Shown here piece by piece: positions 1 to 64,000 of a stretch of DNA of 64,000 nucleotides. The stretch spans positions 92,234 to 156,233 of the forward strand of contig NZ_BJXA01000014.1 of NCBI RefSeq assembly GCF_007990755.1, given 5' to 3'. Position 1 is the first letter of the stretch, and each line of letters begins with the position of its first letter. The notes under the pieces were generated by a model. That model saw only the letters and a program-made list of their open reading frames with translations, was not told where the DNA came from and made no database searches. The position numbers and the translations under genes were made by a program. The DNA comes from Nocardia ninae NBRC 108245. Lineage in GTDB: Bacteria > Actinomycetota > Actinomycetes > Mycobacteriales > Mycobacteriaceae.

Positions 1-1161
1 CAGGTTGGTGCGAACGCCGACCACATGGCCGCGTCGATCAACGGCCAACCCGCCGAATCCGGTGGCTCCCATGGCACCTCACGTCTGGGATCACCAGCGG
101 TCGGAGCGACCGACGCCCAGTTCACCAATGCCTTTCACTTACCCAACGAGCTGATCGCGGGCTGGGCGGAAGGAGCCAGCGACACCGGCACCGCGGGCAA
201 GCCGGGCAAAGAGAAGAAGGAGTGGACCGACGCTGATCAGACCAACCTGGAATCGGCGCAGGTCTCGGTCGAGCAGGCCAAGCAGCGCCGCGACAAGGTC
301 TACGCCGACACCGACAAGTCCGACGCCGACCGCCGCCAGGCCGACCTCGCCGTGGAGAAGGCCGAGCAGAAGGTCCTCGGCCTGCAACAGCGCAAGGACG
401 ACGCGGCCTCGGGCACCGCGAATGGACCCGCACCCCAAGCACCCGCGCTGGAACGCAAATTCAGCGACGACGAGGTGGCCCGCATCGACGCGCAAGCCTC
501 GGTCGATTCGGCCAATACTCGCCGCAACGAGGTCTACGCCGATCCCGAGGCCAGTGCCAACGATCGGCTCAAGGCCGATGCCGAGCTCTCGCGGGCGCAG
601 ACCAAGCTCGACGAGCTGGGTAAATCCGGCAGCAAGATCCAGGGCCGGGTCCGGAACTTCGTGACCGACGCCGCTGAAATCGCGTTCGACGCGCTGCTCG
701 AACAGCTGCCGTTCGGGCTCGGTGAAACCCGCTGGTGGACCATCGACTACACGCCGCTGATCGCGGCCGGGCAGAGCGCCGCGCAGAAAGCGAGCGCGGC
801 GATCGGGCCGTTGCCGTCGTTCTCTGCGGAGTCGATCGCCGCCCAGCTCGGCTACACCCCGGTCGCGGGGCAACCGCCACCGGAATGGTGGGACAAGCTG
901 CGGCCCAAGGTCTTCGACCGTGGTGGCTGGTTGATGCCCGGTGAGACCGCGATCAACCTGTCTCGCCGTCCGGAGCCGGTGCTGTCGAGTCCAGGGCAGA
1001 TGCAGGCGTTCATGGGCGGGTTCGCCGCCGAGCCCGCGCTGGATGCCAGCGTCCGTATCGAGAACCTCACCACCGGGATGAGCGCTTCGGAGTTCCGCCG
1101 TGAATGGGCGCTGATGACTCTGGATCAGCGTCAGCGGGCCAAGACCTGGCAGGGCCGATGA
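1..1161 (+). CDS. C-terminal part of a phage tail protein, probably tape measure
   Basis: The frame is open from the first base, so this is the C-terminal part of a longer gene; the ATG at 25 is probably internal. The visible part has two coiled-coil-like repeats rich in Ala, Glu, Lys and Asp, both built on a pattern like 'SAxxRRxEVYADP' (about residues 55-110 and 145-190 from the ATG). A hydrophobic region and a globular tail follow. The next gene starts inside its stop codon (ATGA). Position just before the tail/baseplate genes, together with long helical repeats, fits the end of a siphophage tape-measure protein. The family assignment is inferred from gene order, not from a diagnostic motif. 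Confidence 0.5.
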   Translation, partial: QVGANADHMAASINGQPAESGGSHGTSRLGSPAVGATDAQFTNAFHLPNELIAGWAEGASDTGTAGKPGKEKKEWTDADQTNLESAQVSVEQAKQRRDKVYADTDKSDADRRQADLAVEKAEQKVLGLQQRKDDAASGTANGPAPQAPALERKFSDDEVARIDAQASVDSANTRRNEVYADPEASANDRLKADAELSRAQTKLDELGKSGSKIQGRVRNFVTDAAEIAFDALLEQLPFGLGETRWWTIDYTPLIAAGQSAAQKASAAIGPLPSFSAESIAAQLGYTPVAGQPPPEWWDKLRPKVFDRGGWLMPGETAINLSRRPEPVLSSPGQMQAFMGGFAAEPALDASVRIENLTTGMSASEFRREWALMTLDQRQRAKTWQGR

Positions 1162-2096
1162 TCACCCCACCGCCCGACACCCGCATCGTGATCGAGGGTC
1201 CGGGCGCGGAGAAGTTCACCGTCGCCGGTCCGGGTATGGGCGATCGCGGAGTCGTGCTCGCCGATGAGGACTCGGGCACCGACTTCGACGCGATGTATGA
1301 GACCGCGACCACCACGATCTGGAACGCCACGGCCTATCAGATCGGCGCGGACTTCGGCGGGCTGCGTGAGGAGAAGTTCGACTTCTCCCTCGCCTTCCAT
1401 GTTCTGGGCACCCCGCAGCTGCCGTGGCGGCACGCCGATTCGGCCTTCCGACAAGGCTTTTCGTTCCGCCGCGACTCACTGGTCCGGGTCCAGATCGATG
1501 ACACTGAGCGTCGACTGCCGGTACGCCTGGGTGCCAAACCGCGCGTCAAGATCGTCGGCGACCCGAATATCCACGACTACGGCCTGGTCGTCGTGCCACT
1601 GATCGGTGCGTACCCGCGCTGGCTCGAAGACGACGCCACCTCCAGCTTCATCACGACCACCGACACCACCGGAGGCGGTGTCGAGACCGGGTTCGTCACC
1701 GTCGCCAACCCGCTGCCGATCGACTACGAGATCTGGCCGCGCTGGGTGTTCCAAGGCACCGCCGGAATCGTGTGGACGATCCCCGACTTTTCCTGGGGCA
1801 GCGATGAATTCGATCGTGCTGAGATCGACGCCGACCGCAAGATCGTGATGCCGCCGTTGCTGGCCGGTGAGCACATCGTCATCGACACCGACCGGATGGC
1901 GCGCAACGGCCAAGCGAACTCGAGCCTGGATACCGAGTTCTACGCGCGCATGGGCGGCAAGCGGTTCGTGTATGCGCTGCCCGGGCGTACTCCCGAAACA
2001 CGGATTCCGGTGTCGGTGACCGGTGCGCCGATCGGTGCCGGAATCCAAGTGCGCTGCCCGCGGCCGTGGCCGCGTCCCTGGGGTGGCTTGGATTGA
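1158..2096 (+). CDS. phage minor tail protein, distal-tail (Dit)-like
   Basis: A 312-residue soluble protein starting at the ATG that overlaps the upstream stop (ATGA). It has beta-rich segments and no signal peptide. It sits between the tape-measure end and the gp37-like tail protein, where siphophages of actinobacteria encode the distal tail protein. The C-terminal half (IDYEIWPRWVF, then LAGEHIVIDTD) resembles the conserved region of actinophage minor tail proteins that join the tail tube to the baseplate. Role inferred from synteny and this general resemblance. The next gene starts with TTG inside its stop codon. Confidence 0.6.
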   Translation: MITPPPDTRIVIEGPGAEKFTVAGPGMGDRGVVLADEDSGTDFDAMYETATTTIWNATAYQIGADFGGLREEKFDFSLAFHVLGTPQLPWRHADSAFRQGFSFRRDSLVRVQIDDTERRLPVRLGAKPRVKIVGDPNIHDYGLVVVPLIGAYPRWLEDDATSSFITTTDTTGGGVETGFVTVANPLPIDYEIWPRWVFQGTAGIVWTIPDFSWGSDEFDRAEIDADRKIVMPPLLAGEHIVIDTDRMARNGQANSSLDTEFYARMGGKRFVYALPGRTPETRIPVSVTGAPIGAGIQVRCPRPWPRPWGGLD

Positions 2097-4138
2097 GTAC
2101 CAGCGTCGAAACCATCGATTTCGATCGGGTTTTCGACGACATCGTCGCGCGCCTCAAGCGCGACACCGATCGCCGGATCCTGCCTCCGTTGATGCGGATC
2201 TGGGACGGCAACTGGGTGCTGCGCGGGGAGATCCACAACGAGATCTCGGCGAAGTTCTCCGCGATCGAAAACGACACCGGCATAGGCACTGTCGAGCTGC
2301 CCGCGACCTACTACCTCGCGCGGTGGATGACCAACCACGACGCCCGAACGACCAAGAACATTTTCATCACCGTCGACCGCGACGGGGCGAGATGGTCCGG
2401 GATGCTCGACGACCTCGAGCAGGACCGCGACGCGCACGGTCAGCGCATCATCCGGGCGACGTTCAAGCACGACACGGAGCATTTACGCCATATAACCGCA
2501 TACTGTAACCCGTTCACCCCGCCGGAATTTCAGTTCCCGAAGACGTGGGCGTGTGTATCGGGACAGACCCTCGTGCAGGTCTGCGAGGGCGAGCAGATCG
2601 TCCTCCGCCCGATCCGGGAGTTGGCCGGGCGCCCGTGTCAGGTTGTGGTCGACGGGCGCATACACCACTCGCCGACCGGGTCGTGGAGCAACGGCATCAA
2701 GCCGGTCTACCGGCTCACCACCGCCACCGGCAAGTCCATCGAGCTCACCGGCGACCACAAGGTCCTCACCCCCGACGGGTTCATGCCCGCCCAAGACATC
2801 GGTGTCGGCGGCTGGGTCATGGCCGAACACCAGGTCCCCGAACAGGTCACCGCGTTCGAATTCAGCGGTGAGACCGAGGTTTTCGACATCGCGGTCTCCG
2901 ATGTGCACCGCTTCGTCGCCAATGGGGTTGTCGTGCACAACTGCTTCGGGCCCGCCCGCTGGAGTTTGCTGCTGACCCTGTTTTTGAATCTTCTTCGCCT
3001 CGAGGGACGCCTGTGGACGCTGCCGGTCGGGGATCCGCTGGATCCGCGTTCGTGGCTGAACTTGGATACCTCGACCTGGTCGCAGGTGGTCAAGCCGCTC
3101 TCGATCCTCGATGACCATTCCCAGTTCGCGGTGGTGCACAGCCGCTTCAAGTCGATGTATGAGGTCAGTCAGCGCATCGTCGCCGACGCGCAACTGACTT
3201 GGGAGCCGCGCCGCTGGCTCACCGGCGACCCGCCGCCGTGGCCCGGAGCACGGCTGCGCCACGGCGCACTCGTATGGGACCTGGTCGATTCCAGCGGCTG
3301 GGACACCGAAACCTCCTTCGCGGGCAACCTTTTCGATGGCTTGGTGCGCGCGGTCACCCGCATCGGGGCTGACGGCATGGTCGAAACCGTCGAGGAGATC
3401 AAGGATCCGACCTTCCCCGAGGAGTACAGCCGCCCCGGCTGGAAGGGGACCATCCCGCGAGCGCCGGGCATCATCCTGCGCGACGGCGACCGAACCGGCG
3501 TGCTGTCCACCAACTTTCACTGGAGACCCGCGACCGACGTCGGCTTCATAACGGGAGGCCACAGCGCCCCTGGAATCAACGAAATGCTCGGCGCGGCGGT
3601 CAACCTCCTGGGCGATCTCGTGTCGCTCAGTTTGGCGATCCCGCCCCTGGGGGGTGTGGCCTCAGAAATCCTGAAACCGCTGTTCACTGACGTTTTCGGG
3701 GCCTTCCAGAAGCGCGGTGACCCGGCGCGCGAACGCAGCCTCGGATGGTCGCACTATCACGAAACCTTCTGTGCCGGAGCCGATCGCGCCTACACCCTCA
3801 ACGCTCTGATCGCCCTGCGCACCGGCAGGTGGCGAACCCGTGAGCAGACCACGCATTCGGTCAAAGTCGTCGATGGCTACGACAACCTGCGCATCGGCCA
3901 ACACGGACACGGAAACGCCTGGCTGGGCACCCGCATCGGCACCACGGTGCGCGACTGGGGGATGCCGGGACGGGTCTATGTCGACCGGATCACCGAAATC
4001 GTCCTGGCCTGGGACCGCACCACCACCCCGACCTGGGACATCACCGTCGGCGCGCGAGAGCCCGACGACCCACTGCTGAAGGGACTGGAAATGCTCGATG
4101 AACTCGCCGGCCTCGCCCGGGACCTGGGGGTCTTGTGA
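2093..4138 (+). CDS. siphovirus ReqiPepy6 gp37-like tail protein, intein-containing precursor
   Basis: A 681-residue precursor. The chosen TTG start at 2093 overlaps the upstream stop (TTGA); a GTG at 2066 is also open. Without the intein, the two exteins join to give a tail protein of about 551 residues. It resembles the gp37-like family named after Rhodococcus phage ReqiPepy6, thought to be part of the tail tip. An in-frame insertion from Cys (codon 2552) to Asn (codon ending 2941) carries splicing motifs and is followed by Cys. Splicing should therefore restore ...KTWA-CFGPARW... at the junction. The downstream gene starts within the stop codon (GTGA). Confidence 0.75.
   Translation: MSTSVETIDFDRVFDDIVARLKRDTDRRILPPLMRIWDGNWVLRGEIHNEISAKFSAIENDTGIGTVELPATYYLARWMTNHDARTTKNIFITVDRDGARWSGMLDDLEQDRDAHGQRIIRATFKHDTEHLRHITAYCNPFTPPEFQFPKTWACVSGQTLVQVCEGEQIVLRPIRELAGRPCQVVVDGRIHHSPTGSWSNGIKPVYRLTTATGKSIELTGDHKVLTPDGFMPAQDIGVGGWVMAEHQVPEQVTAFEFSGETEVFDIAVSDVHRFVANGVVVHNCFGPARWSLLLTLFLNLLRLEGRLWTLPVGDPLDPRSWLNLDTSTWSQVVKPLSILDDHSQFAVVHSRFKSMYEVSQRIVADAQLTWEPRRWLTGDPPPWPGARLRHGALVWDLVDSSGWDTETSFAGNLFDGLVRAVTRIGADGMVETVEEIKDPTFPEEYSRPGWKGTIPRAPGIILRDGDRTGVLSTNFHWRPATDVGFITGGHSAPGINEMLGAAVNLLGDLVSLSLAIPPLGGVASEILKPLFTDVFGAFQKRGDPARERSLGWSHYHETFCAGADRAYTLNALIALRTGRWRTREQTTHSVKVVDGYDNLRIGQHGHGNAWLGTRIGTTVRDWGMPGRVYVDRITEIVLAWDRTTTPTWDITVGAREPDDPLLKGLEMLDELAGLARDLGVL
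2552..2941 (+). other. mini-intein (130 residues) inside the tail protein
   Basis: The insert begins with Cys1 in CVSGQTLVQV (block A) and has a block-B-like ELTGDHKVLTPDGF with the conserved His. It ends with block F/G residues EVFDIAVSDVHRFVANG then VVVHN, followed by a Cys +1 nucleophile. Penultimate His and terminal Asn are present, as expected for a splicing-competent class 1 intein. There is no room for a homing endonuclease: only about 30 residues separate the B-like and F-like blocks. At 130 residues it is near the lower size limit for known inteins. Splicing itself is inferred. Confidence 0.88.
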
Positions 4139-4695
4139 ACACGCTCTGGCGTATCGAAGACATCGATCCCGACGACCCAGAGCAGAGGTTTCTGCCTGCG
4201 CTGCAGTGCATTCCGATCATCGGCCGCACTCCGATTGTGTTCGTCGAACCGCTGGCCCGTGCCATCTCCAAACATCTCACCGAGGCCGGATGTCCGCCGA
4301 TGGATCCGGCGTTGGCGACCAAGAAGTTTCAGCGCCCGTATCGCGGTGAGCAGCACTCGCTCAACGGGGCGGGCCAGTGGGTCGACCTCGACGTCTCCGA
4401 TCCCGAGCCGGTCGTTATCCAGGATCCGGCGACGATGACCGTGCGCGAGCGCGAAGCCCAGGTAGAGCGGCTGCGCTATCTCGGTTACCGGATCGACGAG
4501 CCCGAGCCCGCGACACCGACCGCCCAGGTCATCGACACCCTCGACACCCCGCCCCGCTTCGACCCGAGCGCGCATTCGGTCACCGAGGTGAACGCCTACT
4601 TGCGCGCGCTCGACGACCCGATCGAACATCGCCGCGTCATCCACGCCGAACGAAATGACAAGGTCCGCAACGGAATTCTACGGAGGTTCGGATGA
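4135..4695 (+). CDS. phage protein, gene 29-like (DUF2744-like)
   Basis: A 186-residue protein whose GTG start overlaps the stop of the gp37-like gene (GTGA). The sequence holds a CPPMDPALATKKF segment and a central helical part (REREAQVERLRYLGYRID). Position between the tail-tip gene and the lysin, together with size, fits the small phage proteins grouped as gene 29/DUF2744 in actinophages. That assignment is from memory of the family and needs a profile search. Its stop overlaps the lysin start. Confidence 0.45.
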   Translation: MNTLWRIEDIDPDDPEQRFLPALQCIPIIGRTPIVFVEPLARAISKHLTEAGCPPMDPALATKKFQRPYRGEQHSLNGAGQWVDLDVSDPEPVVIQDPATMTVREREAQVERLRYLGYRIDEPEPATPTAQVIDTLDTPPRFDPSAHSVTEVNAYLRALDDPIEHRRVIHAERNDKVRNGILRRFG

Positions 4696-6014
4696 ACCGA
4701 GTTTGGCCGATGGAACGCGGGCACCGTGTCACCTCTCATTTCGGTCCCCGTGAGGGTGGCTGGCATTGGGGTGTGGATCTCGGCTGGCCCGGCGGCAGCG
4801 GCGGACGCGCCGTTTACGCGATGGCGGGTGGTCGAGTCGACCGCGCCGGGCCCGCGAGGGGGTTCGGGCGTTGGGTGTGTCTGGACCACGACACCGCTGA
4901 TGGCGGCGGATACACCGTGTATGGGCACGTCGTGCCCGAAGTCGAAGTCGGCGAGCGAGTCGAGGCAGGTCAACGCATCGCCCACGTCGATCCCGATCCC
5001 GACACCAACGCAGGCGTCGACCCGCACGTACACGTCGAAGTGCACGAATCCGTTTGGGTGCCACCAGGTCCGGGCCATCTGGAGCCGCTGCTGTGGCTCG
5101 GTGCAGCCAACTATCCGAACGAAAGGCCAACCATGTCAACGATGTTCGGCATCGATGTCTCCAATCACCAGCGGGACTTCGATTTCGGCGCGGCGCGGCG
5201 CGAAGGGTTCAGCTTCGCCACGCACAAGGTCTCCGAGGGCACCTGGCGCGATCCGTGCTGGCCCCTTGCCCGAGACGAGATGGCGATCCATTTCCCCGAC
5301 ACCTGGGGTGGCTACGTGTTCTGCAAGGTCGGCACCGATCCCGACCGGGAAGCCGACACCGCGCTGGCCCACTCCGGTGGCGCCTGCCGCCTGCAGATCG
5401 ATTACGAGGACCTCGACGCCGACGGCAGCATCGAGGACTTGTGGGCGCGGATCACCGCTCTCACTGCGCGCGGCTTCGAGTTGCTGCCGATTTATCTGCC
5501 GCGCTGGTACTGGTCCTCGCGCATGGGCTCGCCGTCGCTGAGCGGGCTGCCGGTCGGGATCTGGAACAGCCACTACGTGACCGGCGACGGCTTCGCCAGC
5601 GAGCTCTACCCCGGCGACAGCCATCCCGGCTGGGAGCCGATGGGCGGACAGCGCATCGACATCCTCCAGTTCTCCTCCACCGCCCGGGTCGCCGGGCAAC
5701 TCATCGACGTCAACGCCGTGCGCGGGGGCGAACCCGCCCTCGCCGCTCTTTTCGGAAAGGAACTAGATATGACCCCCGACCAGGAACGCAAGCTCGACGA
5801 GATCCACCGCGAACTCACCCAGCTCTACCCATCGCGCTCGCACTACCGCGACTCCGACGATCCCACCGACACCATGGCCGGATACCTGCTCAACGTCGAC
5901 GGCCGCGTCCACGAGTCCTCGATCGACCTGCCCGCCACCCTCGAACGGCTGCAGCAGAGCATCGACGAGCTGCCCGCCAAGCTCGCCGCCGCACTACGCG
6001 AGGCCAAGCCGTGA
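4692..6014 (+). CDS. endolysin: M23 peptidase plus GH25 muramidase
   Basis: A 440-residue two-domain lysin. Residues 1-120 are an M23/LytM-type peptidase with zinc-ligand pattern H25-x3-D29 (HWGVD) and a late HVHVE (His112, His114). Residues about 148-335 are a glycoside hydrolase 25 domain opening with FGIDVSNHQ (Asp155) and containing a DYED motif. Together they would cut peptide cross-bridges and glycan strands of the host wall during lysis. A C-terminal helical tail of about 80 residues follows. The ATG at 4692 overlaps the previous stop. The holin-like gene starts in its stop codon (GTGA). Confidence 0.9.
   Translation: MNRVWPMERGHRVTSHFGPREGGWHWGVDLGWPGGSGGRAVYAMAGGRVDRAGPARGFGRWVCLDHDTADGGGYTVYGHVVPEVEVGERVEAGQRIAHVDPDPDTNAGVDPHVHVEVHESVWVPPGPGHLEPLLWLGAANYPNERPTMSTMFGIDVSNHQRDFDFGAARREGFSFATHKVSEGTWRDPCWPLARDEMAIHFPDTWGGYVFCKVGTDPDREADTALAHSGGACRLQIDYEDLDADGSIEDLWARITALTARGFELLPIYLPRWYWSSRMGSPSLSGLPVGIWNSHYVTGDGFASELYPGDSHPGWEPMGGQRIDILQFSSTARVAGQLIDVNAVRGGEPALAALFGKELDMTPDQERKLDEIHRELTQLYPSRSHYRDSDDPTDTMAGYLLNVDGRVHESSIDLPATLERLQQSIDELPAKLAAALREAKP
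5133..6014 (+). CDS. possible internal start giving a GH25-only lysin
   Basis: An in-frame ATG at 5133 lies exactly between the M23 and GH25 domains and is preceded by GAAAGG six bases upstream, a good Shine-Dalgarno. Translation from here would give a 293-residue muramidase without the peptidase. Several phage lysins make a second product from an internal start. Here the evidence is only the start signal and its placement at the domain boundary. It shares the stop of the full-length lysin. Confidence 0.4.
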   Translation: MSTMFGIDVSNHQRDFDFGAARREGFSFATHKVSEGTWRDPCWPLARDEMAIHFPDTWGGYVFCKVGTDPDREADTALAHSGGACRLQIDYEDLDADGSIEDLWARITALTARGFELLPIYLPRWYWSSRMGSPSLSGLPVGIWNSHYVTGDGFASELYPGDSHPGWEPMGGQRIDILQFSSTARVAGQLIDVNAVRGGEPALAALFGKELDMTPDQERKLDEIHRELTQLYPSRSHYRDSDDPTDTMAGYLLNVDGRVHESSIDLPATLERLQQSIDELPAKLAAALREAKP

Positions 6015-6241
6015 CCACGCCCACGCCGAAGCTCCCCGAGCCCGCGCTGGTGCGCTCGGTGCTGGTCACGCTCACCGCTGTCGCGGCGTACCTGCTCAAC
6101 CGGCAAGTCGACACCAGCTGGGTGGAACCGCTGCTGACCCTCTACACCCTGGTCGCACCCTTGATCGCCGGGCTGCTCATCCGCCACGCCGTCCGGCCGG
6201 TCAAGCCAACCAAGCGGCCGAGACCCGCACAGGACAATTGA
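6011..6241 (+). CDS. small two-helix membrane protein, probable holin
   Basis: A 76-residue protein starting at a GTG inside the lysin stop codon. It has two predicted membrane segments (about SVLVTLTAVAAYLL and LLTLYTLVAPLIAGLLI) and a basic, proline-rich C-terminus (KPTKRPRP). Size, topology and position directly after the endolysin fit a class II-type holin. It would form the lesion that lets the lysin reach the wall. Confidence 0.65.
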   Translation: MTTPTPKLPEPALVRSVLVTLTAVAAYLLNRQVDTSWVEPLLTLYTLVAPLIAGLLIRHAVRPVKPTKRPRPAQDN

Positions 6242-6280
6242 GGTGGTCTGGCTTGCCGCCGGAACTCAATCAGGCTGTGA

Positions 6281-6706
6281 TCAGCGGTTATTCGTCCAGC
6301 CGTGGTTCATCCGTTCGAAGTATTCATCGTCTGCGCGCTGAATCTCTTCTTCCGTCGGCTGAGACCGACCGGCGGGAGCGGGCTCGCTGTGTGGCTTGGG
6401 GAGCTGCTTGCCGAGCCGCGGGTCGGCCTTGGTGAGTAGGCGTTCGACCCTGGCTTTGGCATCGGCTCGGGCTTTGCGGTGGCAGTCGAGCAGAGTCGCG
6501 GTGAGCTGGCTGCCACTCCATCGCATTGCAGCGGGAGCGATCTGCAGGTTGGTGATGTCACCATCTGCGTCGACCTCGATGATGACCCCGCGCACTTCGC
6601 CGCGACCCCGCACGACGGCAATGGCACTGGCGAGCTGTGCACTGCTGCGGCGGATGTCGGCGAGGTCTTGCATGAGCTGCCGCTCCCACTCCTGTATATC
6701 GGTCAT
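6281..6706 (-). CDS. YbaB/EbfC-like protein of a WXG100 toxin cassette
   Basis: A 141-residue protein with a helical N-terminus and a central beta segment (RGEVRGVIIEVDADGDITNL) typical of YbaB/EbfC nucleoid-associated-type proteins. A charged linker follows, then the C-terminal signature DDEYFERMNHGW. In actinobacteria such YbaB-like proteins are often encoded beside WXG100 genes. It is last in the reverse-strand toxin cassette, 66 bases after the small beta protein. A truncated relative with nearly the same C-terminus lies at 38291-38515. A DNA-binding role is not shown here. Confidence 0.7.
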   Translation of the reverse strand: MTDIQEWERQLMQDLADIRRSSAQLASAIAVVRGRGEVRGVIIEVDADGDITNLQIAPAAMRWSGSQLTATLLDCHRKARADAKARVERLLTKADPRLGKQLPKPHSEPAPAGRSQPTEEEIQRADDEYFERMNHGWTNNR

Positions 6707-6772
6707 CGCAACCAGGCGCTTTCCTCGGCCGAAACCGAATAGATCACATTTATGCGAAACTGGCCGACCATG

Positions 6773-7036
6773 TCATCCCCGGCGGTTGATCACTGTTCCA
6801 GCGGTGACGACAGGGCGCAGCTCCGCATCCAACATGATCGTCGTTTTCCCAGGCCGACCATGGAGTTCGATCGATTTGATCGTCGCACTCGTTGTCTGGT
6901 CGCCGTGCTGGATGGTCACCGCATCACCGATGCCAACCGGCTCGCCAGAGAGCACACCGGTAACGAATATCCAGTCGGCACGGCTTGGGAGAAAGTCAAC
7001 TCGTTCGACAATCATTCGTGACGTTCCGTCGCTCAT
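6773..7036 (-). CDS. small beta-rich protein, possible immunity partner of the toxin
   Basis: An 87-residue protein whose ATG overlaps the toxin stop (ATGA), so the two are translationally coupled. The sequence alternates hydrophobic strands (WIFVTGVLSGEPVGIGDAVTIQ; ATIKSIELHGRPGKTTIML) and resembles the small beta-barrel fold of translation-factor domain 2 type. Coupling directly behind the toxin gene makes an immunity role possible. That is inference from position only. Confidence 0.5.
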   Translation of the reverse strand: MSDGTSRMIVERVDFLPSRADWIFVTGVLSGEPVGIGDAVTIQHGDQTTSATIKSIELHGRPGKTTIMLDAELRPVVTAGTVINRRG

Positions 7037-8433
7037 CGAATGTTCCTCCGCCAGGTATCGACGAAGGCGTCTTCGGCCGCATAGGCTTCGTCTTCCAGTG
7101 CGCGTGTCATCGAATTGATTTGGCCTTCCGCGTATTGGCGGACATGCACATTTTCATGCGCCAGCGTCCGCACGAGTGTTTCCGCATCCTGAAAGGATGC
7201 CGGTCCGAGCTGGACTCCCAGGGAGTCGGTTCTGGCTATCGCACCCTGGAAATCCAGGTAGGAAATCGTGTCGGCATCGTCGAGGATCTCGATCTTGGCA
7301 CCGCGAAGGTCGATGCCGGCCAGCCGGGCGTACTCCTCGATGGTGTCCATGTCCCGGGGCAGGCCGATATTGCCTTCCAGGACTTCACGATTGGTCAGGG
7401 CGCCACCGCGTGAGTACAGGGCGGTGGGTCCGCTACGACCGAGGAACTTGGTCCGGGCTGCCTGCACCCACGTGCGAACCTTCTCGACCAGCGGTTTCAA
7501 TCGCTCGGCGAGTGGTCTGATGACGTCGGCGACGATTTTCGCTGCCCTCGCCGCGAGCTCGCTGATGATCGTGGCGATACGTCGGGCCTTGGCAGTGAGG
7601 CGGGCGGCCAGGGCCGCGTTGCCCACCCATTCCGACAGCGTGGCAGTGAACGGTGCCAGGACCGCGAAAGCTGCTTCGGCGGCGACGGTTTCGATGGCCA
7701 TGTCCTTGAGCTCGTCGAGGATCTGGCTGTGCGCCTCGTCGAGGTGATGGGCGTATTCCCCACAGGCATCACCGAGTGACTGGCAGGCATCAGCCAACGC
7801 GTTGAGGTCGGCCTGGCGGGTCTGGCAGGTTTGCACCCCGATCTCGATCTCGGGTGACTGCTGGTTGGTGAGCAGACCAACTGCCTGCGGAACCGCACCG
7901 GCCACCGTACGGAAATCCGATGAGGCTGTGTGCCATGCGGTTTTGGCGGCGTTCAGTTGGTCCTGATGTCCGCTGGGCCACGCCCACCCGACCATGTCTT
8001 TGATGAACGACCACCCGAACGGCTCCGGTATCCCGTCCCCGGCGGCGGAGGGCGCGGTTTCGGGCAGACACGGATCAGACGACAGTGACGGTGTTGGCGG
8101 CTCGGGCAGCTGCCGCAGGTTGGCGGCAGCTTCCGCGACTTGGTGGTTGTATGCGCTGACAACGATCAGATCGCGGGTCTGCCCGCACGCGGTCGCCAGT
8201 TTGGATGAGGTCGATATCGCCAGCTGGGCGGCCTCGTCGTAGCCCGCGGCCCACTGAGTACCGACGCTGTCGCTACCAGCCATCCCCTTGTACGCGGTCA
8301 GCACCGTGACCAATGCGGAGTGCGTGGTGACCGAATCGGTGGACATCTGGCCGAAAACCTCACCGGCAGAGGTGTACTCCTGCCCCCGGTGAACAATGAG
8401 CGGCACCGTCGGTGTCGGCGTCACCGTGGCCAC
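7033..8433 (-). CDS. WXG100-linked polymorphic toxin with C-terminal zincin motif
   Basis: A 466-residue protein from a GTG start that overlaps the upstream WXG100 gene by 13 bases. The N-terminal about 250 residues are helical and resemble T7SS (ESX) substrate proteins. The middle has a hydrophobic stretch (TVAAEAAFAVLAPF). The C-terminal about 100 residues carry HENVH at 426-430, a full HEXXH zinc-peptidase motif, inside TLAHENVHVRQYAEGQ. Two WXG100 genes lie upstream and a small coupled gene downstream. It is probably an exported antibacterial metallopeptidase toxin carried as prophage cargo. Its target is unknown. Confidence 0.65.
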   Translation of the reverse strand: MATVTPTPTVPLIVHRGQEYTSAGEVFGQMSTDSVTTHSALVTVLTAYKGMAGSDSVGTQWAAGYDEAAQLAISTSSKLATACGQTRDLIVVSAYNHQVAEAAANLRQLPEPPTPSLSSDPCLPETAPSAAGDGIPEPFGWSFIKDMVGWAWPSGHQDQLNAAKTAWHTASSDFRTVAGAVPQAVGLLTNQQSPEIEIGVQTCQTRQADLNALADACQSLGDACGEYAHHLDEAHSQILDELKDMAIETVAAEAAFAVLAPFTATLSEWVGNAALAARLTAKARRIATIISELAARAAKIVADVIRPLAERLKPLVEKVRTWVQAARTKFLGRSGPTALYSRGGALTNREVLEGNIGLPRDMDTIEEYARLAGIDLRGAKIEILDDADTISYLDFQGAIARTDSLGVQLGPASFQDAETLVRTLAHENVHVRQYAEGQINSMTRALEDEAYAAEDAFVDTWRRNIR

Positions 8434-8714
8434 ATCCCCACATTGGTGTGGACTGCGGTGGTGTAACTCGTGTGTGCTCGCCGAGCCACTTCACGCAACT
8501 CGCCAAGGTTCTCCTGCATCTCCGCCGCACCGGCCATCCACCGGTCGTGCGCGGCGCGCTGGGCCTGCGCGGCCTCGCTCGCCCACGCCAGGTGTAACTC
8601 AGCGACCTTGGTATCGACTTCCCGCAGCAAGCCCTCGACCTCGGCACCGAACGTGGCCATCGTCGCGATCGTGTCGTCGAGCTGCCCGAGATTGACCCGG
8701 TAGTCCTCCGCCAT
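8421..8714 (-). CDS. WXG100 family protein (B)
   Basis: A 97-residue helical-hairpin protein starting at MAEDYRVNLGQLDD. Its central turn is LAWASEAAQAQ, a relaxed WxG-like turn with Trp but no exact WXG. It lies two bases after the stop of the other WXG100 gene and overlaps the toxin start, so the three are one transcription unit. WXG100 proteins form antiparallel pairs and act as partners of ESX/T7SS substrates. The pair here probably accompanies the toxin. Confidence 0.75.
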   Translation of the reverse strand: MAEDYRVNLGQLDDTIATMATFGAEVEGLLREVDTKVAELHLAWASEAAQAQRAAHDRWMAGAAEMQENLGELREVARRAHTSYTTAVHTNVGMWPR

Positions 8715-8716
8715 GG

Positions 8717-9028
8717 CTATACCTGCCCACCGGCTCGGTTGATCGCGTCCCGGAAAGAGCCATCGCGCAGCTCGTATTGATTGGCCGCCGTCAGCAGGTT
8801 CGCCGCCGAATCCTGGAGCGCGGCGACGATCTGCTCGGCACCGAGCTTCCACTCGACCCAGGACTCGTCATAGGCGGACGCCGCCGTGCCTTGCCATCCA
8901 TCGACCAGCAATTCCCGACCGACCGTGCCGTCGAGCTTGTCGACACCGTCCTTGATGCGCTGGGCTCGATCCGAGATGAACCGTGCAGTCTCACGGAGTC
9001 GATCCACCTCGACCTGCAGCTCGGACAC
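8717..9028 (-). CDS. WXG100 family protein (A), first gene of the toxin cassette
   Basis: A 103-residue protein beginning at a GTG with GGGGAGG just upstream. The turn DGWQGTAASAYDESW holds the WxG motif (Trp-Gln-Gly) between two amphipathic helices. It opens the reverse-strand operon WXG100-WXG100-toxin-small protein-YbaB. It is expected to be exported with a partner through an ESX system encoded elsewhere in the host, since none is present in this window. Confidence 0.82.
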   Translation of the reverse strand: MSELQVEVDRLRETARFISDRAQRIKDGVDKLDGTVGRELLVDGWQGTAASAYDESWVEWKLGAEQIVAALQDSAANLLTAANQYELRDGSFRDAINRAGGQV

Positions 9029-9313
9029 CCCGCCTCCCCTCTGACAGCCGCCTTTCAGAACATCTTCGCACTATAAGGCAGCTCTCACTCGGCCGTGGCC
9101 GTGCCTGACCTACCTGCTGAGAGTCACGCGCTCGTCGTGGCCCACCGCCCTCGCTGATGGCCGAGACCCAACGGTCCATCAACTGAGGCGCTGCTGCGCC
9201 CCGGCGTCGTGCGCCCATTCCGCTGGTGCCTCTGACCTTTCCCATGCTCTGCCACCGAACCGGGGCCGGGCCGGATGTGGCATGCCGCCACCTACCTCGT
9301 ACCCGGAGGTGAG
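9029..9313. promoter_or_regulatory. divergent intergenic region, toxin cassette / tail fibre
   Basis: About 285 bases separate the toxin cassette (leftward) from the fibre genes (rightward). It must hold promoters for both. The only clear signal is the Shine-Dalgarno GGAGGTGAG before the fibre ATG at 9314. Overlapping open frames here have no credible start or similarity. Confidence 0.4.
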
Positions 9314-10318
9314 ATGACCACTCCAGGACAACCAGCGCCCGACGGCTCCTTCGTTCTGGGCTCCGTCTTCGGCCAGAACATCAACGAAGACTCCGCCAAA
9401 GCGGTGCTCAAAGAGGCGACGCTGGCGGTGTTCACCCGCTACCAGCAGCGGCTGCACAGCCAGGTCGTCAACGTCATCAACGATCACTCCCAGTCGATCA
9501 CCGAGCTGCGCCAAGCCTACGAACAACTCACCCTGCACGGCCGCACGATCGTGTTCCCCGGCAACGCCACCTACACGCCCACCAAGGGCATCGTCTTCGT
9601 CGACGTCATCATCCTCGGCGGCGGAGCCGGAGGCGCGGCCGGCCGCTGGGACATCCTCGGAGCGAACCGAAAGACCGGTGGCGGCGGCGGTGGCGGCGGG
9701 GAAGTCCACTACAGCATCCCTGCCTCCCTCCTCCCAGCCGACCGCGACGGAAACTTCCTGCCCATCGCCATCGTCATCGGACGAGGAGGTGGCGGCGGCA
9801 CCGGAGATGCCCAACCCGGAAACGGTGGCGGCGACACCAAATTCGGTGACTTCCTCACCGCAGGCGGCGGCGTCGGTGGCCTAGCCGAGGCCGAAATCGG
9901 CGGCACCGGAGGCCCCGGCGGGGTCGGCATGGTGCGCGGCGGCGACGGAGGCAAAGGCTCGTCTTCGGGCAGCACATACCCGGCCGCCGCGGGCGGCAAC
10001 TCGTACTCGCCGTACTCACTCAACGGCGGCGGAGGAGGCGGCGGCGGAGGCGCGGGCATCGGCGGTCCGGGAATGGCGGGCGGACAAGGCGGAATCTCCC
10101 TCGGCGGACTCCCCGGACAAGACGGCCAACCGCCGTCGAGCGTGGTCACCACCGGCGGCGGCGGTGGTGGAGGTTCCCCCAGCACAACCACTAGCGGCGG
10201 CCACGGCGCGGCCCCTTCCGGTGGTGGCGGTGGAGGTGGCGCCGGGATGACCCCACCGCGAGGCAACGGCGGCAACGGCGGGTCCGGGGTGCTCTACGTC
10301 ATCGAGCGATTCACCTGA
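9314..10318 (+). CDS. glycine-rich phage tail fibre / minor tail protein 1
   Basis: A 334-residue protein. The ATG at 9314 is preceded by GGAGGTGAG. Residues 1-90 are helical (AVLKEATLAVFTRYQQRLHSQVV) and probably anchor or trimerise the protein. From about residue 95 it is a long run of Gly-rich repeats with many GGG blocks, ending SGVLYVIERF. This layout is common for minor tail or fibre proteins of Rhodococcus and mycobacterial siphophages. The repeats probably form a host-contact shaft or tip. The next fibre-like gene begins inside its stop (TGATG). Confidence 0.7.
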   Translation: MTTPGQPAPDGSFVLGSVFGQNINEDSAKAVLKEATLAVFTRYQQRLHSQVVNVINDHSQSITELRQAYEQLTLHGRTIVFPGNATYTPTKGIVFVDVIILGGGAGGAAGRWDILGANRKTGGGGGGGGEVHYSIPASLLPADRDGNFLPIAIVIGRGGGGGTGDAQPGNGGGDTKFGDFLTAGGGVGGLAEAEIGGTGGPGGVGMVRGGDGGKGSSSGSTYPAAAGGNSYSPYSLNGGGGGGGGGAGIGGPGMAGGQGGISLGGLPGQDGQPPSSVVTTGGGGGGGSPSTTTSGGHGAAPSGGGGGGGAGMTPPRGNGGNGGSGVLYVIERFT

Positions 10319-10923
10319 TGCGCGCCGTGCTTCGGCTCTACTCCACCAACGACACCTGGCACAAACCGCCCGAGCTGGAATCGATCGAAGTCATCGACCG
10401 GGCAGGGGGTGGTGGCGGCAACGCCACCAACGGCGGAGGCGGCGGCGCCGCCGTGCAGCCACGCCGCATCCGCGCCAGCCAACTACCCGACACCATCGCC
10501 ATCATCGTCGGCCCCGGCGGCGAGGTCGGACTCGACGGTGGACTTACCGCATTCGGTGACCTCATCACCGCTCCACCAGGACTCGGTGCGGACCACGGCG
10601 GTACCGGCGGACGCTCCAACATGCGTGGCGGAAACGGCGGCGGCCCAAACCAATCCGGCGAATCGGTGAGTTCCGGCGTCGTCGCCTTGCTCGCCGGAGG
10701 CGGCGGTGGCGCGGGATCCGGATCGACCGGCGGCGCATCCGGATTCGTGCCCGCGGGCACGAGTTATCCGGTGCTGTGGCAGGCCGGTCAATCCGGCGGT
10801 GGCGGCCACGCCGGGCAACCCGGCGGTTTCCCCGCCGGTGGCGGCGGTGCGGGCGCACCCGGCGCGGCAGGGCTACTCACCCTCATCGAATACCTCTTCG
10901 AACCGACGCCAACCACGCCCTGA
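10318..10923 (+). CDS. glycine-rich phage tail fibre / minor tail protein 2
   Basis: A 201-residue protein starting in the stop codon of the previous fibre gene. It lacks the helical anchor but has the same Gly-rich repeat style and ends with a similar strand (AAGLLTLIEYLF against SGVLYVIERF). The two are probably tandem paralogous tip proteins that act together. Confidence 0.6.
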   Translation: MRAVLRLYSTNDTWHKPPELESIEVIDRAGGGGGNATNGGGGGAAVQPRRIRASQLPDTIAIIVGPGGEVGLDGGLTAFGDLITAPPGLGADHGGTGGRSNMRGGNGGGPNQSGESVSSGVVALLAGGGGGAGSGSTGGASGFVPAGTSYPVLWQAGQSGGGGHAGQPGGFPAGGGGAGAPGAAGLLTLIEYLFEPTPTTP

Positions 10924-10981
10924 CTCAAACCCCGTGCGTACCTGCCTATCTCAGGACGCGAGACTCAAGGAGAGGTAATTC

Positions 10982-11308
10982 ATGGCGTATGCCGTGCTTC
11001 ACGCCGACGACCTCGGCGGGTACATCGGACCTGCCCGCTGCTACCGACTAGACCCGCCCGTGCGCCTCGGCGGCACCGACCACGAATACGTCACCGTGTG
11101 GGTCCAACCCGGCTTACCGCACCAGCAGGCCGAAGTCGGCGTCGTCGCCGCGACCTCTACCGGCGCGTGCGCCACCTGGTCGATGCTGCGCCAGCCCGGA
11201 AGCTTTGTCCTGCACGGCGATCCGGACACCGACGACTACCTCGACGGCTGCTACACCATGGCCCTCGGCCTGCTCGGCTACCAACTCGGCGACGCACCCA
11301 CCAACTGA
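10982..11308 (+). CDS. hypothetical protein after the tail fibres
   Basis: A 108-residue protein with a strong Shine-Dalgarno (AAGGAGAGG) before the ATG. No family recognised. It has a probable beta-rich start (YAVLHADDLGGYIG) and acidic C-terminal half (HGDPDTDDYLDGCY). A perfect terminator hairpin follows 20 bases after the stop, so it closes the rightward phage tail/lysis transcription unit. Confidence 0.6.
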   Translation: MAYAVLHADDLGGYIGPARCYRLDPPVRLGGTDHEYVTVWVQPGLPHQQAEVGVVAATSTGACATWSMLRQPGSFVLHGDPDTDDYLDGCYTMALGLLGYQLGDAPTN

Positions 11309-11327
11309 CACAACCCGGCACGCGATC

Positions 11328-11353
11328 GAGCCCCGGCCTCACGGCCGGGGCTC
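11328..11353. terminator. hairpin terminator between convergent genes
   Basis: A perfect 11-bp stem (GAGCCCCGGCC / GGCCGGGGCTC) with loop TCAC and no clear T-run. It stands between the last rightward phage gene and a leftward gene, so it can serve both. Confidence 0.75.
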
Positions 11354-11369
11354 CATTCGCATATTCGGG

Positions 11370-11918
11370 TCAGGATGAAACCTGGCCCCCGCCGGTCGCA
11401 CGTCGCCGCGCCTCCAGCCAATCCTCTCGTTTGAATTCGCCCAACCCGTCCAGCCCTCGTTCGTCCACGATCGACATCGCGGCCACGATCACCTCCGGCG
11501 AGGGCACCAACTCGAACTCAGGTTCCGGAGGAGCTGGCGCTGTGGTGCGGTCGATCCGTAGATCCGCCGCCTCCTCCACCCAGGTGTGGTCGGTGAACAA
11601 CACCAGCACCGGCCCCGGTCGTTGCGGATCTGGAAACACCCGTTTGACCCGGCGGTCGCCCTCGTGCCACCGATCGAACGGAAGCAGATCACCCACTGCC
11701 ACCGTGGTGTCCCACGGCAGCCGCCCGGTGATCGTGTAATCGATCGCCCAACTATCGGTGCACTCCGCGCAAATGGTGATGCCATGATCGCACGCATCGG
11801 TACTGGATGCGATCGGGATTACGACTTCATCGACGAGATAGGTCATGGTATTCGAACCGGCTGGGACATAGCTGTTGTCGATGGTTGCGGTCACCGTCCG
11901 TACGGCAGCGTCGGTCAT
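11370..11918 (-). CDS. hypothetical protein with a CDHGITICAEC motif
   Basis: A 182-residue protein whose ATG follows GGGAGGAAC by six bases. It starts with a beta-rich part (TVTATIDNSYV). A cysteine motif, C-DHGITI-C-AE-C at about residues 43-52, could bind metal. A proline-rich linker (APAPPEPEFELVP) and a helical basic end follow. No family is recognised. It is the only gene between the phage fibres and the biosynthetic cluster. Confidence 0.55.
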   Translation of the reverse strand: MTDAAVRTVTATIDNSYVPAGSNTMTYLVDEVVIPIASSTDACDHGITICAECTDSWAIDYTITGRLPWDTTVAVGDLLPFDRWHEGDRRVKRVFPDPQRPGPVLVLFTDHTWVEEAADLRIDRTTAPAPPEPEFELVPSPEVIVAAMSIVDERGLDGLGEFKREDWLEARRRATGGGQVSS

Positions 11919-11936
11919 TGTTTCGTTCCTCCCGAA

Positions 11937-11964
11937 CTACGTGATCTGTATATACGGAACGTAG
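11937..11964. promoter_or_regulatory. AT-rich inverted repeat, candidate promoter/operator
   Basis: Arms CTACGT and ACGTAG flank a centre containing GTATATAC, directly upstream of the Shine-Dalgarno of the leftward hypothetical gene. The reverse strand reads a TATACA-like -10. The rest of 11919-12080 is unusually AT-rich for this element and shows no gene. Confidence 0.35.
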
Positions 11965-12080
11965 CTATGGACGACGGAAACCGGAACCCAGCTATCGAGT
12001 CATTTGAAAGTGAAAAACATTGGGGGACAACCATTTATGGTATTAAATTCATCGTTCGGCCGTTGATATCGCTACACCAC

Positions 12081-13406
12081 TCAGTCTGTTGCCGGTTCGC
12101 CGATGGCGTCGGCCTCGGGATGGGTTGCCAAGTACGCATCTCGGACGGCCGGGGTGCTTAGCACGAGAGCGCCTGCAAGCCAGGCGCGGTCGCCTCGCTG
12201 GGGATGGCGCTCACTCAGCGGTCGGGCTAGGTGGCGGGTCGCTGTTCCTGCCGGATCGCTGTCGTAAGGGTAGGCGCCCCACACTGTTGCTTCATCGACG
12301 GTGGGATTGCACCAGAATTCGTGCATCACTTCGTGGATCAATGGCCGCGCTTCCTCGGTTTCTAGGTTTTCGAGGGCGGCGGCGAACTCGTAGAGCGTGG
12401 AACGATATATGTCGAGCCCCCAGGTGTCGGCACCCAAGTTCGTCTTCGATTGAAGGATGGGCGCAACTTCTCCCGAGGGTTCTCGGTGATAGCCGGAAAC
12501 GATGCCGTGGTCACCCATGCAGAAGGTTTCGACCAGGAAGGGTGCGTCGGGAACCCGCCAGTTCAACCCCTGTCCCACTGCCGTGTTGTAGATGAAGGCG
12601 GCGACTTTCTCGGGATCGGTCCAGCCAGTTGGGCGTGGCTCGTGACCCCACAGCAGGACGTGGGGGCGTTGCAATCCGGCTGTCTCGCAGACCTGAACGA
12701 GGGATCCGATCATTCGACCAGTCCAACCGGCATCGACCAGTCCTGTAGTTGGATCGGCGAGCGTATGTTGCACGGCGTACTCGGTCAGCAGCTCTCGGGT
12801 CCGACTGATTCGCGGCGCTGTCGCGGCGGTGACCTCGGGCGTCCGCACGAACCGACGCATGGCGGTGGCCTGCTGGTCTTGGTCCGCGCGGACGTCAGGA
12901 TCCAAGGAGACGTGTGACGCGACAAGTAGCGGCTCGAATTCGCTGATCGCGAGTCCCAGGCGCGAACACAGGTCTGCCGCGTTGGATTTCATGAAGCTGT
13001 TGAACAACCAGGCTGCCTTGTCTAGGTTGTCGGGGTCAGTTGCTGCCAGGCTCCAGGTGAGTCGACTGCTGTAGACGTACTGCAGATCCAGGTCTACACC
13101 GATCACTGGTGCAAGTCGTCGTGCCAGCTCGTAAAACACCTGCCCGTCACGGGATAAGAACCTGAGGCGGTGGAGTCCTCGGCGCTGTGCTTCCCGCAGC
13201 ATCCAGACAACACACCCTGCGAGAGCGGGAGCTGCCACGCCAGCAGCCACGTCCCGGATAACTGCCTCTCGTTCCGTCCCGGCCGCGGTCTTGGTTCGGG
13301 CTTGCTTGCTTGCATAGAGGAACTGCGCTGCTGGGTCACCGAACCGACTGGAGTGGTTCAGCATGATCCGTTCGTAACGGGACGTTGCAATGGTTGTGTC
13401 GCGCAT
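12081..13406 (-). CDS. HAD-hydrolase-associated protein (COG5610-like C-terminal part)
   Basis: A 441-residue soluble protein. It contains the phrase RFLSRDGQVFYELA (about residues 81-94) and later LVDAGWTGRMIGSL, both reminiscent of the second domain of COG5610 predicted HAD-type hydrolases found near polysaccharide genes. The HAD nucleophile (DxD) is not visible. It starts three bases after the STAND regulator stop and is therefore co-transcribed with it, divergent from the biosynthetic operon. Its role in the cluster is unknown. Confidence 0.45.
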   Translation of the reverse strand: MRDTTIATSRYERIMLNHSSRFGDPAAQFLYASKQARTKTAAGTEREAVIRDVAAGVAAPALAGCVVWMLREAQRRGLHRLRFLSRDGQVFYELARRLAPVIGVDLDLQYVYSSRLTWSLAATDPDNLDKAAWLFNSFMKSNAADLCSRLGLAISEFEPLLVASHVSLDPDVRADQDQQATAMRRFVRTPEVTAATAPRISRTRELLTEYAVQHTLADPTTGLVDAGWTGRMIGSLVQVCETAGLQRPHVLLWGHEPRPTGWTDPEKVAAFIYNTAVGQGLNWRVPDAPFLVETFCMGDHGIVSGYHREPSGEVAPILQSKTNLGADTWGLDIYRSTLYEFAAALENLETEEARPLIHEVMHEFWCNPTVDEATVWGAYPYDSDPAGTATRHLARPLSERHPQRGDRAWLAGALVLSTPAVRDAYLATHPEADAIGEPATD

Positions 13407-13409
13407 CGG

Positions 13410-16352
13410 TCACCATTCTTTCAGCACCGCGCCGACTCTATCCGGGGTGGCGATGTCGTGGCGATGACAGATCGTTATGGCCGCGCCCATCAGCGGAGCG
13501 GAGTCCTCGCCCCGTTGTTCGGCCAGCCTGGCCAGGCTGGCCTGAACACGCGCAACCCACAATTCATCGCCAAGCTCTGTGAAGATCGAGCGGGCGCAGG
13601 CTAGGGCGGCTTCCGCTGCATCGAAATTGCCTGTGTCTCTGCGTAACACACCGAGTTCCCGCAACGCCCTCGCTTCGGCTGGGCGGTCGCCGATGGATCG
13701 GAAAACCGCGAGCGCTGCCTCGACTTGATAGTCTGCGACCTCCCACTGCTCATCGCATCGGTTCAGGTCTGCCATGCTCAGTTGTGTACGCGCAGACCAA
13801 CGTTCATCGCCGATACCCTCGAATATCTGCAATGCGTTCTGAAGGTCGGCTGCGGCAGCAGCCCGGTTCTCGGCGAGGCGATACGCGTCACCTCGGTTGC
13901 GAAGCGTGACACCCATGCCGCGACGGTCGGCGAGCAACTCGAATCGCGACAGGCATTCGTCGAAGACAGCCAACGCTCCCTTGATGTCTCCTTCGTTGCG
14001 GCGCACGACTGCTATGTGCCGGAGCGCTCGGGCCTCCCAGCGTTGATCTTCGAGTCGCCGGAAAGTCGTGAGCGCCTGGGTGAACAGGCGGGCCGCCTCC
14101 TCGTTGCGCCACTGATCGCGATGGACCAGCCCATAGCGGATCAGTGTTCGTGCTTCTTCGAGCTGGTCGTTGAGACTGCGGTAGATGGTCAGGCTCGCTT
14201 CGAAATGCTCGCGGGCGTCATCCCATCGGGACAATCCACGGCTCGCGTCGGCGATGCCGTTGAGAACACCAGCGACGGATCGTGTGTCGCCTTCGGTTTG
14301 GACGATGTCGAGCGCAGCGGAGAAGGCTCTGATGGCGTCGTCGAGTCGTCCCTGGTATCGCCGGGTGTCACCGAGGTTTCTCATTGCGGCTGCCCACTGG
14401 CGCCGGTCGCCGATGCGCAAGAAGATCTCGGTTGCCTGGGTGAGCATGTCGACGGCTTCACCGAAGCGCCCTAGCTCGCGGTAGAGCGCGCCCATGTTCC
14501 GGAGGATCACTGCTTCGGCGTGATGATTCGCCATCTTTCGTGCTGCATCACGGGCGAGCCGATGGGTATGGGCCCATGCTTGCCAATCGGCACGCCAGTC
14601 GAACATCGTGGGCAGTGTTTCTACGAGTTGCCAAGTGCGATCCCATAATTCAGCGTCATACGCAAGATCCACCGCAGCAATCAAGTTGGCACGTTCAGCT
14701 GTGAACCATCCGCGTGGATCGTCTCGACAGAGTTTGTCGACTGCCGCAGTTGTGGACGTTGCGGCTGTCGCAGTTGCGGACGTGGCCGCGTGGTCGTCGT
14801 ACAAGCCGGGATGCAGTGCGGCGGACGCCGCACGGACGCCGTCGGTGTACCGGCCGACGAGTCGATGGACGGCTGCGCAACGTAGGTCGGGTGCATCGAG
14901 GGTCGTGGAGCACTCGCGGGCGAAGTCTCGGATCAGATCGTGCAGCCTGTATCGGATCAGCCCAACTGCATCGGTGCCCGCGACTTCGACGAGCTGTGCG
15001 TCGACGAGACACTCCAATAGCTGCTCGGCCTCATCAACATCGACGTCGAGCAGCGCGGCGACATTCCACGCGGGAAAGCTCGCCGCAGTCAACGCCAGCA
15101 TCCGGAAAGTTGTTTGCTCCTGGTTACTGCGGCTCTGGTAGCTCAAAGCGAAGGAGGCCCGGACCTCGAGGTCGCCGGCCTTCAGCAGGTCCAAACGGCG
15201 GCTTTCGTCAGCGAGCCGGTCGGCGAACCATGAGATCTTCCACGTCGGCCTGGACATCAGGCGCGCCCCCGCGATGCGCAGCGCGAGGGGTAGATAGCCA
15301 CACAGCCGGGCCACTTCGAGAACTGAATCCGGTTCTGTTGCCGCGCGCTGAGATCCGACCAGCGCCATGAGCAGCGTGGCCGCTTGCTCTGCCGGAAGAA
15401 CGTCCAGATGGATCGTGTTCGAACCAGACAGGGCTGCCATATGGGATCGGCTGGTGACAAGGACCGCGCTGGTCGCAGCACCTGGCAAGAGCGGGCGGAT
15501 TTGCGTTTCGTCGGCGGCGTTGTCGAGGACGACGAGGATGCGGCGCCGGGCCAGGTGTGTGCGATACATCCGCGCCCGTTCGTCTGTGCCCTCCGGAATG
15601 TCGGTGCCAGCAACGCCGAGCTCACGCAGGAAGCCCGCCACGACTTCGCCAGCTGCTAGTGGATGAGGTTCGACGCCACGAAGGTTGGCGTAAAGCTGAC
15701 CGTCAGGAAATGCGTGGGCAACCATGTGCGCGACATGGATCGCGAGGGCTGTCTTGCCAACACCGGCCTGACCGGAAACCGTCGCGATCGGTACCGCGGT
15801 CCTCGTGGTGGAGGCCAGGACGTTGATCAGCTGCGCGATCTGGTCGTTGCGGCCGGTGAAGTCGTCGGTGTCGGGAGGCAGATGTCTCAGCGCTCTGGAG
15901 CCGCTGTCACTGTCCGACGACCTTCCGTGCCCGGTGTCGCTGCCCTGCGCCGATCGTTCCAGCGCCATCCGTACAGACGGCGCATAGTCCGAAGCCCAAC
16001 CCAGCTGGACCGGATTCGTCCGAAACAGGCGACACAGCAGGTCCTGATAGTCCCAACTCGGGCGCGATCCGGCTTCCCACTCCATCCAGGACCGGGCGAC
16101 AAGCCCTCGTTGCTTGAGCTTCTCGCGTCGACACATCAGATGGAACTGATCGACGGCCTCGGCGACTGTCCATCCCCAGGCGAGCCTGTGTGACTTGAAC
16201 AGGTTGTGCCCGCATTGTTCAGCGATCTCGTGGGCCATGGCGTGCAGGAGTTCGATCCGCAGATCATCGCCGCGCCGTAGGTCGTGGAGATATCGGCTAC
16301 GGATTCGGTCGGCGCAGCTGTCCTCACGACGCCCAGATCCGTTCTCGCCCAT
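13410..16352 (-). CDS. STAND regulator: HTH-like N-terminus, NB-ARC ATPase, TPR repeats
   Basis: A 980-residue regulator from the ATG at 16352; an in-frame start at 16451 adds 33 non-conserved residues. Residues about 40-110 resemble an HTH-type region (KLKQRGLVARSWMEWEAGSRP). An NB-ARC ATPase follows with Walker A GQAGVGKTAL and Walker B RRILVVLDNA. The C-terminal half is made of about eight TPR-like repeats (RxLGDxRRYQGRxDDAIRAF type). Such STAND regulators often control secondary-metabolite clusters. It diverges from the operon at 16651 across a 300-base intergenic region, so it is the likely pathway regulator. Confidence 0.8.
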   Translation of the reverse strand: MGENGSGRREDSCADRIRSRYLHDLRRGDDLRIELLHAMAHEIAEQCGHNLFKSHRLAWGWTVAEAVDQFHLMCRREKLKQRGLVARSWMEWEAGSRPSWDYQDLLCRLFRTNPVQLGWASDYAPSVRMALERSAQGSDTGHGRSSDSDSGSRALRHLPPDTDDFTGRNDQIAQLINVLASTTRTAVPIATVSGQAGVGKTALAIHVAHMVAHAFPDGQLYANLRGVEPHPLAAGEVVAGFLRELGVAGTDIPEGTDERARMYRTHLARRRILVVLDNAADETQIRPLLPGAATSAVLVTSRSHMAALSGSNTIHLDVLPAEQAATLLMALVGSQRAATEPDSVLEVARLCGYLPLALRIAGARLMSRPTWKISWFADRLADESRRLDLLKAGDLEVRASFALSYQSRSNQEQTTFRMLALTAASFPAWNVAALLDVDVDEAEQLLECLVDAQLVEVAGTDAVGLIRYRLHDLIRDFARECSTTLDAPDLRCAAVHRLVGRYTDGVRAASAALHPGLYDDHAATSATATAATSTTAAVDKLCRDDPRGWFTAERANLIAAVDLAYDAELWDRTWQLVETLPTMFDWRADWQAWAHTHRLARDAARKMANHHAEAVILRNMGALYRELGRFGEAVDMLTQATEIFLRIGDRRQWAAAMRNLGDTRRYQGRLDDAIRAFSAALDIVQTEGDTRSVAGVLNGIADASRGLSRWDDAREHFEASLTIYRSLNDQLEEARTLIRYGLVHRDQWRNEEAARLFTQALTTFRRLEDQRWEARALRHIAVVRRNEGDIKGALAVFDECLSRFELLADRRGMGVTLRNRGDAYRLAENRAAAAADLQNALQIFEGIGDERWSARTQLSMADLNRCDEQWEVADYQVEAALAVFRSIGDRPAEARALRELGVLRRDTGNFDAAEAALACARSIFTELGDELWVARVQASLARLAEQRGEDSAPLMGAAITICHRHDIATPDRVGAVLKEW

Positions 16353-16650
16353 ATTCTTTACGCCCCCCACATTGCGTTCCCGCGACACGTGATGGCCTGT
16401 ACGGTAACCCGCCCTACCCGACTGCCGCATGGCATCGGGCTCGACGAGCACGCAAGAGTGCCGCGCAGGTGAGGTGGCGTCTCGGTCTGGCTGAGGTCAC
16501 CGCCGATGCGGTGGCTGTCAGCAGCGAAAAGGTCCTGCGGTGTCACCTCTCGCGTGTGAGGCGCGCTCTCGTCTATCCGTGGAGCCCGGTGCCCGGCGAC
16601 CCTGGACTGTGCGCTTTGACCGGCACGCAACCACTTTGAAGGGAGGACCA
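16353..16650. promoter_or_regulatory. divergent promoter region of the biosynthetic cluster
   Basis: About 300 bases between the STAND regulator (leftward) and the operon start (rightward). A possible -35 (TTGACC) lies at about 16616 on the plus strand, but no convincing -10 is seen. It is followed by a strong Shine-Dalgarno AAGGGAGG at 16639-16646. No other gene with credible start signals is present. Confidence 0.45.
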
Positions 16651-16713
16651 ATGACCAAGCGACCCTGGCGTCGACCACTGTGGCGTGCTCGAAATGTCCG
16701 GACCCACTGCTGA
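16651..16713 (+). CDS. 20-residue ORF, candidate RiPP precursor peptide
   Basis: ATG at 16651 sits four bases after AAGGGAGG, the strongest Shine-Dalgarno in the cluster. The peptide reads MTKRPWRRPLWRARNVRTHC and then stops at 16711-16713. It is the first gene of the operon and is followed by a PqqD-like protein and a SPASM radical SAM enzyme. That is the usual layout of small RiPP precursors such as PqqA or MftA. The composition is notable: seven Arg, two Trp and a C-terminal Thr-His-Cys. It could instead be a regulatory leader peptide. Expression is untested. Confidence 0.55.
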   Translation: MTKRPWRRPLWRARNVRTHC

Positions 16714-16804
16714 TACCCCTCGCCCATCGCGGTGTGCGGATCGCCGACGCCGACCATTCGCACACCGCAACCAGCGCTACCAACCGGATAGGCAAGGAAG
16801 CACA

Positions 16805-17095
16805 TTGACTCCCAAGCAGCTTGCAGACATCAGTGTGGCGCTACAACCACATGCGGTGTGTCGGAGGACAACCTCCGGCTTGACGATGCTCTTCGATCGT
16901 GCCAAGGGGGTGATGTACGAGCTCAACGAATCCGCTTCAGCCATAGTCGAACTGCTCAGCACCGATCCCATGCCAGTCGGCCAGATCGTCGACACCTTAT
17001 GCGCACAGTTCGAGGCGCCGAGCGAGGAGATCGCCGCCGATGTGCAAGTGTTCGTCGACGATTTCCTCGAAGCTGGCATGTTGAAGACGAGCTGA
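16805..17095 (+). CDS. PqqD-like RRE protein
   Basis: A 96-residue protein from a TTG start with AGGAAG four bases upstream. The core (LMLFDRAKGVMYELNESASAIVELL ... IVDTLCAQFEAPSEEIAADVQVFVDDFLEAGML) matches the PqqD/RRE (RiPP recognition element) fold: a winged-helix domain that binds the precursor leader and presents it to a radical SAM enzyme. The radical SAM gene begins five bases after its stop. An upstream ATG at 16685 is open but lacks a Shine-Dalgarno and overlaps the peptide ORF. Confidence 0.82.
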   Translation: MTPKQLADISVALQPHAVCRRTTSGLTMLFDRAKGVMYELNESASAIVELLSTDPMPVGQIVDTLCAQFEAPSEEIAADVQVFVDDFLEAGMLKTS

Positions 17096-17100
17096 TCATC

Positions 17101-18270
17101 GTGCAGCACAACATGCTTCTAGCGTGGCCGGATGATTTTCAGCTGACCGAAAACCCTATACCGATCCTCGTCCAGCTCGGTCTGACCTATCGCTGCAACC
17201 TCAAGTGCACCCACTGCTACGCCCTGTATCGGCGCTCCAGAGACGAATTCACCCTCACTGAGATTGAAAGCCTTGCCGATCAACTTTATGACGCGGGTAG
17301 CGCGAGCCTGGTCTACTCGCACGGGGAGAACATGATTCGGCGCGACTTCCACGATGCTGCCACGATCTTCCGTGACCGCGACTTCTATCAGACGCTGATG
17401 CTCAACGGGTTCTATGTGCGCACGCCCGATGATGCGGCGCGACTTGTCCAATCCGGCATCAACCGAACAATGGTGTCCATCGATAGCATCGACCCGACAG
17501 TGCACGACAAGGTCCGGGGCAAGTCCGGCGCGTTCGACGTCGCCGTCCGGGCACTGCGTCTGCTGAAGGACGCCGGGATACCCACCGTCGGCTTCTCTAC
17601 GACGATCGACACTCACAACTACGGGCAGGTCGAGCGAATCGCGGAATTCGCCCGCGACCTTGGTATTGACGCGGTCAGCTTCATGCAGAACCGCTACAAC
17701 CTCACCAATGTCTTCGATCGCGCTCTCTGGCCTACCTACCAGGCCGTATGCCGCACGCTGTATCAACTGATTCTCGACAATCAGGGAGTGCTGGACGTCT
17801 ACACCCACGACCCCTTTATGCTCACCGTGCTCGATGACCGGCTGACCGATCGTCGTGCCCGCGAAACCTTCATCGGCTCGAACCTGTGCAACGTCGCAAC
17901 CAGCATGGTCTCGATCGACCCGATCGGAAACGTCTCCGGGTGCAACTTCATCGAGGAAAGCATCGGCAATGTCCGGGACGAGCCCTTCCAGCAGATCTGG
18001 GACCGGCTGGTCAACCGGTATTCCGACCGAATCGAATCTCCGTCAGGCCCGTGCGGGTCATGTTCGGCACTTGGTCCGTGCATGGGTGGTTGCAAAGCTT
18101 TTCACTACAACGGCAAGTATGACGAGCGCTGCGGTGAGCAGCGGTTTGTCGACCAGGAGTCGCATCAGATCGGCACCAGCGACAAACCGATTCCGGTGAG
18201 CGCACCGGGTCGAGCGCCCGGCGTCTTCGTCGGACTGCCCCGTGTCCGGGTGAGCGAGGAGACACGATGA
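17101..18270 (+). CDS. radical SAM peptide-maturase-like enzyme with SPASM domain
   Basis: A 389-residue enzyme from a GTG at 17101 (ATG at 17113 also possible). The SAM-cleaving 4Fe-4S motif is C32-x3-C36-x2-C39 (RCNLKCTHCY). The C-terminal SPASM domain has the full set of cysteines: C263, C281, C318-x2-C321-x5-C327-x3-C331 and C344. These should bind two auxiliary Fe-S clusters. PqqE, MftC and sactionine synthases share this architecture and modify ribosomal peptides with a PqqD partner, which is encoded just upstream. Likely first modification: oxidation or cross-linking of the peptide. The chemistry cannot be told from sequence. Confidence 0.88.
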   Translation: MQHNMLLAWPDDFQLTENPIPILVQLGLTYRCNLKCTHCYALYRRSRDEFTLTEIESLADQLYDAGSASLVYSHGENMIRRDFHDAATIFRDRDFYQTLMLNGFYVRTPDDAARLVQSGINRTMVSIDSIDPTVHDKVRGKSGAFDVAVRALRLLKDAGIPTVGFSTTIDTHNYGQVERIAEFARDLGIDAVSFMQNRYNLTNVFDRALWPTYQAVCRTLYQLILDNQGVLDVYTHDPFMLTVLDDRLTDRRARETFIGSNLCNVATSMVSIDPIGNVSGCNFIEESIGNVRDEPFQQIWDRLVNRYSDRIESPSGPCGSCSALGPCMGGCKAFHYNGKYDERCGEQRFVDQESHQIGTSDKPIPVSAPGRAPGVFVGLPRVRVSEETR

Positions 18271-19661
18271 GGGTCCTGTTCGTGAATCCTCACTACACCC
18301 ACGACCCTCGCACGCTGTTGCTGCACCCGCCACTGGGCTACGCCTATATGGCCCGCGCGCTGAAGATGGCCGGCCACGACGTCGTCCATGTGGACCTGCC
18401 ATTTGAGGGCAACAGCCCAGAGGCGTTGATCCCACGTTTGGATGATCTGCGGCCGGACCTCATCGGAGTCACCTCTGTTGCTCAAAGCTACTTCCATGCG
18501 GTCGAATTGGCCCGCATCGCTCGATGCTGGAACCCGACTGTCCCGGTCGTGTTCGGCGGACCGCACGTGTCCTTCATCGCCACCGAGTGTCTCCAGCGGC
18601 ATCCCAGCGTCGACTACGTGCTGCTGTTCGACGCCGAGGAAAGCATCGTGTGCCTAGCCGATGCTCTCGCCGCGGGCGCTGCCTCGCACGATCTCGAGAA
18701 AGTCCCGGGCCTCGTCTTCCGCGACGGCTCCGGTATACGTGCGACAGCGCCAGCGCCCCCCGAAATGCAGCTGGACCGATACGGACAACCGGACCGCTCA
18801 ATCTTCGACCTGCGCAACTACCTGGACTACGACTACGAAACCGTGGTGATGACCGCTCGGGGATGTCCCAGCCGTTGCACCTTCTGCTCCACCACCATTG
18901 CCGGGCGCACCGCTCGCTGGAATAGCCCCGCTCACGTGGCCGACGAGATGGAAGCCGTTGCTGAGATGGGGTTCTCGTCGATCTTCTTCGGAGATGACAC
19001 CTTCTCCGGCGACCCCCGACGTGCCGTGGCAATCTGCGAAGAAATCAGTCGACGCAGGCTGGCGATCCCCTGGACAAGCAACATGCGCGCCCAAGACGCA
19101 CGCCCCCACGTCCTCGATGCCATCCGTGAGGCGGGCGCATATCGGGTGTTCGTCGGCTTCGAATCGATCCAGGAGCATACCCTTCGATTGGTCAAGAAGG
19201 GAACTTCGCCCGCGCGGCTGTATAAAACCGCCCAGCGGATCATGGATGCCGGGCTGGAACTACACGCCTCCTTCATCGTCGGGGCACCCGGCGACACCCC
19301 GGAAACACTTTCGGCCACCATGGATTTCATCAGGTTGGTCAACCCGACAGTCGCCACATTCAACGTGATGGAGCCGCGCCCCGGGACCGACCTGTTCGCC
19401 AACCCGGCCAAGTACGGGATCACCATTCCTGACCGCTACTGGTATGAAACAACCGACTGGCTGCACCTGCCGGTATGTCACAACGATTCGATGTCCGCGA
19501 CCGACATTCGCGACTGGGTCAGCCGCTGCTACGACGAGTTCTGCGACCCCGACTTCCGATCAACCGATCACCTCCAACGCCTCACCCCCGTTCGTAAGCA
19601 TTGGGACGAAGCCGCAGAAAAGGTTCAGCGCCATCTCCCCCTGACAACGGCACGCCGATGA
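18267..19661 (+). CDS. B12-binding-domain radical SAM enzyme
   Basis: A 464-residue class B-type radical SAM protein that overlaps the previous gene (ATGA). Residues 1-140 form the Rossmann-like cobalamin-binding domain (MRVLFVNPHY start, PVVFGGPHVSF). The radical SAM core follows with C200-x3-C204-x2-C207 (RGCPSRCTFCS) and a GDDTFSG region. Enzymes of this type often methylate unactivated carbons but some do other chemistry. In this operon a C-methylation of the peptide or product is the simplest guess. Confidence 0.85.
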   Translation: MRVLFVNPHYTHDPRTLLLHPPLGYAYMARALKMAGHDVVHVDLPFEGNSPEALIPRLDDLRPDLIGVTSVAQSYFHAVELARIARCWNPTVPVVFGGPHVSFIATECLQRHPSVDYVLLFDAEESIVCLADALAAGAASHDLEKVPGLVFRDGSGIRATAPAPPEMQLDRYGQPDRSIFDLRNYLDYDYETVVMTARGCPSRCTFCSTTIAGRTARWNSPAHVADEMEAVAEMGFSSIFFGDDTFSGDPRRAVAICEEISRRRLAIPWTSNMRAQDARPHVLDAIREAGAYRVFVGFESIQEHTLRLVKKGTSPARLYKTAQRIMDAGLELHASFIVGAPGDTPETLSATMDFIRLVNPTVATFNVMEPRPGTDLFANPAKYGITIPDRYWYETTDWLHLPVCHNDSMSATDIRDWVSRCYDEFCDPDFRSTDHLQRLTPVRKHWDEAAEKVQRHLPLTTARR

Positions 19662-20665
19662 CTATCCGGATCGCGCTCGTCGGCGCTGGCCTTGCCGCTC
19701 GCTCACACGCCTTGGACATAATCACCGATCCGACAATGGAACTCACCGGAGTCACTGCGAGGAGCGCTGCCTCAGCCCGAGCGTTCACCGCCATATTCGG
19801 CGGGACCATCTACCCTGACGTCGAGGCAATTGTCGATGACGATCGCGTCAACGCTGTCGTTGTCGCAGTACCGCCCTCCGCGGTCCTCGGAGTCACCGAG
19901 CAACTAGATATCAACAAGCCCTGCCTCGTCGAGAAGCCAATCGTGACAACCGACAGCGAACGCGACCGCCTGTCGAACCTTGCCCAGCGATTCACTCACC
20001 TCATTGCGCCCTTCAATCGCCGCTATCAGCCCCACATCCGTCAAGCCGCCAACATGATCGAGTCTGGCCTGATCGGAAACGTGGTCGATGTCAATGCCCA
20101 GTGGCGGGGTCCGTACCGTTCACGCTTCGCCAACGACGGCGGAACCTATCGCGGCTCTGCCGGGCCCCGACACGGGGTACTCGTCGACACCGGTAGTCAT
20201 GCACTCGATCTGATCTCGATGCTGGTCGGCTACACCCATCCGATCCACGTGCTAGGCGGGCTCACCTGTAACGACCGCGGAGCCGACATAGCAGCCGAGC
20301 TCGAGATCGCCGCCGGAACCACAATCCGTCTGACGGTGACCGATGACCCGAACGCTCCCGAATGCGGCGGCTGGGCCGTCGTGGTGAACGGTGCCGCCGG
20401 ATCGCTAACCGTGGACAGCCGTGGCAGCCAGGTCCGCACGACGAGCTCTGGCACGCTGCAAGGCTTTCGCGCTGAACCGATGCACCGACCTGTCAGCGAT
20501 CTTGCCCGGATGGCGGACGGTATTGCCCCGCTCGGGTCGCCGATGGCCGAGGTCTTGACCGTCAGCGACGTCATCATCGCCGCCCACGACCACAACCAAC
20601 AGCGCCGAGCCCGATGGAAACGTCCCCGCGGCAAAGCACTGGGCCGACTCAACGGCGCCTGCTGA
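19658..20665 (+). CDS. Gfo/Idh/MocA-family NAD(P)-dependent oxidoreductase
   Basis: A 335-residue protein from an ATG overlapping the previous stop (ATGA). The N-terminus has the dinucleotide-binding motif ALVGAGLAARSHA and a VEKP motif (LVEKPIV) containing the conserved Lys-Pro. The C-terminal alpha/beta domain includes HGVLVDTGSHALDLISML. Members oxidise or reduce sugars, imines or ketones. In this cluster it may act on a product made by the radical SAM or oxygenase steps. The substrate is unknown. Confidence 0.85.
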   Translation: MTIRIALVGAGLAARSHALDIITDPTMELTGVTARSAASARAFTAIFGGTIYPDVEAIVDDDRVNAVVVAVPPSAVLGVTEQLDINKPCLVEKPIVTTDSERDRLSNLAQRFTHLIAPFNRRYQPHIRQAANMIESGLIGNVVDVNAQWRGPYRSRFANDGGTYRGSAGPRHGVLVDTGSHALDLISMLVGYTHPIHVLGGLTCNDRGADIAAELEIAAGTTIRLTVTDDPNAPECGGWAVVVNGAAGSLTVDSRGSQVRTTSSGTLQGFRAEPMHRPVSDLARMADGIAPLGSPMAEVLTVSDVIIAAHDHNQQRRARWKRPRGKALGRLNGAC

Positions 20666-20683
20666 CTCGAAGGGGAGCCCTCT

Positions 20684-21403
20684 GTGCAACAACCGCAGTT
20701 CGATTTCACACATAAGCCGCCGGAAGTGGGTGCATGTCGAACTACGTCCGTGGTGCCGCTCGGTGACCGCGTTGGCGCCGTCCGCGTCGAGCAGTTCTTC
20801 AATGACCAAGCCACAGCATTGCTTACACCGTTTCTGCACGGCGACCTTGTCTATGAGCGGGATGAGATCGGCGATCAGAAGCTCGTCAGTCGCGCGTCAC
20901 GCCAGGGTGATTTGCCCGACGACCCGCTCGTTCAGCGTTCCTCGACACTCGATGCTGACTCGGCTCTCGCTGTGTTGAATACATTCGGCAGTTCCTGGTT
21001 CATAGAGCAGCTCGGGGATTGGCTCAATACCCCCCTGCGAATGCTGCGGCCACCGACGCCCTACCGCATGGACGTCGGGGACTACGTCGAACCACACGAT
21101 GACCACCCTTCACCGGAATTCCGGCTATCGGTGACCTACAACCTGACCGCCAACTGGCAACCAGGCGATGGCGGTGAAACCGTTGTCGGCCTTGTCGAGG
21201 CGGTCACCGAGTTCGATCACCCCGATTTCCCATTCCCACTCAAGACATGGACCCTCGGCACTGGTGCGCAGTCACTTGAACCCGTCTTCAATTCCGTGTT
21301 GCTGCTCCCACTGTCAGACGAGCAGGCCCATGCCGTCCGCCCGGTTCGCCGAGCATCGCGGTACTCGATCACCACCCTCTACGGCGACAGGACCTCCCAT
21401 TGA
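20684..21403 (+). CDS. 2-oxoglutarate/Fe(II) oxygenase, prolyl-4-hydroxylase-like
   Basis: A 239-residue protein from a GTG behind AAGGGGAG, 18 bases after the oxidoreductase. It has the metal-binding facial triad: H138-D-D140 (PHDDHP) and H216 (AHAVRPV). R226 (SRYSITTLY) is the expected 2-oxoglutarate-binding Arg. The segment LSVTYNLTANWQPGDGGET is typical of the prolyl hydroxylase-like group. It probably hydroxylates a carbon of the peptide or released amino acid. Confidence 0.82.
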   Translation: MQQPQFDFTHKPPEVGACRTTSVVPLGDRVGAVRVEQFFNDQATALLTPFLHGDLVYERDEIGDQKLVSRASRQGDLPDDPLVQRSSTLDADSALAVLNTFGSSWFIEQLGDWLNTPLRMLRPPTPYRMDVGDYVEPHDDHPSPEFRLSVTYNLTANWQPGDGGETVVGLVEAVTEFDHPDFPFPLKTWTLGTGAQSLEPVFNSVLLLPLSDEQAHAVRPVRRASRYSITTLYGDRTSH

Positions 21404-22320
21404 CTGCGTCTCTGCTGACCGAGGACGAGCGACACCACTGGGACACCTTCGGCTACCTGCATTTCCGCAACGTGCTTGCACCGAACGAGACACATCAGCT
21501 GCATCGTTCATTGACAGCGGTGCACACCCGCTCCACCGACACTGCGGACCGGCACCAGCACTGGGAGGATCTGTTCGACGCTGGCAACGATCGGGATCTG
21601 AGTATCGCCAACGCCGTCTCACATTGTGACGAGATCGGTTCTCTCCTAGACCATCCCGGCGTCTTCGGGAAGATCCTCGGTCTCATGGGACCGTATGTGC
21701 AGGTTCTGGGATCCGAAGCGTTCTTCCGTTACCCCTACTCCGAGCCGTTGGTCGACTTCCACACCGACCAGGGGCCATCGCTACGCCAAGCCGCGCCCGC
21801 CGCAGGCAAAGAGATCCAGCTCAAGATCCAATTCTTCCTGACCGATCTAACCCAACCGGACCACGGAAACTTCACTGTCGCACCAGGTTCACACCGCGCA
21901 GACTTTCCCGGCAAAGTCGCCTACACCCAAGTGAACGACCCAGTCCAGATCCTGGCCAACGCCGGGGATGCGGTGATCTTCCCTTTATCGCTGGGTCACG
22001 GCGTCGCCCGGAACCATTGCCCGGCCACCCGAGTCAGCGTGGTGCTCAGATATGGCCAAATCTTCTGCCGCCCAGTCGATTACTGGAAGATGCCAGCCGA
22101 GGTTTTGAACCGGCTGTCGCCGCGCCAGCGACGACTACTCGGCGACCTCGGGGCACGTCAACGCCCCGGAGACGTCTACGGCCAGATACCTGACCAGCTG
22201 AAGCTGATCTACGGGCAGGAGTGGTTAGCCACCAGGGATGCGCAACTAGATCTTCACGCGGGCCACCATGACCAAGCTGCGTACGAGGACCTGTCGCGAG
22301 GAGCAAGTCAGCATGCCTGA
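21400..22320 (+). CDS. phytanoyl-CoA dioxygenase (PhyH)-family oxygenase
   Basis: A 306-residue non-heme iron enzyme starting at TTG inside the previous stop (TTGA). The motif is H121-x-D123 (DFHTDQG), with H200 (SLGHGVARN) and R211 as the second His and the 2-oxoglutarate Arg. The N-terminal WDTFGYLHFRNVL is the usual PhyH opening. It is a second 2-oxoglutarate oxygenase in the same operon, so at least two oxidations are likely. The carbamoyltransferase start overlaps it by eight bases. Confidence 0.82.
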   Translation: MTASLLTEDERHHWDTFGYLHFRNVLAPNETHQLHRSLTAVHTRSTDTADRHQHWEDLFDAGNDRDLSIANAVSHCDEIGSLLDHPGVFGKILGLMGPYVQVLGSEAFFRYPYSEPLVDFHTDQGPSLRQAAPAAGKEIQLKIQFFLTDLTQPDHGNFTVAPGSHRADFPGKVAYTQVNDPVQILANAGDAVIFPLSLGHGVARNHCPATRVSVVLRYGQIFCRPVDYWKMPAEVLNRLSPRQRRLLGDLGARQRPGDVYGQIPDQLKLIYGQEWLATRDAQLDLHAGHHDQAAYEDLSRGASQHA

Positions 22321-24091
22321 AGTCGTACTGGGAGTGAATCTCACCCGGACCAGCGACGGCATTCCCCTCGACGATGGTGCCGCGGCACTACTCGAAGACG
22401 GCGTGGTGACGGTGGCGATCGCCGAGGAGCGCCTCGTGCGACGCAAACACGCAGGCGGCGTCGTCAACGCCGTGCGCTACTGCCTTGCCACTCGCGGACT
22501 GGAACTGCACGACGTCGATCGTGTCGCTGTCAGCCTGTGTTGTGACCTACCGCCCGAGCCTGCGATGGCGTTGTCTCAGCTGAGATCCGAAGGACTTGCC
22601 GTCCGCGAAGACCAACTGGTCGTCGTTCCCTCGCATCATCTTTCTCACGCAGCCAGCGCGTTCTACCCGAGCCCGTTCGAAGACGCCGTGGTGATCGTGG
22701 CCGACAACGAAGGCACCATCATCGGCGATCGAACACGAACCCACTACTGGCACAACCGACTCGAACGCACCAGCGTCTTCATCGGGCGCGGAACCGAACT
22801 ACAACTCTTGCGCCGCTATGGTGACGAGCCCGGACAGCTCAGCCTCGGTGCAACCTACAACCACTTCATCAAGTGGCTAGGGTTCCGGACTCACCATGAG
22901 GCTGGCCAAGTCATGGCGCTGGCCGCGTACGGGAGCGGCAAGCTCAGCAGCGTCGAGATATTCACCTCGATCAACGATGGCTTTCGTTGCCTTCTACAGC
23001 CAGCCCTGCTTACCAACCAGGTCGAGGAGCATAAGACCGGTCCGCCTGACGAATTCGATATCGAGGCCGCACGACTCCTGCAGGCTGACGCAGTCCGAGC
23101 CCTGATCATGGAGCAGTCCGGCATCGATATCGGCGCCGGTCGCAGTTCCTGCTACGAGCCCGATCAGACCCAATGTGACGTCGCGGAGCTGATCCAATCC
23201 GAACTACAGCATGCCCTCGTCGAGCTCGTGCGGTCCACCATCGACGAGACCGGCATCCAGCGAGTCTGTCTGGCAGGAGGCGTCGCTCTGAACTGTGTGG
23301 CAAACACGATGATCGCCCAGTTGAATGAGATCGAGGAGCTCTACATCCAACCGGCCGCAGGCGATGTCGGGCAACCACTCGGAAACGCGCTGTTGGCATA
23401 TCACCACACGAAAAGGCGTCCTCGGCACTGGACGATGCCGACATGCGCGCTGGGCCGCTCTTACCCCACATCAGAGGTCGACGCTGTCCTAGAGCGATGC
23501 TCAGACCGGATCGCTACCGAGACGATCGACGATCCAGCAGCGACCGCCGCCCTGCTTCTCACGCAGCAGTTGACTATCGGATGGTTCAGCGGAGGAAGCG
23601 AGTTCGGCCCCCGTGGGCTCGGACGCCGCAGCGTGCTGGGCGATCCCCGATCCGCCGAGACAAAAACCCGGCTCGACAACCTTCACAAACTTCGGGCACC
23701 GTTTCGTCCCTATGCACCGAGCGTCCTAGCTGAGGAAGTTTCCGCCTGGTTCGACGTCGACGATCGGTTCACCCGAACTGCGGCGCAACCAATGTCGGCC
23801 ATGCTGGTGGCACCCAAGCTGCGGGAAGACAGATCCCATCTGGTTCCAGCAGTTGCCTTTACCGACGGCACCGCACGACTACAGGCCGTGACCGCCCATG
23901 AAAACCCGCTCTACTACAGACTCATTCGCCACTTCGCCAGGCTCACCGGTATCCCGATGGTCCTCAACACCTCTTTCAACGCCAGCGGTGATCCTGTTGT
24001 CGAGACCCCGGAAGATGCCATAGAAAGCATGCTCAAAATGCGGTTGGACGCGCTGATCATCGACCGTCGACTGGTGCGCGCGAAGGGATGA
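22313..24091 (+). CDS. carbamoyltransferase, NodU/CmcH family
   Basis: A 592-residue enzyme; the ATG at 22313 has GAGGAG upstream. The N-terminal Kae1-like domain begins VVLGVNLTRTSDG and contains HHLSHAASAFYPSPFEDAVVI and ADNEG. The C-terminal domain has FGPRGLGRRSVLGDPR and a late GIPMVLNTSFN. Family members transfer a carbamoyl group from carbamoyl phosphate to hydroxyl groups of natural products (nodulation factors, cephamycin, tobramycin). A hydroxyl made by one of the two upstream oxygenases is a plausible acceptor. Confidence 0.9.
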   Translation: MPEVVLGVNLTRTSDGIPLDDGAAALLEDGVVTVAIAEERLVRRKHAGGVVNAVRYCLATRGLELHDVDRVAVSLCCDLPPEPAMALSQLRSEGLAVREDQLVVVPSHHLSHAASAFYPSPFEDAVVIVADNEGTIIGDRTRTHYWHNRLERTSVFIGRGTELQLLRRYGDEPGQLSLGATYNHFIKWLGFRTHHEAGQVMALAAYGSGKLSSVEIFTSINDGFRCLLQPALLTNQVEEHKTGPPDEFDIEAARLLQADAVRALIMEQSGIDIGAGRSSCYEPDQTQCDVAELIQSELQHALVELVRSTIDETGIQRVCLAGGVALNCVANTMIAQLNEIEELYIQPAAGDVGQPLGNALLAYHHTKRRPRHWTMPTCALGRSYPTSEVDAVLERCSDRIATETIDDPAATAALLLTQQLTIGWFSGGSEFGPRGLGRRSVLGDPRSAETKTRLDNLHKLRAPFRPYAPSVLAEEVSAWFDVDDRFTRTAAQPMSAMLVAPKLREDRSHLVPAVAFTDGTARLQAVTAHENPLYYRLIRHFARLTGIPMVLNTSFNASGDPVVETPEDAIESMLKMRLDALIIDRRLVRAKG

Positions 24092-24882
24092 CGATGTTCG
24101 ATGCCGAGAACATCGCCGCGCAACGCGAGGCTGAGTACTACGACCTCGTCACCGACTGGCGCCACGATGCCGACTTCTTCACAGCTCTCGCCAAAGAACA
24201 CGGCGGCCCCATCCTGGAACTCGGATGCGGGACCGGCCGAATCACCCTGCAGATTGCCCGGACAGGAATCACGATCGAGGGCCTCGACCTGGGAGTGGAA
24301 CGACTCCGCATCGCAGAGGCCGCCAACAGCGCACTGCCTCCGCAGATGCAAGCCCGGTTCCATCACGCCGACATGCGGACCTTTGTCCTCGATCACACAT
24401 TTCGCATGGCAATGTTTCCCTACCGAGTGCTGCAGGAGCTGACCACGGTCGCCGACAAGATGGATTGCCTTCGGCAGGTCCACGCTCACCTCGACCACGA
24501 CGGGCTCCTTCTCATCGACAACTACTCTCCCTCCATCCCGTACCTAGCTGCCGACCCAAGTCACTGCACAACCAGTTGCGAGAAGCTCGGACCGGCCGGC
24601 GAAACGATCCGATACACGCAACTCGTGCTCTCCCGCGACTACAGCAACCAGACTCAACAACTGCAGGTCGTCTACGACATCAGCTATCTGGACGAGTCGA
24701 CCGAGCACTTCGTCATCCCCTACGAAACGAGTTACATGTTCCGATTCGAGCTTGAGCACCTGCTGTCGCGATGCGGATTCACCGTCTGCTCTGTGTGGGG
24801 CGGGTACGGCTTCGAACCGTTCGCAGACGATTCCCCCGGAGAACTGATCGTGCTTGCCCAACGCGCCGACCAGCCGATGTAG
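24088..24882 (+). CDS. class I SAM-dependent methyltransferase
   Basis: A 264-residue protein starting in the stop of the carbamoyltransferase. It has the SAM-binding motif I ILELGCGTGRITL (about residues 42-54), an acidic EGLDLG after the second strand, and a later HHADMRTF. The C-terminus (FVIPYETSYMFRFELEHLLSRCGF) is typical of small-molecule methyltransferases. It is the last tailoring enzyme before the HisRS gene. N- or O-methylation cannot be distinguished. Confidence 0.82.
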   Translation: MTMFDAENIAAQREAEYYDLVTDWRHDADFFTALAKEHGGPILELGCGTGRITLQIARTGITIEGLDLGVERLRIAEAANSALPPQMQARFHHADMRTFVLDHTFRMAMFPYRVLQELTTVADKMDCLRQVHAHLDHDGLLLIDNYSPSIPYLAADPSHCTTSCEKLGPAGETIRYTQLVLSRDYSNQTQQLQVVYDISYLDESTEHFVIPYETSYMFRFELEHLLSRCGFTVCSVWGGYGFEPFADDSPGELIVLAQRADQPM

Positions 24883-24954
24883 GCCACCGCCTACCATCTC
24901 CGATGTACCGCGAGCATCCCCGCGGTGAGGAATCGAACGAGCGAAGGACCACTG

Positions 24955-26223
24955 GTGAAAGCCGACAACAGCCCCGCCCGCGGAATGAGGGACCTGCTCC
25001 CCGCCGACGTCGCGACCCGGGACCATGTGCTGGAGGCAATCACGAGGACCTACCGCGATTTCGGTTACCAACGCATCGAGACACCAGCACTGGAAGACAT
25101 CAATCGGCTGCAAGGCGGCCAAGGCGGCGAAAACGAAAAGCTGATCTACCAGGTGCTCAAGCGCGGCCTGCCCGAGGAACCCGAGCCCGGTACGCAAATC
25201 CGGGACATGGTCGACCTCGGTCTGCGGTTCGACCTTACGGTCCCGCTGACTCGGTTCTACGGCAACAATCACGCTCAGCTGCCAACACCGTTCCGATCTC
25301 TACAGATCGGACCTGTCTGGCGAGCCGAACGACCACAAAAAGGCCGTTTCCGTCAGTTCTACCAATGCGACATCGACATGATCGGTGAGCCCACCGTCTT
25401 GGCAGAAGCCGAGCTCATCGAGGCAACAACCGCAGCCCTGGCCGCAGTCGGACTGGACGACCTCACCGTCCGTCTCTCCGATCGCCGCTTCCTGACCGCC
25501 CTCGCAGCCGATGCCGGACTACCCGAGCAGTCCTGGGATCGGTTCTTCATCGTGCTCGACAAACTCGACAAGATCGGCTGGGACGGAGTCCGTGCCGAAC
25601 TCGATAACGCCGGAATGCCCTCCGACACAACCACAGTCGTTATCGACAAGATCGACAGCCTCAACGACGTCGCTGGCGACAAACTCGCCGATACGCTCAC
25701 TGACACCCTGCCTGGTCTGTCGAGCGAAGTGATCGCCGACATCGCGACCACCACCGCGAGTCTGGATCGGCTCTCAGCACACCGATCACTGAAATGGCAG
25801 TTCGACCCCACACTCGTCCGCGGCATGGGCTACTACACCGGGCAGATCTTCGAGATCACCCACCCGGAGATGTCCAGCTCGGTTGCCGGCGGTGGCCGAT
25901 ACGACAAGCTGATCGGCCGTTCTCTCGGCAAGGACGTCCCGGCCTGCGGGTTTTCGATCGGATTCGAGCGCATCGTCGGCCTGCTGAGTAACGAGGCCCA
26001 GCGACATGCAACAGCCGTCCTCGCTGATCCCGACATTGCCGTCGCCGACGTCCTCGCGGTCGCGCGTGATCTGAGGTCTCAAGACCGCGTGGTCGAAGTC
26101 GTACGTCGAAGCGGCAAGCTTGGTGCGCAACTGAAGCGACTTCAAACTGCCGGGTTCGAAACATTCGTGACGATTGAGAGCGACGGAGGAACGATCGTCG
26201 TCAGCGAGGAACGAACCGTCTGA
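24955..26223 (+). CDS. histidyl-tRNA synthetase, atypical type, in the biosynthetic operon
   Basis: A 422-residue class II synthetase from a GTG with GAAGGACC upstream. It has motif 2 RAERPQKGRFRQFYQ (from R123), HisA-like LVRGMGYYTG (287-296), GGGRYDKLIG (312-321) and motif 3 GFSIGFERI. All expected catalytic segments are intact. The substrate region reads LRFDLTVP (90-97), the form usual in eukaryotes, archaea and some bacteria. Actinobacterial housekeeping HisRS normally has LRPEGT there. It is 72 bases after the methyltransferase and before the operon terminator. Likely self-resistance or supply of His-tRNA for the pathway. Its presence suggests a second copy elsewhere. Confidence 0.88.
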   Translation: MKADNSPARGMRDLLPADVATRDHVLEAITRTYRDFGYQRIETPALEDINRLQGGQGGENEKLIYQVLKRGLPEEPEPGTQIRDMVDLGLRFDLTVPLTRFYGNNHAQLPTPFRSLQIGPVWRAERPQKGRFRQFYQCDIDMIGEPTVLAEAELIEATTAALAAVGLDDLTVRLSDRRFLTALAADAGLPEQSWDRFFIVLDKLDKIGWDGVRAELDNAGMPSDTTTVVIDKIDSLNDVAGDKLADTLTDTLPGLSSEVIADIATTTASLDRLSAHRSLKWQFDPTLVRGMGYYTGQIFEITHPEMSSSVAGGGRYDKLIGRSLGKDVPACGFSIGFERIVGLLSNEAQRHATAVLADPDIAVADVLAVARDLRSQDRVVEVVRRSGKLGAQLKRLQTAGFETFVTIESDGGTIVVSEERTV

Positions 26224-26241
26224 AGCAGGAAAGCGCAAAGT

Positions 26242-26273
26242 AGATAGGCCGGTTCCGAACGGACCGCCTATCT
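26242..26273. terminator. hairpin between the HisRS and DUF397 genes
   Basis: Stem AGATAGGC / GCCTATCT extended by imperfect GGT-CCG / CGG-ACC pairing. It closes the rightward biosynthetic operon and the leftward regulator pair. Confidence 0.65.
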
Positions 26274-26286
26274 GTACTGTCTTCGG

Positions 26287-26661
26287 TCAGCGCGCGTCGA
26301 ACTCGCCATCCGCGACGCCCTTCGTCCACGCTTCCATCTCGTCAACGTCGAACTCGAACTTGACCGGGTGGCCACGGGCGTCGACTCCATGGAAGGTCGC
26401 TGCGCTATCGGCGTGCAGTTCGATGGCGACCGCGTCCTGGACCTCGCCAGAAGCGGCGCTGAGGGCCAGATGCCGGACGGCAGGCCAATGCGAATCCGCG
26501 AAGGAGATGGTGGGCTGCCCCGCTGGGTTATCTGCGTACTCGGCGTCCTGCTTGCTGTCTTGGATGAGCACGAGGTTGCCTTCGCAGGCGATCGCTACAC
26601 AGGTCTGCTCTCCACCGCTGTACGAACTGATCCGCCTCTTGATTGTGCTCACACTATTCAC
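26287..26661 (-). CDS. DUF397 protein paired with the XRE regulator
   Basis: A 124-residue protein from a GTG overlapping the regulator stop (GTGA). The opening KRRISSYSGGEQTCVAIACEGNLVLIQDSK matches DUF397 (typically WRKSSYSGGxxxCVEVA). TISFADSHWPAVRHLAL is the usual end of that domain. About 50 extra C-terminal residues make it longer than most members. In actinobacteria DUF397 genes sit beside XRE/DUF5753 regulators as here. Confidence 0.8.
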   Translation of the reverse strand: MNSVSTIKRRISSYSGGEQTCVAIACEGNLVLIQDSKQDAEYADNPAGQPTISFADSHWPAVRHLALSAASGEVQDAVAIELHADSAATFHGVDARGHPVKFEFDVDEMEAWTKGVADGEFDAR

Positions 26662-27527
26662 CCTATCTGACGTGCTATTTGCCCGATTAGATCCAAGGAT
26701 CCCTCACGGTCGAGAGCAATCGCCTGCACCTGCTTGTACTTGTAAGCCAGCTTGTTCACGTCCTCTGGGTCTTCGACGATCTCACCCCAGATTGCAGACT
26801 CAATCCAGCCGAGGGTCGGCAATCGCCCGGACTCGAAGTCAAGCAGGTGATAGGTCGCCGAGTTGAGGCTCGCTACCGCTCCTCCGGCCTTGAACGGGAC
26901 GATCCGCAGGTCCAGTCGATCAGGATGTTCGTCCACCAAGTCATGCAGATGACGCAGCTGTCCGCGATGAATTTCGGGGCCACCGACTTCTTGCATCAAG
27001 GCTGCCTGACCCATCACTACCAGCAACTTGTCGATCGGGTCTGGGCCGGTGAGTAGGTGTCCCCGTTCAGTACGAACAGCAACGCGCTGATCCACCTCGG
27101 TCGGGAGGCTGATCGTGACGGTCGAGCTGACCAGGTCTCGGGCGTAGTCCTCAGTCTGTAACAGACCAGGCACAACGTTGTTCTCGAATGTGCGGATGCT
27201 CTGTGCTCCAGCCTCCAGGCCGTAGAACCGCATGAGAGTGTCGGGGAACAGCCCCGAGTACTTCGCGTAAGGGCGCGGTCCTTTCGCGATCTCACGCAGC
27301 TCAAGCATCTCTGCCCGCTCGGCCTGGTCGAACTCCAGATACCTGATCGCAGTCTCAAGCTTGTCCTTCGCGAGAACGCCCCTGCCGTTCATGACCAGCG
27401 AGACGTACTGCGGAGTGAAGCCGAGCTCGCCTGCGAGGGATTTCGCGGTGACGCCTCGGAGCGCGGCCTGATCGCGGATGCGCTTCATCAGATCCCAGTT
27501 GGCGACCGTGGGAGATGTCGTTCGCAT
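26658..27527 (-). CDS. XRE-family regulator with DUF5753 domain
   Basis: A 289-residue regulator; the ATG follows GAAGGAG. The N-terminal helix-turn-helix (LMKRIRDQAALRGVTAKSLAGELGFTPQYVSLVMNGRG) is followed by the DUF5753 sensor-like domain (YSGLFPDTLMRFYGLEAGAQSIRTFENNVVPGLLQTEDYA). It is one of the very common actinobacterial XRE-DUF397 pairs. It diverges from the run of small genes starting at 27691 and may regulate them. Confidence 0.85.
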   Translation of the reverse strand: MRTTSPTVANWDLMKRIRDQAALRGVTAKSLAGELGFTPQYVSLVMNGRGVLAKDKLETAIRYLEFDQAERAEMLELREIAKGPRPYAKYSGLFPDTLMRFYGLEAGAQSIRTFENNVVPGLLQTEDYARDLVSSTVTISLPTEVDQRVAVRTERGHLLTGPDPIDKLLVVMGQAALMQEVGGPEIHRGQLRHLHDLVDEHPDRLDLRIVPFKAGGAVASLNSATYHLLDFESGRLPTLGWIESAIWGEIVEDPEDVNKLAYKYKQVQAIALDREGSLDLIGQIARQIG

Positions 27528-27690
27528 CCCGCTCCTTCTCGTCTTGGGCCGACCCCACCGTACAGCAAAAACACTTCCAGTCAGTTCAGCTGTATGTATT
27601 GGATACTTGAATCAAGCGTCGTATTCTCATGGTACGCAATATCACGATTTCGACCTTGCTTCGGCAGTTACTGCAATGGATCGGGGAACG
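27528..27690. promoter_or_regulatory. divergent promoter region of the XRE regulator
   Basis: An AT-rich 160-base region between the XRE gene and the rightward small genes. TACAGC (27561) and GCTGTA (27589) form a 34-base inverted repeat and could be the XRE operator. No other gene is seen. Confidence 0.4.
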
Positions 27691-27990
27691 ATGGCGGTAC
27701 ACGTAATCGGCCATTCGATGAGCAGCGACCAGACCGACCACCAGGCGCGGAGCGTCGGGGACGGGGGATGGGTGGTCAGCTTTCTGCCCGGACGAACGCT
27801 CACCGCAGCTCAGGCGGTAGCCGCATTAAGAGGCGCTGAAGAGCTGGCCGCTCTCCGCGAATACGCCCAGGACCTCAGCCTGACCGCGCTGGAGCTCGCG
27901 GGGATGGCGGAAGCGCCGTGTTCCTGGCCAACTTGCCCGCCTACGCAGGCCAAATCAAACGCTCGCCGTTGGATGCGAGCCAGCCGATGA
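27691..27990 (+). CDS. small actinobacterial hypothetical protein
   Basis: A 99-residue protein; ATG 27691 has GGGGA upstream (ATG 27676 also open). It contains WVVSFLPGRTLTAAQAVAAL, a phrase seen in many small actinobacterial proteins encoded near XRE/DUF397 pairs. No function is known. The next ORF starts in its stop codon. Confidence 0.6.
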   Translation: MAVHVIGHSMSSDQTDHQARSVGDGGWVVSFLPGRTLTAAQAVAALRGAEELAALREYAQDLSLTALELAGMAEAPCSWPTCPPTQAKSNARRWMRASR

Positions 27991-28157
27991 TGCACGGCCG
28001 AGCGTTGCTGCGTGGTAGGCGGATTCAGGGTTTCAGCGCGGGTGCGGCGAAGGGGCGGCAGGACGCTGCTGAGTGTGCGTGGGAACCGATCGAGTTGCGA
28101 CCGCTGCTGACGGTCGTCAGCAATCAGGATGGACGCCACGCGAAGGCGGTGCAGTGA
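27987..28157 (+). CDS. 56-residue hypothetical protein, coupled on both sides
   Basis: The ATG lies in the stop of the previous gene (ATGA) and its own stop overlaps the next ATG (TGATG). The double coupling is the main reason for accepting it. Sequence is basic at the start (HGRALLRGRRIQGF) with no recognised domain. Confidence 0.45.
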   Translation: MMHGRALLRGRRIQGFSAGAAKGRQDAAECAWEPIELRPLLTVVSNQDGRHAKAVQ

Positions 28158-28624
28158 TGTTCGAGAGCTGTCACACGCCCAACGAGGTGGCTGATGTCTA
28201 CCGCCGCAAGTTCGGGCTGCCGGTCGAGCTGTTCGATCGGCGGGCGTTCATCGCAACTGGTGACACGGTTGGCGCGGTCTTGATGCCGCCGCCGTTGGGG
28301 CTGCGGGTGAAGAAGGCTTTCAGTGATGAGGTGTCGGTGCCGATCATCCGGCATTTCCCACGAGGCGGCCACTGGATCTTCCTTGCTAGCCGCCGTGGGC
28401 GTGTGCGCAACCGCGCGATAACTGCGTTGATGCGCCATGACGGAACAGTGCTGTCACCCCGTACACGCGTGTGGTTGCCGATGACCGATGCTGGGATCGA
28501 GTGGACGTGGTTTTCACCGCCGCATCCGGGTGCGGTTCTGCCGACGCTCCCGTTGGTGATGCATACGGCATTGGCCGTGATTGACCAGGACGAAATGTCG
28601 TCTAGTCCAGCGCTGAAGCGGTGA
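28157..28624 (+). CDS. hypothetical protein
   Basis: A 155-residue protein starting in the previous stop. Sequence such as VADVYRRKFGLPVELFDRRAFIATGDTVGAVLMP resembles small proteins common in mobile regions of actinobacteria and may be related to bifunctional primase/polymerase-like proteins, but I see no diagnostic motif. It is part of the 27.7-30.9 kb run of tightly spaced small genes. Confidence 0.55.
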   Translation: MFESCHTPNEVADVYRRKFGLPVELFDRRAFIATGDTVGAVLMPPPLGLRVKKAFSDEVSVPIIRHFPRGGHWIFLASRRGRVRNRAITALMRHDGTVLSPRTRVWLPMTDAGIEWTWFSPPHPGAVLPTLPLVMHTALAVIDQDEMSSSPALKR

Positions 28625-28671
28625 TCCCGCTGCGCGCTTGCGCATCCGCGCGGTCGGACAGGTGGTGACCT

Positions 28672-29106
28672 GTGTTGTCTCTCCCGTCCGATGACGAGTT
28701 GTTCCTGGCGATCCGGGGCCAACTCTCCGATGAGCATCGGCTCTGCCAGCTCGCCAATGAACTGGGCCAGCTGCACTGGCAACAGTTGGTCGGCGAGCCT
28801 ACAGCTTCCGAAATCCACTGCAAGAGAGCGGAACTCATCCATGACGTTGACTCGTGGGTGTCGGCTCGGCTGCCGATCCCGCACCGGTCCGCAACTCTGC
28901 ACACCGAGACTCTCGGCCAGGTGGTCGACAGATTCGCGGGCGCTGTCGTGCATGCCTATCACCTGTTGATGACGCTCGAACCCGACGACGTGAAAGTCCA
29001 CGCCGCTTGGTATCGGCTGGCCGAGCTCGCAGACGGCTACACCGACCTGTGCACCGAAGTCAGCAACCGGGCGCGGCGGCTTCCTGCTCTCGGGGACCGC
29101 CATTGA
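28672..29106 (+). CDS. DUF4254-like protein
   Basis: A 144-residue helical protein from a GTG. The segments AELIHDVDSWVSARLPIP and ATLHTETLGQVVDRFAGAVVHAYHLL fit the DUF4254 family found in actinobacteria. Its function is unknown. It lies in the same direction as its neighbours and is followed by a 131-base gap with only a weak coupled 38-codon frame (TTG at 29103). Confidence 0.55.
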   Translation: MLSLPSDDELFLAIRGQLSDEHRLCQLANELGQLHWQQLVGEPTASEIHCKRAELIHDVDSWVSARLPIPHRSATLHTETLGQVVDRFAGAVVHAYHLLMTLEPDDVKVHAAWYRLAELADGYTDLCTEVSNRARRLPALGDRH

Positions 29107-29237
29107 CCACGAGCAGACCGGGCGAACCTTCCTCGAAGCGCTCAGGGGGCGTCGGTCACCGACCCGCTGTGTCCGCTCGGCACCGAACTTTCCTTCCGAA
29201 ATCCGCAACATCACAGTGAAAAGGAGTGCGATAGAAC

Positions 29238-30167
29238 ATGTTCGATGACCCACCACCGATGACCGGCCATCCGATGGCGGCAGCGTATACCCGTGCGATG
29301 ACAGGCTGGTTGGACAAGGTGATGATCCTGGATACAGACGTGTTTTACGATCCGGATGACCTTGCGGCGTTGGTCCTTGCCGCCGGGACTGTGCCGAATC
29401 TCGTGGTGATCACCGCTGATGAGACTGGCGGTCGGCGGGCTCGGCTTGCCCGCCACGCGCTGGATCTGCTGGATCGTGCCGACGTGCCGGTGATCGCCGG
29501 CCTCGAACTCCCGGGCGGCGAGCGGCGGTTCCTGATGGACGATTACCTCGATGGCCTGAAGCCGCAGCCCGATGATCTGGTCGACTCGGTGGCCCGGATC
29601 TGCGCCACCACGACCGGCCTGATCGACTGGGTCGGCATGGGGCCGATGACCAACTACGCCGCTGTCGTGACCGCTGCCCCGGAGCTGGCCGAGCGGTTCG
29701 TCTTGACCCAAATGGGCGGTTGGATCGACAAATATCGAGACAAGAGCCGTGCCAGCCACAACCTACGCACGGACACCGTCTCTGCGGGATTGGGTTTGCG
29801 GGTCGCGCACAAGCCGAGGTTGATGCTGTCCGATTTCACCAACGCGCCAGCGATTCACATCACCCCTGAATGGGCGTTGATGGGAAGCCTGCGGTCATCG
29901 GTTCATCCGGCGGCGAAGCTCCTGGTGGCGAACTTCGACGTCTGGTTCGAAAGGCGGGGCGGTAGTTGGATGCATGACCCGCTGGCACTCAGCCTCGGCC
30001 TCAACTTGCCGTTCGTGAGGTTGCGCAGCGAGTGGCTTCGGATTGCACCTGATGCCCGGCTCTACCGCGATCTGGATGGTCGCGTGATGGAGGTATCGAG
30101 TGCGGTTGACTACTCGGGCTTCCTCGATTGGTTCCATGAGGGGCTGCTAGCCGGGGTATGCCGATGA
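29238..30167 (+). CDS. inosine/uridine-preferring nucleoside hydrolase-like protein
   Basis: A 309-residue protein. The N-terminal ILDTDVFYDPDDLAALVLA corresponds to the calcium-binding aspartate motif of nucleoside hydrolases. A GMGPMTNYA segment and MHDPLALSLGL near the C-terminus match the other conserved blocks. Such enzymes split N-glycosidic bonds of nucleosides. The spacing in the first motif (DTDxxxDPDD) is close to the classical pattern. Substrate and biological role in the element are unknown; it could process modified nucleosides. Shine-Dalgarno AAAAGGAG lies 12 bases before the ATG. Confidence 0.75.
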   Translation: MFDDPPPMTGHPMAAAYTRAMTGWLDKVMILDTDVFYDPDDLAALVLAAGTVPNLVVITADETGGRRARLARHALDLLDRADVPVIAGLELPGGERRFLMDDYLDGLKPQPDDLVDSVARICATTTGLIDWVGMGPMTNYAAVVTAAPELAERFVLTQMGGWIDKYRDKSRASHNLRTDTVSAGLGLRVAHKPRLMLSDFTNAPAIHITPEWALMGSLRSSVHPAAKLLVANFDVWFERRGGSWMHDPLALSLGLNLPFVRLRSEWLRIAPDARLYRDLDGRVMEVSSAVDYSGFLDWFHEGLLAGVCR

Positions 30168-30490
30168 GGTGGGGACGTTGGCTGCATGCCCATCCGCAGA
30201 ACACCTCTTACCCGAATCCGGCGGTCGAGGACTCTGACTGCTCCTCGATCCCGCCTGGCGTCGCGGCGGGTGGGGCTGGCTACGTTCGGCTCCACGCTGA
30301 TTGCGGCAGAGCCGAATTCGACGCGAACCACGACCTGGCCCGGGTCGCCTGCCCGGCGGTGTGGTGCGGGTCGGTGTCGGTGGACGACAACACGATCCGG
30401 CCACATCAGACGTGGGACAAACTCCCGTGCTGGTGGAGCGGATGGCGCATCGTCGATGACGGCGTCGCGGTCGAGCGGGCGGTGTCGTGA
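30164..30490 (+). CDS. hypothetical protein with four cysteines
   Basis: A 108-residue protein whose ATG overlaps the nucleoside-hydrolase stop; an ATG at 30158 is also in frame. Cysteines fall at DCSS, DCGR, ACPAVWC and PCWW, so a small metal-binding fold is possible. Trp-rich end (DKLPCWWSGWRIV). No family recognised. Confidence 0.5.
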   Translation: MRWGRWLHAHPQNTSYPNPAVEDSDCSSIPPGVAAGGAGYVRLHADCGRAEFDANHDLARVACPAVWCGSVSVDDNTIRPHQTWDKLPCWWSGWRIVDDGVAVERAVS

Positions 30491-30852
30491 ACGCAGCAAA
30501 CCCCGATAACGGCAGCGCCATCACACGTTTCGGCGATTGCCTCGTCGATCCGGGGAAACTCACCAGCACTAAGGCGATTGCTGTGATGAGCGAGCATTAC
30601 GCCTGCCCGCCCGAGTGCTTGCCGCTCAGACGGGCCGACACGGCTCTGAACACCGAAGATGGCGCGGTGCCGGTCCTCGCCGAGCAGGACGCAGAGCGGA
30701 AGTGGGATACCGAAATGGCGGGGTTGTGCCGGGAGGCGATACGACTGGTCACCCGAGCCCAACAACGCGAGGAGCCCGACCCGCCACCCTCGGCCGATGG
30801 CGATTCGGGAGCTTCAGAGGTCGATGAGTGTCCCGCACGTACCGCTGGCTAG
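30487..30852 (+). CDS. hypothetical protein
   Basis: A 121-residue protein from a GTG in the previous stop (GTGA). It has a central EHYACPPECLPLRR segment, then a charged helical part (EQDAERKWDTEMAGLCREAIRL) and a disordered acidic tail. No family recognised. Confidence 0.45.
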   Translation: MNAANPDNGSAITRFGDCLVDPGKLTSTKAIAVMSEHYACPPECLPLRRADTALNTEDGAVPVLAEQDAERKWDTEMAGLCREAIRLVTRAQQREEPDPPPSADGDSGASEVDECPARTAG

Positions 30853-30936
30853 CCCGCATGAGACTCCCGCCTTGATTGCCAGGGCTGAACATTTCTGCCC
30901 GACAACATTTTCCGTCCACACTGCTAGGAGAACACC

Positions 30937-31071
30937 ATGGGTCGCTTGTACACCGCCGTCGCGACGCTGACCTACGCGATCACGGCGATAGTCATCTACG
31001 ACACGATCGTCACCTACGCGCGCCATCAAGTATTCGCAGAACTTCGTGGCAGCAGCTTCGGCAGAGACTAA
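30937..31071 (+). CDS. 44-residue single-pass membrane peptide
   Basis: A small ORF from ATG 30937 with CTAGGAG six bases upstream. The core AVATLTYAITAIVIYDTIV is a single membrane helix; the C-terminus is basic-polar and ends SSFGRD. It is the last gene before a 17-bp-stem terminator. Toxin-like or regulatory membrane peptide are both possible. Confidence 0.5.
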   Translation: MGRLYTAVATLTYAITAIVIYDTIVTYARHQVFAELRGSSFGRD

Positions 31072-31102
31072 TCCGCAGGTTAACGGTGAGCCGTTGAACC
31101 GT

Positions 31103-31140
31103 CACGGCCCGGTCGCCCCGCGCGGGGCGACCGGGCCGTG
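31103..31140. terminator. strong bidirectional hairpin terminator
   Basis: A perfect 17-bp stem (starting CACGGCCCGGTCGCCCC) with loop GCGC, between convergent genes ending at 31071 and 31145. Confidence 0.85.
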
Positions 31141-31144
31141 CCCG

Positions 31145-32146
31145 TCAGGTCGGCAACCAGTAGTGGCAGATTCCGTCGTCGGTGATGGTGTCGAGGTCGC
31201 CGCCGCAGGCGGTGATCACTCGCCGGGAGGCGGTGTTGTCGCTGCGGCAGGTCAGCAGGGCGCGCGCAATACCGAGATCCTTTGCCAGTGGCAGGGTTTG
31301 GCGCAGGATCTGGGTGCCGTATCCGCGCCCGCGATGCTCCGGCATGACGACGTAGCCGATGTGGCCGCCCCAATGGCTGAGCCGTCTGGTGAGGCGGTGC
31401 CGAATATCGCTGCTGCCGATGATCTGCCCGGCGGCGTCCTCGGCCATGAGGAAGGTACTCGGCACTGTCTCCGGAGCCAGATCGATGCCTTGCCGCGCCC
31501 TGTCGAGCTGGTCGAGATAGGCCGCCCAGGGGCCTCGGTAGTCCTTGGCGAAGTCGAACCCGTCGGCGTGTAACCGGGCACGGACGGCGAGGAATTGGGC
31601 CTCGTCGTGTGGACCGAGCAGCCGCAGCCCTAGGCCAAGGTGCGAACGTGACGGTGACGCGGTGCGCGAGCCCGACGTCAGCGGCAGTGCCATCTCGATC
31701 TCGGCGACGGCCGGAGCGTCGAGAGCGTGCCGATTCCGGCCGGTGGCGGTGAAGCCGAGGCGGGTATACAGCGTTCGCGCGTGGGCGTTGGAGTCGGTGA
31801 ACCACAGCCGCAGCCGGTCGTGTCCGTCGGCGCGTGCCCAGTCGGCCACCGCGCCGACGAGCAGGTCGGAGATTCCGGTGCCGCGGGCTGGTGGACTCAC
31901 CCATACCGACTCCACCGAGGGACCTTCGGCGCCGGGGACGCCCCCGGCCGAGCCGAGGAGCTCGCCGTCGCCCGCGGCGACGAACAGTGCCTGGCCATCC
32001 ATCCAGCGTCTCCACTGCCCCTCGTCCCACGCCGAGGCGACTTCGAATGCCGAGCCGAACACGCCATCGCGCGCTTCGGTCAATGCCGCGAGGCGCACCG
32101 TTCGTACGAGCTGCCAGGCGTCGCTATCCACTCGGCGTATGGTCAT
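31145..32146 (-). CDS. tandem GNAT-domain N-acetyltransferase
   Basis: A 333-residue protein with two GNAT domains. The first (about 1-155) has VSPPARGTGISDLLVGAV. The second (about 175-333) has VMPEHRGRGYGTQILR, the acetyl-CoA-binding R/QxxGxG/A motif, and CRSDNTASRRVITACGG. The second motif is the better conserved, so it is probably the active site. Possible drug- or peptide-modifying enzyme; the substrate is unknown. It is convergent with the small-gene run and divergent from the gene at 32302. Confidence 0.82.
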   Translation of the reverse strand: MTIRRVDSDAWQLVRTVRLAALTEARDGVFGSAFEVASAWDEGQWRRWMDGQALFVAAGDGELLGSAGGVPGAEGPSVESVWVSPPARGTGISDLLVGAVADWARADGHDRLRLWFTDSNAHARTLYTRLGFTATGRNRHALDAPAVAEIEMALPLTSGSRTASPSRSHLGLGLRLLGPHDEAQFLAVRARLHADGFDFAKDYRGPWAAYLDQLDRARQGIDLAPETVPSTFLMAEDAAGQIIGSSDIRHRLTRRLSHWGGHIGYVVMPEHRGRGYGTQILRQTLPLAKDLGIARALLTCRSDNTASRRVITACGGDLDTITDDGICHYWLPT

Positions 32147-32301
32147 CGCTCGATCGTGCGCAGGTCAGATGATCACCGCAACGCAATATCGCGGCCAGTC
32201 TCTCGGAGTTGTCGGCCTTGCCGCCGCCGGGCCGTTGGGCTTCGTCGATGGCCGCGATGTGGTAGGCAGACCAGAACAAGGTCGTCGGGTGGGAGGCAGG
32301 C

Positions 32302-33543
32302 ATGGATCACGCAGCGGCGGAGGCGTCACTGGCCTCGGTCAAGCTCGATATCCTCAGCAACGACCGCGAGTGTGATCGCGTTGCCCGGCTCTACCTTGCC
32401 GCGGGCGAGGTCCCGCGCTTCGATGTCAGTACAGGCAATTTCACCAGAGATCCGTTTCTCCTGTGCGCGAGTCAGTACTGGGGCCAGCGGCTACTCGACG
32501 AGCCGACCGTCACCGTGGCCGCCGAGTGTGCCAGCTGGCTGGCCGACCGCGTCGCCCTCGAGCTTCGCGAGGCCGTGGCCGAGCGGTGGAGTGTCGAATT
32601 CGCGGTCAGAACAAGGCATCTGGTCCAACCTGCCGATGAAGTCCTCACGACTCTGTCCGAATTCGCCGACGATGTCCTCGACCGATCTGGCCTGCGGATG
32701 ATCTGTCTCTACCAGGCGAGCAAACTGCGCTCGAACTATCACTTCGAGGAGCTGGTGAGCTTCCTCGATGCCGTGGAGACCGCAGGCATCCTCGACTCCG
32801 AAGACAGCCCGGTGTTCACAGCCCTGCGGGCAGCAGGGCTATTGGGCGGCAGGGCGCGCCGCACCGAGGTCGCACTGGGACTGGCGGAGCAGGCTTGGGC
32901 CTGCCCGGCCCGGACCCACGTATCGATCGACATCATCACCGCCGCACTCGATGACGCGCCACCGTTCGACGGGCAGGGCGAGCTGCTCCGCCGCTATGCC
33001 TGCGACGCCGTCGCCGCTCACTCCGAGGACCATGCGTTTCACTACCGTCTGGCCCGGGGGCTGCATCTCTGCGGAGACGACGATGCCGCCCTCGGTGCCG
33101 TCGATGAAGCCGTGCAACGGATTCCGTCGCCGATCGACGCCTCGGACTATCTCGTGCTGATGGCCCGCTACCGCGATCTGCGCCACGCGATCTCGGTAAG
33201 CCGCGACGCGGCAGCGGCGGCCACGGCCGCCGAGGAAAACACCGACCAACTGCTCAGCGTGGCCCGTAGCCGGATAGAGGAGGCGGACCAACTCACCGAA
33301 TCGGTCCGCCGCCACGGCACACTATCGGACTCGACGCGGCGATTGGTGGGTTTCCTGGCGCTATTCGGCTGCGCCGTAGCGTTCTTCGCAAGCTCTTCTG
33401 CTGTCCAGGCAGATCAGCAACTCGGGCTCGCCGATCGCCAAGCACAGGTCATCCTGCTCGGCAGCAGCCTCGCGTTGTTCATCGTGATCCTCTTCGGCGC
33501 CACAAGCCTTATCCACAGGCTCGGTCGGAATCGACGCCGATAG
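32302..33543 (+). CDS. hypothetical membrane-anchored protein with C-terminal helices
   Basis: A 413-residue protein; the ATG follows GGGAGGCAGG. The first about 300 residues are soluble and helical, with TPR-like character (FHYRLARGLHLCGDDDAALGAVDEAVQRIP). A coiled-coil-like region precedes two membrane segments (VGFLALFGCAVAFFASSS and VILLGSSLALFIVILFGA) near the C-terminus. No enzyme motif. Tail-anchored topology suggests a membrane sensor or defence component, without direct evidence. Confidence 0.6.
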   Translation: MDHAAAEASLASVKLDILSNDRECDRVARLYLAAGEVPRFDVSTGNFTRDPFLLCASQYWGQRLLDEPTVTVAAECASWLADRVALELREAVAERWSVEFAVRTRHLVQPADEVLTTLSEFADDVLDRSGLRMICLYQASKLRSNYHFEELVSFLDAVETAGILDSEDSPVFTALRAAGLLGGRARRTEVALGLAEQAWACPARTHVSIDIITAALDDAPPFDGQGELLRRYACDAVAAHSEDHAFHYRLARGLHLCGDDDAALGAVDEAVQRIPSPIDASDYLVLMARYRDLRHAISVSRDAAAAATAAEENTDQLLSVARSRIEEADQLTESVRRHGTLSDSTRRLVGFLALFGCAVAFFASSSAVQADQQLGLADRQAQVILLGSSLALFIVILFGATSLIHRLGRNRRR

Positions 33544-33723
33544 AGGTCTCGCCCACGTCCGGGAACGGCTCGCAACTCCGTAGGGGCGGGGGTTCCTCCA
33601 GCCGAGGCCGGCGAGCGCTGTGGGCCTCGATAATCGGCGGGTGGCAACCCTCTGCGCCTGATTCGCGGTCGCGACCAGGCTCGGACTCCGGATACCGGTG
33701 GTGTGGTGCGCGGATCCGCCAGC

Positions 33724-33897
33724 TCAGCGGCGATGCACGCGCAGGGCGTCGTGCACGGCGCGACGTGCGCGGCGATGGGCTTTCGCCGTCAGCCGTGCGT
33801 GGCGGCGACGCGAAGCACGCGAGCTGTAGCCCGCCGGGTATCGGCTGTGGCCCCAGCAACATTGTTGATCGGCTCGGGCAACCCCGTAGGCGCGCAT
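33724..33897 (-). CDS. 57-residue very basic protein
   Basis: Start at ATG 33897 with AGGACAGG upstream. The peptide is rich in Arg, Ala and His (RASRRRHARLTAKAHRRARRAVHDALRVHRR is split as the C-terminal 31 residues, positions 27-57). Low conservation of content makes it weak alone, but promoter copy A (33950-33982) points exactly at it, 53 bases before the ATG. Nucleic-acid binding is possible. Confidence 0.4.
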   Translation of the reverse strand: MRAYGVARADQQCCWGHSRYPAGYSSRASRRRHARLTAKAHRRARRAVHDALRVHRR

Positions 33898-33949
33898 GAA
33901 CCTGTCCTGTCTGTCGGTGGCTTGTGATAAGGGCCAGTGGATCGGCCTG

Positions 33950-33982
33950 TCCATGAACGCTCTGAACCCGGCGAGAAGTCAA
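33950..33982 (-). promoter_or_regulatory. repeated promoter, copy A
   Basis: Reverse strand reads TTGACT (-35), an 18-base spacer ending CAGAGC, then GTTCAT (-10-like) and GG. It is one of four near-identical elements. A possible upstream inverted repeat (ATTG-N7-CAAT) lies at 34013-34027. It directs transcription toward the gene at 33724-33897. Confidence 0.6.
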
Positions 33983-34163
33983 CCCCATGTCCGTCCGACC
34001 ACATCCAAAGCGATTGTCGTAGGCAATGTTTCGCGTACCCAGGGCAGCCGGATCGCTCCCCGGTCGCTACTGGAATTGCACCGGCAGCGCGCCGGAGCCG
34101 ATCGGCCCTCACCGAGGCGCGGCCGTCGGCTGTCGCCGAAGACGGGACGCGGGTGACGGGATG
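33983..34163. other. non-coding stretch upstream of promoter A
   Basis: About 180 bases with only short frames lacking start signals. It holds the ATTG-N7-CAAT repeat noted with copy A and nothing else that I can support. Confidence 0.4.
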
Positions 34164-34195
34164 GGCGGGTAGAGCGTGATGTCGCTCTACCCGCC
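34164..34195 (-). terminator. hairpin terminator after the 34210 gene
   Basis: Stem GGCGGGTAGAGCG / CGCTCTACCCGCC, loop TGATGT, just downstream of the leftward gene 34210-34677. Confidence 0.75.
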
Positions 34196-34209
34196 GTGTC
34201 GGTACTCGC

Positions 34210-34677
34210 TCAGCGGACGCGGGTTCCGTAGCGGGGACTGGGGAAGGTCTCGGGGTCGGTACCGGGCCAGCGCTCCTCGGCGCGCAGGCGGTCGCGCAGT
34301 TCGCGCAGGTACTTGTGGTGGGCCAGATAGCCGTTCTCGCCTTCGAAGAACTCGGCCCGCACCTTCGCGGCGATCTTGTCGATGGACCGCTTGGTGCTCA
34401 CCTTGATCCGTTCGGCCCATTTCTCGGCGTTCTTGTCGTAGTAGAGGTCGGGCAGGTCGTAGGTGAGCCCGACCACCTCCACCCGATGCTTGCCGACCGG
34501 GGAGACCCGCACCTTCTGGCGCTGCGGTCCGTTGAGGTACGCCTCGTGCGTGCCGTTCATGTACGGGTACAGCGTCCAGCCCGGCCCCCAATGTTCGGCC
34601 AGGCGCTCGGCGAAGTCGGCCAGGTCCATACCGGTCAAGACCTCGGGCAGTGCGGTGGGGTTGGTGTCGCTGGTCAT
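34210..34677 (-). CDS. hypothetical element protein
   Basis: A 155-residue protein starting MTSDTNPTALPEV, with GAGAGG before the ATG at 34677. It contains WTLYPYMNGTHEAYLNGPQ and a basic helical half (KWAERIKVSTKRSIDKIAAKVRAEFF). No family recognised. Promoter copy B lies 38 bases upstream and a terminator follows, so it is a single-gene unit. Confidence 0.6.
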   Translation of the reverse strand: MTSDTNPTALPEVLTGMDLADFAERLAEHWGPGWTLYPYMNGTHEAYLNGPQRQKVRVSPVGKHRVEVVGLTYDLPDLYYDKNAEKWAERIKVSTKRSIDKIAAKVRAEFFEGENGYLAHHKYLRELRDRLRAEERWPGTDPETFPSPRYGTRVR

Positions 34678-34714
34678 CGCGAATCCTCTCGTGCTGGTTG
34701 ATTGCTGCGACACC

Positions 34715-34744
34715 ATGAACGCTCTGCACCCCGCCACGAGTCAA
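34715..34744 (-). promoter_or_regulatory. repeated promoter, copy B
   Basis: Reverse strand: TTGACT, 18-base spacer ending CAGAGC, GTTCAT. It is back-to-back with copy D. A shared palindrome GTTGCTAGACAAC (34766-34778) lies about 20 bases upstream of each -35. Confidence 0.65.
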
Positions 34745-34765
34745 GTCCGTCGTGCATCGAAAACT

Positions 34766-34778
34766 GTTGCTAGACAAC
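34766..34778. promoter_or_regulatory. palindrome between divergent promoters B and D
   Basis: GTTGCTAGACAAC, inverted repeat of GTTG and CAAC, centred 21-27 bases from both -35 boxes. Similar ATTG/CAAT-type repeats stand upstream of promoters A and C. Candidate activator or repressor site. Confidence 0.45.
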
Positions 34779-34798
34779 TGATTTCATCCACACCCGGC

Positions 34799-34827
34799 TT
34801 GACTTCGGTAGCGACGAGAGCGTTCAT
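34799..34827 (+). promoter_or_regulatory. repeated promoter, copy D
   Basis: TTGACT, 17-base spacer ending GAGAGC, GTTCAT, followed by GGTGTC. Directed at the gene at 34916, 88 bases downstream. Near-identical to copies A, B and C on the other strand. Confidence 0.65.
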
Positions 34828-34915
34828 GGTGTCGTAGCCCGAACACACCGGCAGCACACCGGGGGCTACCGCCCCGACCGGGGCACGACCAACCGATCAA
34901 CACCGAGGAGCTGTC

Positions 34916-35722
34916 ATGGCCCACAAGACTTTCCCCGAACGCACCACAGCCGAAATGCTCTGGGCGGCACTGCATCACACACCCGGCGGCACTTCGGCGA
35001 AGCTGGCCGAGATCGCCGGAATCGGCGGCTCCACCGCCCGCAAGCTCCTGGTCGCCTTGGAGCGCACCGGCGGCGCGTACCGCACCGAAGGCGAATCCGA
35101 CGGCAGCGCCCGCCGCCCCGCCGACCGCTGGTGGCCCAAGACCACCTCCAGCGACATCGACGGCGAGAGCGAGACCCTCGCCGAGGAGACCGCCGAAGTC
35201 CCCGCTGAATCGGCCGACACCGCCACACCGGCGCAAGACCCGGCCACGCCTACCACCGGCGAGGACGACGCGACAGCGGGCGAGAACGAGGCCGATACCG
35301 CAGACGCCGGGATCGACTCCGCCGGAACCGATCTCGACGACGCCACCGACACCAGCGCCGAGCCTGTCACCGAGGCCGACGACGCAATCGAAATGGCGAC
35401 GGACGAGCCCGACACCGACGCCGAAGCGGCCACGGACGAGGCCGACGCTGACGCCGGACCGGCCACGGTCGAGACCGAGGCGACCCCGGACGCCGAGGAA
35501 TCGGCCAAGCCGAAACGACTGGGCAAGGGGGCACTAAGGGGGATGATCGAGGACTTCCTGACCGACTGCAAGGGCCGGGAATTCACCCCTAGCCAGCTCG
35601 CCAAGGAACTGGATCGCTCCGCCGGGGCCATCCACAACGCCCTGGAAAAGCTGGTCGCCGAAGGCACCGCGATCCGGACCTGCGAAGCGCCCAAGCGCTA
35701 CACCCTCGCCACCGAGGAGTAG
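34916..35722 (+). CDS. two winged-helix domains joined by a long acidic linker
   Basis: A 268-residue protein. Residues 1-70 form a winged-helix domain (LAEIAGIGGSTARKLLVALERTGGA). Residues about 75-200 are a disordered Asp/Glu/Ala/Thr-rich linker. Residues about 205-268 are a second winged helix (TPSQLAKELDRSAGAIHNALEKLVAEGTAIR). The acidic linker could block DNA binding or act as a DNA mimic. It is first of a four-gene rightward unit under promoter D, ending at the 36727 terminator. Likely DNA-binding regulator. Confidence 0.65.
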   Translation: MAHKTFPERTTAEMLWAALHHTPGGTSAKLAEIAGIGGSTARKLLVALERTGGAYRTEGESDGSARRPADRWWPKTTSSDIDGESETLAEETAEVPAESADTATPAQDPATPTTGEDDATAGENEADTADAGIDSAGTDLDDATDTSAEPVTEADDAIEMATDEPDTDAEAATDEADADAGPATVETEATPDAEESAKPKRLGKGALRGMIEDFLTDCKGREFTPSQLAKELDRSAGAIHNALEKLVAEGTAIRTCEAPKRYTLATEE

Positions 35723-35811
35723 CGGATCCAACGCCCAGCCTCGGGCACCGGCCCACCGGCCGGTGCACCTGGCTGGCCGTTGGAACCCACATCGAAAGGG
35801 GCGCAAAACCC

Positions 35812-36189
35812 ATGCCCGACAGCGATATCCGATACCAGACCTATGACGAGGTCCTCGTCAAGCTCGCCGCCGACCCCGGCGCGCGGATCACCCACGCCGA
35901 GGCCCGGACCATCGCATGGCGCTGGTTCACCGACTACTACGGCGGCACGCCCTGGAACGGCGAGGAATTCTTCAGCCTCGCCCACTGGTGCGACGGCGGC
36001 CCGCACGCCGAGCAGATCGCCCGCAGCCAGCTGGCCGCCGAAGCCGCGCGCCTGCTGGCTGAAGTCCGCGATCCGGCCATCGCCACGCGATGGCACACCT
36101 GGGATCCCGCAGGCGACCCGCACACCGCCGCCCTGGCCGTCGCGGCCATGGCCGAGTTCCTACACGCCGGGGCAGGCCAGCATGGCTAA
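35812..36189 (+). CDS. hypothetical element protein
   Basis: A 125-residue protein; ATG preceded by GAAAGGGG. It has a helical, Ala-rich C-terminus (LAAEAARLLAEVRDPAIATRW) and a WRWFTDYYGGTPWNGEEFF segment. No family recognised. The next gene starts eight bases before its stop. Confidence 0.55.
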   Translation: MPDSDIRYQTYDEVLVKLAADPGARITHAEARTIAWRWFTDYYGGTPWNGEEFFSLAHWCDGGPHAEQIARSQLAAEAARLLAEVRDPAIATRWHTWDPAGDPHTAALAVAAMAEFLHAGAGQHG

Positions 36190-36505
36190 GCCGACCTACA
36201 ACTCCATCGCCCGCCGCGCCTACCGCGACGACGGGACGGGCATCGTGCTCACCGAGGATGAAGCCAGAGTCGTGGCCGCCGGATGGGTCGGCCAGTACTA
36301 CTGCCTCGAGTTGTATCGATGGGTCTGCGGCGTCACCGCGATCGACCCGACAACCCTCCTCAGCGAAGCACACAAGCTCCTCGATGACCTCGCCCTCCAT
36401 CGCGATGATTGGCCACACGCCGGAGCGGCCGAGCCCAGCATCGCCGCCGCCTCCGCCCTGGTGCGGTATCTGCAGGCTCTGCGCGACAAGGGGATAGGGG
36501 CATGA
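36182..36505 (+). CDS. hypothetical element protein
   Basis: A 107-residue protein overlapping the previous gene by eight bases and the next by four (ATGA). Helical, with LSEAHKLLDDLALHRDDWPHAG. No family recognised. Placement in the coupled four-gene unit is the main support. Confidence 0.5.
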   Translation: MAKPTYNSIARRAYRDDGTGIVLTEDEARVVAAGWVGQYYCLELYRWVCGVTAIDPTTLLSEAHKLLDDLALHRDDWPHAGAAEPSIAAASALVRYLQALRDKGIGA

Positions 36506-36723
36506 GCGGGCACATCGACATCCGGGTCGTGCTCACCGTCATCGAGACCGACTCCGAGGGGCCCGCACTCTATGAGGTCCGGGTCAACGAATGGCCGTGC
36601 GGGCGCGTCGCCCGCGTACCGACCGGCTGGCGCAAGGTCAGCGAGGCCACCGGCCGCACGCGCGGCCCATTCTTCGACACCGCCGAGACCGCCGCGCTGG
36701 CGCTGGCCGGTGAATGGGGCTGA
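36502..36723 (+). CDS. hypothetical element protein
   Basis: A 73-residue beta-rich protein (IDIRVVLTVIETDSEGPALYEVRV) that starts in the previous stop codon and ends just before a strong terminator. No family recognised. Confidence 0.5.
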   Translation: MSGHIDIRVVLTVIETDSEGPALYEVRVNEWPCGRVARVPTGWRKVSEATGRTRGPFFDTAETAALALAGEWG

Positions 36724-36726
36724 CCC

Positions 36727-36772
36727 GAGACGAGCGATGCCGCCCGGCGTACCGGGCGGCATCGCTCGTCTC
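36727..36772. terminator. long bidirectional hairpin
   Basis: A perfect 21-bp stem beginning GAGACGAGCGATGCCGCCCG with a short CGTA loop, between the rightward unit and the leftward gene at 36779. Confidence 0.85.
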
Positions 36773-36778
36773 TCGGGG

Positions 36779-36964
36779 CTACCCGACCTTGAGCAGCTTC
36801 CACGCCCCGCCGCGCGCGGTGGCGGCCTCCCAGGCGGCGAGGGCCGCAGGCTCGGCGTCGCCACCGAAGTCTGCGTCATCGAAATACTCGGTATCGGCGA
36901 GGGACTCGTCGAACGCCATCCCATTGTCGTCGTACTCCTGCACGATGTAGAGGTTGTTCGCCAT
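36779..36964 (-). CDS. 61-residue acidic protein
   Basis: Starts MANNLYIVQEYDDNG at ATG 36964 with AAAGGGACG upstream. It is rich in Asp and Glu (FDESLADTEYFDDADFGGDAEP). Promoter copy C lies 41 bases upstream. A small acidic phage-type protein of unknown function; a DNA-mimic role is possible but unsupported. Confidence 0.55.
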   Translation of the reverse strand: MANNLYIVQEYDDNGMAFDESLADTEYFDDADFGGDAEPAALAAWEAATARGGAWKLLKVG

Positions 36965-37004
36965 CGTCACGTCCCTTTCTCGCCGTGGGTGTTTCGTCCA
37001 CACC

Positions 37005-37033
37005 ATGAACCCTCTGTAGGCCCGGAAAGTCAA
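37005..37033 (-). promoter_or_regulatory. repeated promoter, copy C
   Basis: Reverse strand: TTGACT, 17-base spacer, GTTCAT and GGTGT, serving the gene at 36779-36964. A palindrome ATTGTCCGACAAC (37053-37065) lies 20 bases upstream of the -35. Confidence 0.6.
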
Positions 37034-37339
37034 CCGTCGTGATGGGTAATCGATTGTCCGACAACGTCTTACACGTCGTCGTCGGAATCGCCTCGTGGCG
37101 CAGGCCGGAGTCCGCCTGCGCGGACCTCGTCGAACGAAAGAACCGACCGTCCCTCCCTGGTGCGGGAGCGGGCGGTCGGCCGTGTGGTTCGACGATAGCG
37201 TGCCGGGCACCGATCCATCCACCGGATTAGCTCTCGGGGTATTCGCGCTCGGCACGGCGTAGCTCGCCGGCCGGACACCGCCGCGACGGTAGCGTGCGTG
37301 GGTCGAAGGTCATCGGGGCGATCGGGGAGGGAGATCAGT
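37034..37339. other. intergenic stretch with a hairpin
   Basis: About 300 bases before the NYN gene. It contains the palindrome upstream of promoter C and a hairpin at 37143-37179 (CCGACCG / CGGTCGG with inner CTCCC / GGGAG). Candidate frames have no start signals. Confidence 0.4.
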
Positions 37340-38233
37340 GTGCGGGACTGGTTGAGCACATGGCGGCGGCGTCGCACATCGCGGGCCCGGGTAGCTGATG
37401 CGGGCCGACAGCGCGGGGCCGCCCCGGCGCGAAGGGGCGCAGGCGTGGCGGTGCTCATCGACGCGGACAACGTGGCGCCGGGAAAGATCGGTGCTGTGCT
37501 CACCGCTGTCGCGGCCGAACATGGCGGTGTCGGAATCAGACGTGCCTACGGCGACTGGGACCGTCCACACCTGTCGGGTTGGCGGCCCGCGGTTTTGGCG
37601 CACTCGATCCGGCGCATCGACGCGATCGCGTTCTCGCCCCGCAAGCAGTGCACCGACCACGCGATGGTCGCCGATGCCATCCACCTTGCCCTGATGACCG
37701 ACCTGTCGGTCATCGTGCTGGTCACCAGCGACGGCGACTTCACCGACCTGGCGATGCGGCTACGCGAATACGGTCTGCGAGTCGAGGGATTCGGCAAACA
37801 GAACACTCCCGCACCGTTCGTGCGCGCCTGCGACCGGTTCACCGTCCTCGACGACCTGACCGGGCACCCCCGCCCCGAGCCTGCGGCTGCTCCCGGCCAA
37901 CCGGCTCCGGACACGACGAAAAAGGCCACCAAGAACGGCAGAGCCAAGGCCCCGGCGAAGTCGTCGACGGCCTCTACCGGACTGGCACCGGAGGTGGCCG
38001 ACAGCTTGCGCGCCATGGTGGACAAGATCGCAGACAAAGAAGGTTTGGCGAACCTGGCTACGGCATGCCACCGCCTGAACCAGCAGCGCGATCTCAAAGC
38101 CAAGCTCAACGGGCATCTATCCGGCAAGACGGGACGATTCCTCAAACGGTGCGGCCTCTTCGACGTGATCGAACGTCCAGGAAAGAACGGCACACCGACG
38201 ACCTACCTGCGTAGTAAGTCTCGTTCGGCCTAG
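37340..38233 (+). CDS. NYN-domain ribonuclease-like protein with OST-HTH/LOTUS domain
   Basis: A 297-residue protein from a GTG with GGAGGGAG six bases upstream. The N-terminal NYN/PIN-like domain starts AVLIDADNVAPGKI and has LVTSDGDFTDLAMRLREYGLRVEGFG, the expected acidic metal-site residues. A Lys/Ala/Pro-rich linker leads to a C-terminal LOTUS-like domain (LNGHLSGKTGRFLKRCGLFDVIERPGKNG). NYN-LOTUS proteins are predicted RNases. Here a role in RNA-level defence or control is possible. Confidence 0.82.
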   Translation: MRDWLSTWRRRRTSRARVADAGRQRGAAPARRGAGVAVLIDADNVAPGKIGAVLTAVAAEHGGVGIRRAYGDWDRPHLSGWRPAVLAHSIRRIDAIAFSPRKQCTDHAMVADAIHLALMTDLSVIVLVTSDGDFTDLAMRLREYGLRVEGFGKQNTPAPFVRACDRFTVLDDLTGHPRPEPAAAPGQPAPDTTKKATKNGRAKAPAKSSTASTGLAPEVADSLRAMVDKIADKEGLANLATACHRLNQQRDLKAKLNGHLSGKTGRFLKRCGLFDVIERPGKNGTPTTYLRSKSRSA

Positions 38234-38290
38234 AGCTCGGCGGCGAGTGGGGTGCCCTGGTCATTCGACTGTGCGGACCGATACAGCAGT

Positions 38291-38515
38291 TCAGCTGGTC
38301 CAGCCTCGGTTGAGACGTTCGAAGTAGGCGTCGTCGGCGGCGGCTTGGACCTCGTCCTCCGACATCGATCGTCGTCGTGGTGGCGTGGCTGGCTCCTCGA
38401 TGGCTTCGGTGACCGCGGCGAGTCCGGCTTGGACACGGTGGTCGTCGGTGAGCGGGCGGGTGGCCTGCTGAGCTTTGGTGGCGGCGTCGGTTTCAGCTTC
38501 GGCGGCTCTCGCGGC
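38291..38515 (-). pseudogene. N-terminally truncated YbaB-like remnant
   Basis: The reverse frame reads a charged helix (AARAAEAETDAATKAQQATR), then RRRSMSEDEVQAAADDAYFERLNRGWTS and a stop at 38291. The end matches the C-terminus of the YbaB-like protein at 6281-6706 (DDEYFERMNHGW). No start codon with Shine-Dalgarno and no YbaB core are present. It is fused 5' end to 5' end with another gene remnant at about 38512. Confidence 0.65.
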
Positions 38516-38630
38516 GATCGAGCCCGAGGACGACGGCAGCGACGCCGGGCTGCTCGAAGCGGCGTACTACCAGATGGTCGCCACCCACCTGTGCGCCAGC
38601 CTGGTCTATGAGTTGGTGGCCTCGATCTGA
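38512..38630 (+). pseudogene. N-terminally truncated copy of the duplicated cassette gene
   Basis: The plus frame reads AIEPEDDGSDAGLLEAAYYQMVATHLCASLVYELVASI then stop (split here: AIEPEDDGSDAGLLEAAYYQ and MVATHLCASLVYELVASI). It closely matches the C-terminal AVEPDDDGSDDWILEAAYYQ-MMAV... of the gene at 40561-40950. The first two-thirds and the leader are missing. A hairpin with the same GATGCCCGGCG sequence as the intact copies follows. Confidence 0.7.
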
Positions 38631-38643
38631 CGATCACGACGAC

Positions 38644-38678
38644 CGATGCCCGGCGGGCCATTCGCTCGCCGGGCGTCG
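38644..38678 (+). terminator. hairpin after the truncated cassette gene
   Basis: CGATGCCCGGCG / CGCCGGGCGTCG with one G-T pair. The arm sequence is shared with the hairpins at 40512 and 41605. Confidence 0.6.
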
Positions 38679-38770
38679 GCCCGTGCGGGGGTCTGTCGCC
38701 GGGCATCTCTCCTATGGTCCGCGTTGATTCGAAAACCTTTGTTATAGAAGAGTTTTCGCCAACAATGGTG

Positions 38771-38797
38771 TTGTAATCACTACTGCATCGTTGTAAT
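38771..38797 (+). promoter_or_regulatory. TTGTAAT direct repeat, cassette copy 1
   Basis: Two TTGTAAT units with a 20-base period, followed by the conserved GGGGTCGGAACCCGCCCGGC leader (38814) and an AACGAAAGGG Shine-Dalgarno before the gene at 38867. The same arrangement stands before the two other paralogues. Confidence 0.6.
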
Positions 38798-38866
38798 ATC
38801 GGTGTCGTTGGGTGGGGTCGGAACCCGCCCGGCGCGACAGATCACCACGCAACGAAAGGGATCGAG

Positions 38867-39241
38867 ATGAACCTCGACCAGTACGACAACAACGCCGAGA
38901 AGATCGGCGCGCTCGCCATGCAGACCTACGACGAGATCGCCGGGTTCCTGGACACCCTCCCGAAGCCGATCCCGATGCCGACGATGATGGAGGTGAGCAT
39001 CGACGACGCGCTTGACGCGATGGTCGCGGCCCGCCGAAAGCTCAGTAGCGAGCCAATATCCGAGGACGCCCGTAGCGCCGCCCTCATGGCGATCTTGACC
39101 TGGGCCAGCGGGGTGAACCTGGTGATGATCCAGCGAGCACCCGACGGTAGCGAGAACTACCTGCTCGAGTTGGCGGCGTTCCAGCTGCTGGAGACCGCGC
39201 ACCACGCGCAGAAGGTCCACCGCCTGCTGACCCCGCACTGA
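38867..39241 (+). CDS. duplicated cassette gene, copy 1
   Basis: A 124-residue helical protein starting MNLDQYDNNAEKIGALAMQTYDE. It shares a layout with the genes at 40561 and 41643: LPxPI segment, acidic stretch, ALDAMVAARRKL, a hydrophobic helix, then LLELAAFQLLE. The three are diverged paralogues with no recognised family. Its own leader and terminator flank it. Confidence 0.6.
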   Translation: MNLDQYDNNAEKIGALAMQTYDEIAGFLDTLPKPIPMPTMMEVSIDDALDAMVAARRKLSSEPISEDARSAALMAILTWASGVNLVMIQRAPDGSENYLLELAAFQLLETAHHAQKVHRLLTPH

Positions 39242-39247
39242 TCACGA

Positions 39248-39284
39248 ATTGCCCTGGGCGAGGTGCACACCCGCCCAGGGCAAT
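39248..39284 (+). terminator. hairpin after cassette gene copy 1
   Basis: Stem ATTGCCCTGGGCG / CGCCCAGGGCAAT with an 11-base loop. Confidence 0.7.
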
Positions 39285-39351
39285 GCGCCCTCGGCAACCC
39301 CGATACCCGGCACCACACCGCACCCTCGCGTCGGGCATCCACTTTCATGAC

Positions 39352-39391
39352 GTGCACTGCCCTGGATCATGATTGACCCAGGGCAGTGCAC
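39352..39391 (-). terminator. hairpin after the 39394 gene
   Basis: Stem GTGCACTGCCCTGG / CCAGGGCAGTGCAC with a 12-base loop, directly after the leftward gene ending at 39394. Confidence 0.7.
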
Positions 39392-39393
39392 CT

Positions 39394-40221
39394 TCAGTCG
39401 TCGGCTGCGAGTTCGGGTATCTCGATCCGGCGCACGGTGAAGCACAGGTCATCGGTGCCGGGGTCCTGGGTGACGGCCACGATGGTGTCGCCGGGGCGCA
39501 GCTCGCCGGCCGGAGTCCGCACCAGATCCGGCAGCGCGGTGTCGGTTTCGTCCGGCACCCAGCCCAGCGATCGCAGGGCTGTTTCGAGGGTGAGGCCGTG
39601 GCTGTCCATCCGTTGGGTGATGACGCCCGTCGGGATCTGGGACAGCCGTGCCCAGTCCTCGATGCCCATACGGCGTCCGAAGGCGTCGAGCGGGAGGCCG
39701 GTACCGAGCGTGCTGCGGGAGTCGGGCTCCTGGGTGATCGCCTGTTCGGGATCCCAGCCCCGCCGTATCCGCCTCCCGATGGTCTGCGCGGTGCAATTGG
39801 CCCGCTCGTCGACTCCCCATTGGTGCAGCGGTTTCGTCTCGCCGAACGCGCTCACCGGGATGGTGAAGTGTGGCCCGTCGGGTCCTTTGGCGAGCGCGTC
39901 GGGGAATGCCATGTTGCCCTTGGTGATTCGCCGGTAGAGGGTGTGGTAGTTGATCCCGCTCTGCTCGGCCCAGCCACGCAGGGTCCGGGTGTGGCCGTTG
40001 TGGGTGAATTCGAGGACAGGCCGCTCGTATTTAGGCCGTGTGATCGCGACTGCCGGTTCCCAGCCGAGGGCGAGCCGATTGCGTAACGCCTCGCGCTTCA
40101 CCGCGCACCGGGGGTCGGCAGCCCATTGATTCACGGTCTTGGCCTCGCCGAACGCGCTGATCATGCCGCGCGTCCTTTCCCACTCGTAGCGATCCTCGCG
40201 CGGCTTCTCGTGCCTGCTCAT
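39394..40221 (-). CDS. protein with about four repeated DNA-binding-like units
   Basis: A 275-residue protein from ATG 40221, which overlaps the stop of a 36-codon leader ORF. Four diverged repeats of about 50 residues follow the pattern AFGExKxxxQWxxDxR...IGRRIRRGWDPEQAIT: two close copies (starting ISAFGEAKTVNQW and VSAFGETKPLHQW) and two diverged. The repeats look like the short helical DNA-binding units (NUMOD-type) next to phage homing enzymes. A C-terminal beta-rich tail (GDTIVAVTQDPGTDDLCF) follows. Possible DNA-binding protein. Confidence 0.55.
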   Translation of the reverse strand: MSRHEKPREDRYEWERTRGMISAFGEAKTVNQWAADPRCAVKREALRNRLALGWEPAVAITRPKYERPVLEFTHNGHTRTLRGWAEQSGINYHTLYRRITKGNMAFPDALAKGPDGPHFTIPVSAFGETKPLHQWGVDERANCTAQTIGRRIRRGWDPEQAITQEPDSRSTLGTGLPLDAFGRRMGIEDWARLSQIPTGVITQRMDSHGLTLETALRSLGWVPDETDTALPDLVRTPAGELRPGDTIVAVTQDPGTDDLCFTVRRIEIPELAADD

Positions 40222-40328
40222 GCGCATGCACCCCCATGGCGGCGAGAAAGCCGAACGATGCTGCGGTGGTCCGATATTCGCGATTCCCGGAATCCCTTGC
40301 CGTGAATGTGGGTGCTGTCGAGGTTCAT
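40218..40328 (-). CDS. 36-codon leader ORF coupled to the repeat protein
   Basis: Starts at ATG 40328 behind GGAAAGG in the conserved cassette leader; begins MNLDSTHIHGKGF, sharing MNLD with cassette gene copy 1, and stops in the ATG of the 39394-40221 gene (ATGA). Probably the start of a former cassette gene, now a coupling peptide. Confidence 0.45.
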   Translation of the reverse strand: MNLDSTHIHGKGFRESRISDHRSIVRLSRRHGGACA

Positions 40329-40396
40329 CGCGAACCCTTTCCGTCGTCGGTGATCTGTCGTGCCGGGCGGGTCCGACCCCGTCCGGCGACATCGAC

Positions 40397-40423
40397 ACTA
40401 CAAATGGAATGGCGATCACGGAA
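40397..40423 (-). promoter_or_regulatory. degenerate TTGTAAT-type leader before the 36-codon ORF
   Basis: The conserved leader GGGGTCGGACCCGCCCGGC is present upstream of ATG 40328, but only one repeat unit (TTGTAGT on the reverse strand) is recognisable. Confidence 0.35.
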
Positions 40424-40511
40424 GCATCGTGGCAATGAAAACTCTTGTGGGACAATGGCTTTAGTCCGGATATCGGCCGAGGGCGGTCTGATCGTGACGT
40501 TCTCGACGAGG

Positions 40512-40547
40512 CGATGCCCGGCGCGCTGGAGTGCGCGCCGGGCATCG
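40512..40547 (-). terminator. hairpin after cassette gene copy 2
   Basis: A perfect 15-bp stem (CGATGCCCGGCGCGC) with loop TGGAGT, just before the end of the leftward gene 40561-40950. The stem sequence recurs at 41605. Confidence 0.8.
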
Positions 40548-40560
40548 TCGTGATGGATCG

Positions 40561-40950
40561 TCAGATCGAGGTCACCATGTCCAAGGCGAGGTGGGCACGC
40601 AGTTCGACGGCCATCATCTGGTAGTAGGCCGCTTCGAGAATCCAGTCGTCGCTGCCGTCGTCGTCGGGCTCGACCGCCGCGATCGTCACGGCGGTGAGCC
40701 AACCGAGCAGCACCGCCACGACCGCGTCGCCGATCGCCGCGCCGATCGGCATGTCGCGCATCGCTGTACGCGCGCTGGCGAACTCGTCGAGCGCGTCATT
40801 GGGATCGGCGATCGGGAGCGGGGTCACCGTGATCGGGATCGGCAGTGCGGCAAGGATCTCCGCGATGACACCGTGGGCGTGCCTGGTCAGTGCGCCGAAC
40901 TTGTCCAGATTGAATTCCTGGGGGCGCTCGTCGTCGTAGATGTAGCTCAT
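40561..40950 (-). CDS. duplicated cassette gene, copy 2
   Basis: A 129-residue paralogue starting MSYIYDDERPQEFNLDKFGAL. It has the same order of blocks as copies 1 and 3: LPIPITV, NDALDEFASARTAM, a hydrophobic helix, DDWILEAAYYQMMAVELRAH. The broken copy at 38512 is its closest relative. Unknown function. Confidence 0.65.
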   Translation of the reverse strand: MSYIYDDERPQEFNLDKFGALTRHAHGVIAEILAALPIPITVTPLPIADPNDALDEFASARTAMRDMPIGAAIGDAVVAVLLGWLTAVTIAAVEPDDDGSDDWILEAAYYQMMAVELRAHLALDMVTSI

Positions 40951-41018
40951 GGGGAGCCCTTCCTGGTTGTCGGTGATTTGTCCGCCGGGCGGATCCGACC
41001 CCGCCCGACGGCACCAAC

Positions 41019-41045
41019 ACTACGATGGAAGAGTAGTGATTACAA
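41019..41045 (-). promoter_or_regulatory. TTGTAAT direct repeat, cassette copy 2
   Basis: Reverse strand: TTGTAAT and a diverged TCGTAGT, 20-base period, followed by the conserved GGGGTCGGATCCGCCCGGC leader and AGGAAGGG before ATG 40950. Confidence 0.55.
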
Positions 41046-41073
41046 CGACGTGATCAATGAAATCTACTGTCCC

Positions 41074-41499
41074 TCAAGAGGTTTCATGGTTTCGGCGAAG
41101 GTAACCCCGGCGTCCGGCGAGATCGGTGTCGACGGTGGCGCGACGCCAGCGCTTGACGCCGTCGGCGTCCTCGTCTGGGTCGGGGTACTGGCCTCGCGAG
41201 ACGTAGGCGGCGATCGTGCCTCGGGCCTTGCCGGTGTAGACCGCGATCTGGGAGATGGTCAGCAGTTCATCCGGATCGCCGGATGCACCCGGGATCTCGG
41301 TGGCAGCCGGTGCTGGCCCGATCGCGGCTTCGACATCGGCGGCGAGGTACTCGTTCCAGTGCCCGCGCCGCCCGACAGGCTCGGGCCAGTTCGCCTTGAC
41401 CATCCAGACCTTCTGCACCGTGGTCAGGGCGCGACCGTAGCGCTGGGCGATTTCGGGCGCGATCCACCGTGGCGCGGCGGGGCCGTCTGGGCTTACCAT
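41074..41499 (-). CDS. double helix-turn-helix protein, candidate excisionase
   Basis: A 141-residue protein with two HTH-like regions: APEIAQRYGRALTTVQKVWMV near the N-terminus and LTISQIAVYTGKARGTIAAYVSRGQYPDPDEDADGVKRWRR in the second half (written here in parts: LTISQIAVYTGKARGTIAAY, then VSRGQYPDP). The second resembles MerR-like/excisionase (AlpA, Xis) domains, including the wing with RWRR. Its location three genes from the integrase makes it a good candidate recombination directionality factor. Confidence 0.6.
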   Translation of the reverse strand: MVSPDGPAAPRWIAPEIAQRYGRALTTVQKVWMVKANWPEPVGRRGHWNEYLAADVEAAIGPAPAATEIPGASGDPDELLTISQIAVYTGKARGTIAAYVSRGQYPDPDEDADGVKRWRRATVDTDLAGRRGYLRRNHETS

Positions 41500-41604
41500 C
41501 GTGTGTTGACCCCCTTTCTTGGGTTGGTCGATTTGTCTGGCCAGCGGGGTTCCGACTCAGAGGTTCGCCTCGCCCCGCTGGCCACCCAAAACCGTCAACG
41601 GGCA

Positions 41605-41633
41605 GATGCCCGGCGCGCTGCGCGCCGGGCATC
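41605..41633 (-). terminator. hairpin after cassette gene copy 3
   Basis: Near-perfect palindrome starting GATGCCCGGCGCG, same arm as at 40512, before the end of gene 41643-42047. Confidence 0.75.
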
Positions 41634-41642
41634 CGCTGTCGT

Positions 41643-42047
41643 TCAGTCCATCGGGCCGTCGAGCTCCTCGATCGAAATCCGGCCGGTGAGCAGGCCGTAG
41701 GCGATGCTCACCTGCTCGTTGACCCGGTACATGCTCAGCAGCGCCGCGCGCAGCAGCCACTCCGCGTCACCGGGGTTGTCGAAGGCGGTGTTGGTCAAGG
41801 TCAACCCGCCCAGGAAATCGAGTATCGCCGTGTTCAGCACGCCCTCGTGCACCGGGTGCGTCGGCAGTTCGCGCATGAGCTGGCGGGCGTTGAGCAGGGC
41901 GTCGATGGCTGCGGCGTCCTGCGCGTCCTCGGATACCTCGATCTTGATCGGGATGTCCAGCAGTAGCAGGACCTTGGCGATCCGGGCGTGGTTGCGGTCG
42001 GTGACCACGCTGAGCGTGGCCACCAGGTCGTCGTGTTCGTTGCTCAT
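41643..42047 (-). CDS. duplicated cassette gene, copy 3
   Basis: A 134-residue paralogue starting MSNEHDDLVATLSV with GAAAGGGG upstream. Blocks: LDIPIKIEVSEDAQDAAAID, ALLNARQLMRELP, LDFLGGLTLTNTAFDN, DAEWLLRAALLSMYRV. Same layout as copies 1 and 2 with an acidic C-terminal extension. Unknown function. Confidence 0.6.
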   Translation of the reverse strand: MSNEHDDLVATLSVVTDRNHARIAKVLLLLDIPIKIEVSEDAQDAAAIDALLNARQLMRELPTHPVHEGVLNTAILDFLGGLTLTNTAFDNPGDAEWLLRAALLSMYRVNEQVSIAYGLLTGRISIEELDGPMD

Positions 42048-42115
42048 GTGAGCCCCTTTCGGGTTGTTGGTGATTTGCCTGCCGGGCGGGTCCGACCCCG
42101 TCCAGCAACACCCAC

Positions 42116-42142
42116 ATTACAACGAAAGAGTAGTTATTACAA
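42116..42142 (-). promoter_or_regulatory. TTGTAAT direct repeat, cassette copy 3
   Basis: Reverse strand: two exact TTGTAAT units, 20-base period, separated by AACTACTCTTTCG, followed by the conserved GGGGTCGGACCCGCCCGGC leader before ATG 42047. Confidence 0.6.
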
Positions 42143-42144
42143 CG

Positions 42145-42390
42145 CTATTGGCGGGGGTCGTTCACCAGCTCGAACCCGTCGAGTCCGCCCGCGTCACCGG
42201 TCGCCCAGAAGTGCCGGCCGGGCAACTCGCCCGCGGGCAGCCCCGCCTGCGCGGCGATCACCGACGCCGCCACCAGCAAAGGCGCACGCCCCTGATGCCA
42301 CGGCGTCGCCAACTGCGCCACCGCCTCCGCGCCCTCGCCGTACACCAGGATGCAGCGCACCTGCACCCGCTCCACTGTCATGATCGTCAT
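42145..42390 (-). CDS. hypothetical protein
   Basis: An 81-residue protein; GAGGGAGA eight bases before the ATG at 42390. Mixed alpha/beta (QVRCILVYGEGAEAVAQL; PLLVAASVIAAQAGL). No family recognised. It lies between the cassette genes and the dead integrase gene. Confidence 0.5.
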   Translation of the reverse strand: MTIMTVERVQVRCILVYGEGAEAVAQLATPWHQGRAPLLVAASVIAAQAGLPAGELPGRHFWATGDAGGLDGFELVNDPRQ

Positions 42391-42500
42391 TCTCGTCCAT
42401 CTCCCTCTCGATCGGAGGGCGTGGCGCCACGGCGTCGGCCCACGACAGCGGGGCGACCCGGATCTCGCCGAGCCGCCCCGTTGGATTGCTGCGGCTGGGT

Positions 42501-43121
42501 CTACTGTTCGCCCGCCGCCGTGGCCAGCACCTGCGTTTGCGCCCGCAGGAACCCGGAGGTCCGGCGGAAGCCCAGGTGCGCCGCGCTCAGCGGCCACGGC
42601 ACGCCCGCCTCGGCCATCCACTGCGCGCACGTCACCCGCAGCACCTCCACGCCGGGGCGCGCCCCGCCGAGCATCTCCTCTGACACCGCCGCGACTGCCG
42701 GAGTCCAGACCCGGCGCACGTAACGCCGGAGCAACCCCGGCCCGCTCGCCCCGTCGATGCGGAACAGCTCCTCGCCGGTCCCGGCCAGCTCCAGCCGCGC
42801 CACCAACCCCTCGGGCAGCCAGATCTGGCGTGGCGCAGGCGAATCCACCAGCACCCACCGATCGCCGAGCCACCGCCAGTAGCGGGCGACTTCACACGCC
42901 CCGCTGCCGGGGTCGATGTCGGTGTCGGCATGGGCGAACGCCTCGGCCAATCGCTCGCCGGAGCAGGCCAGATAGTCGGTCAACAGCCGCCACTGGTGCG
43001 CGGGCATCCGCTCAAGGATCGCGGCGTACTGCGCGCGCTGCAGCGGCGTCGGTGGCCGCAGCGGCGAGCGGCGGGCGGCACCAGCAGCGCCGCCGATGGT
43101 GTTGTGCGCCATGGTGATCAC
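42501..43121 (-). CDS. tyrosine-recombinase-like protein lacking the catalytic His and Tyr
   Basis: A 206-residue protein whose GTG overlaps the integrase stop (GTGA); ATG 43112 is an alternative. It aligns with the integrase catalytic domain: WRLLTDYLACSGERLAE against WRLLVEFMVASGARWGE, IWLPEGLVARLEL against LNLPVGLVAKLPL, VLRVTCAQWMAEAGVPWP against DLRHTCAAWMLSAGVPIH, and AHLGF against AHLGH. The two active-site Arg are kept (R57, R162). The HxxR His is Glu159, the RH His is Val163, the later His is Phe185 and no Tyr nucleophile follows. It probably cannot cut DNA. Confidence 0.65.
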   Translation of the reverse strand: MITMAHNTIGGAAGAARRSPLRPPTPLQRAQYAAILERMPAHQWRLLTDYLACSGERLAEAFAHADTDIDPGSGACEVARYWRWLGDRWVLVDSPAPRQIWLPEGLVARLELAGTGEELFRIDGASGPGLLRRYVRRVWTPAVAAVSEEMLGGARPGVEVLRVTCAQWMAEAGVPWPLSAAHLGFRRTSGFLRAQTQVLATAAGEQ

Positions 43122-44359
43122 GCCACCTTCGCGAACGCCGGGGTGTCATAGACCGGCGCGGGCAGCGAGATCACCTTCGCCAGCGCGGGCGACAGCGGAG
43201 TGAGCTCGGGCGGCAGCGGCGCGGGCTCACTCGGCTGGGGAGCGAGTTTCGCGCCGATCACCGCCGCCGCGTCGGCGGCAGCCCTGCGATCGAGATGACC
43301 GTAGGTGTCGACCGTGGTCTTGATCGACTCGTGCCCGAGATGGGCCTGCACCACATGGATCGGCACCCCGGCCGAGAGCATCCACGCCGCGCAGGTGTGG
43401 CGCAGATCGTGGATGCGCGGGTGCTTGCCGCTGAGGGGGTCGTTGGCGGCAAGGGAGAGGGCGTCGCGGGTGGGCACCCACACGTCCTTGTAGAAGTGTG
43501 AGATGCTCACCGGCTCACCGTCTCCGGTGCAGAACAACCACTCGTCGAGATCGCGCCCGTCGAGGGGGAGCTTGGCGACCAGGCCGACGGGCAGGTTGAG
43601 CGTGCGGGTGGACTTCTTGGTCTTGGGCGGGCCGAGGCGGCGTTTGCCGCCGGTGTACTTCCACGCCTGGTGAATTCGCGCGGTGCAGGCGCGGCGGTTG
43701 ATGTCGCGCACTCGCAGTGCGGTCACCTCGCCCCAGCGCGCGCCCGAGGCGACCATGAACTCCACGAGTAGTCGCCACCGCTCGGGTAGCGCGCGCAGCA
43801 GGGCGGCGAACTCCTCGGGTTCGAGGTGATCCATCTCCGCGCGCACCACGCGCGGCAGCTCGGTCTGCTCGCACGGGTTCGATGGGATCACGCCCCGGCG
43901 GGCGAGCTTCTTGAGGATCCCGAAGAGCACACCGTGTTTGTTCGCAATGGTTTTCGCGGCGTTGCCGACATTCTCGGCGAGATGGTTGATCCAGCGCCCG
44001 ATCACCGTCTCGCAGAACACGGTTACCGGGGAGAGGGCTCCGAAGAACGGCTCGATGTCGTTGACCAGCACACGCCGGTAGCGATGCCGGGTGCCCGGCT
44101 CCACACCGGTCATGCTGTCGATGATCTCGGTGAAGGCGTCGTGGATGTTGGGCACTGCCGAGGCGTCGTCGGCTTTTTCGGCTTCGGCGTAGAGGAAGTT
44201 CAGCGCCTCGGCTGGACCGTAGAGGTTGAGGACGGCCTGCCAGCGCTCGGCCTCGTCGAGAGTGTCGAAGCGTTCGGAGCACTGACGTTTGTTGTGCCGG
44301 AACAGAACCTGGAAATAAGAGGGGCCGCGCTTGGTCGTGCGCTCGCGGATGCTGGGCAT
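43118..44359 (-). CDS. tyrosine-type site-specific integrase
   Basis: A 413-residue integrase; ATG 44359 with GAAGG upstream (longer start at 44440 disfavoured). It has an N-terminal arm-binding part, SAM-like core-binding domain (about 70-160) and the catalytic domain. R208 (SGARWGE), H317-x-x-R320 (HDLRH), H343 (HLGHES) and Y353 (VDTYGH) are all present. Its gene points away from tRNA-Ser, with its start 137 bases from the tRNA 3' end. It should integrate the element into the 3' end of that tRNA. Confidence 0.9.
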   Translation of the reverse strand: MPSIRERTTKRGPSYFQVLFRHNKRQCSERFDTLDEAERWQAVLNLYGPAEALNFLYAEAEKADDASAVPNIHDAFTEIIDSMTGVEPGTRHRYRRVLVNDIEPFFGALSPVTVFCETVIGRWINHLAENVGNAAKTIANKHGVLFGILKKLARRGVIPSNPCEQTELPRVVRAEMDHLEPEEFAALLRALPERWRLLVEFMVASGARWGEVTALRVRDINRRACTARIHQAWKYTGGKRRLGPPKTKKSTRTLNLPVGLVAKLPLDGRDLDEWLFCTGDGEPVSISHFYKDVWVPTRDALSLAANDPLSGKHPRIHDLRHTCAAWMLSAGVPIHVVQAHLGHESIKTTVDTYGHLDRRAAADAAAVIGAKLAPQPSEPAPLPPELTPLSPALAKVISLPAPVYDTPAFAKVA

Positions 44360-44495
44360 CGGGTCACCTTCGTTTGCACCTACAGGGATGTGTCGGTGCG
44401 CCGAATCGAGCCTCAGATGCCACGGTCGTGTTGACCGCATGTTGACCGCAACCCGGGGGCTATCCGAAAATAGCCCCCGACCTGCGTCTTCTCTG

Positions 44496-44580
44496 CGGAG
44501 GATAGGGGATTTGAACCCCTGAGGGCGTTAACCCAACCCGCGTTCCAGGCGAGCGCCATAGGCCACTAGGCGAATCCTCC
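44496..44580 (-). tRNA. tRNA-Ser(GGA), integration site
   Basis: Reverse strand: acceptor GGAGGAT / ATCCTCC, D-arm GCC...GGC, anticodon loop CTGGAAC with anticodon GGA, long variable arm and T-loop GGTTCAAATCC. CCA is not encoded. The 3' end faces the integrase, so one attachment-site half (attL or attR) should overlap this end. No second copy of the tRNA 3' sequence was seen in the window; the other end of the element is upstream of position 1. Confidence 0.9.
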
Positions 44581-44721
44581 GTGGAGCAGCATACCGGGTG
44601 GGGGAGGGTGGACGCCAAACGGGTCCGTTCGGAGCAGGAAAGTCCCTGTTCGGCCCGGTTTTGGGCTTGGTGTGGGTACCCGGAGGAGGGGGATCGGCGG
44701 GGGAGCCGCTACACTTGCTGA

Positions 44722-44812
44722 CGGATCCCGCGCGGCGCGCATCCTGTGAACTCCCCCAGGGCCGGAAGGCAGCAAGGGTCAATGGGCTCTGCCGGGTGCG
44801 CGGGGTCCCCTT
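44722..44812 (+). ncRNA. ffs: signal recognition particle RNA (4.5S type)
   Basis: Contains the conserved core TGTGAACTCCCCCAGGGCCGG then AAGGCAGCAAGGG, with closing stem GGATCCCGCGC / GCGCGGGGTCC. The short form of SRP RNA. A T-rich stretch follows. In Mycobacterium tuberculosis ffs also lies near the aspC and dnaZX genes. Confidence 0.88.
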
Positions 44813-44887
44813 AATTTTCGAGGGGCCCGCACGGACCGAAGTCCGGCTGTCGAATAACGCCTCCAAATCCGAGCAACACACGGGTAA

Positions 44888-46288
<1,401 letters not shown>

Positions 46289-46295
46289 TCACGCG

Positions 46296-46331
46296 ACAGC
46301 GGGCGCGTACCCGGAGGTACGCGCCCGCTGT
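46296..46331. terminator. bidirectional hairpin terminator
   Basis: Stem ACAGCGGGCGCGTACC / GGTACGCGCCCGCTGT with loop CGGA, between convergent genes. Confidence 0.85.
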
Positions 46332-46343
46332 GCTGCGTAAGGA

Positions 46344-47150
46344 TCAGTCGGGCTTGTGCGCCAACACGGCGAACATCGTCACCGAGAGGTGGATGTCGCC
46401 GCTGGCCGCGCCCGCCTCGAGGTCGTCGACCAGCTGCGCGCGCTCCTGCTCGGTGATCACCCCGCGCGCCACCGCCATCGCCGAGATACGGGTGACCAGC
46501 GAGCCGACGCCGACGGTGCGATCCTGCACCAGCGCGTGCGAGCCGATGTCGTCGATCACCAAGCCCGCCTTGGTCAGTTGGCCGGGCAGCTTGCGGCCGG
46601 AGAACGGGTTGGTGGTCGCGGAGATCAACGTGTCGACCACCTCGCGGACCACCCGCCGCTCGCCGGGATGCACGATCGCGGTGCCCCAGTCGCTGTCCAC
46701 CACCACGACCCGGCCGCCGGGTCGCAGCACGCGCGCGATCTCGTTGGCGGCGCGGGCGGGCGCGGTCAGATGCTGGAAGACCCGCTCGCACAGCGCGGCA
46801 TCGAAACTGCCCGCGCCGAACGGCAGGCCGTAGGCGTCGCCGGAGTGGAACTTGGCCGTCGAACCGGACTGTGCGGCCCGGCGTTCCGCGGAGGCGAGCA
46901 GGTTCGGGTCGGGTTCGACCCCGACCGCCACTCCGTCGGGTCCGACCACGTCGGCGAAGGCCATGACCTCCGTGCCGGTGCCGGAGCCGATGTCGACCGC
47001 GCGTTCGCCGGGGCGCAGCGCGAGCGCGTCGTGCGCCCAGTCCCGCAACCTGCGGATACCGGGCAGCGCGGCCTGTAAGTCGCGCACGTCGACGAGTTGA
47101 TCCTGACCTGCTCGATCGAACCGATCGGGGCGCAAAGTGTAGGTGTCCAT
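46344..47150 (-). CDS. class I SAM-dependent methyltransferase
   Basis: A 268-residue methyltransferase from ATG 47150 (an upstream ATG 47222 would add 24 low-complexity residues). Motif I is AVDIGSGTGTEVMAFA, with AVGVEPD after strand 2 and EIARVLRPGGRVVVVDSDW. It resembles the UbiE/Methyltransf_11 group. The substrate is unknown. Confidence 0.8.
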   Translation of the reverse strand: MDTYTLRPDRFDRAGQDQLVDVRDLQAALPGIRRLRDWAHDALALRPGERAVDIGSGTGTEVMAFADVVGPDGVAVGVEPDPNLLASAERRAAQSGSTAKFHSGDAYGLPFGAGSFDAALCERVFQHLTAPARAANEIARVLRPGGRVVVVDSDWGTAIVHPGERRVVREVVDTLISATTNPFSGRKLPGQLTKAGLVIDDIGSHALVQDRTVGVGSLVTRISAMAVARGVITEQERAQLVDDLEAGAASGDIHLSVTMFAVLAHKPD

Positions 47151-47296
47151 GGGCCCGTGTCCATCCCTAGCCGTGGCCACCTCGTGGGGTGCCGATGTAG
47201 GTACTGCCGTCTGCTGAGGCATGCGCAGGAGCCTACGCGCGGCGTCATAGCCACGCACGTCAGGTCTGTGAGGCGGGTCACCGGGTGTGCGGCAGG

Positions 47297-47884
47297 TCAG
47301 GAGGCGAGCAGATACGCGCCGGCGGCCAGTGCCGCGCCGAGCAGCGCGCCGACGACTACCTGACCGCGGGTGTGATCGCCGAGCCAGACGCGCGACCAGC
47401 CGATCACACCGGTGAGCGGCAGCGCGAGCAGAAACCACGGGGAACCGATGATCGCAAGCAGCACCGTGGTGCCCGCGCCGACGGCCGTGTGCACGCTGAC
47501 CTTCCATCCGCCGAGCATGGTCACGATGCCGATCCCGATCAGCACGACCAGCGCGGCGACCGTCCAGGCGATCAGCTCGCGCGGCGCGCCCTGCACGATC
47601 TCGACGATCAGTCCGACGCACACGATCGCCAGAATCGCCGGAATCACCCAGTGGCGGTCACCGATCTCGGTCACGTGATGATCGCTGGCTATCCCGCGCC
47701 GCACCCCCAGCAGAATGACCAGCATCGGAATTACTCCCGAGATCGTCGCGATGAACACTCCCCACCCGGGCGCGTCCACCAAGAATCCGGCGAGCACCGA
47801 CGTGACGATATTGATCATCCACGGTGCTCCGAGCTCGGTGATCACCCGCGCGGCCCGCGCCTGCACCACAGCTGTCTCCGTCAC
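47297..47884 (-). CDS. PAP2-superfamily membrane protein
   Basis: A 195-residue membrane protein from a GTG in the previous stop (GTGA), with five or six membrane segments. Motif remnants are WKVSVHTAVGAG (PAP2 motif 2, usually PSGH) and GWSRVWLGDHTRGQVVVG (motif 3 SRxxxGxH). The catalytic Asp after His is Gln (HTRGQ) and no KxxxxxxRP is clear, so activity is uncertain. Encoded after the membrane protein and ImmA-like genes. Confidence 0.7.
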   Translation of the reverse strand: MTETAVVQARAARVITELGAPWMINIVTSVLAGFLVDAPGWGVFIATISGVIPMLVILLGVRRGIASDHHVTEIGDRHWVIPAILAIVCVGLIVEIVQGAPRELIAWTVAALVVLIGIGIVTMLGGWKVSVHTAVGAGTTVLLAIIGSPWFLLALPLTGVIGWSRVWLGDHTRGQVVVGALLGAALAAGAYLLAS

Positions 47885-48960
47885 GCCACAACCTCTCGTT
47901 GCTTTTTCCGATATGCCTGCGCCAGCGTGACGGCCCAGCGGCGGTCCAAGCCCGCCGCCAGCGCCGCCGATCGGACGCTTTCCCCGTTCAGCGCCGCGCA
48001 GCGGTGGCCACTGATCAACCAATCCGCCACCGCCGCAGCCACTTCCCGCTGCTCGGTGACCGAGCCGTCCGATCCGCCTGCTTGCTCGATCTCCATGCTC
48101 AGCGCGTCGAGCAGCTCGGTCACCCGGTCGCTGGCCTTTTCGTCGGCGCTGCTGCCCCGGCGGGACGGGCGCCGGACACCCGGCCAGCGTCCGACCAACT
48201 CGTCGTACATCGGCCCGATCGCGCGCAGTACGCGCCGGGCGCGGGCCCAGGACACCATGGGCGACAGCATCATTCCGATGAAGATGACCAACACCCCTGC
48301 CGCGGAGACCGCACGGGTCACCTCGAATACGACGGGCATCGGCGCGGCCCCGCCGTATCGCACCGCCCCGAAGTACACCAGCCGGATCCACGCCCAGGCG
48401 GTCGCCGCCGCCAGACCCGCCGACAGCAGCGCGAGACTCCAACCGGTCACCGTCCGCAGATCCGCGGGGCGGGCGGCCATCACCATCAACGCCGGACACA
48501 GCAGTGCTGGGAACAACGCGCCCGCGATCCCCGCCTCGGCATAGCCGGGCAGGTGACTGTAGGCCTGATCGAATTCGAATCCACCGGCCGCCTGCGGCAC
48601 CGGCGGTGTGCCGACGAAGATCGCCAACGCGACCACCGACCCGGCCACCGCGATCGCCGCGAGGATGCGCACGCCGCGGGCCAGCCGCGCCGGGTCGATC
48701 GTCACGGCCAGGGTGAGTGCACCGGTCGATGCCGCGATCAAGTTGAACAGCACCATGCGCAGCCCGGTCGAGAAGTTCGGCATCGGCGCGACGGCCTGCA
48801 GAAAACGTTCCGCCGCAGGAATATTCAGACTCAGATGCACGGCGACAACACCCAGCGCGACGGTGATACACCCCAGCACCCAGCCGCGCGACCACCACCA
48901 GCGCCACGCCCGGGTCAGCGCCGCTACCCACATCAGCGGCGCCAGCACCATCGCGATCAT
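47881..48960 (-). CDS. multi-pass membrane protein, MAB_1171c-like
   Basis: A 359-residue protein with about seven membrane helices in the first 240 residues, then a cytosolic helical part (SSADEKASDRVTELLDALSMEIEQAGG, written in full: from residue about 268). It resembles the MAB_1171c-like putative transporters that are encoded beside ImmA/IrrE-type peptidases in mycobacteria and relatives. Overlaps both neighbours. Confidence 0.6.
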   Translation of the reverse strand: MIAMVLAPLMWVAALTRAWRWWWSRGWVLGCITVALGVVAVHLSLNIPAAERFLQAVAPMPNFSTGLRMVLFNLIAASTGALTLAVTIDPARLARGVRILAAIAVAGSVVALAIFVGTPPVPQAAGGFEFDQAYSHLPGYAEAGIAGALFPALLCPALMVMAARPADLRTVTGWSLALLSAGLAAATAWAWIRLVYFGAVRYGGAAPMPVVFEVTRAVSAAGVLVIFIGMMLSPMVSWARARRVLRAIGPMYDELVGRWPGVRRPSRRGSSADEKASDRVTELLDALSMEIEQAGGSDGSVTEQREVAAAVADWLISGHRCAALNGESVRSAALAAGLDRRWAVTLAQAYRKKQREVVA

Positions 48961-49442
48961 CCGAGCGCCTCACCCCAGCGTGACCGCAGCCGCGGCTCCC
49001 GGCCGCCGATGCTGCGCAGCCGATTCAGCAGCAGGCTGGCGAATTGTTCCGCGGCCAGCTCCTCCGCGGCGGCGGCCGCGTCCGCGCAGTCCCGGCGCAG
49101 GATCAGCGCCGCCAAGTCGTGCATGTCCGTCGGCAGCACCGCCTGCGCCACCTCTAATACCGGTCGACCCTGATGGCCGAGCACGATGTGGCCCAGCTCG
49201 TGCGCGATGGTCCGGTCCCTGGTCTGCGTCCAGGACGCGTAGGACACCTCGTCGCGATCGGCGAAGCGAATCCAATGCCCGAACACCCCGGCCGGCATGT
49301 GCGGATCCTCGGTCACCGTCAACGGGCGGCCCCGATCCCGTGCTACAGCTTGCAGAAGTCCGTCGAGGGACAGCGACTCCTCGGCGGTCGCCATGGCGAA
49401 GACGCGATCGACCGCGGGACCGACCGCATACCCCCCTTGCAT
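48957..49442 (-). CDS. ImmA/IrrE-like metallopeptidase
   Basis: A 161-residue protein from ATG 49442 (ATG 49394 possible). RTIAHELGHIVLGHQGRP holds the HExxH zinc motif; a downstream Glu in AAEQFASLLL completes the usual ImmA layout. Such peptidases cut XRE-type repressors. Overlap with the membrane-protein gene suggests a membrane-signal-linked pair. No XRE gene is adjacent. Confidence 0.82.
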   Translation of the reverse strand: MQGGYAVGPAVDRVFAMATAEESLSLDGLLQAVARDRGRPLTVTEDPHMPAGVFGHWIRFADRDEVSYASWTQTRDRTIAHELGHIVLGHQGRPVLEVAQAVLPTDMHDLAALILRRDCADAAAAAEELAAEQFASLLLNRLRSIGGREPRLRSRWGEALG

Positions 49443-49622
49443 GCCGCCATCCAACCACGCGCCGCCGTGCCACGCCCAGCCGCCGCAGCGCCTACTGGGA
49501 CAGCTCACAGCGCGGGCACGACGCGGCCGAATATGCGATGACCAGGACGCCATCATGGTGTGTTGACAAGTGAGATGATCGAATCCGTCCGAGCATGTTT
49601 GTCACGGTGGGAAGGAATGGCG

Positions 49623-50198
49623 ATGAGTCGCAAGCTTTGCCTGGCGCAAGACGTCGAGGCGGACGAGCTATTGACCGAGGACCACTTCGCCACCTTGCTC
49701 GGCATGCTGCTCGACCAGCAGTATCCGATGGAGCACGCTTTTCGCGGCCCGAAGAAGATCGCCGACCGCATGGGCGGCTTCGATATCCACCGCATCGCCG
49801 AGGCGGACCCGCAAGAATTCGAAGACCTCTGCTCCACCCCACCAGCCATCCACCGCTACGGTCGCTCGATGGCCCGGCGCGCGCAGGAACTCGCCCGCTA
49901 CATCATCGAGAATTACGACGGGAAAACCGAGAACCTGTGGAAGCGGGACAAACCCGATGGAAAAGAAGTTCTGCGCCGATTGAAAGCCCTGCCCGGTTTC
50001 GGCGAACAGAAGGCCAAGATCTTCCTGTCGCTGCTCGGTAAGCAGCGCGGCGTGCAGCCCGCGGGTTGGCGGGAGGTCGCGGGCGCCTACGGTGACGAAG
50101 GCTCGCGCCGCTCGGTCGCCGACGTGACCGACGCCGAATCGCTCGCGCAGGTGCGGGAATTCAAGAAGCAGGCGAAGGCGGCGGCGAAGCAGAGCTGA
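49623..50198 (+). CDS. HhH-GPD-type base excision repair protein
   Basis: A 191-residue protein starting MSRKLCLAQDVEADELL, with GGAAGGA before it. FATLLGMLLDQQYPMEHAFRGP and LKALPGFGEQKAKIFLSLL (helix-hairpin-helix) match a conserved actinobacterial HhH-GPD family. The catalytic Lys of bifunctional glycosylases is not clear. Probable DNA glycosylase or repair factor. Confidence 0.85.
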   Translation: MSRKLCLAQDVEADELLTEDHFATLLGMLLDQQYPMEHAFRGPKKIADRMGGFDIHRIAEADPQEFEDLCSTPPAIHRYGRSMARRAQELARYIIENYDGKTENLWKRDKPDGKEVLRRLKALPGFGEQKAKIFLSLLGKQRGVQPAGWREVAGAYGDEGSRRSVADVTDAESLAQVREFKKQAKAAAKQS

Positions 50199-50292
50199 CA
50201 GACTGCGCCGAAGTGGCGGGGGACTGGCAGCGGGTGGGCGTTGTTGCGGACGGCTCTGTACCGGGATCGTTGTCTCGGAAGGGAGTGGTCTG

Positions 50293-50625
50293 ATGAGGCG
50301 ACGTCCAGCGGCAGTCGGTTATTTGCGTCGAGATGTTTCCGGGGCTCGGCAGCAGTGGGATGAGGTGCTGATCCGGAGTTTGGCCCAGCGGTTCGGGTAC
50401 GACCTAGCCAAGACGGTGGTGTTCGGCGCGGAGACCGAGGACGTCATCGGCCGGCTGGCCACGGTGGCCCGGCGGCTCGAGACGGACGCCGTGATTGTGC
50501 CCAGCACAGCGCATTTCGGCGGGGATGTGCCGGACGAGCTGGTGCAGGTGTGCGATGTGATCACCGTGTCGCCGGAGAACACCTACGCGCGCCGAGCGAG
50601 CTCCCCTTTTGCCGACGGGGCGTGA
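50293..50625 (+). CDS. resolvase-like domain protein, probably non-catalytic
   Basis: A 110-residue protein. VGYLRRDVSGARQQWDEVLI resembles the opening of serine recombinases (YxRVSTxxQ). The later Arg-rich active-site motif is replaced by VIVPSTAHFGG. It is a short family seen in mycobacteria and Nocardia. A structural, not recombining, role is likely. Confidence 0.55.
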   Translation: MRRRPAAVGYLRRDVSGARQQWDEVLIRSLAQRFGYDLAKTVVFGAETEDVIGRLATVARRLETDAVIVPSTAHFGGDVPDELVQVCDVITVSPENTYARRASSPFADGA

Positions 50626-50686
50626 AGCCGCCCGCCCCGTTGAACCTCGCGGAATTGATTGGTGTGGTGCACATTCGACGACTTGT

Positions 50687-50717
50687 GCGCCGGTGTGTGC
50701 AGCGGACACACCGGCGC
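50687..50717. terminator. hairpin terminator
   Basis: Stem GCGCCGGTGTGT / ACACACCGGCGC between convergent genes ending at 50625 and 50774. Confidence 0.75.
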
Positions 50718-50773
50718 CTGGGACCGTTCGCAAAGTCCTATTCGGCGCCGCCGGGCGGGCTGTGCGACAGGCC

Positions 50774-52336
50774 CTAGCTCACGGCGCCGGATGAGGCGGT
50801 GAAGGTGTTGCATTGGGCGGCACGGTTTTTGTCCAACCCGATCTCGAACCACTGGCCGCCGTTCTCGGAGGTGCCGTGGTCGCGCATGTCGCCCGCCTGG
50901 TCGCCGCGGCCGTAGGCGTCTTTGCGGGCGAGGTTGAGTTGGGAGTCGGACAGCGAACCGCCGCCGGAGGCGGAGTTGAGGTACATGCCGTCGAAACAGT
51001 TGGCCTGCAACTCGACTCGGCGGGACAGCTCGAGGCCGCGGGAGCTGCGCGGGCCCGCGTCGGCACGGTCGCTGTTGGCTTTGCGCAGGATGCCGGACAT
51101 GGCTTGGATGTGGTGGCCGTACTCGTGGGCGAAGACGGACAGGTAGACGACCCAGTTGTCTTTGAAGAAGTCCGTTTGCAACTGACTGATCGGCATGTAG
51201 ATGGTCTTGTTGGCCGGGCAGTAGAAGGCGGCGAAGTTGCTGGTGGAGCCGGTGCACGGGGTGGTGATGCCGGTGGTGGTCGCGCTGATGTTGAGCGCGG
51301 GCTTCTGGAACGGCAGATTCGCCTTCTGCATCACCGGTTTCCAAGCCGCCTCGAGGCAGTCGGCGGCGCTCTCGAAGAACTTGCGTGCGGCGTCCACCTG
51401 GGTGCCCCACGGCGAGTACGCGCAGCGCGCGGGGATCAGCGTCGCGTTCGGGTCGGCGAGTAGCGGATTGGCGCCGGTCTCGGCGGGACCCGTCTTGCCG
51501 TCGGGGGCGAAGGTGAGGCTGGGCGCGGGGCCGGATGCGTCGGCGTCGCCCTTGCCGGTTGTTATCGCGTTGCGGACCAGGCCGCCGGCGACCAGGAATA
51601 CGACGACGACGACCAGGATGGCGATCCAGCCGCCGCCACCGGACCTGCGGCGTGGCTGGTGTGGGGGGCGTCCGGGTGGGCCGTACGGCATCGGCGGGGG
51701 TGCGCGATGACCGGGCGGGGGGCCGTAGCCGGGCGAATAGCCAGGTGGCGGACCGTATCCCGGCTGCTGGCCGTAATTCGGCTGCTGACCGTAGGCGGCG
51801 GGTTGGCCGTAACCCGGTTGTTGGCCGTAGCCGGGGGGCTGGCCGTAGCCAGGTTGTTGGCCGTAGCCGGGGGGTTGGCCGTAGCCAGGTTGTTGACCAT
51901 GGCCAGCTTGTTGGCCGTAGCCAGGTTGTTGACCATGGCCAGCTTGTTGGCCGTAGCCAGGAGGCTGGCCGTAGCCAGGTTGTTGACCATAGCCAGGAGG
52001 CTGGCCGTAACCCGGCTGTTGGCCGTAACCCGGTTGCTGACTTGGCTGTTGGCCGTATCCGGGCTGCTGATTCAGCGGCTGCCCGTATCCCGGCTGGCCT
52101 GGTCCGGGCTGCTGGCCGTGATCGGGTTGTTGACCGTAACCGGGCTGCTGACCATGACTCTGCTCGCTGTGCGCCGGCGGCTGGCTCTGCCCCGGCTGCT
52201 GACCGTGCGTTGGCGGCTGGCCTTGCCCCGGCGGGGGTCCATACCCCGAGCCGACCGGCTGACCGTATCCGGGCGAAGGCGGAACAGCTCGCCCACCAGG
52301 CGGAACCGGTCCGTTTCCGTACGGTGGTTGTGTCAC
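50774..52336 (-). CDS. neutral zinc metallopeptidase with Gly-Tyr-Gly-Gln repeats
   Basis: A 520-residue protein from GTG 52336. The N-terminal about 220 residues are tandem [12 protein letters not shown] repeats. A membrane helix follows ([20 protein letters not shown]), and the C-terminal domain has [14 protein letters not shown] with HEYGH zinc motif, as in the KPN_02809/YpfJ neutral zinc metallopeptidase family. The enzyme would face outside or the periplasm-like space. At DNA level the repeat has an exact 36-base tandem copy (51877-51948). Confidence 0.85.
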
Positions 52337-52412
52337 GCCCCCGTACCCCCTCGTCTCAATGATCACCGACAGCCGATGACGCAGAATAGCAAGCTGTCTA
52401 AAGTAGGCAGCC

Positions 52413-54044
52413 ATGCTGACTTTTCGGTGGGGCGCCCTGGGCGCGCTGCTGCTCGCCACCGCGGGATTGCTCGCGACCGCCCCGATTGCCCACACCCAGC
52501 CCGCGCCGACCGGTGTGTCCATCATTGCCGATCTGAAGCTCAGCCGCGAGGGTGTGCTCGAGGTGGTCGAGCAGGTGACGGTGCCGCAGGACGGCACGTT
52601 CCGGATGTCGCTGCCGTTGCGGCTGAAGGTGAGCGACGACGTCGAGCGCCATTTCAAGGTCACCGATGTGGACACCAAGGGCGCGGGCACCGCGACGGTG
52701 GCGAACGATCAATTCACCATCGAGGCGAAACCGGGTGAGTCGACCTTCACCTACTCGGTGCACAACCTCGTCAACGATGCGCCCGGCAGTCAGGTGTTCA
52801 ACTGGCTCGGCGTGATGGGCACCGATATCGCCTCGATCAGCGCCACCTTGATCAGCCCGAGCTTCGAAATGGGCATCGTGGACTGCAAACTCGGCCAGCC
52901 CGGCAACACCAGGCCGTGCGCCGATGTGATGACCGAGGTCGACGGCGTGCTCCATCTGGAGCAGACCGATCTGAAGAAGGGCGAGGCGATCGACCTCACC
53001 CTGCAACTGCCGCCGGGCAGTGTGCCGAGCAACGCCGACGTGCGCGACACCAGCGACTCCGGTCCGTTCGCGATCACCACACCGGTGCTCATCGCGTTCG
53101 GCGTGCTGTTGCTGGCGCTGGCCGGGCTGGCCGCCTTCGTCCTCCGTGCGCGGCGCGAGAATGCCGCTGCCGGAACTGGATCGGAGACGCTTGACCCGCT
53201 GGTGCGCGATGGCGAACGGGTGCAGTTCACCTCGCCGGACGGGGTACTGCCCGGCGAGGCGGGGCTGCTGCTCGACGAGCATGTCGACCCTGTCGATATC
53301 GCCGCCACCGTGGTGGATCTCGCTGTGCGCCGGTACATCTGGATCACGCCGCTCGGTGAGACGGATTGGCGGATCACCCGGGTCAACGCGCCCGACGACC
53401 AGTTGCGTGCCTATGAGAAGGCCGTCTACGCGGCGCTGCTGCCCGATGGCACCGACGCCGTCACCATCACCGAACTGCGTGCGCCCGGCCGGGTGCAGTC
53501 CGGACCGGTGCGGGCTGCGCTCGTCGCCGACGCGGTCACCCGCGGCACCTTCAGCAATCGCCGCGGCCTGGGCCCGGCGACCTGGTTGGGCGGTGCCTTG
53601 CTCGTCGGCGGTGTCGCCGCGACGATCGCGCTTGCGTTGACCTCGGGTCATGCGCTGGTCGGCGTCGCGATCGCGCTCGCCGGTATTGCCACCCTGCTGC
53701 TGCCGAAGTACCTGCCGGTGCGCACCGCGCACGGCCTCACCTTGACCAGACAGATCCGCGCACTCCAGCGCGGCCTGGAATCGACCCGGCGCGAACAGGT
53801 TCCGCCGCTCGACCAGGAGACCGTGTTCTCCCGTGCCCTGCCCTTCATGGTGATCGGCGGCCGCGCCGACAACTGGATTCGCGCCTTCCGCGACCTGAAC
53901 CCCTCCGCCGACTCCCAACCTGGCCTCTACTGGTTCGGCAGCTTCGACCGCGACCGCAACCTCCAGCGCTTCGCAGGCCACTTCCCGTTCTTCATCACGG
54001 CATTGGAAGGACTGTTCGCCACGGCAGGCGACCCGCACCGATAG
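52413..54044 (+). CDS. DUF2207 membrane protein
   Basis: A 543-residue protein with signal peptide ([19 protein letters not shown]). The extracytoplasmic beta domain ends [18 protein letters not shown] membrane helix follows ([20 protein letters not shown]). Cytoplasmic region and two further helices ([38 protein letters not shown], from about residue 388; quoted only as [14 protein letters not shown] and [16 protein letters not shown]). Typical DUF2207 architecture, function unknown. Confidence 0.85.
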
Positions 54045-54087
54045 TACGGCGGCTTACGCGCCCACTATCGATGCACGAGAACCGAAT

Positions 54088-54125
54088 CCGGCCTGACCGA
54101 CACGAAAAGTGTCCGCTCAGGCCGG
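54088..54125. terminator. bidirectional hairpin
   Basis: Arms CCGGCCTGA / TCAGGCCGG with inner GACAC / GTGTC stem, between convergent DUF2207 and ROK genes. Confidence 0.8.
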
Positions 54126-54141
54126 CTCCCGGAGGTACCGC

Positions 54142-55431
54142 TCAGTCGCCGAGGGCGGTCCGGCGGATGGCCGCGAGCGGGTCCGCGTAGAGCACGCTCA
54201 GCGAGGTGACCACTGCGGCGAATTCCTGGACCTTGCCGCCGAATCCGCTGATCCGGATGTCGGTGGGCGGGAGGGTGGAGCCCTGGTTGAAGGCGCGGGC
54301 CACGTGGGCGACGGCGGGGCGGTAGCCGGTGAAGGCCTGACCGCCGAGGATTACCCGGTCGGGGTTGAGCATGTCCCGGACCATGGCCACGGTGTGGCCG
54401 AGGATGGTGGCGCGTTCGGCGAGCAGTTCCCTGGCCGGTTCCGAACCGGATTCCGCCGCCCGGTAGAGGTCGACGATGGTGGAGCCCGCGTTGCCGTGGT
54501 ACGCCGGGATGATGCCGCGCCCGACGGCCCGCGAATGCAGCGAACGGTCGCCGACGGTTACCTCGAGGCAACCCCGCCTGCCGCAGGTGCACTCGACATC
54601 GGAGCCGGTCGGCAAGTGCGCGATCGAGCCGGGTCCGTTGCTCGGCGTGTGTACGCGGCCATCCAAAGTGACCGCGACACCGGCGGTTTCGCGGACGTAG
54701 AAGTACAGGCTGCTGCCGCGTTCCGGACCGGCGACCCGGCCGTTGGCGGTGTCGCGCGCCTCGATGGTCGGCAGCAACAACTCCGACGCCGCCATCGCCT
54801 CGACGTGCGGGGCCACCGAGACGGGCAGCTCGAGCACCTCGCCGAGCACGGCGCCGATCTGCGCGCCCTGCCAGTCCAGCTTGGGATGGTCGACCACGCC
54901 GGTGAGCGGATCGACCCGCCCGCCGATGGCGACGCCCGCCCACAGCGGCTTGCGCCGATGCCAGCGCTGCAGGAACGCCTTGGCGCTGCGTGCGACGGTG
55001 GTGGTGGCGAATTCCTGGCCGGTTTGCGGGGTGGCGATGGCCAGGCCGCCGAGGATGCGGCCGCGCAGGTCGGCCGCCACGATCTTGGTGACTGCGGCGC
55101 CGATGTGGATGCCGAGGGTCAGGTACGCCTCGTGGTCGATCTCGAAGGGCACCCGAGGTCGTCCGACCGCACCGGAGGCCGTCAGGTCGGGCCGTTCCCG
55201 CAGCAGGCCGGCGGCGAGCAGCGCGGAGACCTGGCGGTTGACCGTCGCGATGCTCAAACCTGTTGAGCGCGCGGCATTGTCGCGCGAGACGGGGCCGCCG
55301 GTGGCGGAGCGGAGCACCGCGGCCGCGGGGTTGTCGGCGATGCGCAGTTCCGGGGCGACCACGGGACGCTGGACGCGAACGCGGCCGCCGCCGACCCTGG
55401 CGACGGATCGTTCGAGGGTAGGGAGGGACAT
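54142..55431 (-). CDS. ROK-family transcriptional regulator, Rv0485-like
   Basis: A 429-residue protein from ATG 55431. Winged-helix part (VSRDNAARSTGLSIATVNRQVSALLAAGLL) then ROK kinase-like domain with WAGVAIGGRVDP and the zinc motif CTCGRRGCLE. It is close to M. tuberculosis Rv0485, a ROK-type regulator. Missing sugar-kinase features suggest regulator rather than kinase. Confidence 0.88.
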   Translation of the reverse strand: MSLPTLERSVARVGGGRVRVQRPVVAPELRIADNPAAAVLRSATGGPVSRDNAARSTGLSIATVNRQVSALLAAGLLRERPDLTASGAVGRPRVPFEIDHEAYLTLGIHIGAAVTKIVAADLRGRILGGLAIATPQTGQEFATTTVARSAKAFLQRWHRRKPLWAGVAIGGRVDPLTGVVDHPKLDWQGAQIGAVLGEVLELPVSVAPHVEAMAASELLLPTIEARDTANGRVAGPERGSSLYFYVRETAGVAVTLDGRVHTPSNGPGSIAHLPTGSDVECTCGRRGCLEVTVGDRSLHSRAVGRGIIPAYHGNAGSTIVDLYRAAESGSEPARELLAERATILGHTVAMVRDMLNPDRVILGGQAFTGYRPAVAHVARAFNQGSTLPPTDIRISGFGGKVQEFAAVVTSLSVLYADPLAAIRRTALGD

Positions 55432-55777
55432 AGTGCAGATTCCTTGCCGAGGTCCCGCGACTGGCGGGACGTGCCTACATGGGCGACTAGGCAGCAAACG
55501 AGCCGGAAAAGCAGCTCAGCTGCAGCAAGGGCGACAACACAGTTCGCGGGTCAATGGCAGCCGCAGACCAAGCGCGGCGGTCACATAGGTGACGCGCAGG
55601 GCGCTCGATCGGTTGGCAGACATGTAGATGAAATTAACACCGCTGCCCACGACTCACCAAGCCTCAATCCGCCGCTGTGTTGTCGCACACACCGTTTCCG
55701 CAGGTCGCCGCCGAGCCGCGGCAGCCATGTCGGCGGCTTCAGGTGCCGGTCGAGCGAGGAAAGCAGTCGAAAACGAA
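55432..55777. other. intergenic region upstream of ROK gene
   Basis: About 345 bases containing the ROK promoter side. No gene with good start signals and no clear operator found. Confidence 0.35.
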
Positions 55778-55813
55778 AGGTCCCGCCCAGCGAGCGGATG
55801 CTGGGCGGGACCT
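55778..55813 (-). terminator. hairpin terminator
   Basis: Stem AGGTCCCGCCCAGC / GCTGGGCGGGACCT, after the leftward secreted-protein gene. Confidence 0.85.
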
Positions 55814-55837
55814 AGTCGCGGCAGTGGCGACCGCGAG

Positions 55838-56542
55838 CTACTTCGGCGGGTTGAACGGCTGGTTGATCGTGGTGAAGTACTGGATCGCCGCACCGATCGC
55901 GACCGGCGCCGTGATGAAGATCTGGCCTGCGACAGTGCCGAGGGCACCCACGGCGATGATGCCGCCGAGGCAACCGATGGCCGCAGCGGGGAGGAACGGA
56001 CCGAACAGGCCGATGATGGTGGCCGAAGCGGCGGTGGCGCCGAGGATGCCGCCGAGCACGCAACCGACGGCCGCGCCGCCCAGCCCGCCGACCAGGGTTC
56101 CGATGGTCGCGCCCGCACTGATCGTGCTGGTCAGCCGACTCCACGCGGCCTGCTCACGGTCGTACTCGGACTTCCACGGCGCCTTGTCCTCGAAGGGCAG
56201 CGCGACCGGCTTGTAGGTGGCGTGCTGCTCGTCGATCTGCGGGGTGAGCGTGGCGGTGCGCTGGGAAATCTGGGCGGCGATCGGGAATTCGAAGTCGTCG
56301 ATGCGCAGCCGCAACGGCGTCCCGGCGATCACGGTGCCGTCGGCGGACTTGATCTTCAAGGCGTCGTCCTCGACGACCAGCGACCCCGAATCGGTCGTGA
56401 TGATCGATGACTTGTCGGTGGCGCGCGCGGTGAAGTTCACCGGGCCCTCGGTGGTCTGCGGTGTGGCGACGGAAGTGCCTGCGGCGACTCCGGTCGCCAT
56501 GGTCACCAGCGCCGCGACCACGGCAAGCTTCCTCATCCTCAT
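55838..56542 (-). CDS. secreted/membrane protein, DUF8020-like
   Basis: A 234-residue protein with signal peptide (RKLAVVAALVTMATGVAAGTSVA). A beta-rich middle precedes Gly/Ala-rich hydrophobic stretches (IGTLVGGLGGAAVGCVLGGI and IIAVGALGTVAGQIFI). It resembles the DUF8020 proteins abundant in Nocardia. Unknown function. Confidence 0.65.
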   Translation of the reverse strand: MRMRKLAVVAALVTMATGVAAGTSVATPQTTEGPVNFTARATDKSSIITTDSGSLVVEDDALKIKSADGTVIAGTPLRLRIDDFEFPIAAQISQRTATLTPQIDEQHATYKPVALPFEDKAPWKSEYDREQAAWSRLTSTISAGATIGTLVGGLGGAAVGCVLGGILGATAASATIIGLFGPFLPAAAIGCLGGIIAVGALGTVAGQIFITAPVAIGAAIQYFTTINQPFNPPK

Positions 56543-56649
56543 GTACTGCGATCCCTCGTTAGACGGTGCTGTCGAGGCAAAGCATCGAGCAGAAAGCCCA
56601 GGAGAACGAGGGAAAAACGCAGCCAGATTCCAATGCGGGGCGCGAAAGT

Positions 56650-57327
56650 TCAGAGCTTGCGGCGCAGCTCGCCGAGCCAGTCGGCGGCCTCGTCCGGCGC
56701 CGCATCGCTACCGATCATGTCGACCACCACGTGGCCGACGCACGCCGCGCGCAGCACTCGGCCCGCCGCCACCTCGGTATCGCCCCACGGGATGAACGGT
56801 TTGGCGATCAGCAGCGACGCGATGCCGTGCGCGGCCGCCCACAGGTCGAGCACGATCGGCATCGGGTCACCCGGGGTGAACACGCCCGCGTCCATACATT
56901 CCTGCACCGATTGCGAGAAGCGTTGGAACGCACCGCTACCGAGCACCTGATCCACCGCGCCGCCGGCCGTGGTCGGCGTGGTCGCCAGCCGATACTGCTC
57001 GGGATGCGCCCTGGCGAACCGGACATACGACAGCCCCTGCTGATACAGCCGGGTGATCGGGGACACCGTCAGATCGGTCTCGGCCGCTATCGCGGCGTCC
57101 AGGTCCTCGAAGACCTGCACGACCACCGCCTCGATGAGCTCGTCCTTATCGGCGAAGTGCCGATAGATCGAGGGCGCGCTCACCCCGACCCGCTTGCCGA
57201 TCTCCCGGATCGACACCGCGTCGGCATGGCCGGTGCGGGCCAGCAATTCCCTTGCCACATCGAGTATTTCGGTGCGCAGCTGGGCGCCGCTGCCGCGCGC
57301 CGAGCGGGATCGGCCGGTACGGATCAT
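56650..57327 (-). CDS. TetR-family regulator of the MMPL gene
   Basis: A 225-residue regulator from ATG 57327, in the stop of the transporter gene (ATGA). HTH: VSIREIGKRVGVSAPSIYRHFADKDELIEAV. It has a TetR C-terminal domain. It likely binds the palindrome at 59634-59662 upstream of the operon and represses it. Confidence 0.88.
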   Translation of the reverse strand: MIRTGRSRSARGSGAQLRTEILDVARELLARTGHADAVSIREIGKRVGVSAPSIYRHFADKDELIEAVVVQVFEDLDAAIAAETDLTVSPITRLYQQGLSYVRFARAHPEQYRLATTPTTAGGAVDQVLGSGAFQRFSQSVQECMDAGVFTPGDPMPIVLDLWAAAHGIASLLIAKPFIPWGDTEVAAGRVLRAACVGHVVVDMIGSDAAPDEAADWLGELRRKL

Positions 57328-59606
57328 TCGCGACCGGCCGACACGCGCTCGGCGGGAACGGCATCGGCGTGCTCGCGCAACCCGATGCGGGCATGCAGGC
57401 GGGCCAGCGGCGCGGGCGCCCACCAGTTCGCGGTGCCCATCAGCTTCATCAGGGCGGGCGCGAGCATGGTGCGGACGAGGGTGGCGTCGGCGAGCACGGT
57501 CAGCGTGAGGCCGAGGCCCATCAGCTGAATGAACGACACCTTGGAGGTCACCATCGCGCCGATCACGATAGCCATGAGAACGGCTGCGGCGGTAAAGATT
57601 CGGCCGGTTCTGGCGACGCCGACCGCCAGCGCGTGCTCGTTGTCCTTCGCGGTGCGCACCACGACGCCGTCCACCACCCGGCCGGAGGCGAGCCATTCCT
57701 CACGCACCCGGGAGAGCAGGAACACCTCGTAGTCCATCGACATCCCGAACGCGAGGCAGAACATCAGGATCGGCATCGTCGGCGTCATGTAACCCACCGC
57801 GGTGAAGCCGAGCAGTCCGGACAGGTGGCCGTCCTGGAATATCCACACCATCGCGCCGAACGCCGCCGTCAGCGAAAGAGTATTGAGCACAATGGCTTTG
57901 AGCGGTAACAGCAGACTACCGGTGAACAGGAACAGCACCACGAAGGTGGCGAGCGCGATCAGCGCGATGGCCAGCGGCATGCGCTTGCCGAGCGAGTCGA
58001 GGGCATCGGCATTGACCGCCGCGGCCCCGCCGAACAGCGCGGGCGAGGGCGCGGGCACCGCCCGCAGGTCCCGCAACTGTGCCTCGCCGGTAGGCGAGAA
58101 CGGGTCGACGCGGGTGGCGACAGTGAGGTATTCGCCGGTGCCGTTGGCCATTCCGGGCGGGCCACCGGCCACTCGCGCGCCCTTGACGAAGACACCGGCG
58201 CTGGACAGCACCGCCGACACCCCGTCGGTGCGGGACAGTCCCTTGGCGTACTCGCCGACCGGCCCGGGCCCGCCGTGATAGCCGTCCAGGACGACGGTGG
58301 TGTTGTTGCCCGAGTTGGCCGCCGGGAACTCGGCCCGCAGCACGTCACCGACCTGGCGGCTGGCGGCACTCGTCGGCAGCACCCGGTCGTCGGGGTAGCC
58401 GAATTTCACCGAGAGGAACGGTGATCCGAGCGCGAGGAACAGTGCGACGAGCACCAGCGCGACCGGTACGGAATGCCCCATCACCCAGGTCACTATGCGA
58501 TACCAGCGGCTCTGTTCCGGCACCAGCGGTGCCATCGGATCGGGAGCCGAGCGGCCGAACATGCGGCGCAACGGAACTCGGATGTCGAGCGCGTTCACCC
58601 GGTGCCCGAGCAGCGCCAGCGCGGCGGGCAGGATCACGATCGCCGCCGCCGCGGCCGTGGCGACCACCGCGACGCCGGCGTAGGCGAACGAGCGCAGGAA
58701 GTAGATGTCGAAGATGCTCAGCACCGCCAGCGAAAGCGCCACGGTCAGTGCGGAATACAGCACCGTGCGCCCTGCGGTCTGCACCGCGCGAATGGTGGCG
58801 GGCACCGGATCGAGGCCGTTGGCGAGCTCCTCGCGGTACCGGCTGACGATGAACAGGCTGTAGTCGATCGCCAGCGCGAGACCCAGTGCGGTGGTCATGT
58901 TCAGCGCGTAGATGGACACGTCGGTGACCAGCGTGAACATCCGCAGAATGGCCAGCGTGACCAGGATGGCGAAGATACCGACCGTCAGCGGCAGCGCGGC
59001 CGCGATCAGACTGCCGAACACCAGCACGAGCACGACCAGCGATATCGGTATCGCCACGCCCTCCGCGACGGCGAGGTCGTGGGTGATCTGTTCGTTCACA
59101 TCGTGATAGACGGCGGCGACGCCGCTCTGCCGGACGGTGATGCCGTCGGTGGTTCCGGTGAGCTGCTCGGTGAGCTCGCCCGCGGTCCGCTGCGCGTCGG
59201 TCTCGTCGCCGGTCAGGTACGCCAGCACCAGCGCGTCCTTGCCGCTGGTGCTGCGCAGCGCGGAGGCCACCGCGGGCTGGGCGGTCCAATACGACTGCAC
59301 ACCCTTGACATCGGCGCGGGCGCGCAGCGTGTCCACCAGATGGGTGCCCGCCGCGCGGGTGGCCGGTGCGTCGGCGCCCGCCGCCGAGCTGACCAGCAGC
59401 ACGTAGTTGGGCGAGGCACCCTCGAAATTGTCCGCGAGGAGCCGCTCGACCTCGGACGACTCCGCATCGGGCGAGGTGAAACCCGCCGACTTCAGATGCG
59501 ACGCCGCCGTCGCGCCGAACACCCCGCACAGGATCGCCAGGGCGGCCGCGGCGAGCAGGATCGCCCGTGGATATCGGGTGGCGATCTGAGCAATCCGAAT
59601 CAGCAC
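57324..59606 (-). CDS. MMPL-family transporter
   Basis: A 760-residue RND-like protein with about twelve membrane helices in two repeats. GLALAIDYSLFIVSRYREE and AFGMSMDYEVFLLSRVREEW are the two MMPL motifs with Asp-Tyr. Family exports lipids or drugs; proton-driven. First gene of the transporter-TetR operon. Confidence 0.92.
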   Translation of the reverse strand: MLIRIAQIATRYPRAILLAAAALAILCGVFGATAASHLKSAGFTSPDAESSEVERLLADNFEGASPNYVLLVSSAAGADAPATRAAGTHLVDTLRARADVKGVQSYWTAQPAVASALRSTSGKDALVLAYLTGDETDAQRTAGELTEQLTGTTDGITVRQSGVAAVYHDVNEQITHDLAVAEGVAIPISLVVLVLVFGSLIAAALPLTVGIFAILVTLAILRMFTLVTDVSIYALNMTTALGLALAIDYSLFIVSRYREELANGLDPVPATIRAVQTAGRTVLYSALTVALSLAVLSIFDIYFLRSFAYAGVAVVATAAAAAIVILPAALALLGHRVNALDIRVPLRRMFGRSAPDPMAPLVPEQSRWYRIVTWVMGHSVPVALVLVALFLALGSPFLSVKFGYPDDRVLPTSAASRQVGDVLRAEFPAANSGNNTTVVLDGYHGGPGPVGEYAKGLSRTDGVSAVLSSAGVFVKGARVAGGPPGMANGTGEYLTVATRVDPFSPTGEAQLRDLRAVPAPSPALFGGAAAVNADALDSLGKRMPLAIALIALATFVVLFLFTGSLLLPLKAIVLNTLSLTAAFGAMVWIFQDGHLSGLLGFTAVGYMTPTMPILMFCLAFGMSMDYEVFLLSRVREEWLASGRVVDGVVVRTAKDNEHALAVGVARTGRIFTAAAVLMAIVIGAMVTSKVSFIQLMGLGLTLTVLADATLVRTMLAPALMKLMGTANWWAPAPLARLHARIGLREHADAVPAERVSAGRE

Positions 59607-59633
59607 GCGCGGCTCCCTTGCTCGGCGCAGTAG

Positions 59634-59662
59634 GTTAACGGCGTTAGCGTAACGCCGTTAAC
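59634..59662. promoter_or_regulatory. palindromic operator upstream of the MMPL operon
   Basis: A perfect inverted repeat: GTTAACGGCGTTA, spacer GCG, TAACGCCGTTAAC, 28 bases before the MMPL start. Typical TetR operator size; the adjacent TetR is the obvious ligand. Confidence 0.82.
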
Positions 59663-59692
59663 GACTCGCCGATAGAGCGAACTCTCGCTCGT

Positions 59693-60994
59693 TCAGTGAT
59701 CCCGATCACCCACATTTCCCTGGCCGAAGTGGCCTTCACCGAACCGGCGCGGCGAGTGTCCGTGCACGCCCTCGGCGTAGGCGGTCTCGGCGTGCAGGGC
59801 GAAGTCGATGCCCGCCGTCTCGTCCTCGGGACTCACCCGGAAGCCGATGGTGCGATCGATCAGCTTGCCGAGCGCGAAGCTCACCGCGAACGCGTACGCC
59901 GCGACGACGAGCACGCCGACCACCTGCTTGCCGAGCTGCGCCAGCCCGCCGCCGAAGAACAGCCCGTCGACGCCACCGGTCATCACCTGGGTGGCGAGCA
60001 GGCCGATCAAGACCGTGCCGACGATGCCACCGACGAAGTGCACGCCGACCACGTCGAGCGAATCGTCATAGCCCGCTTTGAATTTCCAACCCACCGCGAA
60101 CGAACACACCACGCCGGCGGCGAGCCCGACGATCAGCGCGCCGAGCGTATTCACCGACCCGCAGGACGGGGTAATGGCGACCAGACCGGCCACCACGCCT
60201 GACGCCGCACCGAAGGTGGTGGGCCTGCCGTCGCGGATCTGCTCGACCGCGAGCCAGCCGAGCATACCGAGGCAGCCTGCCACCAGCGTGTTCAAAAAGA
60301 CCGCCGCCGCAACACCATTCGCGGACAGCGCGGATCCGGCATTGAAGCCGAACCAGCCGAACCACAGCAGGCCCGCACCGAGCAGCACGAAGGGCAGATT
60401 GTGCGGGCGCATCGCGTCGATCTTGAATCCGATGCGCGGGCCGAGCACCAGTGCGAGCGCGAGTGCCGAAGCGCCGGAAGCGATCTCGACGACGAGGCCA
60501 CCCGCGTAGTCCAGCGCGCCGAACGAGGCGAGCCAGCCGTCCGGTCCCCACACCCAGTGCGCGATCGGCGCGTAGACCGCCAGCGCCCAGAGCGGCACGA
60601 AGATCATCCAGGCGGCGAATTTCGCGCGGTCCGCGATGGCGCCGCTGACCAGGGCCGCGGTCAGGATCGCGAAGGTCAGCTGGAAGGTGGCGAACAGTAG
60701 CTCCGGTACCGCGCCGCGCAGCGTGGTCGGATCGATGCCCGCCATGCCGACATGGTCGAGGTTGCCGATCAACCCGCCGCCTGCGTCGTCGCTGAAGGCC
60801 AGGCTGTAGCCGAACAGCAGCCAGGCGACGGTCACCAGCGGGATCGCGATGAAGTTCATCATCAGCATGTTGAGCACGCCGGTCGAGCGCACCATCCCGC
60901 CGTAGAACAGCGCGAGCGCCGGGGTCATCAGCAGCACCAGGGCTGTGCTGATGAGCAGCCAGGCGGTGGCCGCGGGATCCAGGGGTGTGGACAA
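59693..60994 (-). CDS. amt: ammonium transporter
   Basis: A 433-residue Amt/MEP-family channel. A TTG at 60994 follows GGAAGGAG by five bases, so it is preferred to the GTG at 61009 (the Shine-Dalgarno would be inside the gene). Eleven membrane helices; DYAGGLVVEIASGASALALAL and HFVGGIVGTVLIGLLA carry the conserved pore histidine region. No glnK follows. Confidence 0.92.
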   Translation of the reverse strand: MSTPLDPAATAWLLISTALVLLMTPALALFYGGMVRSTGVLNMLMMNFIAIPLVTVAWLLFGYSLAFSDDAGGGLIGNLDHVGMAGIDPTTLRGAVPELLFATFQLTFAILTAALVSGAIADRAKFAAWMIFVPLWALAVYAPIAHWVWGPDGWLASFGALDYAGGLVVEIASGASALALALVLGPRIGFKIDAMRPHNLPFVLLGAGLLWFGWFGFNAGSALSANGVAAAVFLNTLVAGCLGMLGWLAVEQIRDGRPTTFGAASGVVAGLVAITPSCGSVNTLGALIVGLAAGVVCSFAVGWKFKAGYDDSLDVVGVHFVGGIVGTVLIGLLATQVMTGGVDGLFFGGGLAQLGKQVVGVLVVAAYAFAVSFALGKLIDRTIGFRVSPEDETAGIDFALHAETAYAEGVHGHSPRRFGEGHFGQGNVGDRDH

Positions 60995-61128
60995 GGTAAC
61001 TCCTTCCACGCGGGGTGCGTTGCAAGGAAATTACCGAATGCTCATTCCCGGATTTGCGCTGGTCTAGGAGTTGCGCGCCACTTCGGACATGGGATGTTTG
61101 TCGTCGGGCTCCGTGAAAACGGGTGCGA

Positions 61129-61953
61129 TCAGACGCGGGATTTGCGGGCTATCGCGCGCTGACCGCGCTTGCCGGGCACCGGGAGATCGTCCTGGATGGC
61201 GACCCATTCGGCGGTGGTCAGCCACCGTTCCTGAACGCGGGCGTCGGCGGTGTTGTGGAAGACCCGGCGGCCTCGATCGTCACGCAGCTCCTGGGCGACG
61301 GTGGACCAGCGCGGGGCGCGGCCGTGCTCGGCCTGGTAGTCGGCGAGGTAGGCGGCCACCGCGGTGCCGATCGTGTTCACCGGACGCAGCGAGACGCGGT
61401 TGCCGTACTGGTCGGAGTAGAACCGCCGCCCGGCGCACAACGATCCGGCGTTGGCGTTGGAGGCGATCCAGCCCGCGCGCTGGGCGCGTTCGATCAGCCA
61501 GAGGTGTTTCACCGCGGACGGGGCGATGTCGCCGATGCGGGTTCGGATCAGGGACATGACCTCGTCGGAGGACAGCACGTCGCGCCGGGTCGGGCCGATG
61601 CCGTGTGCGGTCCAGTGCGCGTCGGCCAGGGTGGCGAGCGCGCGGCCGAAGTCGTCGATGCTGCGCTGGGCGCGGCGGCCGAGGCGCTCGATGCGTTCGG
61701 CCTCGCGGCGCATCTCGTTCTGCGCGGTGAGCGTGCGGATCGCGGCCATGGTGGGCACCTGGCCGCGCTCGAGCAGCTCGAGGATGGCGGCGGAGGTGGC
61801 GGGATCGGCCGCGGCGGCCACCGGGAGCGAGTCGCGTTTGATCGCGAAGTCCTGGGGGCTGATCGCGCGGCTCAGCAGATCGACCGCGGAGCGGTCGCCG
61901 GCGAAGTCGGTGCTGGAAAGCAACGCGGCGGCGATGTCATCAGGCGACGGCAC
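61129..61953 (-). CDS. hypothetical helical protein
   Basis: A 274-residue protein. GTG 61953 has GGAGGAAC eight bases upstream, so it is preferred to the open frame reaching 62187. Basic helical regions (NEMRREAERIERLGRRAQRS) and a C-terminal part (APRWSTVAQELRDDRGRRVFHNTA). No family recognised; DNA binding is possible. Confidence 0.6.
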   Translation of the reverse strand: MPSPDDIAAALLSSTDFAGDRSAVDLLSRAISPQDFAIKRDSLPVAAAADPATSAAILELLERGQVPTMAAIRTLTAQNEMRREAERIERLGRRAQRSIDDFGRALATLADAHWTAHGIGPTRRDVLSSDEVMSLIRTRIGDIAPSAVKHLWLIERAQRAGWIASNANAGSLCAGRRFYSDQYGNRVSLRPVNTIGTAVAAYLADYQAEHGRAPRWSTVAQELRDDRGRRVFHNTADARVQERWLTTAEWVAIQDDLPVPGKRGQRAIARKSRV

Positions 61954-62422
61954 GGTGAGAAGTTCCTCCGATGGAAGTGGCACTCGGCTGCGCTGGAACT
62001 TTGGTTGTGCGGGAACTTTGGTTGTGCCCCGGTCGGGATGAGGGACCGGCCGGGGCAACCAACCTGATGAAGGTTTGGCTACCGAAGTTGCCGTTTGCCA
62101 CGGTAGCCAGCGGATTGCGTCGGTGTCACGTGTGTTGACGCTTTCGTTATCTCCACAAACCTGCGGTAAATCAGGGCGTGAGTACATATTTTCCGGTCTA
62201 CAAGGGGGAATTGGGCGGTATTTTCCCGCGTTCGACCGGTTCTTCGTCAGCGATAGCTCACGCGTTGCCGCTGTTGTTATCGGTCAGCGGGCGTTAAGAA
62301 GGCCTGTGGAATCCTGTGATTTGGATCACACGGTGATGGCCGCCAGTGGTGCGGTTTCGCCGCGCCTGGCCCGGCGGTCAGCGCGAGTGTTCTTTGTCGG
62401 TGCGCGCCGGTAACCTCTGGCC
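61954..62422. promoter_or_regulatory. long divergent region before dnaX
   Basis: About 470 bases. Tandem direct repeat GGAACTTTGGTTGTGC (61995-62010 and 62012-62027, period 17) is followed by a hairpin (62026-62056; GCCCCGGTCGG / CCGGCCGGGGC). Both lie upstream of the leftward unknown gene. Further right the region is AT-richer and holds the dnaX promoter. No gene is seen. Confidence 0.5.
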
Positions 62423-64000
62423 GTGGCTCTGTACCGGAAGTACCGACCGGCAACGTTCGCTGAGGTAGTGGGTCAGGAGCACGTCACCGACCCACTGAGC
62501 ATCGCCCTGGACACCGGCCGGATCAGTCATGCCTACCTGTTCTCCGGCCCGCGTGGCTGCGGCAAGACCTCCTCGGCGCGCATCCTCGCGCGGTCGCTGA
62601 ACTGTGTGCAGGGGCCCACCTCGACGCCGTGTGGTGTCTGCCCCTCCTGCATCGCGCTCGGCCCGGGCGGGCCGGGCAATCTGGACGTGATCGAGCTCGA
62701 TGCCGCAAGTCACGGCGGCGTCGACGACACCCGCGAACTGCGCGACCGCGCCTTCTACGCCCCCGCCGAATCCCGCTACCGGGTGTTCATCGTCGACGAG
62801 GCGCACATGGTCACCACGGCGGGCTTCAACGCGCTGCTGAAGATCGTCGAGGAGCCGCCGGCGCACCTGATCTTCATCTTCGCCACCACCGAGCCGGACA
62901 AGGTGCTGCCGACCATTCGTTCGCGCACCCACCACTACCCGTTCCGGCTGTTGCCGCCCGCCACCATGCGCGGACTGCTCGGCAAGATCTGCGACCAGGA
63001 GCAGGTGACCGTCGAAGAGGCGGTGTACCCCTTGGTGATTCGCGCGGGCGGTGGTTCGCCGCGCGACAGCCTCAGCGTGCTCGACCAGCTGCTGGCCGGT
63101 GCCGGTCCGGAGGGCGTCACTTACTCCCGAGCGGTCTCGCTGCTCGGTGTCACCGATGTCGCGCTGATCGATGACGCGGTCCTCGCGCTGGCCGACAACG
63201 ACGGCGCCGCGCTGTTCGGCACCGTCGACCGCGTGATGGAGGCGGGTCACGATCCGCGCCGCTTCGCCGTCGACCTGCTCGAGCGGTTGCGCGACCTCAT
63301 CCTGATGCGCGCGGTCCCCGACGCCATCGACCGCGGCCTGGTCTCCGGTCCCGGCGACGTTCTCGACCGCATGCGCGATCAAGCCGGGCGCATCGGCCCG
63401 GCCACGCTGGCTCGCTACGCCGAACTGCTGCACGCGGCACTCGGCGAGATGCGCGGCGCCACGTCGCCACGCCTGCTGCTGGAAGTCGTCTGCGCGCGCA
63501 TGCTGCTGCCGTCGGTGTCCGATGCGGAGTCCGCCACGCTGCAGCGATTGGAACGCCTCGAGCGCGGATTCGCCGGTGGCGCGGTTCCCGCCGCGCCCGC
63601 CGCAGCAGCGAGTTCGGCGCCTGCTACCCCCGCTGCGCGCCCCGCGCCCGTCAGTGCTTCCCCTGCCGAATCGAACCGCCGACGCGGTGCCGAGGCGCTC
63701 GCCGCCATTCGCCGCGAGACGGCGGGTGCGCCCGCGTCGGACAGCGCGAGCGCCGCGCCGAGATCAGACCGAGATGGGTCCGCCGGGTCCGGGTCCGGGC
63801 TGGGTGCGAGTTCAGCTGCCCGTGGTCAGGAGACCGGCGGGGCAGGTCCTGTCAACAACACGGCTGTCGGTGCCGAGGCCGGCTCGGTGGCCGAGTCGGG
63901 CCCGGCTGCCGACCGAGTTCCGGTGGATTCGGATGGACAGCTCTCTTCCGCAGCGCAACACCAAGGCGGACAGGCGGTCTCGCCGACGGATGCCGGTGGT
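62423..64000 (+). CDS. dnaX: DNA polymerase III subunit gamma/tau (partial)
   Basis: The reading frame from GTG 62423 is open to the end of the window (526 codons). YRKYRPATFAEVVGQEHVT, Walker A GPRGCGKTS, the four-Cys zinc site from CVQGP to CPSC, VDEAH and the sensor arginine-region SRTHHY are all typical. The Pro/Ala-rich tail after about residue 390 begins the tau-like extension. Clamp-loader ATPase of the replisome. Confidence 0.95.
   Translation, partial: MALYRKYRPATFAEVVGQEHVTDPLSIALDTGRISHAYLFSGPRGCGKTSSARILARSLNCVQGPTSTPCGVCPSCIALGPGGPGNLDVIELDAASHGGVDDTRELRDRAFYAPAESRYRVFIVDEAHMVTTAGFNALLKIVEEPPAHLIFIFATTEPDKVLPTIRSRTHHYPFRLLPPATMRGLLGKICDQEQVTVEEAVYPLVIRAGGGSPRDSLSVLDQLLAGAGPEGVTYSRAVSLLGVTDVALIDDAVLALADNDGAALFGTVDRVMEAGHDPRRFAVDLLERLRDLILMRAVPDAIDRGLVSGPGDVLDRMRDQAGRIGPATLARYAELLHAALGEMRGATSPRLLLEVVCARMLLPSVSDAESATLQRLERLERGFAGGAVPAAPAAAASSAPATPAARPAPVSASPAESNRRRGAEALAAIRRETAGAPASDSASAAPRSDRDGSAGSGSGLGASSAARGQETGGAGPVNNTAVGAEAGSVAESGPAADRVPVDSDGQLSSAAQHQGGQAVSPTDAGG

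Follow-up and report, generated by a model that had tools for sequence, protein, structure and literature searches.

A conserved 20-residue peptide encoded beside radical SAM enzymes and a second histidyl-tRNA synthetase in Nocardia: a putative new RiPP pathway with proposed self-resistance

Introduction

An operon of Nocardia ninae NBRC 108245 opens with a reading frame of only 20 codons, continues with genes for a PqqD-like protein, two radical SAM enzymes and further tailoring enzymes, and closes with a second histidyl-tRNA synthetase (HisRS). What would such a locus make, and why would it hold a tRNA synthetase? The operon lies on the forward strand of a window of 64,000 nucleotides (the whole stretch of DNA that was analysed), for which a preliminary description had proposed that the short peptide is the substrate of the neighbouring enzymes. 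We propose that the locus encodes a RiPP pathway whose product inhibits HisRS and whose foreign HisRS provides immunity, a reading that, taken as a whole, we regard as reasonably probable.

Results

The 20-codon reading frame (16651..16713), which encodes MTKRPWRRPLWRARNVRTHC, has the sequence GGGAGG close to its 5' side in the window, a strong Shine-Dalgarno, and it and the other reading frames of the operon stand where they had first been placed. Conservation of the short reading frame in homologous operons had been set beforehand as the test, and the frame is found in all ten related loci (five named genera and a MAG, from two phyla), whose SPASM enzymes are 46-82% identical. The consensus across these loci is W-R-[RK]-P-x-[WS]-RARN[VI]RTHC-stop, in which the C-terminal N-x-RTHC is invariant; position W11 is Ser in Mucilaginibacter, and thus this Trp is not essential. 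When scored with BLOSUM62 against an 18-residue reference, the peptide reaches 83-112 in each of the ten loci and the runner-up 18-mer at most 38, and in 11 whole genomes there is one match per genome at E<=3.5e-5, the next best being at 0.08. Neither the window peptide nor that of locus L023 has a match in NCBIfam.

The peptide is coding and is under purifying selection at the codon level: over 17 codons the window differs from each of the ten relatives by 6-9 synonymous and 1-6 non-synonymous changes, and all pairs of loci together give 399 synonymous vs 110 non-synonymous changes. That it is nearly unchanged in 10 of 10 related loci, together with the enzymes, supports the earlier proposal, and we consider it very probable that the peptide is the substrate of the pathway. 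Among 401 genomes of the family there were six strong peptide matches, namely the five genomes with a close SPASM enzyme and one other (G133), in which the peptide and the beginning of the regulator gene are retained and a single HisRS is present. No SPASM match was found in this genome, nor a match to the B12-binding radical SAM enzyme in a search run without a positive control alongside; the enzymes and the spare HisRS are thus absent together.

Downstream of the peptide, the RNA fold of 16714-16804 (-34.2 kcal/mol, z -3.5 against a background of rough shuffles) predicts a hairpin at 16729..16768, between the precursor and the PqqD gene. Long stems of differing sequence lie at the same place in L017, L018, L019, L025 and L026; a hairpin follows the peptide in most Nocardia loci and in the MAG (L026), and in Mucilaginibacter there is a stem with a T-run. 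In Nonomuraea (L021) and Saccharothrix (L022) a candidate next start lies only 2 and 5 nt, respectively, after the peptide stop.

The PqqD-like protein (16805..17095; Pfam PF05402, 2.8e-16) has a homolog in all 11 clusters and on these grounds is predicted to be a peptide-binding RRE. Its reading frame is open from GTG 16685; this start was set aside, the likely start being TTG 16805. It is followed by a SPASM radical SAM maturase (17101..18270, starting at GTG 17101 or ATG 17113; Pfam Radical_SAM 8.9e-24, SPASM 2.4e-6), in which CX3CX2C and seven more cysteines are invariant in ten aligned rows; a close relative was not found on plasmids, where 11 records were all under 60%. The B12-binding radical SAM enzyme (18267..19661; Pfam B12-binding 2.7e-20), BchE-like by its best NCBIfam score, is 56-86% identical in ten relatives, and the radical SAM enzymes align as one family. 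Next come a Gfo/Idh/MocA oxidoreductase (19658..20665; Pfam PF01408, 2.6e-14), present in all 11 clusters and with named PDB relatives that are mostly sugar/inositol dehydrogenases, and a prolyl-hydroxylase-like 2OG-Fe(II) oxygenase of the Oxy_3 type (20684..21403; Pfam PF13640, 9.1e-11), whose HxD, distal H and R are invariant in ten aligned rows.

Three further genes precede the HisRS. These encode a PhyH-type 2OG oxygenase (21400..22320; Pfam PF05721, 4.1e-11), a NodU/TobZ-type O-carbamoyltransferase (22313..24091; Pfam PF16861, 8.8e-53, and PF02543, 1.7e-37), whose PDB relatives are novobiocin carbamoyltransferase, GdmN and TobZ, and a SAM methyltransferase (24088..24882; Pfam PF13649, 3.6e-11), which is daptide-MT-like by its best NCBIfam score (NF041820, 74.1 bits, below the cut-off of 175). 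Pfam and NCBIfam thereby bear out the enzyme set first described, and the operon is as compact as had been claimed, with overlaps of 4-8 nt at five junctions (SPASM/B12, B12/Gfo, oxygenase/PhyH, PhyH/NodU and NodU/methyltransferase) and gaps of 18 nt ahead of the first oxygenase and about 70 nt ahead of the HisRS, the last gene.

The peptide, PqqD, SPASM, B12-binding radical SAM, Gfo/Idh and HisRS genes form a core found in 11 of 11 clusters, to which the Oxy_3 oxygenase also belongs, being found in ten of them and not detectable in the MAG. The carbamoyltransferase and methyltransferase occur in three (those of the window strain, N. miyunensis and N. seriolae) and PhyH in five, all Nocardia. 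P-loop kinases replace the carbamoyltransferase and methyltransferase in Nonomuraea, Saccharothrix, Lentzea and Mucilaginibacter; besides kinases, other clusters hold a TrpD-like gene, and a DUF6687 protein of L021 has no NCBIfam match. Thus, of the single tailoring set previously envisaged, the core modifying enzymes are retained, while the carbamoyltransferase, methyltransferase and PhyH are accessory, an optional decoration, and the HisRS is better read as self-resistance. Neither a protease nor an exporter was recognised in the window operon. Divergent from it, on the reverse strand, lie a likely regulator, an NB-ARC/TPR (STAND) protein (13410..16451; Pfam NB-ARC 1e-13, TPR_12) that has 64-67% counterparts in L017 and L018 and a 32% partial match in L021, and a 441-residue protein travelling with it (12081..13406; 65-67% in L017 and L018), which has no match in NCBIfam or Pfam.

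The HisRS of the operon (24955..26223) scores 312 bits with TIGR00442 (cut-off 286.75), and another HisRS elsewhere in the genome scores 444 bits. All 11 genomes have a cluster HisRS and another, divergent one, where the 'housekeeping' copy is assigned by place and kinship; both copies exceed the hisS cut-off in ten genomes, and the MAG's other copy, cut by a contig end, falls just under it. The class II motifs look intact by eye in all copies. In a tree in which several rows are long branches, the cluster copies fall in three places, and a single clade is rejected (dlnL 151, AU p 3e-49). In four distant actinobacteria, no HisRS was found other than one of the Nocardia cluster type; a search of the phylum for the Lentzea type gave nothing in 159 genomes, of which none was known to carry it. 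The cluster copies therefore appear to derive from about three unrelated, foreign sources. In the MAG, the other HisRS (C260) belongs to the Nocardia cluster group, yet the cluster copy is also present, so that either the Nocardia type has no evident resistance of its own or the contig is foreign.

The Gfo/Idh protein ends in a stretch, WKRPRGKALGRLNGAC (20615..20662), with the consensus W-x-R-P-R-x-K-A-L-G-R-L-N-G-[AS]-C, which is found in 11 of 11 clusters, each time ending in Cys. Identity is 0.75 in this tail vs 0.35 in the body, where none of 329 windows is as high. The tail seems to resemble the precursor and may either mimic it in docking or be a further substrate. With hhalign, the tail against the precursor leader gave P 0.0013 and a probability of only 18%, and in the four loci shuffled the alignment score was not significant against shuffles that kept the last Cys: out of 5000, those as good as the real tail numbered 544 for the window, 783 for L022, 2165 for L026 and 2444 for L023. 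Notable are instead the conservation of the tail and the C-terminal pattern W..P..[KR].{6,9}C, picked after the tail had been seen; of 1209 mechanical ORFs, 13 carry this pattern, comprising 11 Gfo proteins and two frames that hold the peptide.

Discussion

We suggest that the cluster represents a new RRE/radical-SAM RiPP family, as judged from its gene content. None of the listed NCBIfam RiPP cut-offs was reached, and among the matches listed in the open-licence literature (titles and the starts of abstracts) for HisRS with RiPPs, self-resistance, Gfo/Idh in RiPPs, PqqD/SPASM RiPPs and the peptide motif there was no description of it. In the proposed pathway the 20-residue peptide would be made in excess, in keeping with its strong Shine-Dalgarno and the hairpin behind it in most loci, and the PqqD-type RRE would bind the basic, Trp/Pro-containing N-terminal half (KRPWRRP). 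The nearly invariant C-terminal half, RARN[VI]RTHC, would then be modified by the SPASM enzyme, the B12-binding radical SAM enzyme, Gfo/Idh and the prolyl-hydroxylase-like oxygenase to give a common scaffold; a small product may be cut from the Thr-His-Cys end, as first suggested. The resulting hydroxyl may be decorated according to lineage, with carbamoylation and methylation in N. miyunensis, N. seriolae and the window strain and, in the clusters with P-loop kinases (Nonomuraea, Saccharothrix, Lentzea and Mucilaginibacter), probably phosphorylation. The released product would mimic histidine or histidyl-adenylate and so inhibit HisRS, and the foreign HisRS of the cluster would keep the producer alive.

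A spare HisRS is present in all 11 clusters and seems to come from about three sources, which is a mark of self-resistance, and for this reason we take HisRS to be the probable target of the product; that the cluster HisRS serves as immunity we consider fairly likely. Points that weigh against the proposed pathway are the place of the HisRS gene, last and about 70 nt behind the rest, the MAG, which has a HisRS of the Nocardia cluster group besides its cluster copy and has no detectable Oxy_3 gene, the long branches in the HisRS tree, and an operon in which no protease or exporter was recognised. A precedent would be microcin C, a ribosomal peptide described in the cited source as carrying an inhibitor of AspRS as its payload (PMC9239234). 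The near-identity of the precursor between Actinomycetota and Bacteroidota would point to a single, valuable scaffold that selection strongly maintains, and the repeated recruitment of foreign HisRS would name the likely target, histidyl-tRNA synthetase. We know of no natural antibiotic against this target, nor of a HisRS inhibitor from nature with which to compare it.

A presence in 11 of 11 clusters, active-site motifs that look intact and a peptide that ends in His-Cys could also belong to a RiPP pathway in which HisRS is biosynthetic, supplying His-tRNA(His) or activated histidine for ligation onto the peptide. We think this unlikely, since another HisRS already makes His-tRNA, and since the cluster HisRS has been swapped between unrelated types while the remaining core stays one family, which fits a resistant target better than a dedicated step. 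PEARL pathways, which use aminoacyl-tRNA, rely on a LanB-like peptide aminoacyl-tRNA ligase, and a Pfam scan of nine window proteins, with the related loci covered in part, found no such ligase.

Other readings deny the peptide its role as substrate. It might be a regulatory leader or arrest peptide, an attenuator whose near-terminal His codon would respond to a shortage of His-tRNA(His) by switching on the pathway together with HisRS. The sequences of arrest peptides can be conserved as well, the reading frame lies ahead of the same-strand biosynthetic genes in each of the 11 clusters, and the hairpins and T-run described above would suit such a device. Several features make this improbable. 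The 2 and 5 nt spacings in Nonomuraea and Saccharothrix leave no room for an attenuator, and the Nonomuraea peptide begins within the last bases of a same-strand BTAD regulator gene (8863 vs 8866), so by position it is not at the head of a transcript there. In Mucilaginibacter the radical SAM genes are on the opposite strand, not behind the peptide. There is a single His codon, and conservation extends over the entire segment between the Trp and the Cys, also at residues for which stalling at His offers no explanation. The PqqD/RRE and SPASM proteins need a peptide, and no other candidate was noticed, in an inspection short of a systematic search; the likeness of the Gfo tail to the peptide also argues against attenuation. 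Still less probable, indeed hardly credible, is that a free sugar or amino acid is the substrate of the enzymes, in an aminoglycoside- or nucleoside-like pathway to which the peptide is incidental. Small molecules are the usual substrates of the Gfo/Idh, NodU and PhyH families, and such a pathway would agree with the sugar/inositol dehydrogenases among the PDB relatives of Gfo, with the antibiotic carbamoyltransferases nearest to NodU and with the kinases and TrpD-like gene of other clusters, but it would not account for a peptide conserved across phyla and encoded once per genome, at the cluster, or for PqqD in 11 of 11 clusters.

Returning to the peptide as substrate of a pathway to a HisRS inhibitor, a bolder version would combine the new RiPP class and this product with a role for the Gfo tail, as an RRE docking tag or a second radical SAM substrate; this combination is tentative and we rate it as doubtful. 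As a docking tag, the tail would copy the leader and so bring the dehydrogenase to the RRE that also binds the substrate; alternatively, the enzyme-borne tail and the free peptide would both be matured by one radical SAM machinery. If true, a tailoring enzyme would here recognise its RiPP substrate in a novel manner, or the enzyme would itself be a RiPP-type substrate.

Comparison with known systems

Mycofactocin, also from Actinomycetota, has a short precursor, a PqqD-like RRE and a SPASM radical SAM enzyme in this order (mftA/B/C). However, the window SPASM enzyme is only 29-31% identical to plasmid genes annotated mftC and scores 118.5 bits with TIGR03962 (cut-off 265), and MftA ends in Val-Tyr whereas the window peptide ends in His-Cys; a B12-binding radical SAM enzyme, oxygenases and HisRS replace the other mft genes. 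The PQQ system (pqqA/D/E) likewise combines a peptide, PqqD and a SPASM enzyme, but the scores are 89.2 bits for PqqE (TIGR02109, cut-off 381.35) and 31.1 for PqqD (TIGR03859, cut-off 46), and the PQQ precursor, of 20-odd residues, has Glu and Tyr, both of which the window precursor lacks. The lasso PqqD-type RRE model gives 39.3 bits (NF033530, cut-off 70), and no lasso cyclase was found by Pfam among the window proteins scanned. The carbamoyltransferase is of the same family as TobZ, GdmN and NovN of carbamoyl-decorated antibiotics; these decorate polyketides and sugars, whereas that of the window adjoins a peptide precursor.

Microcin C (MccA/MccB) shares with the window a very short ribosomal peptide and the proposed inhibition of an aminoacyl-tRNA synthetase, its own action on AspRS being via an isoaspartyl-nucleotide, as given in the cited source (PMC9239234). 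An MccB-like adenylyltransferase did not turn up in the window proteins that were scanned with Pfam. An encoded precursor stands beside modifying enzymes in all 11 clusters, as in RiPP pathways generally. Finally, the pathways for mupirocin (IleRS), albomycin (SerRS) and borrelidin (ThrRS) carry a self-resistant synthetase, a second, divergent copy in the biosynthetic cluster beside the housekeeping one; HisRS is, to our knowledge, not among such cases. An extra, divergent synthetase of this kind is present in 11 of 11 genomes here, in three cluster HisRS groups, and the present case would differ from these pathways by its pairing with a radical SAM-type RiPP.

The precursor peptide and its operon

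The 20-codon ORF that heads the window operon encodes a conserved peptide, and this peptide is real. A scan of close relatives, limited to one genome per species, gave ten loci: those of Nocardia miyunensis, N. seriolae, N. abscessus, N. kruczakiae, N. beijingensis, Nonomuraea sp. G32, Saccharothrix sp. ALI-22-I, Lentzea sp. NBRC 105346 and one metagenome-assembled genome (MAG) in Actinomycetota, and a tenth outside this phylum, in Mucilaginibacter psychrotolerans (Bacteroidota). The preliminary description had made conservation of the short ORF in homologous operons the point to check, and the peptide was found in 10 of 10 loci with its C-terminal residues kept. From the first Trp its consensus is W-R-[RK]-P-x-[WS]-R-A-R-N-[VI]-R-T-H-C-stop; the N-terminus varies, so that by candidate starts the Nocardia peptides have 20–22 residues and that of the MAG 20, those of the other actinobacteria 24–34 and that of Mucilaginibacter 46 or 53. 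On codon comparison the changes are mostly synonymous, no second comparable match lies elsewhere within the ten loci, and whole-genome searches found one copy per genome (E ≤ 3.5e-5), sited at the cluster.

The host genome, of the genus Nocardia, comprises 9.7 Mb in 204 contigs. Here the ORFs are as the preliminary description had them, and Pfam and NCBIfam assign the families: after the 20-codon ORF come a PqqD-like protein, a SPASM radical SAM enzyme, a B12 radical SAM enzyme, Gfo/Idh, Oxy_3, PhyH, a NodU-type carbamoyltransferase, a methyltransferase and HisRS, with overlaps of 4–8 nt at five junctions. None of the radical SAM or PqqD proteins of the window reaches an NCBIfam cut-off among the families listed (the best 25 of 60 for SPASM and the best 25 of 30 for the B12 enzyme). 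Elsewhere in the window, a 441-residue protein (12081-13406, minus strand) has no Pfam or NCBIfam match; among the loci studied only those of N. miyunensis and N. seriolae keep it, together with the NB-ARC regulator.

Distribution of the cluster

The SPASM enzyme is rare in the family, being found at 75% identity or more in 5 of 401 genomes, including that of the window and G357, a further cluster outside the 11 compared here (the window and the ten loci); seven more genomes have matches past 1e-30, but at 32–35% identity. It occurs in 2 of 397 genomes of an order sample (that of the window and one that again has the Saccharothrix contig) and in 1 of 296 of a phylum sample, the window itself. 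In N. beijingensis the SPASM gene (L025:8649-9808; also G393:C83) is split over two frames, by decay or sequencing error, and the peptide and other core genes were found despite the broken frame.

Searching the same 401 family genomes with the peptide gave six strong matches, namely the five SPASM-bearing genomes and G133, while two partial matches at E 0.008 look like chance. In G133 an orphan precursor lies at a contig end (L063, G133:C137) with the beginning of a regulator gene, and 93% identity to N. seriolae stops 44 nt past the peptide stop codon. The family search found no SPASM match in G133, a search run without a positive control gave no B12 radical SAM match, and there is one HisRS only.

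Core and accessory genes

Gene counts cover all 11 clusters, that of N. seriolae being read from two contigs (L018 and L061) whose adjacency is inferred. PqqD, SPASM (with the frame broken in N. beijingensis), the B12 enzyme, Gfo/Idh and HisRS are present in 11 of 11, Oxy_3 in ten (not detected in the MAG), PhyH in five, and NodU and the methyltransferase in three each. Small P-loop kinases occur in Nonomuraea, Saccharothrix, Lentzea and Mucilaginibacter, all without the carbamoyltransferase; an AAA_28 kinase is found in all four and a thymidylate-kinase-like protein in three scanned clusters, and Saccharothrix has a homolog (60%) of the Lentzea protein. DUF6687 occurs in Nonomuraea and Mucilaginibacter. 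Three Nocardia clusters have neither the carbamoyltransferase nor these kinases. As the core is constant and the carbamoyltransferase and kinases vary by lineage, these gene contents seem to describe a common scaffold with lineage-dependent decoration.

Further genes accompany individual clusters. That of the MAG includes a Glycos_transf_3/TrpD-like gene (L026:8690-9661), a hint that this lineage has a (phospho)ribosyl step, and that of Nonomuraea encodes on the opposite strand (L021:14052-15293, minus) a P-loop protein whose match to HPr kinase is weak, its 22 bits lying below the cut-off. Nocardia clusters without NodU and the methyltransferase are accompanied by asparaginase, PCC-domain and HTH_31 genes (L019:6374-9321, L025:5021-7968 and L020:16611-19555; Pfam on L019 and L020), upstream in two clusters and downstream in one.

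All 11 Gfo/Idh proteins end in the same 16-residue pattern, W-x-[RF]-P-R-x-K-x-x-[GA]-[RK]-x-[NSG]-G-[AS]-C, although those of the related loci have 22–54% identity to that of the window. Conservation of this tail is firm: mean pairwise identity is 0.75 against 0.35 for the body, where 329 windows of equal length include none that is as well conserved. The PDB matches listed (60 of 90, best stretch of each) end by profile position 310 of 337, short of the tail. Its first half, TKRPWRRPLWRA, resembles the precursor leader, RRARWKRPRGKA (hhalign P 0.0013, probability 18%), and tail and precursor share a C-terminal Cys. Composition-keeping shuffles do not reject chance for this similarity by itself, so that kinship between tail and precursor is a hint.

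HisRS, precursor supply and the proposed mechanism

Every one of the 11 genomes has another HisRS besides that of the cluster, and both copies pass the hisS cut-off in ten; the MAG's other copy is truncated (280 against a cut-off of 287). In a tree of 27 rows (23 in its first version) the cluster enzymes fall into three distinct groups: that of Nocardia, that of Nonomuraea, Lentzea, Saccharothrix and the MAG, and that of Mucilaginibacter. Constraining them to a single clade lowers the log-likelihood by 151 units (AU p 3e-49). Those of Nocardia are nearest to the MAG's second HisRS and to the sole HisRS found in four distant actinobacteria (43–51% identical). The radical SAM enzymes, unlike HisRS, are one family, with Mucilaginibacter placed among actinobacteria at weak support (81/79). 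By eye the HisRS catalytic motifs seem kept, VRG..YYT reading VRAFEYYT in the Nonomuraea, Saccharothrix and Lentzea cluster enzymes. An enzyme devoted to a step of the pathway should stay orthologous from cluster to cluster, whereas here the HisRS type is swapped whole while the pathway is conserved, from which we infer that the cluster HisRS is probably a resistant spare target.

In Saccharothrix sp. ALI-22-I a further locus, L060 (G723:C45:118000-137900), carries another two HisRS-like genes, at about 6.4-7.8 kb (plus strand) and 16503-17822 (minus strand), which lie within some 12 kb of each other. Around them are NRPS, MFS, ATP-grasp and class II aaRS-like genes, and on these by-eye names L060 reads as a second HisRS-linked cluster unrelated to that of the peptide. 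In the Saccharothrix peptide cluster a seryl-tRNA synthetase paralog (L022:16630-17661, minus strand; TIGR00414 338 bits, cut-off 302) lies directly behind HisRS, and beside it a 74-residue stretch (L022:16433-16633) has 42% identity to the NodU N-terminus.

A hairpin lies between the peptide stop and PqqD in the window, N. miyunensis, N. seriolae, the Nocardia locus L019, N. beijingensis and the MAG (z -3.5 to -0.5, approximate shuffles), and weakly at the same place in the Nocardia locus L020; in Mucilaginibacter the peptide is followed, by eye, by a stem and then seven T. A candidate oxygenase start follows the peptide by 2 nt in Nonomuraea and 5 nt in Saccharothrix, and none so close was seen in Lentzea. 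Hairpins in some clusters and these starts in others fit expression of the precursor in excess more readily than an attenuator shared by every cluster.

We propose that the KRPWRRP half of the peptide would be bound by the RRE and that RARN[VI]RTHC would be the region on which both radical SAM enzymes act, as would the oxygenase and the dehydrogenase. Lineage-specific enzymes may then add carbamoyl, methyl or phosphate, and a protease would free a product that inhibits HisRS. N, R, T, H and C are invariant within the last six residues, which together with the HisRS link makes the His-Cys end the likeliest payload. The nearest solved relatives include SkfB and PqqE for the SPASM enzyme and AprD4, OxsB and TokK for the B12 enzyme; these allow, and do not decide, a thioether or C–C bond and a C-methylation or rearrangement.
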